Assembly: GCA_020846515.1 (NCBI GenBank)
Contig: JADLDX010000526.1
Coordinates: 1-8,614, forward strand
Direction of reading: 5' to 3'
Length of the DNA stretch: 8,614 bases
From: Pirellulaceae bacterium
Lineage (GTDB): Bacteria > Planctomycetota > Planctomycetia > Pirellulales > Pirellulaceae
A model generated the notes under the pieces. The model searched no databases. It was not told the origin of the DNA and worked only from the letters and a program-made list of their open reading frames with translations. The translations under genes and the position numbers were made by a program. The stretch's first letter is position 1. The number at the start of each line of letters is the position of its first letter. Of the stretch, positions 1 to 8,614 are shown in pieces.

Positions 1-22
1 GCTGAGTGACGTTGAGCCGTTC

Positions 23-2134
23 ATGCACTTTCGACGGTTGTTCTATTTGCGAGGCGCGAACATCTGGTCGCGTCGTTCGTGCATGGAAGTTTGGGTTGAT
101 CTGGGGGCTCTTAAAGATTTTTCTAGTGAAATGATGCCAGGCTTTAACGAGCGTTACAAAGCCTGGTTGCCGACGGTGGTGGAGCATCGTTGCAGTGTGG
201 GTGAACGCGGCGGTTTTTTTCAACGTCTGGATCGCGGCACTTATCTGGCGCATATTCTGGAACATACGACGTTGGAACTGGAAACCTTGGCTGGCAGCGA
301 AGTGGGCTTTGGCCGTGCCAGAGAGATGAGCGAGGAAGGTGTCTACAAGGTAGCCATTCGCTTTGAAGAAGAAAGCGTGGGAGAAGCCTGCTTGTATGCC
401 GCTCGCGAACTACTCAAGGCTTGCATCTACGATTTGCCATACGATGTGACGGCTGAGGTTGCACGCTTGCGCGATATGGCGGATCGGCGATTGTTGGGCC
501 CTAGTACCAAAGCGATCTTGGCTGCGGCCGCTGAACGGAACATACCGTTTCGCCGGCTAACCATGGGTTCCTTATGTGTGCTGGGACATGGAAACAAACA
601 GCGACGCATTTGGACTGCCGAAACCGATCGCACCGGTGCCATTGCAGAATCGATTGCACAGGACAAGGCGCTCACAAAACGTTTACTGCATTCGATAGGT
701 GTGCCGGTACCCGAAGGCCGTCGCGTCATGGATGCCGAAGATGCCGTCACGGCGGCAGCCGAAATCAATTTGCCTGTCGTCGTCAAACCCTTGGATGGCA
801 ATCATGGTCGAGCGGTCATTCCTAACTTGACCGAGCCCGATGACATTCGGCATGCCTTCGGTTTGGCGTTGGCCGAGGGCAGCGGTGTGATCGTCGAACG
901 ATTTGTGCCAGGCGACGAGCATCGCTTGTTGGTGGTCGGTGATCGTTTGGTGGCCGCGGCTCGTGGTGAACCAATCACTGTCACCGCCGATGGTGTGCAA
1001 AGCGTACAACAACTGATCGAAAACGTGGTGAACAAAGACCCGCGGCGCGGGGAAGATGAGTCGCAACCGCTCAGCCCAGTCGAAATCAATGATGCGCTGC
1101 GGATCGTGCTGACACAGCAGAAGCTGACGCTCGAGAGCATTCCTCAGTCTGGCGCAGAAGTCTTGATCAAGCGTTACGACAATCTATCGATGGATGTCAC
1201 CGACCAGGTGCATCCATCAGTCGCAAACCACGTTGTTCGAGCGGTTCAGATGGTGGGCTTGGATATTGCCGGAGTCGATTTGGTGACTCGCGATATATCG
1301 CAGCCACTAGAAGAACAATTAGGGGCCATCGTCGAAGTGAATGCCGGGCCCGGTCTCTTGATGCACATCAAGCCATCACAGGGACAAGCCCAACCGGTGG
1401 GACCGGCGATTATCGACCACATCTTTTCAGAACCTGGTGACGCGCGCATCCCGGTGATCACCGTGACTGGTTCACATCAGGCTGCGGAGGTGGTCCGCAT
1501 GCTGACGCGCGTATTGATGTCAGCCGGGCATTGCGTGGGTTGGTCTGACGGATTTGGTCTGCATATGAATGACCAGGTACTCGATCGGAAATCGACCAGT
1601 TCGACTGAGCATATGCAGCGCATTTTATTGAATCCGCAATGTACTGCGGCGGTGGTTGCCTTGCAGCCGGAAAGTATCCTGCGCGAAGGTATGGACTTTG
1701 ATCGCGGCGACGTGGCCATCGTCACAGATGTGGACTGGCAGCAGCATTTGGGAGGCGAATTCGATCTTTATGAGCGCGCGAAGGTCTTCAGTGTGTTTCG
1801 ATGTGCAGTGGATGTCATCTTGCCCGGTGGCACGGCTGTGCTCAATGCCGAAGATGAGATGGCTCTAGAGATGAAGCCGCTCAGCCAGGCCGGAGTCATA
1901 CTCTATGGCGCGGACCCTGCTCTGCCAGCGCTGCTCGAGCATCGCGCGGCTGGACAAACCGTCGTCTCATGCATCGATCATCACATCGTTGTGTTTCAAG
2001 GCGACCGCGAGCATCACTTGTTTGACTACCGTCTTTTGGGCGTCTCCTGCCAAACCGCTTTGGCCGTGACAGCCGCGGCATGGCATCTTGAGTGCATTGA
2101 TAAAGTGACCACCACGGAAGTGCCCGCGGATTAA
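23..2134 (+). CDS. CphA2-like shortened cyanophycin synthetase with degenerate Mur-ligase half
   Basis: 703 residues. Cyanophycin synthetases extend a poly-Asp backbone (ATP-grasp half) and attach Arg (Mur-ligase-like half) in the cytoplasm. Residues 1-160 match the CphA N-terminal domain: LRGANIW at 9-15, RGGFFQRL at 62-69, HILEHTTLELETLAG at 77-91, VGFGRARE at 94-101. The ATP-grasp domain (about 161-470) keeps VVVKPLDGNHGRAV (252-265), VERFVPGDEHRLLVVG (291-306) and the metal-binding-type GAIVEVNAGPGLLMHIKPS (434-452). The Mur-like part begins at IPVITVTG (476-483), but the P-loop GTNGKTTT of active enzymes is replaced by GSHQAAEV (483-490). The protein ends at a central-domain helix (TALAVTAAAWHL, 678-689) without a Mur C-terminal domain; full CphA is about 870-900 residues. 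Cyanobacterial CphA2 shows the same losses and polymerises beta-Asp-Arg dipeptides. The frame is open to the left edge, but Met at 23 puts LRG at residues 9-11, as in known CphA. Family call firm; CphA2-type activity inferred. Confidence 0.88.
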   Translation: MHFRRLFYLRGANIWSRRSCMEVWVDLGALKDFSSEMMPGFNERYKAWLPTVVEHRCSVGERGGFFQRLDRGTYLAHILEHTTLELETLAGSEVGFGRAREMSEEGVYKVAIRFEEESVGEACLYAARELLKACIYDLPYDVTAEVARLRDMADRRLLGPSTKAILAAAAERNIPFRRLTMGSLCVLGHGNKQRRIWTAETDRTGAIAESIAQDKALTKRLLHSIGVPVPEGRRVMDAEDAVTAAAEINLPVVVKPLDGNHGRAVIPNLTEPDDIRHAFGLALAEGSGVIVERFVPGDEHRLLVVGDRLVAAARGEPITVTADGVQSVQQLIENVVNKDPRRGEDESQPLSPVEINDALRIVLTQQKLTLESIPQSGAEVLIKRYDNLSMDVTDQVHPSVANHVVRAVQMVGLDIAGVDLVTRDISQPLEEQLGAIVEVNAGPGLLMHIKPSQGQAQPVGPAIIDHIFSEPGDARIPVITVTGSHQAAEVVRMLTRVLMSAGHCVGWSDGFGLHMNDQVLDRKSTSSTEHMQRILLNPQCTAAVVALQPESILREGMDFDRGDVAIVTDVDWQQHLGGEFDLYERAKVFSVFRCAVDVILPGGTAVLNAEDEMALEMKPLSQAGVILYGADPALPALLEHRAAGQTVVSCIDHHIVVFQGDREHHLFDYRLLGVSCQTALAVTAAAWHLECIDKVTTTEVPAD
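2131..2134. other. shared TTAA stop overlap of two convergent genes
   Basis: The four bases TTAA supply the TAA stop of the forward cyanophycin-like gene (2132-2134) and, on the other strand, the TAA stop of xerC (2133-2131). The two genes therefore end inside each other with no intergenic space for a terminator. Confidence 0.95.
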
Positions 2135-3033
2135 CCATTGGCTCGTGGGTGAGCCCGATTGTAAACCTCGCGCAGATTGGCTGTGGACAGGTGAGTATAG
2201 ATCTGGGTGGTGACCAGACTCTTATGGCCGAGTAACTCTTGTACGCTGCGAATATCTGCGCCGCGGTCGAGGAGATGGGTGGCGAAACTATGTCGCAATG
2301 TATGCGGAGTAGTACGCAGGTCCAGTCCAGTAAGCTTCAAGTACTTCTCGAGCATCCGCGCCACGCTGCGTGTGGTCAGACGCGTACCGAAGCGATTGAC
2401 GAATACAGGCGCCTCTCGCCCGGATGGTTCTTTGGGCGAAAGAACGCGTTGGGGGATGTAGGCTCGCAGCGCATCGACCGCGTATCTGCCCAGTGGGCTC
2501 ATGCGTTCCTTGCGCCCTTTGCCGCGAACGCGAGCCACGCCTTCACCGCAATCGATATCTCCATCGTTTAGACCGACCACTTCGCTGACGCGCAGACCCG
2601 CCGAATACATGGTTTCCAAGATTGCTAGATCGCGCAGTCCGAGCGTATCGCGTTTGGGCGGTGCATTGAGCAGCTTCAGTATTTCATCGCTGGTCAAAAA
2701 ATGCGGCAGTTTTCGTTGGCCGCGTGGGTTTCGCAGTGGTTTAGCCGGATTTGTGTCTGTCAGTTCGCGACGCTGTGCAAACTTATAGAAACTACGTAGC
2801 GAGGCGAGCTTGCGCGAAATGCTGGTTCGAGCATAACCGGCCTCGTGGAGGGCCGCGATATATCCCCGCAGGTCGCGAGGGGTAATCTCGGCTGGTGGTT
2901 TATCTCCGCCGAGTTGTTCGATCAGAAAATCAGCCAGATCAAGCAGGTCTTCGCGATACGATTTAATCGTCAGGTCCGACGCATTGCGTTCGGAGTCCAA
3001 GTATCGCAAGAACTGGGTGATCTCACTGCGCAT
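2131..3033 (-). CDS. xerC: tyrosine recombinase XerC
   Basis: 300 residues, the usual Xer length. Xer recombinases resolve chromosome dimers at dif during division. The N-terminal SAM-like core-binding domain spans about residues 1-90 (FLRYLDSERNASDLTIKSY, SISRKLASLRSFYKF). The catalytic domain spans about 110-295. All six catalytic residues are present: R148 in SAGLRVSE, K172 in GKGRKER, H244 and R247 in HTLRHSFATHLL, H270 in LLGHKSL, and nucleophile Y279 in TTQIYTHL. The tail YNRAHPRANG and the string SVQELLGH resemble XerC more than XerD; this is a judgement by eye. The ATG at 3033 is preceded by a GGTGA-like ribosome site (minus strand, about 3040-3044), five to six bases away. Its stop codon overlaps the stop of the convergent cyanophycin gene. 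A REP-like cluster lies immediately upstream. It is likely a chromosomal housekeeping gene, as no integrase-associated element borders are seen around it. Confidence 0.95.
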   Translation of the reverse strand: MRSEITQFLRYLDSERNASDLTIKSYREDLLDLADFLIEQLGGDKPPAEITPRDLRGYIAALHEAGYARTSISRKLASLRSFYKFAQRRELTDTNPAKPLRNPRGQRKLPHFLTSDEILKLLNAPPKRDTLGLRDLAILETMYSAGLRVSEVVGLNDGDIDCGEGVARVRGKGRKERMSPLGRYAVDALRAYIPQRVLSPKEPSGREAPVFVNRFGTRLTTRSVARMLEKYLKLTGLDLRTTPHTLRHSFATHLLDRGADIRSVQELLGHKSLVTTQIYTHLSTANLREVYNRAHPRANG

Positions 3034-3056
3034 AAAAATTCACCAAATGGTTTGCT

Positions 3057-3174
3057 GATCAGCCGCAAGCGCGCTAGCGTTCGGTTTTAGCCTGATTTAA
3101 TGCGGGCTGAAAACCGAGGGCTAGCGCCCTGCGGCTGATTAGCCGCAAGCGCGCTAGCGTCCGGTTTAGCCTGA
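3057..3174. repeat. three REP-like planctomycete palindromic repeats
   Basis: Three copies of an approximately 37-bp unit sit between xerC and the next gene. Copy A (3057-3095, +) reads GATCAGCCGCAAGCGCGC then TAGCGTTCGGTTTTAGCC. Copy B (3101-3140) is the same unit on the other strand, with GCAGGGCGCTAGCCC as its core. Copy C (3137-3174, +) nearly repeats A (AGCCGCAAGCGCGCTAGCG), with one T fewer in the following T-run. A and B form a long imperfect inverted repeat centred near 3098. The element type resembles interspersed repeats I recall from planctomycete genomes. It could form a strong hairpin on transcripts reaching either flanking gene. Confidence 0.85.
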
Positions 3175-3213
3175 CGGTTTAGCCTGACGGTTTAGCCTGA
3201 CGGTTTAGCCTGA
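3162..3213 (+). repeat. four perfect tandem copies of a 13-bp unit
   Basis: CGGTTTAGCCTGA is repeated exactly four times (3162-3174, 3175-3187, 3188-3200, 3201-3213). The first copy is the end of REP-like unit C, so the array looks like slippage expansion of the REP tail. It ends about 30 bp before the stop codon of the small minus-strand gene. Confidence 0.97.
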
Positions 3214-3244
3214 CTAAAGACCGACGCCTTACTGTCGTAGTAAT

Positions 3245-3559
3245 CTACTGTGGTAGTGTAAAGCGAGGAGTCACCATTCGTTCTGGTTTTGCGCCAGCTG
3301 GAACTCCCGAGGTCTGCGTGCCCATTGACGGCAAGTTTGGCAATGGGGTGGCAGTCAATTGACCTGCATCGACAGCGGCGGCCGTCTCGCGGATCTTCTT
3401 GCTCAGCACCGCGGCATCGTACCAACTGAAGCTCAGTTGCGGATCGGCAGCGTACCGCCCAAGCATCCGCAGAGTCTCGACGCGTCGTTCATCATCGTAC
3501 AAAAATATGTAGCGCTCTTCGCCCTTGACCATAGCCAGGACGTTGATTTCTTTGCTCAT
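3245..3559 (-). CDS. conserved-looking small protein of unknown function (planctomycete type)
   Basis: 104 residues, starting MSKEINVLAMVKGEERYIF. I do not know a function. The first 60 residues are compact and mixed alpha/beta in character (FLYDDERRVETLRMLGRYAA, SFSWYDAAVLSKKIRE). The last 45 are rich in Pro, Gly and Thr and probably disordered. There is no signal peptide, membrane segment or cysteine. I place the start at 3559 rather than at the upstream in-frame ATG at 3586 because a strong ribosome site, GGGAGGGA, lies about seven bases before it (minus strand, about 3567-3574). The style of the N-terminal half resembles short hypothetical proteins I recall from planctomycetes, but this was not checked. 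It lies between xerC and a lipoprotein gene on the same strand, with about 210 bp and 295 bp gaps, so an operon is doubtful. Confidence 0.75.
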   Translation of the reverse strand: MSKEINVLAMVKGEERYIFLYDDERRVETLRMLGRYAADPQLSFSWYDAAVLSKKIRETAAAVDAGQLTATPLPNLPSMGTQTSGVPAGAKPERMVTPRFTLPQ

Positions 3560-3645
3560 GCTGACATCCCTCCCTGGAGCATGCACTTGCTAATCCAATT
3601 ACCGCTTAACTGCTCCTCATGCGCTCGATCAAGTGGGTCGCGCAT
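3556..3645 (-). CDS. possible 29-codon ORF overlapping the small gene's start
   Basis: On the minus strand an ATG at 3645 opens 29 codons (MRDPLDRAHEEQLSGNWISK followed by CMLQGGMSA). The TGA stop at 3558-3556 overlaps the ATG of the 104-residue protein as ATGA. The frame stays open for 16 further codons upstream, back to a TGA beginning at 3696. The overlap is typical of translational coupling, and the ribosome site of the downstream gene lies inside this ORF. The peptide is hydrophilic at first and has one Cys and one Trp. No clear ribosome site precedes its own ATG. It could be a leader peptide, a tiny coupled protein, or chance; an ORF of this length is not rare. Confidence 0.3.
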   Translation of the reverse strand: MRDPLDRAHEEQLSGNWISKCMLQGGMSA

Positions 3646-3685
3646 CAGGTGAAGTTGAAGAGTAGTTGGTATGGCTCTGATAGTT

Positions 3686-3699
3686 GCTTGAATTCAAGC
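3686..3699. promoter_or_regulatory. 14-bp perfect palindrome, operator-like
   Basis: GCTTGAATTCAAGC is a perfect palindrome about 130 bp upstream of the 104-residue gene and 40 bp upstream of the 29-codon ORF (minus-strand direction). It could be a binding site for a dimeric regulator. No convincing -35/-10 pair was found beside it. The surrounding stretch 3646-3816 holds nothing else I can name. Confidence 0.3.
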
Positions 3700-3816
3700 T
3701 GAACTGTAGGACGGATGACGGACAAACGTGCCAGGTAAACTGTGTGTGTAACAGCAGTTGACACGGGGTGTTCCGGTAACGTCCAGCGGTTCTGCCTTTA
3801 ACGCCTTATGATGTCA

Positions 3817-3843
3817 AAAACCCAAGCAAAACAAGGGTTTTGC
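3817..3843 (-). terminator. hairpin after the lipoprotein gene, possible terminator
   Basis: AAAACCC (3817-3823) pairs with GGGTTTT (3835-3841). On the minus strand the stem is followed by a run of five T, starting about 13 bp after the lipoprotein stop codon. The stem has only three G-C pairs, so termination would be weak. A competing hairpin shares the bases: GCAAAAC (3826-3832) with GTTTTGC (3837-3843) around a four-base loop. Confidence 0.45.
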
Positions 3844-3854
3844 CTCTCAAGGCA

Positions 3855-5021
3855 TTACCGCTGGTATCGGTCCAAAGGCCATCGAAAGATCAAGCGGCTT
3901 TCTTCTTCGCCACCGCGACAAGCGAGCGTTTCGGTCACATGAAAATGACAACAGACTCTTATAAAGTCTTCGCTACGTTGAAGATACGCTTGCCAGCCCC
4001 CGAAGCGTACGTCGTCTCGGAAATAAAAGTAGTCCGAAACACGTCGCGTAAAATCTTCGTCATGACCGTTATAGTTACGCATGTGGGCGATGATCGGCTC
4101 GTGCTGAGGCACCAATGGAGGCCGCATGGCCGTAGGTGTTGCTGGAATAAATCCGCGGGGATCTGGCCAGTCTGTCGGTAGAGTCTCTGTTAGCGGATCA
4201 TCGAGAATGCTCAGCGCACTTGAACCAACCGCGCCATTGGTACCGTCTGCGGCTGCGATCTGTTGGTCCCCTTCGACGGCTGAAGCTGGCGCGACCAGTT
4301 CCCCGTCGGACTGATCTTCTGGCATCAGAGCGGGAGGCGGAACTACGGGAGGGGACTGTGGCGCTTCGACCGGCAAAGTTACCGCAGTCAGTTCAGGCGT
4401 CTGCGATTTGAGCTGCTCGGTCGCCAAGGCGCGCTGGGCTTCGTGATGCACCCAACGCGGAATCTTCTTTTCATCTTTCGTGCCCCAGGGCATACCGTAT
4501 CCAGGCAACACGGGATGGAAGCCAGGATTGGCGGCGTACCAGTTGACCTTCATGCTCATGCGCGGCGGGTAATAGGGCGAATAGTCGATTACCGAGCCCA
4601 ACAGGACCGCATCAACTCCTAAGTCGCGTGCCAGCGCTTGAAAGTCTTCACCTTTGGATAGTGGTTGGCTGTATTCTTCAAGCCGAGCCTTCACGACGCC
4701 CATGGGTAGAACTTCGAAGCCCGGGATAGCTTGCAATTCGTTGATGTATGCGAGCGTTACTCGTTCGGCGGAAAGCGTAGCTTCTTCACTCTGGTTGACA
4801 AACGGGAGAACCGCCACGGTGCGTAGTTGTGGGAAGGGGTTGTTGTATTGCGGTTTGTGGCGGATGTCGGGCATCAATGAGCAACCACTGCTGCACGCCC
4901 AGCAGATCGCAATAGCTAGCAGTATAGAGATCCAGCCGATCGAACGCGTGGATCGTTGATCGCTTTTGTGCCGCTGCCGGCTGTGGATGGAGGTTGGGTC
5001 AGGTGTGATGGACACGGCCAA
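3855..5021 (-). CDS. lipoprotein with TolB/CsgG-like N-terminal domain
   Basis: 388 residues. The N-terminus is basic (residues 14-27), followed by a hydrophobic stretch WISILLAIAICWA (30-42) and a lipobox SSGC with the modified Cys at 47, so it is a predicted lipoprotein. Residues 65-150 (LRTVAVLPFVNQSEE, AERVTLAYINELQAIPGFEV, ALARDLGVDAVLLGSVIDY) have the pattern of the TolB-N/CsgG/LpoB-like fold in periplasmic lipoproteins. Residues 205-310 are Pro/Ala-rich linker. The tail at 310-388 (MRNYNGHDEDFTRRVSDYFY, GGWQAYLQRSEDF) looks structured but is unknown to me. There is no ATG before the lipobox. The only usable starts are TTG at 5021 or GTG at 5015, with an in-frame stop ten codons upstream of the TTG and no strong ribosome site. 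The role is probably envelope-associated; the exact function cannot be assigned. Confidence 0.85.
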   Translation of the reverse strand: MAVSITPDPTSIHSRQRHKSDQRSTRSIGWISILLAIAICWACSSGCSLMPDIRHKPQYNNPFPQLRTVAVLPFVNQSEEATLSAERVTLAYINELQAIPGFEVLPMGVVKARLEEYSQPLSKGEDFQALARDLGVDAVLLGSVIDYSPYYPPRMSMKVNWYAANPGFHPVLPGYGMPWGTKDEKKIPRWVHHEAQRALATEQLKSQTPELTAVTLPVEAPQSPPVVPPPALMPEDQSDGELVAPASAVEGDQQIAAADGTNGAVGSSALSILDDPLTETLPTDWPDPRGFIPATPTAMRPPLVPQHEPIIAHMRNYNGHDEDFTRRVSDYFYFRDDVRFGGWQAYLQRSEDFIRVCCHFHVTETLACRGGEEESRLIFRWPLDRYQR

Positions 5022-5162
5022 GGTTGACTCTGCTGATGATGACTGGATTCAGCTTAGCCCGCCTACACGGCAACAGGCGCGATTTATGTGTAGACCACCC
5101 CCCGATGGCTAGAGCATGTCATCGGCAAAGTTTGCCTGACCGCTACAGATTATCTCGCGAGA
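5022..5162. other. intergenic stretch upstream of the lipoprotein gene
   Basis: This 140-bp stretch should contain the lipoprotein gene's promoter, but no clear -35/-10 pair was found. It ends in TCTCGCGAGA (5153-5162), a perfect 10-bp palindrome that directly touches the left inverted repeat of the next element. Confidence 0.4.
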
Positions 5163-5184
5163 AAAAGGGGTCAGGTCTATTTTC
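5163..5184 (+). repeat. left 22-bp inverted repeat
   Basis: This is identical to the reverse complement of 5950-5971. It carries GGGGTCAGG, a head similar to the internal GGGGACACAGG boxes. Confidence 0.95.
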
Positions 5185-5405
5185 TGCGGACTGATAAGAG
5201 ACCCGAAATGCGAGAGGCGTCTCGGGGCACAGGCAATCGTGCTCTGACGCAATGCTTGCATTGTCAAGGCGCGGGGGTTGTTACCGGGACATAGGCAATA
5301 ATGGTCGGCTCGGCGGGTGCACTTCTAGTTGAAATGCCAGCATTAGACGAAGGACACGGGGACAGCCACATCAGTGGACGACAGCGCATCGGAGTCAGGA
5401 GTCAT

Positions 5406-5435
5406 GGGGACACAGGCAATCCACGATTGCTAGCA
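5406..5435 (+). repeat. best-formed internal REP-like unit
   Basis: GGGGACACAG (5406-5415) is followed directly by the perfect hairpin GCAATC-CAC-GATTGC (5416-5430), and this runs into the core TTGCTAGCA. It is the clearest example of the head-plus-stem unit in the cassette. Confidence 0.75.
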
Positions 5436-5447
5436 CAACACCACACT

Positions 5448-5898
5448 GTCTGTGTTCCCGGGCCTCTGCACGATTGCTAGCACTACATCACAACGTCTGT
5501 GTCCCCGCTGCGATTCTTGTGCTAGCAATACACGATTGCGTGTGTCCCCGGCGGGGCCAAGAGTTTTCGCGTATTCGTGGCAAAGTCACTGCGTAATCAG
5601 GATAATGCTAGCATCGCATCATCCGGTCTCGTGGGTAGTTGCTAGCAAAAATGCGATGCCTGTGTCCCCGGGCGCGGTGTCCCCGGGCGTGCATTGACGG
5701 GCAACCACCGGGCCGAACACATGCTTGCTTTGCCATTGGCGAGTTTCCGGTTGGTTGGCACCTATAAAGTCGCTGGGTACTCTTGCTCGCCGGAGCAGAC
5801 CGACGATTCAATGCCAGCATTATCGAGCATTGCGTGTGTCCCCGGAAGGCGAACTACGGGCTATTGCTAGCAGAGGCGAGCATTGCCTGTGTCCCCGG
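5448..5898 (-). repeat. left-pointing REP-like units in the cassette
   Basis: CTGTGTTCCC or (C/G)TGTGTCCCC heads occur at 5448-5459, 5495-5506, 5535-5551, 5655-5671 (with an extra GGTGTCCCCGGG at 5677-5688), 5828-5845 and 5881-5898. Several have pairing arms just upstream: GCATCGCAT (5611-5619) with ATGCGATGC (5651-5659), GCAAT with ATTGC at 5525-5539, and CAATGC (5809-5814) with GCATTG (5827-5832). GCTAGC cores lie at 5476, 5521, 5607, 5641 and 5866. Confidence 0.7.
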
Positions 5899-5949
5899 TG
5901 GTTTCGTCTTGTCCACGAGTGGACGCCATAAGGAATGCCAACCAAAACG

Positions 5950-5971
5950 GAAAATAGACCTGACCCCTTTT
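5950..5971 (-). repeat. right 22-bp inverted repeat
   Basis: Reverse complement of 5163-5184 without mismatch. Beyond the 22 bp the flanks diverge (TCTCGCGAGA on the left, CCGGCATCGG on the right). Confidence 0.95.
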
Positions 5972-6002
5972 CCGGCATCGGTGCCTCTTGTCAGGCGCCT
6001 AA

Positions 6003-6164
6003 ACTAGTTGGTGGAGAAAACTGAACATTGGCTTGGATCTCGGGGTGATTTCACCGACACTCTTTGCCATGTTCGTCTTGATGGCCCTGTCGACCACAGT
6101 CATCACCTCTCCGGTTCTGATGTTGCTTGTCAAAAATCCACGGTCTCATGCTGATCTGACTTGA
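6003..6164 (+). pseudogene. 3' remnant of a CPA2-type Na+/H+ (KefC-like) antiporter gene
   Basis: From 6021 the frame reads LNIGLDLGVISPTLFAMFVL then MALSTTVITSPVLMLLV and ends LT-stop at 6162-6164. The string NIGLDLGVISPTLF followed by a TTxxTSPxL helix is characteristic of the last membrane segments of monovalent cation:proton antiporter-2 proteins. Only about 47 codons remain, where the whole domain needs about 380 or more. The same frame has a TAA at 6000-6002, and no plausible start precedes the homology. In another frame TTGGTGGAG (6008-6016) reads LVE, which could be the expected GL(V/M)E just upstream after small indels. The rest of the gene is absent: the REP cassette lies 5' of the fragment and the lipoprotein region lies beyond that. 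It is probably a decaying remnant of a deletion or rearrangement. Confidence 0.75.
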
Positions 6165-6379
6165 TAGGCAGCCCGCTACCCCTGTTCACGAGGAATGTGC
6201 CCCGACCTCGAATGGCACGCTTCCACGTGCTTAGATTACTCCACATGAAGTGTAATTTGCTTGATGTGTAAAGTAGTTTGGGATCTTTACTGGGTCGAAG
6301 TCCCACTCGCACAACAACAACGCCGCCGCGCCCGTCGTTGAAAAGTGGCGAACCACACTTGACGAAACGGCCATTGTGC
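6165..6379. other. intergenic stretch upstream of the regulator gene
   Basis: About 215 bp with no gene I can support. A small hairpin GCACG-CTTCCA-CGTGC (6215-6230) lies about 50 bp after the antiporter remnant and might once have terminated it. No recognisable RNA gene is present. Confidence 0.4.
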
Positions 6380-6399
6380 GCGAGTATTAGAATATTCGC
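6380..6399 (+). promoter_or_regulatory. ArsR-type operator-like palindrome
   Basis: GCGAGTATTAGAATATTCGC is a 9-2-9 inverted repeat with one mismatched pair and a perfect GAATATTC inside it. It lies directly upstream of the predicted -10 box of the ArsR-family gene. AT-rich palindromes of the ATTC/GAAT type are usual binding sites for this family, so autorepression is likely. Confidence 0.55.
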
Positions 6400-6402
6400 A
6401 AA

Positions 6403-6418
6403 TGCTATAGTGGTGGAG
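6403..6418 (+). promoter_or_regulatory. extended -10 promoter and ribosome site of the regulator gene
   Basis: TGCTATAGT (6403-6411) fits an extended -10 element (TGnTATAnT). GGAG at 6415-6418 is the best ribosome site, about 13 bases before the ATG at 6432, slightly long. No good -35 box is visible; the operator-like palindrome overlaps where it would be. A start this close to the ATG would give a very short leader. Confidence 0.4.
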
Positions 6419-6431
6419 CGGTTGACGCAGC

Positions 6432-6788
6432 ATGAACAGACGAGACGCAATGCGGAAGTTCAAAGCTGAGATCTTTCAAGCTCTCGCTCACCCCACTCGG
6501 ATTTTTATTGTGCAGTCACTCGCGCAAGGAGAGATGACGGCCGGAAAGATAAGCGAAGTTGTCGGAATCACGCAGTCAAATGCTTCGCAACATTTGGCGA
6601 TCCTTCGCAACAAGCACGTCGTCGAAACGAGAAAAGATGGGAATTCAATCTACTATCGCCTGCGCGATCCGTTGTTCGGCGAAATGCTCGACAAAATGCG
6701 TCAGTACGTTGTGGCTCAAGCGATGGTCGCTATGAATCACGTGGCCGAGGATCAGGACGCTAACGCATCAGTCGATAACGTTGAATGA
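6432..6788 (+). CDS. ArsR-family winged-helix transcriptional regulator
   Basis: 118 residues. The ArsR/SmtB DNA-binding domain spans about 8-85: FQALAHPTRIFIVQSLAQGE (helices 1-2), GKISEVVGITQSNASQHLAI (helix-turn-helix, recognition helix around SNASQHLAIL), then the wing ETRKDGNSIYYRLRDP. Such proteins are dimeric repressors released by metals, thiols or other signals. This one contains no cysteine, so the classical ELCVCDL arsenic site and the two-Cys sulfide/persulfide switches (BigR/SqrR type) are absent. Its signal is unknown. The likely control is autorepression through the palindrome at 6380-6399. Its stop overlaps the next gene (ATGA), suggesting an operon with the 112-residue protein. 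A second Met at 6450 could also start it; I prefer 6432 because of the GGAG upstream. Family call firm, ligand unknown. Confidence 0.92.
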   Translation: MNRRDAMRKFKAEIFQALAHPTRIFIVQSLAQGEMTAGKISEVVGITQSNASQHLAILRNKHVVETRKDGNSIYYRLRDPLFGEMLDKMRQYVVAQAMVAMNHVAEDQDANASVDNVE

Positions 6789-7123
6789 TGAGCGATTCAT
6801 TTGGCATTGTAGGCATCGCGATTGTCGAAACTGGATTCGACCAGTTGGTGCACGACATCGCGATCACTGCCGATGACGAGCAATCGGCTAACAAGATCGA
6901 CGGATTGGTGAAAACTCCTTCAAGCGTGGTCTTTGTACCCCGATCAGCCCATGTCGTACTCTTACGCCTTGGCGAAAAAATTGAAGGCCTGTGTAATCGA
7001 GGGATTCATGGACCCGCCGCCGCATCGCCAGTCCTGGAAGGCAACGCCATGCTCTTGAACGATTGGGCAAATATCGATGCATTCCCAAAACGTTTCGCTA
7101 GGGAAGATGGCGATCAATCGTGA
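6785..7123 (+). CDS. unrecognised protein translationally coupled to the ArsR regulator
   Basis: 112 residues, starting MMSDSFGIVGIAIVETGFDQ. I do not recognise it. Its first ATG overlaps the regulator's TGA by four bases, so coupled translation is likely and its job probably belongs to the regulator's response. Visible features are a hydrophobic start (FGIVGIAIVETGF, 6-18), an acidic stretch (ITADDEQSANKID), a probable beta-strand pair SSVVFVPRSAHVVLLRLGEK, and a Gly/Ala-rich middle (GIHGPAAASPVLEG). One Cys is present (CNRG). There is no signal peptide or convincing membrane helix. The frame stays open for 28 codons after the TGA at 7121-7123, with a reading VHKYLIPGVGGINCEDIDLF. It may be a shortened form of a longer protein, or that may be chance. 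The coding call rests on the overlap and even codon use. Confidence 0.55.
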   Translation: MMSDSFGIVGIAIVETGFDQLVHDIAITADDEQSANKIDGLVKTPSSVVFVPRSAHVVLLRLGEKIEGLCNRGIHGPAAASPVLEGNAMLLNDWANIDAFPKRFAREDGDQS

Positions 7124-7237
7124 CAAGTGCACAAGTATTTAATTCCAGGCGTTGGCGGCATCAACTGCGAAGATATAGACTTATTCCTCAACGACGGTTT
7201 CTCGTGTTAGTCAATTAATCGAAAGCCTGAAATATTT

Positions 7238-8614
7238 ATGACCCCACCACGCATTATATACACCCTTACAGATGAAGCACCGGCGTTGGCGACGAGATCC
7301 TTGCTGCCAATCTTGAGAAAATTCGTGAGCGCGGCCCGAATCGATGTAGATATAGTCGACATTTCGCTCGCGTCTCGAATCGTAGCTGCCTTTCCAGATT
7401 ACCTAGAGGGATCTCAAAGACGTCCGGACGGACTTGCCATGTTGGGTGAGTTGGTCAAGTCGCGGGACGCCAACCTCATCAAACTTCCAAATATCAGTGC
7501 CTCAGTACCACAATTGGTCGCGGCTATCGGCGAACTGCAGGCGCAGGGATTGCCGATCCCAAATTATCCCCAAACCGCAGAAGGCACTGCACAAAGCGAG
7601 ATTCGTTCGCGTTACGAAAAAGTGCTAGGTAGCGCTGTCAATCCCGTGATTCGCGAAGGTAATTCTGATCGACGCGTAGCAACGCCTATAAAAAAATATG
7701 CCCAGGCGCATCCGCATTCGATGGGAGCATGGAGTGGCGACAGCCGTACTCATGTCGCGCATATGGATGGCGGTGATTTCTATGGCAGCGAGATTTCGCA
7801 TGTCATGTCTGCACCAGGGCAAATTCGGATCGAATTCACCGACGAACTTGGTAACAAATCGGTTCTGAAGAAGCTTGATTTGCAAGCCGGTGAAATCATC
7901 GACGCAGCCGTGATGAGTCGCGATGCGTTGCAGCAATTCTTCGTTCGTGAAATGGCGGATGCAAAAGAGAACGGGTTCCTTTTGTCGCTCCATTTAAAGG
8001 CGACGATGATGAAAATCTCCGACCCTGTGATCTTCGGTCATGCGGTAAACGCGTACTACCATAGCACATTGAGTAAATGGAAAAATGAGCTCGCCAGTTG
8101 CGGTTTCAATCCCAATAATGGAATCGCCGAGTTGATGAAGCGTATCGAGTCGTGGCCAGCTGAGCAGCAGTTGGCGTTCAAATCCGATCTACGCGAAGCT
8201 GAGCAAAATGGACCAAGTTTGGCCATGGTTGATTCCGCGCGGGGCATCACAAACTTACACAACCCAAGCGATGTCATCATTGATGCATCCATGCCGGCCA
8301 TGATACGGTCGTCGGGGCGAATGTGGGGGAGCGACGGAAAACTGCATGACACCAAGGCGCTGATCCCAGATCGCAGTTATGCCAGCGTGTACGAAGAGGC
8401 GATTCAGTATTGTAAAGAGCACGGAGCATTCAACCCAGCTACTATGGGTAGTGTTGCAAACGTCGGGCTTATGGCGCTTAAGGCCGAAGAGTATGGCTCG
8501 CACGGTTCTACTTTTATCATGGACCGTCCTGGAAACATGCGAGTCGTAGACGCCGAAGGAATCGAACTGCTCAAACATGAGGTTCAGACCGGTGATATCT
8601 GGCGGCTATGCCAA
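7238..8614 (+). CDS. icd: monomeric NADP-dependent isocitrate dehydrogenase (5' part; runs off the window)
   Basis: 459 codons with no stop before the right edge; the family is about 740 residues, so roughly 280 are missing. The enzyme decarboxylates isocitrate to 2-oxoglutarate with NADP+ in the TCA cycle. The sequence closely follows the monomeric (IDH-II, Azotobacter-type) family rather than the dimeric Icd: [14 protein letters not shown] (6-19), [13 protein letters not shown] (81-93), [16 protein letters not shown] (131-146, substrate-binding Ser/Arg region), [20 protein letters not shown] (158-177), DFYGSE (180-185), [13 protein letters not shown] (251-263, catalytic-type Lys), [20 protein letters not shown] (336-355, metal-binding Asp), [13 protein letters not shown] (367-379), [20 protein letters not shown] (399-418). 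The ATG at 7238 gives [10 protein letters not shown], aligning with the known N-terminus. The ribosome site is weak (GAAAG). It follows the regulator operon by 114 bp on the same strand; co-regulation is possible but unproven. Confidence 0.96.

What the first reader, a model, noticed from the sequence alone, without database searches (positions are those of the whole stretch)
5163..5971. TIR-bounded non-coding cassette packed with opposed REP-like hairpins
Perfect 22-bp inverted repeats enclose about ten copies of a GGGGACAC head plus stem, oriented toward a switch point near 5440, and six GCTAGC palindromic cores in about 440 bp. There is no protein. Both the ends and the internal units begin with GGGG and a CAGG, as if one transposase could recognise all of them. 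This may be an undescribed composite, non-autonomous RAYT-mobilised element, or a REP-dense structural or protein-binding platform.
Basis: partly seen in the sequence, partly recalled or inferred. Interest (0 to 1): 0.78.

Follow-up and report, generated by a model that had tools for sequence, protein, structure and literature searches.

The report
Pile-up of two GGGG-headed repeat families
This non-coding stretch is a pile-up of two families of short mirror-image repeats that recur in many other places in the same bacterial genome and were probably copied by small transposases; its matching ends, which looked like the ends of one mobile cassette, are most likely two separate repeat copies, so it is a modest new example of a known kind of element.

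Summary
The reported features are real: perfect 22-bp inverted ends, about ten GGGGACAC heads, six GCTAGC cores. The single-cassette reading is not supported. The ends belong to repeat family A (AAAAGGGGTCAGGTCTATTTTC; 80 exact 13-mer heads in the genome, 49 of 107 listed heads in inverted pairs of 39-95 bp). The right end alone matches 61 of 72 positions of an ordinary A dimer. The interior is a different family, B: 52-55-bp units GGGGACACA-hairpin-TGCTAGCA-hairpin-TGTGTCCCC, at least 64 in the genome, 58 within 1 kb of another. None of 21 other B-array loci has A on both sides. Neither family was found in 14 congeners. Both heads fit GGGGWSAS, published for inverted repeats flanking TIRYT tyrosine transposases; A-type ends bracket such genes in a Deltaproteobacterial MAG and a congener. 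No gene bracketed by A or B heads was found in this 81%-complete MAG. Best reading: a REP-like island of non-autonomous elements, likely copied by Y1 transposases, with B re-inserting near itself. New families, known kind. B's unusual points are its islands, its predicted three-way-junction fold (no covariation support) and its unequal heads.

The parts
5163..5184 (+). Left 22-bp end: a family A head (AAAAGGGGTCAGGTCTATTTTC). A-dimer profile match extends weakly to about 5211.
   Evidence: E 5.2e-5; lost when the head is masked
5907..5971 (-). Right end: family A dimer, positions 1-61 of 72, outer head intact (5950-5971), inner head decayed
   Evidence: E 1.5e-11; 0.0065 with heads masked
5406..5459 (+). 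The one complete family B unit (54 bp): outer 9-bp arms, two inner hairpins, TGCTAGCA between them
   Evidence: 64.6 bits
5223..5232 (+). B-like head, 2 mismatches, in a decayed half-unit
5285..5294 (+). B-like head, 2 mismatches, in a decayed half-unit
5475..5506 (-). B half-unit (head end at 5506); 5469-5507 is 87% like 5422-5460
5518..5549 (-). B half-unit (head end at 5549)
5640..5669 (-). B half-unit (head end at 5669), followed by a bare head at 5675-5684
5812..5843 (-). B half-unit (head end at 5843)
5865..5896 (-). B half-unit (head end at 5896)

Best explanation
The 5163-5971 segment is an intergenic pile-up of two different families of GGGG-headed inverted-repeat elements, and its 22-bp ends most likely are two separate family A copies rather than the ends of one mobile cassette. 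Family A (GGGGTCAGGTCTA heads; dimers mostly of 71-73 or 39-50 bp) and family B (GGGGACACA heads; 52-55-bp units with two small predicted hairpins around TGCTAGCA) are REPIN-like and carry no gene. Inferred: each was copied by a Y1 (HUH) tyrosine transposase of the TIRYT kind, which would cut single-stranded DNA at the head beside a hairpin. Inferred: B copies re-insert or duplicate close to existing B copies, which builds islands, and partial loss leaves half-units. Shown: both repeat families, their copy numbers, the B islands, and A-type ends bracketing Y1 transposase genes in other genomes. Not shown: any movement, or the enzyme for B.
For: A: 80 exact heads against 1 for the reversed control; 18 distinct dimers of 60 bp or more, 13 of them 71-73 bp; all 9 neighbouring exact-head pairs within 100 bp face inward; the right end matches 61 of 72 dimer positions. 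A-type ends bracket a Y1_Tnp gene in L198 (Deltaproteobacteria MAG) and in congener G011. Of 87 Y1_Tnp loci, 7 have inward GGGG[AT][CG]A[CG] heads on both sides and 18 on one; the same loci read backwards give 0 and 11. B: 46 exact heads against 0; 64 places, 58 within 1 kb of another, against a mean of 1.3 (max 10) for random placement on the genome and 9.6 (max 20) on an assumed 12% of it. Units of one island are more alike than units of different islands (0.807 over 52 pairs, 0.774 over 1223; 0 of 1000 label shuffles). None of 21 other B loci has A on both sides. Published frame: PMC3733652 section 16, PMC6006769 passages.
Against: No gene bracketed by A or B heads in this genome; its two Y1_Tnp genes lack them, although an A pair lies on one side of the C184 gene, and two TIRYT proteins find no match in it. 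None of the 7 bracketed genes has GGGGACAC heads on both sides, so B's link to a transposase rests on the motif alone. The predicted B fold has no covariation beyond shuffles. In 62 of 87 Y1_Tnp loci no such head was found. Both outer A heads of the segment are intact and both inner ones decayed, which a composite would also give.
Confidence: 0.72

Rival explanations
1. One reading: one non-autonomous cassette, moved by an A-type transposase acting on the outer 22-bp ends and carrying the B units as cargo.
For: Perfect facing outer ends. The span between the outer GGGG heads, 801 bp, is near that of the bracketed transposase genes: 754 bp in G011 and about 930 bp in L198. Outer heads intact, inner ones decayed. 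Other A-bounded segments of 116-343 bp exist.
Against: No second copy of the segment. None of 21 other B loci has A on both sides. Beyond 100 bp, neighbouring exact A heads face inward in 6 of 12 cases, with 4 tandem and 2 outward, and some of the inward ones are outer heads of separate dimers. No remnant of a transposase gene inside.
Confidence: 0.15
2. A structural, protein-binding or RNA platform: the B units are kept for a host function, not as mobile repeats.
For: In 28 aligned units the outer stem is almost invariant (98.4% of cells paired) and the TGCTAGCA core is conserved. Three of three B units tested fold better than shuffles as ssDNA, z -2.9, -4.9 and -5.3.
Against: No Rfam match, no covariation, no match in 14 congeners by pattern or model, and half of the islands' copies in the window are decayed half-units. 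Conserved heads are also expected of a mobile element.
Confidence: 0.08
3. A single A dimer split at its centre by insertion of the B island.
For: Joining 39 bp of the right end to 33 bp of the left end gives a 72-mer that aligns without gaps to most A dimers.
Against: The right end alone matches dimer positions 1-61, past the centre; the best split score lies at position 54, not at the centre; the left arm is weak (184 of 5000 random stretches score as well).
Confidence: 0.05

Closest known systems
TIR repeats of TIRtrons / TIRYT (TIR-associated tyrosine transposase), PMC3733652 (section 16 read; passages)
   Same: GGGGWSAS head fits A (GGGGTCAG) and B (GGGGACAC); repeats occur as dimers and clusters; A-type ends bracket Y1_Tnp genes in L198 and G011.
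   Different: No such gene found for A or B in this genome. B's 54-bp unit with two inner hairpins, TGCTAGCA centre and unequal heads is not described in the section read; its figure was not seen.
TnpA-REP subclass 2.1, PMC6006769 (passages only)
   Same: That paper says 20 of 26 described TIRYTs fall in subclass 2.1 and cites the GGGG[AT][CG]A[CG] consensus.
   Different: I did not classify the L198 or G011 proteins into these subclasses.
REPINs, PMC3116915 (passages only)
   Same: Two inverted short repeats forming a hairpin; singlets, doublets and clusters; no gene of their own.
   Different: Head is GGGG, not GTAG/GTGG (tetranucleotide of other REPs from PMC6006769 passages). Ordered SBW25 clusters are tandem repeats including flanks; B flanks are shared in only 1 of 49 within-island pairs.
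BIMEs (passages in PMC6006769 and PMC3733652)
   Same: Mosaic clusters of inverted REPs between genes.
   Different: B arrays mix complete units and half-units with unlike spacers.

Membership tests
TIRYT-associated TIR repeats (family A) | GGGGWSAS motif in the repeat | tested here: met
   GGGGTCAG head, 80 exact 13-mers
TIRYT-associated TIR repeats (family A) | same ends flank a Y1 tyrosine transposase gene | tested here: met
   L198: near-identical ends round a Y1_Tnp gene; G011: GGGGTCAGGCCTC ends round one. Met in other genomes only; none found in this MAG
TIRYT-associated TIR repeats (family A) | repeats arranged as dimers | tested here: met
   49 of 107 listed heads have a facing partner within 95 bp
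TIRYT-associated TIR repeats (family B) | GGGGWSAS motif in the repeat | tested here: met
   GGGGACAC head, 46 exact 13-mers
TIRYT-associated TIR repeats (family B) | same ends flank a Y1 tyrosine transposase gene | tested here: inconclusive
   0 of 87 Y1_Tnp loci have GGGGACAC heads on both sides (read from its rows); own genome incomplete
TIRYT-associated TIR repeats (family B) | repeats arranged as dimers or clusters | tested here: met
   58 of 64 units within 1 kb of another
Canonical GTAG REP / REPIN | GT[AG]G tetranucleotide at the foot of the hairpin | tested here: not met
   heads are GGGG
Canonical GTAG REP / REPIN | two inverted repeats that can form a hairpin | tested here: met
   predicted ssDNA folds of three B units and one A dimer; covariation not above shuffles for B
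Composite TIR-bounded mobile cassette | recurs as a unit with the same ends | tested here: not met
   no second copy; 0 of 21 other B loci have A on both sides
Composite TIR-bounded mobile cassette | empty site in a relative | tested here: inconclusive
   congener loci keep the lipoprotein-like side but show no match to the ArsR side

The most novel reading that the evidence does not exclude
Family B is a self-clustering single-strand element: a 54-bp three-way-junction DNA with unequal heads (one GGGGACACAG, one GGGGACACAC) that uses existing copies as landing sites, so that islands grow by local insertion instead of tandem duplication, driven by a TIRYT not yet seen.
Probability: 0.22. Interest if true: 0.55.

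Novelty: new member of a known kind. Interest (0 to 1): 0.36.

Why it matters
It adds two repeat families to a little-described group (the word TIRYT occurs in 2 papers of the library searched) and ties the A head to Y1_Tnp genes in other genomes. B offers a test case for local re-insertion of REP-like elements: 58 of 64 copies lie within 1 kb of another, and 10 of 22 contigs that carry B have it within 300 bp of a contig end, so such islands may also break assemblies.

Tried and rejected
Split A dimer: looked good by eye and by MAFFT; disfavoured after the profile tests.

Decayed transposase gene inside the segment: tblastn E 0.008 to one TIRYT. Rejected: with a 38-sequence profile the best real frame scores -0.1 bits, and at least 15 of 1200 shuffled frames score higher.

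Structured RNA: no Rfam hit; no covariation.

Empty site: congener proteins at the neighbouring locus are 52-60% identical and the loci held show no ArsR-side match, so the site cannot be compared base by base.

Spread of B: 0 of 59 relatives by exact pattern; 0 stretches in the GTDB r220 contigs by exact pattern (the tool says the own genome may be left out); 0 of 14 congeners by model R1 (with only 150 of 849-2780 first-look candidates scored per genome). Spread of A: 0 of 14 congeners by exact 17-mer; 4 stretches in GTDB r220 by exact 20-mer.

Papers: 'GGGGTCAGG' with 'transposase' gave 7 papers, none on bacterial repeats by title; 'GGGGACAC' with 'palindromic' gave 15, of which 10 were listed, none on bacterial repeats by title; REPIN with RAYT gave 18; REP-associated tyrosine transposase with Planctomycetes gave 2. 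That B or A is not in print means only: not in those searches.

Full report
Setting. The window is contig 526 of a 6.48-Mb genome in 1089 contigs, 80.8% complete. No call names the organism. The segment lies between divergent genes: a 388-aa protein at 3855-5021 (-) with no Pfam family, lipoprotein-like by eye, and an ArsR-family regulator at 6432-6788 (+).

Observation. Only one unit, 5406-5459, is a complete strong match; the rest are single heads or half-units. The orientation switch at about 5440 is the centre of that unit, with + heads to its left and - heads to its right. Other arrays are mixed.

Family A, the ends. GGGGTCAGGTCTA occurs 80 times exactly in the genome against 1 for the reversed control. 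In the loci held, 107 head contexts with at most one mismatch were listed, a few of them looking like chance matches in coding repeats. 96 of 107 are preceded by AAAA and 49 of 107 have a facing partner within 95 bp. 35 distinct exact copies of the 22-mer are held, so a perfect 22-bp inverted repeat is what two ordinary copies give. Of 18 distinct dimers of at least 60 bp, 13 are 71-73 bp; dimers of 39-50 bp are. An A-dimer profile matches the right end of the segment over positions 1-61 of 72 (E 1.5e-11; 0.0065 with heads masked) and the left end more weakly (E 5.2e-5, lost when masked). I first took the two ends for halves of one dimer; speak against that.

Family A and transposases. The 20-mer AAGGGGTCAGGTCTATTTTC occurs in 4 stretches of the GTDB r220 contigs. 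In L198 it starts 49 bp upstream of a Y1_Tnp ORF (1505-2377; Pfam E 1.3e-12) with a facing end of one changed head base at 2387. In congener G011, GGGGTCAGGCCTC ends bracket a 239-aa Y1_Tnp ORF. In G004 one such end precedes a relative, and a facing end with a shortened head follows it. Over 87 Y1_Tnp loci from three searches, 7 have inward GGGG[AT][CG]A[CG] heads on both sides, 18 on one and 62 on none; the same loci read backwards give 0, 11 and 76. This is the TIRtron arrangement of PMC3733652 (section 16 read), which PMC6006769 links to its subclass 2.1 (passages).

Family B, the interior. GGGGACACAGGCA occurs 46 times exactly against 0. In 20 loci, 49 of 56 facing head pairs within 75 bp are 52-55 bp long. 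Of 50 oriented units 28 have 54 nt; these were aligned, and the outer arms and the TGCTAGCA core are nearly invariant. Predicted ssDNA folds of three units show an outer stem and two inner hairpins. The structure shows no covariation beyond shuffles. Heads tend to be unlike: of 47 units with G or C at head position 10 on both sides, 34 pair a G head with a C head and 13 do not (Fisher 0.0008, on related units).

B islands. A covariance model gave 107 match rows, many of them the two strands of one place; I collapsed them by hand to 64 places on 22 contigs, 58 with another within 1 kb. Units within an island are more alike than between islands (0.807 over 52 pairs, 0.774 over 1223; 0 of 1000 label shuffles), but 30-bp flanks are rarely shared (1 of 49 pairs against 0 of 1127 at 75%). 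Mean flank identity is slightly higher within islands (0.533 against 0.478, 0 of 1000 shuffles). This fits repeated local insertion better than recent tandem duplication with flanks, though old duplication is not excluded. In the window 5422-5460 and 5469-5507 are 87% alike, so local duplication happens too.

Composite or not. Of 21 other B-array loci none has A on both sides and 2 have one A head. No second copy of the segment was found. A and B differ in the bases before the GGGG (C at the first position out in 77 of 101 for B). By eye, some other A-bounded segments hold a third repeat family (AGCCGC...GGGCGTTAGCC) inside, so repeats between A heads are not special to this site. The composite stays possible at about 0.15, because both outer heads are intact and both inner ones decayed.

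Spread. Neither family was found in 14 congeners (A by exact 17-mer; B by pattern and model), B not in 59 relatives nor by exact pattern in the GTDB r220 contigs. The own genome has two Y1_Tnp genes, neither bracketed by A or B heads, and no match to two TIRYT proteins.

Verdict. The features are real, the cassette is not supported, the kind is known. The families are new within the searches made, and B's islands and unequal heads are the part worth a specialist's look.

Noticed in passing
window 3054-3230: Another repeat cluster: AGCCGC(A)AG..GCGCTAGCG / CGCTAGC..GCGGCTGAT inverted copies followed by four short tandem copies of about 16 bp (GGTTTAGCCTGAC). Similar sequence lies inside some A-bounded segments (L049, L115; by eye).
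   Followed up: no
L023 (G000:C184) 1060-2100: The Y1_Tnp gene at 1186-1740 lies among GGCCGGAACAAGCG..GTTCCGGC palindromes, a third REP type that looks like classical REPs by eye; an A pair lies on one side of it at 795-1035.
   Followed up: partly
L252, heads at 930-1089 and 2220: A Y1_Tnp gene with five same-strand GGGGTCAGG heads on one side and one facing head on the other: a head cluster beside its likely transposase.
   Followed up: no
G000 contigs C164 (end) and C694 (start): The B unit at C164:6031-6082 equals that at C694:64-115, so the two contigs may overlap; 10 of 22 B contigs have B within 300 bp of an end.
   Followed up: partly
window 2131-5021: Order Xer-type recombinase, small conserved ORF, lipoprotein-like gene is kept in most of the congener loci held, while the ArsR side was not matched.
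   Followed up: partly
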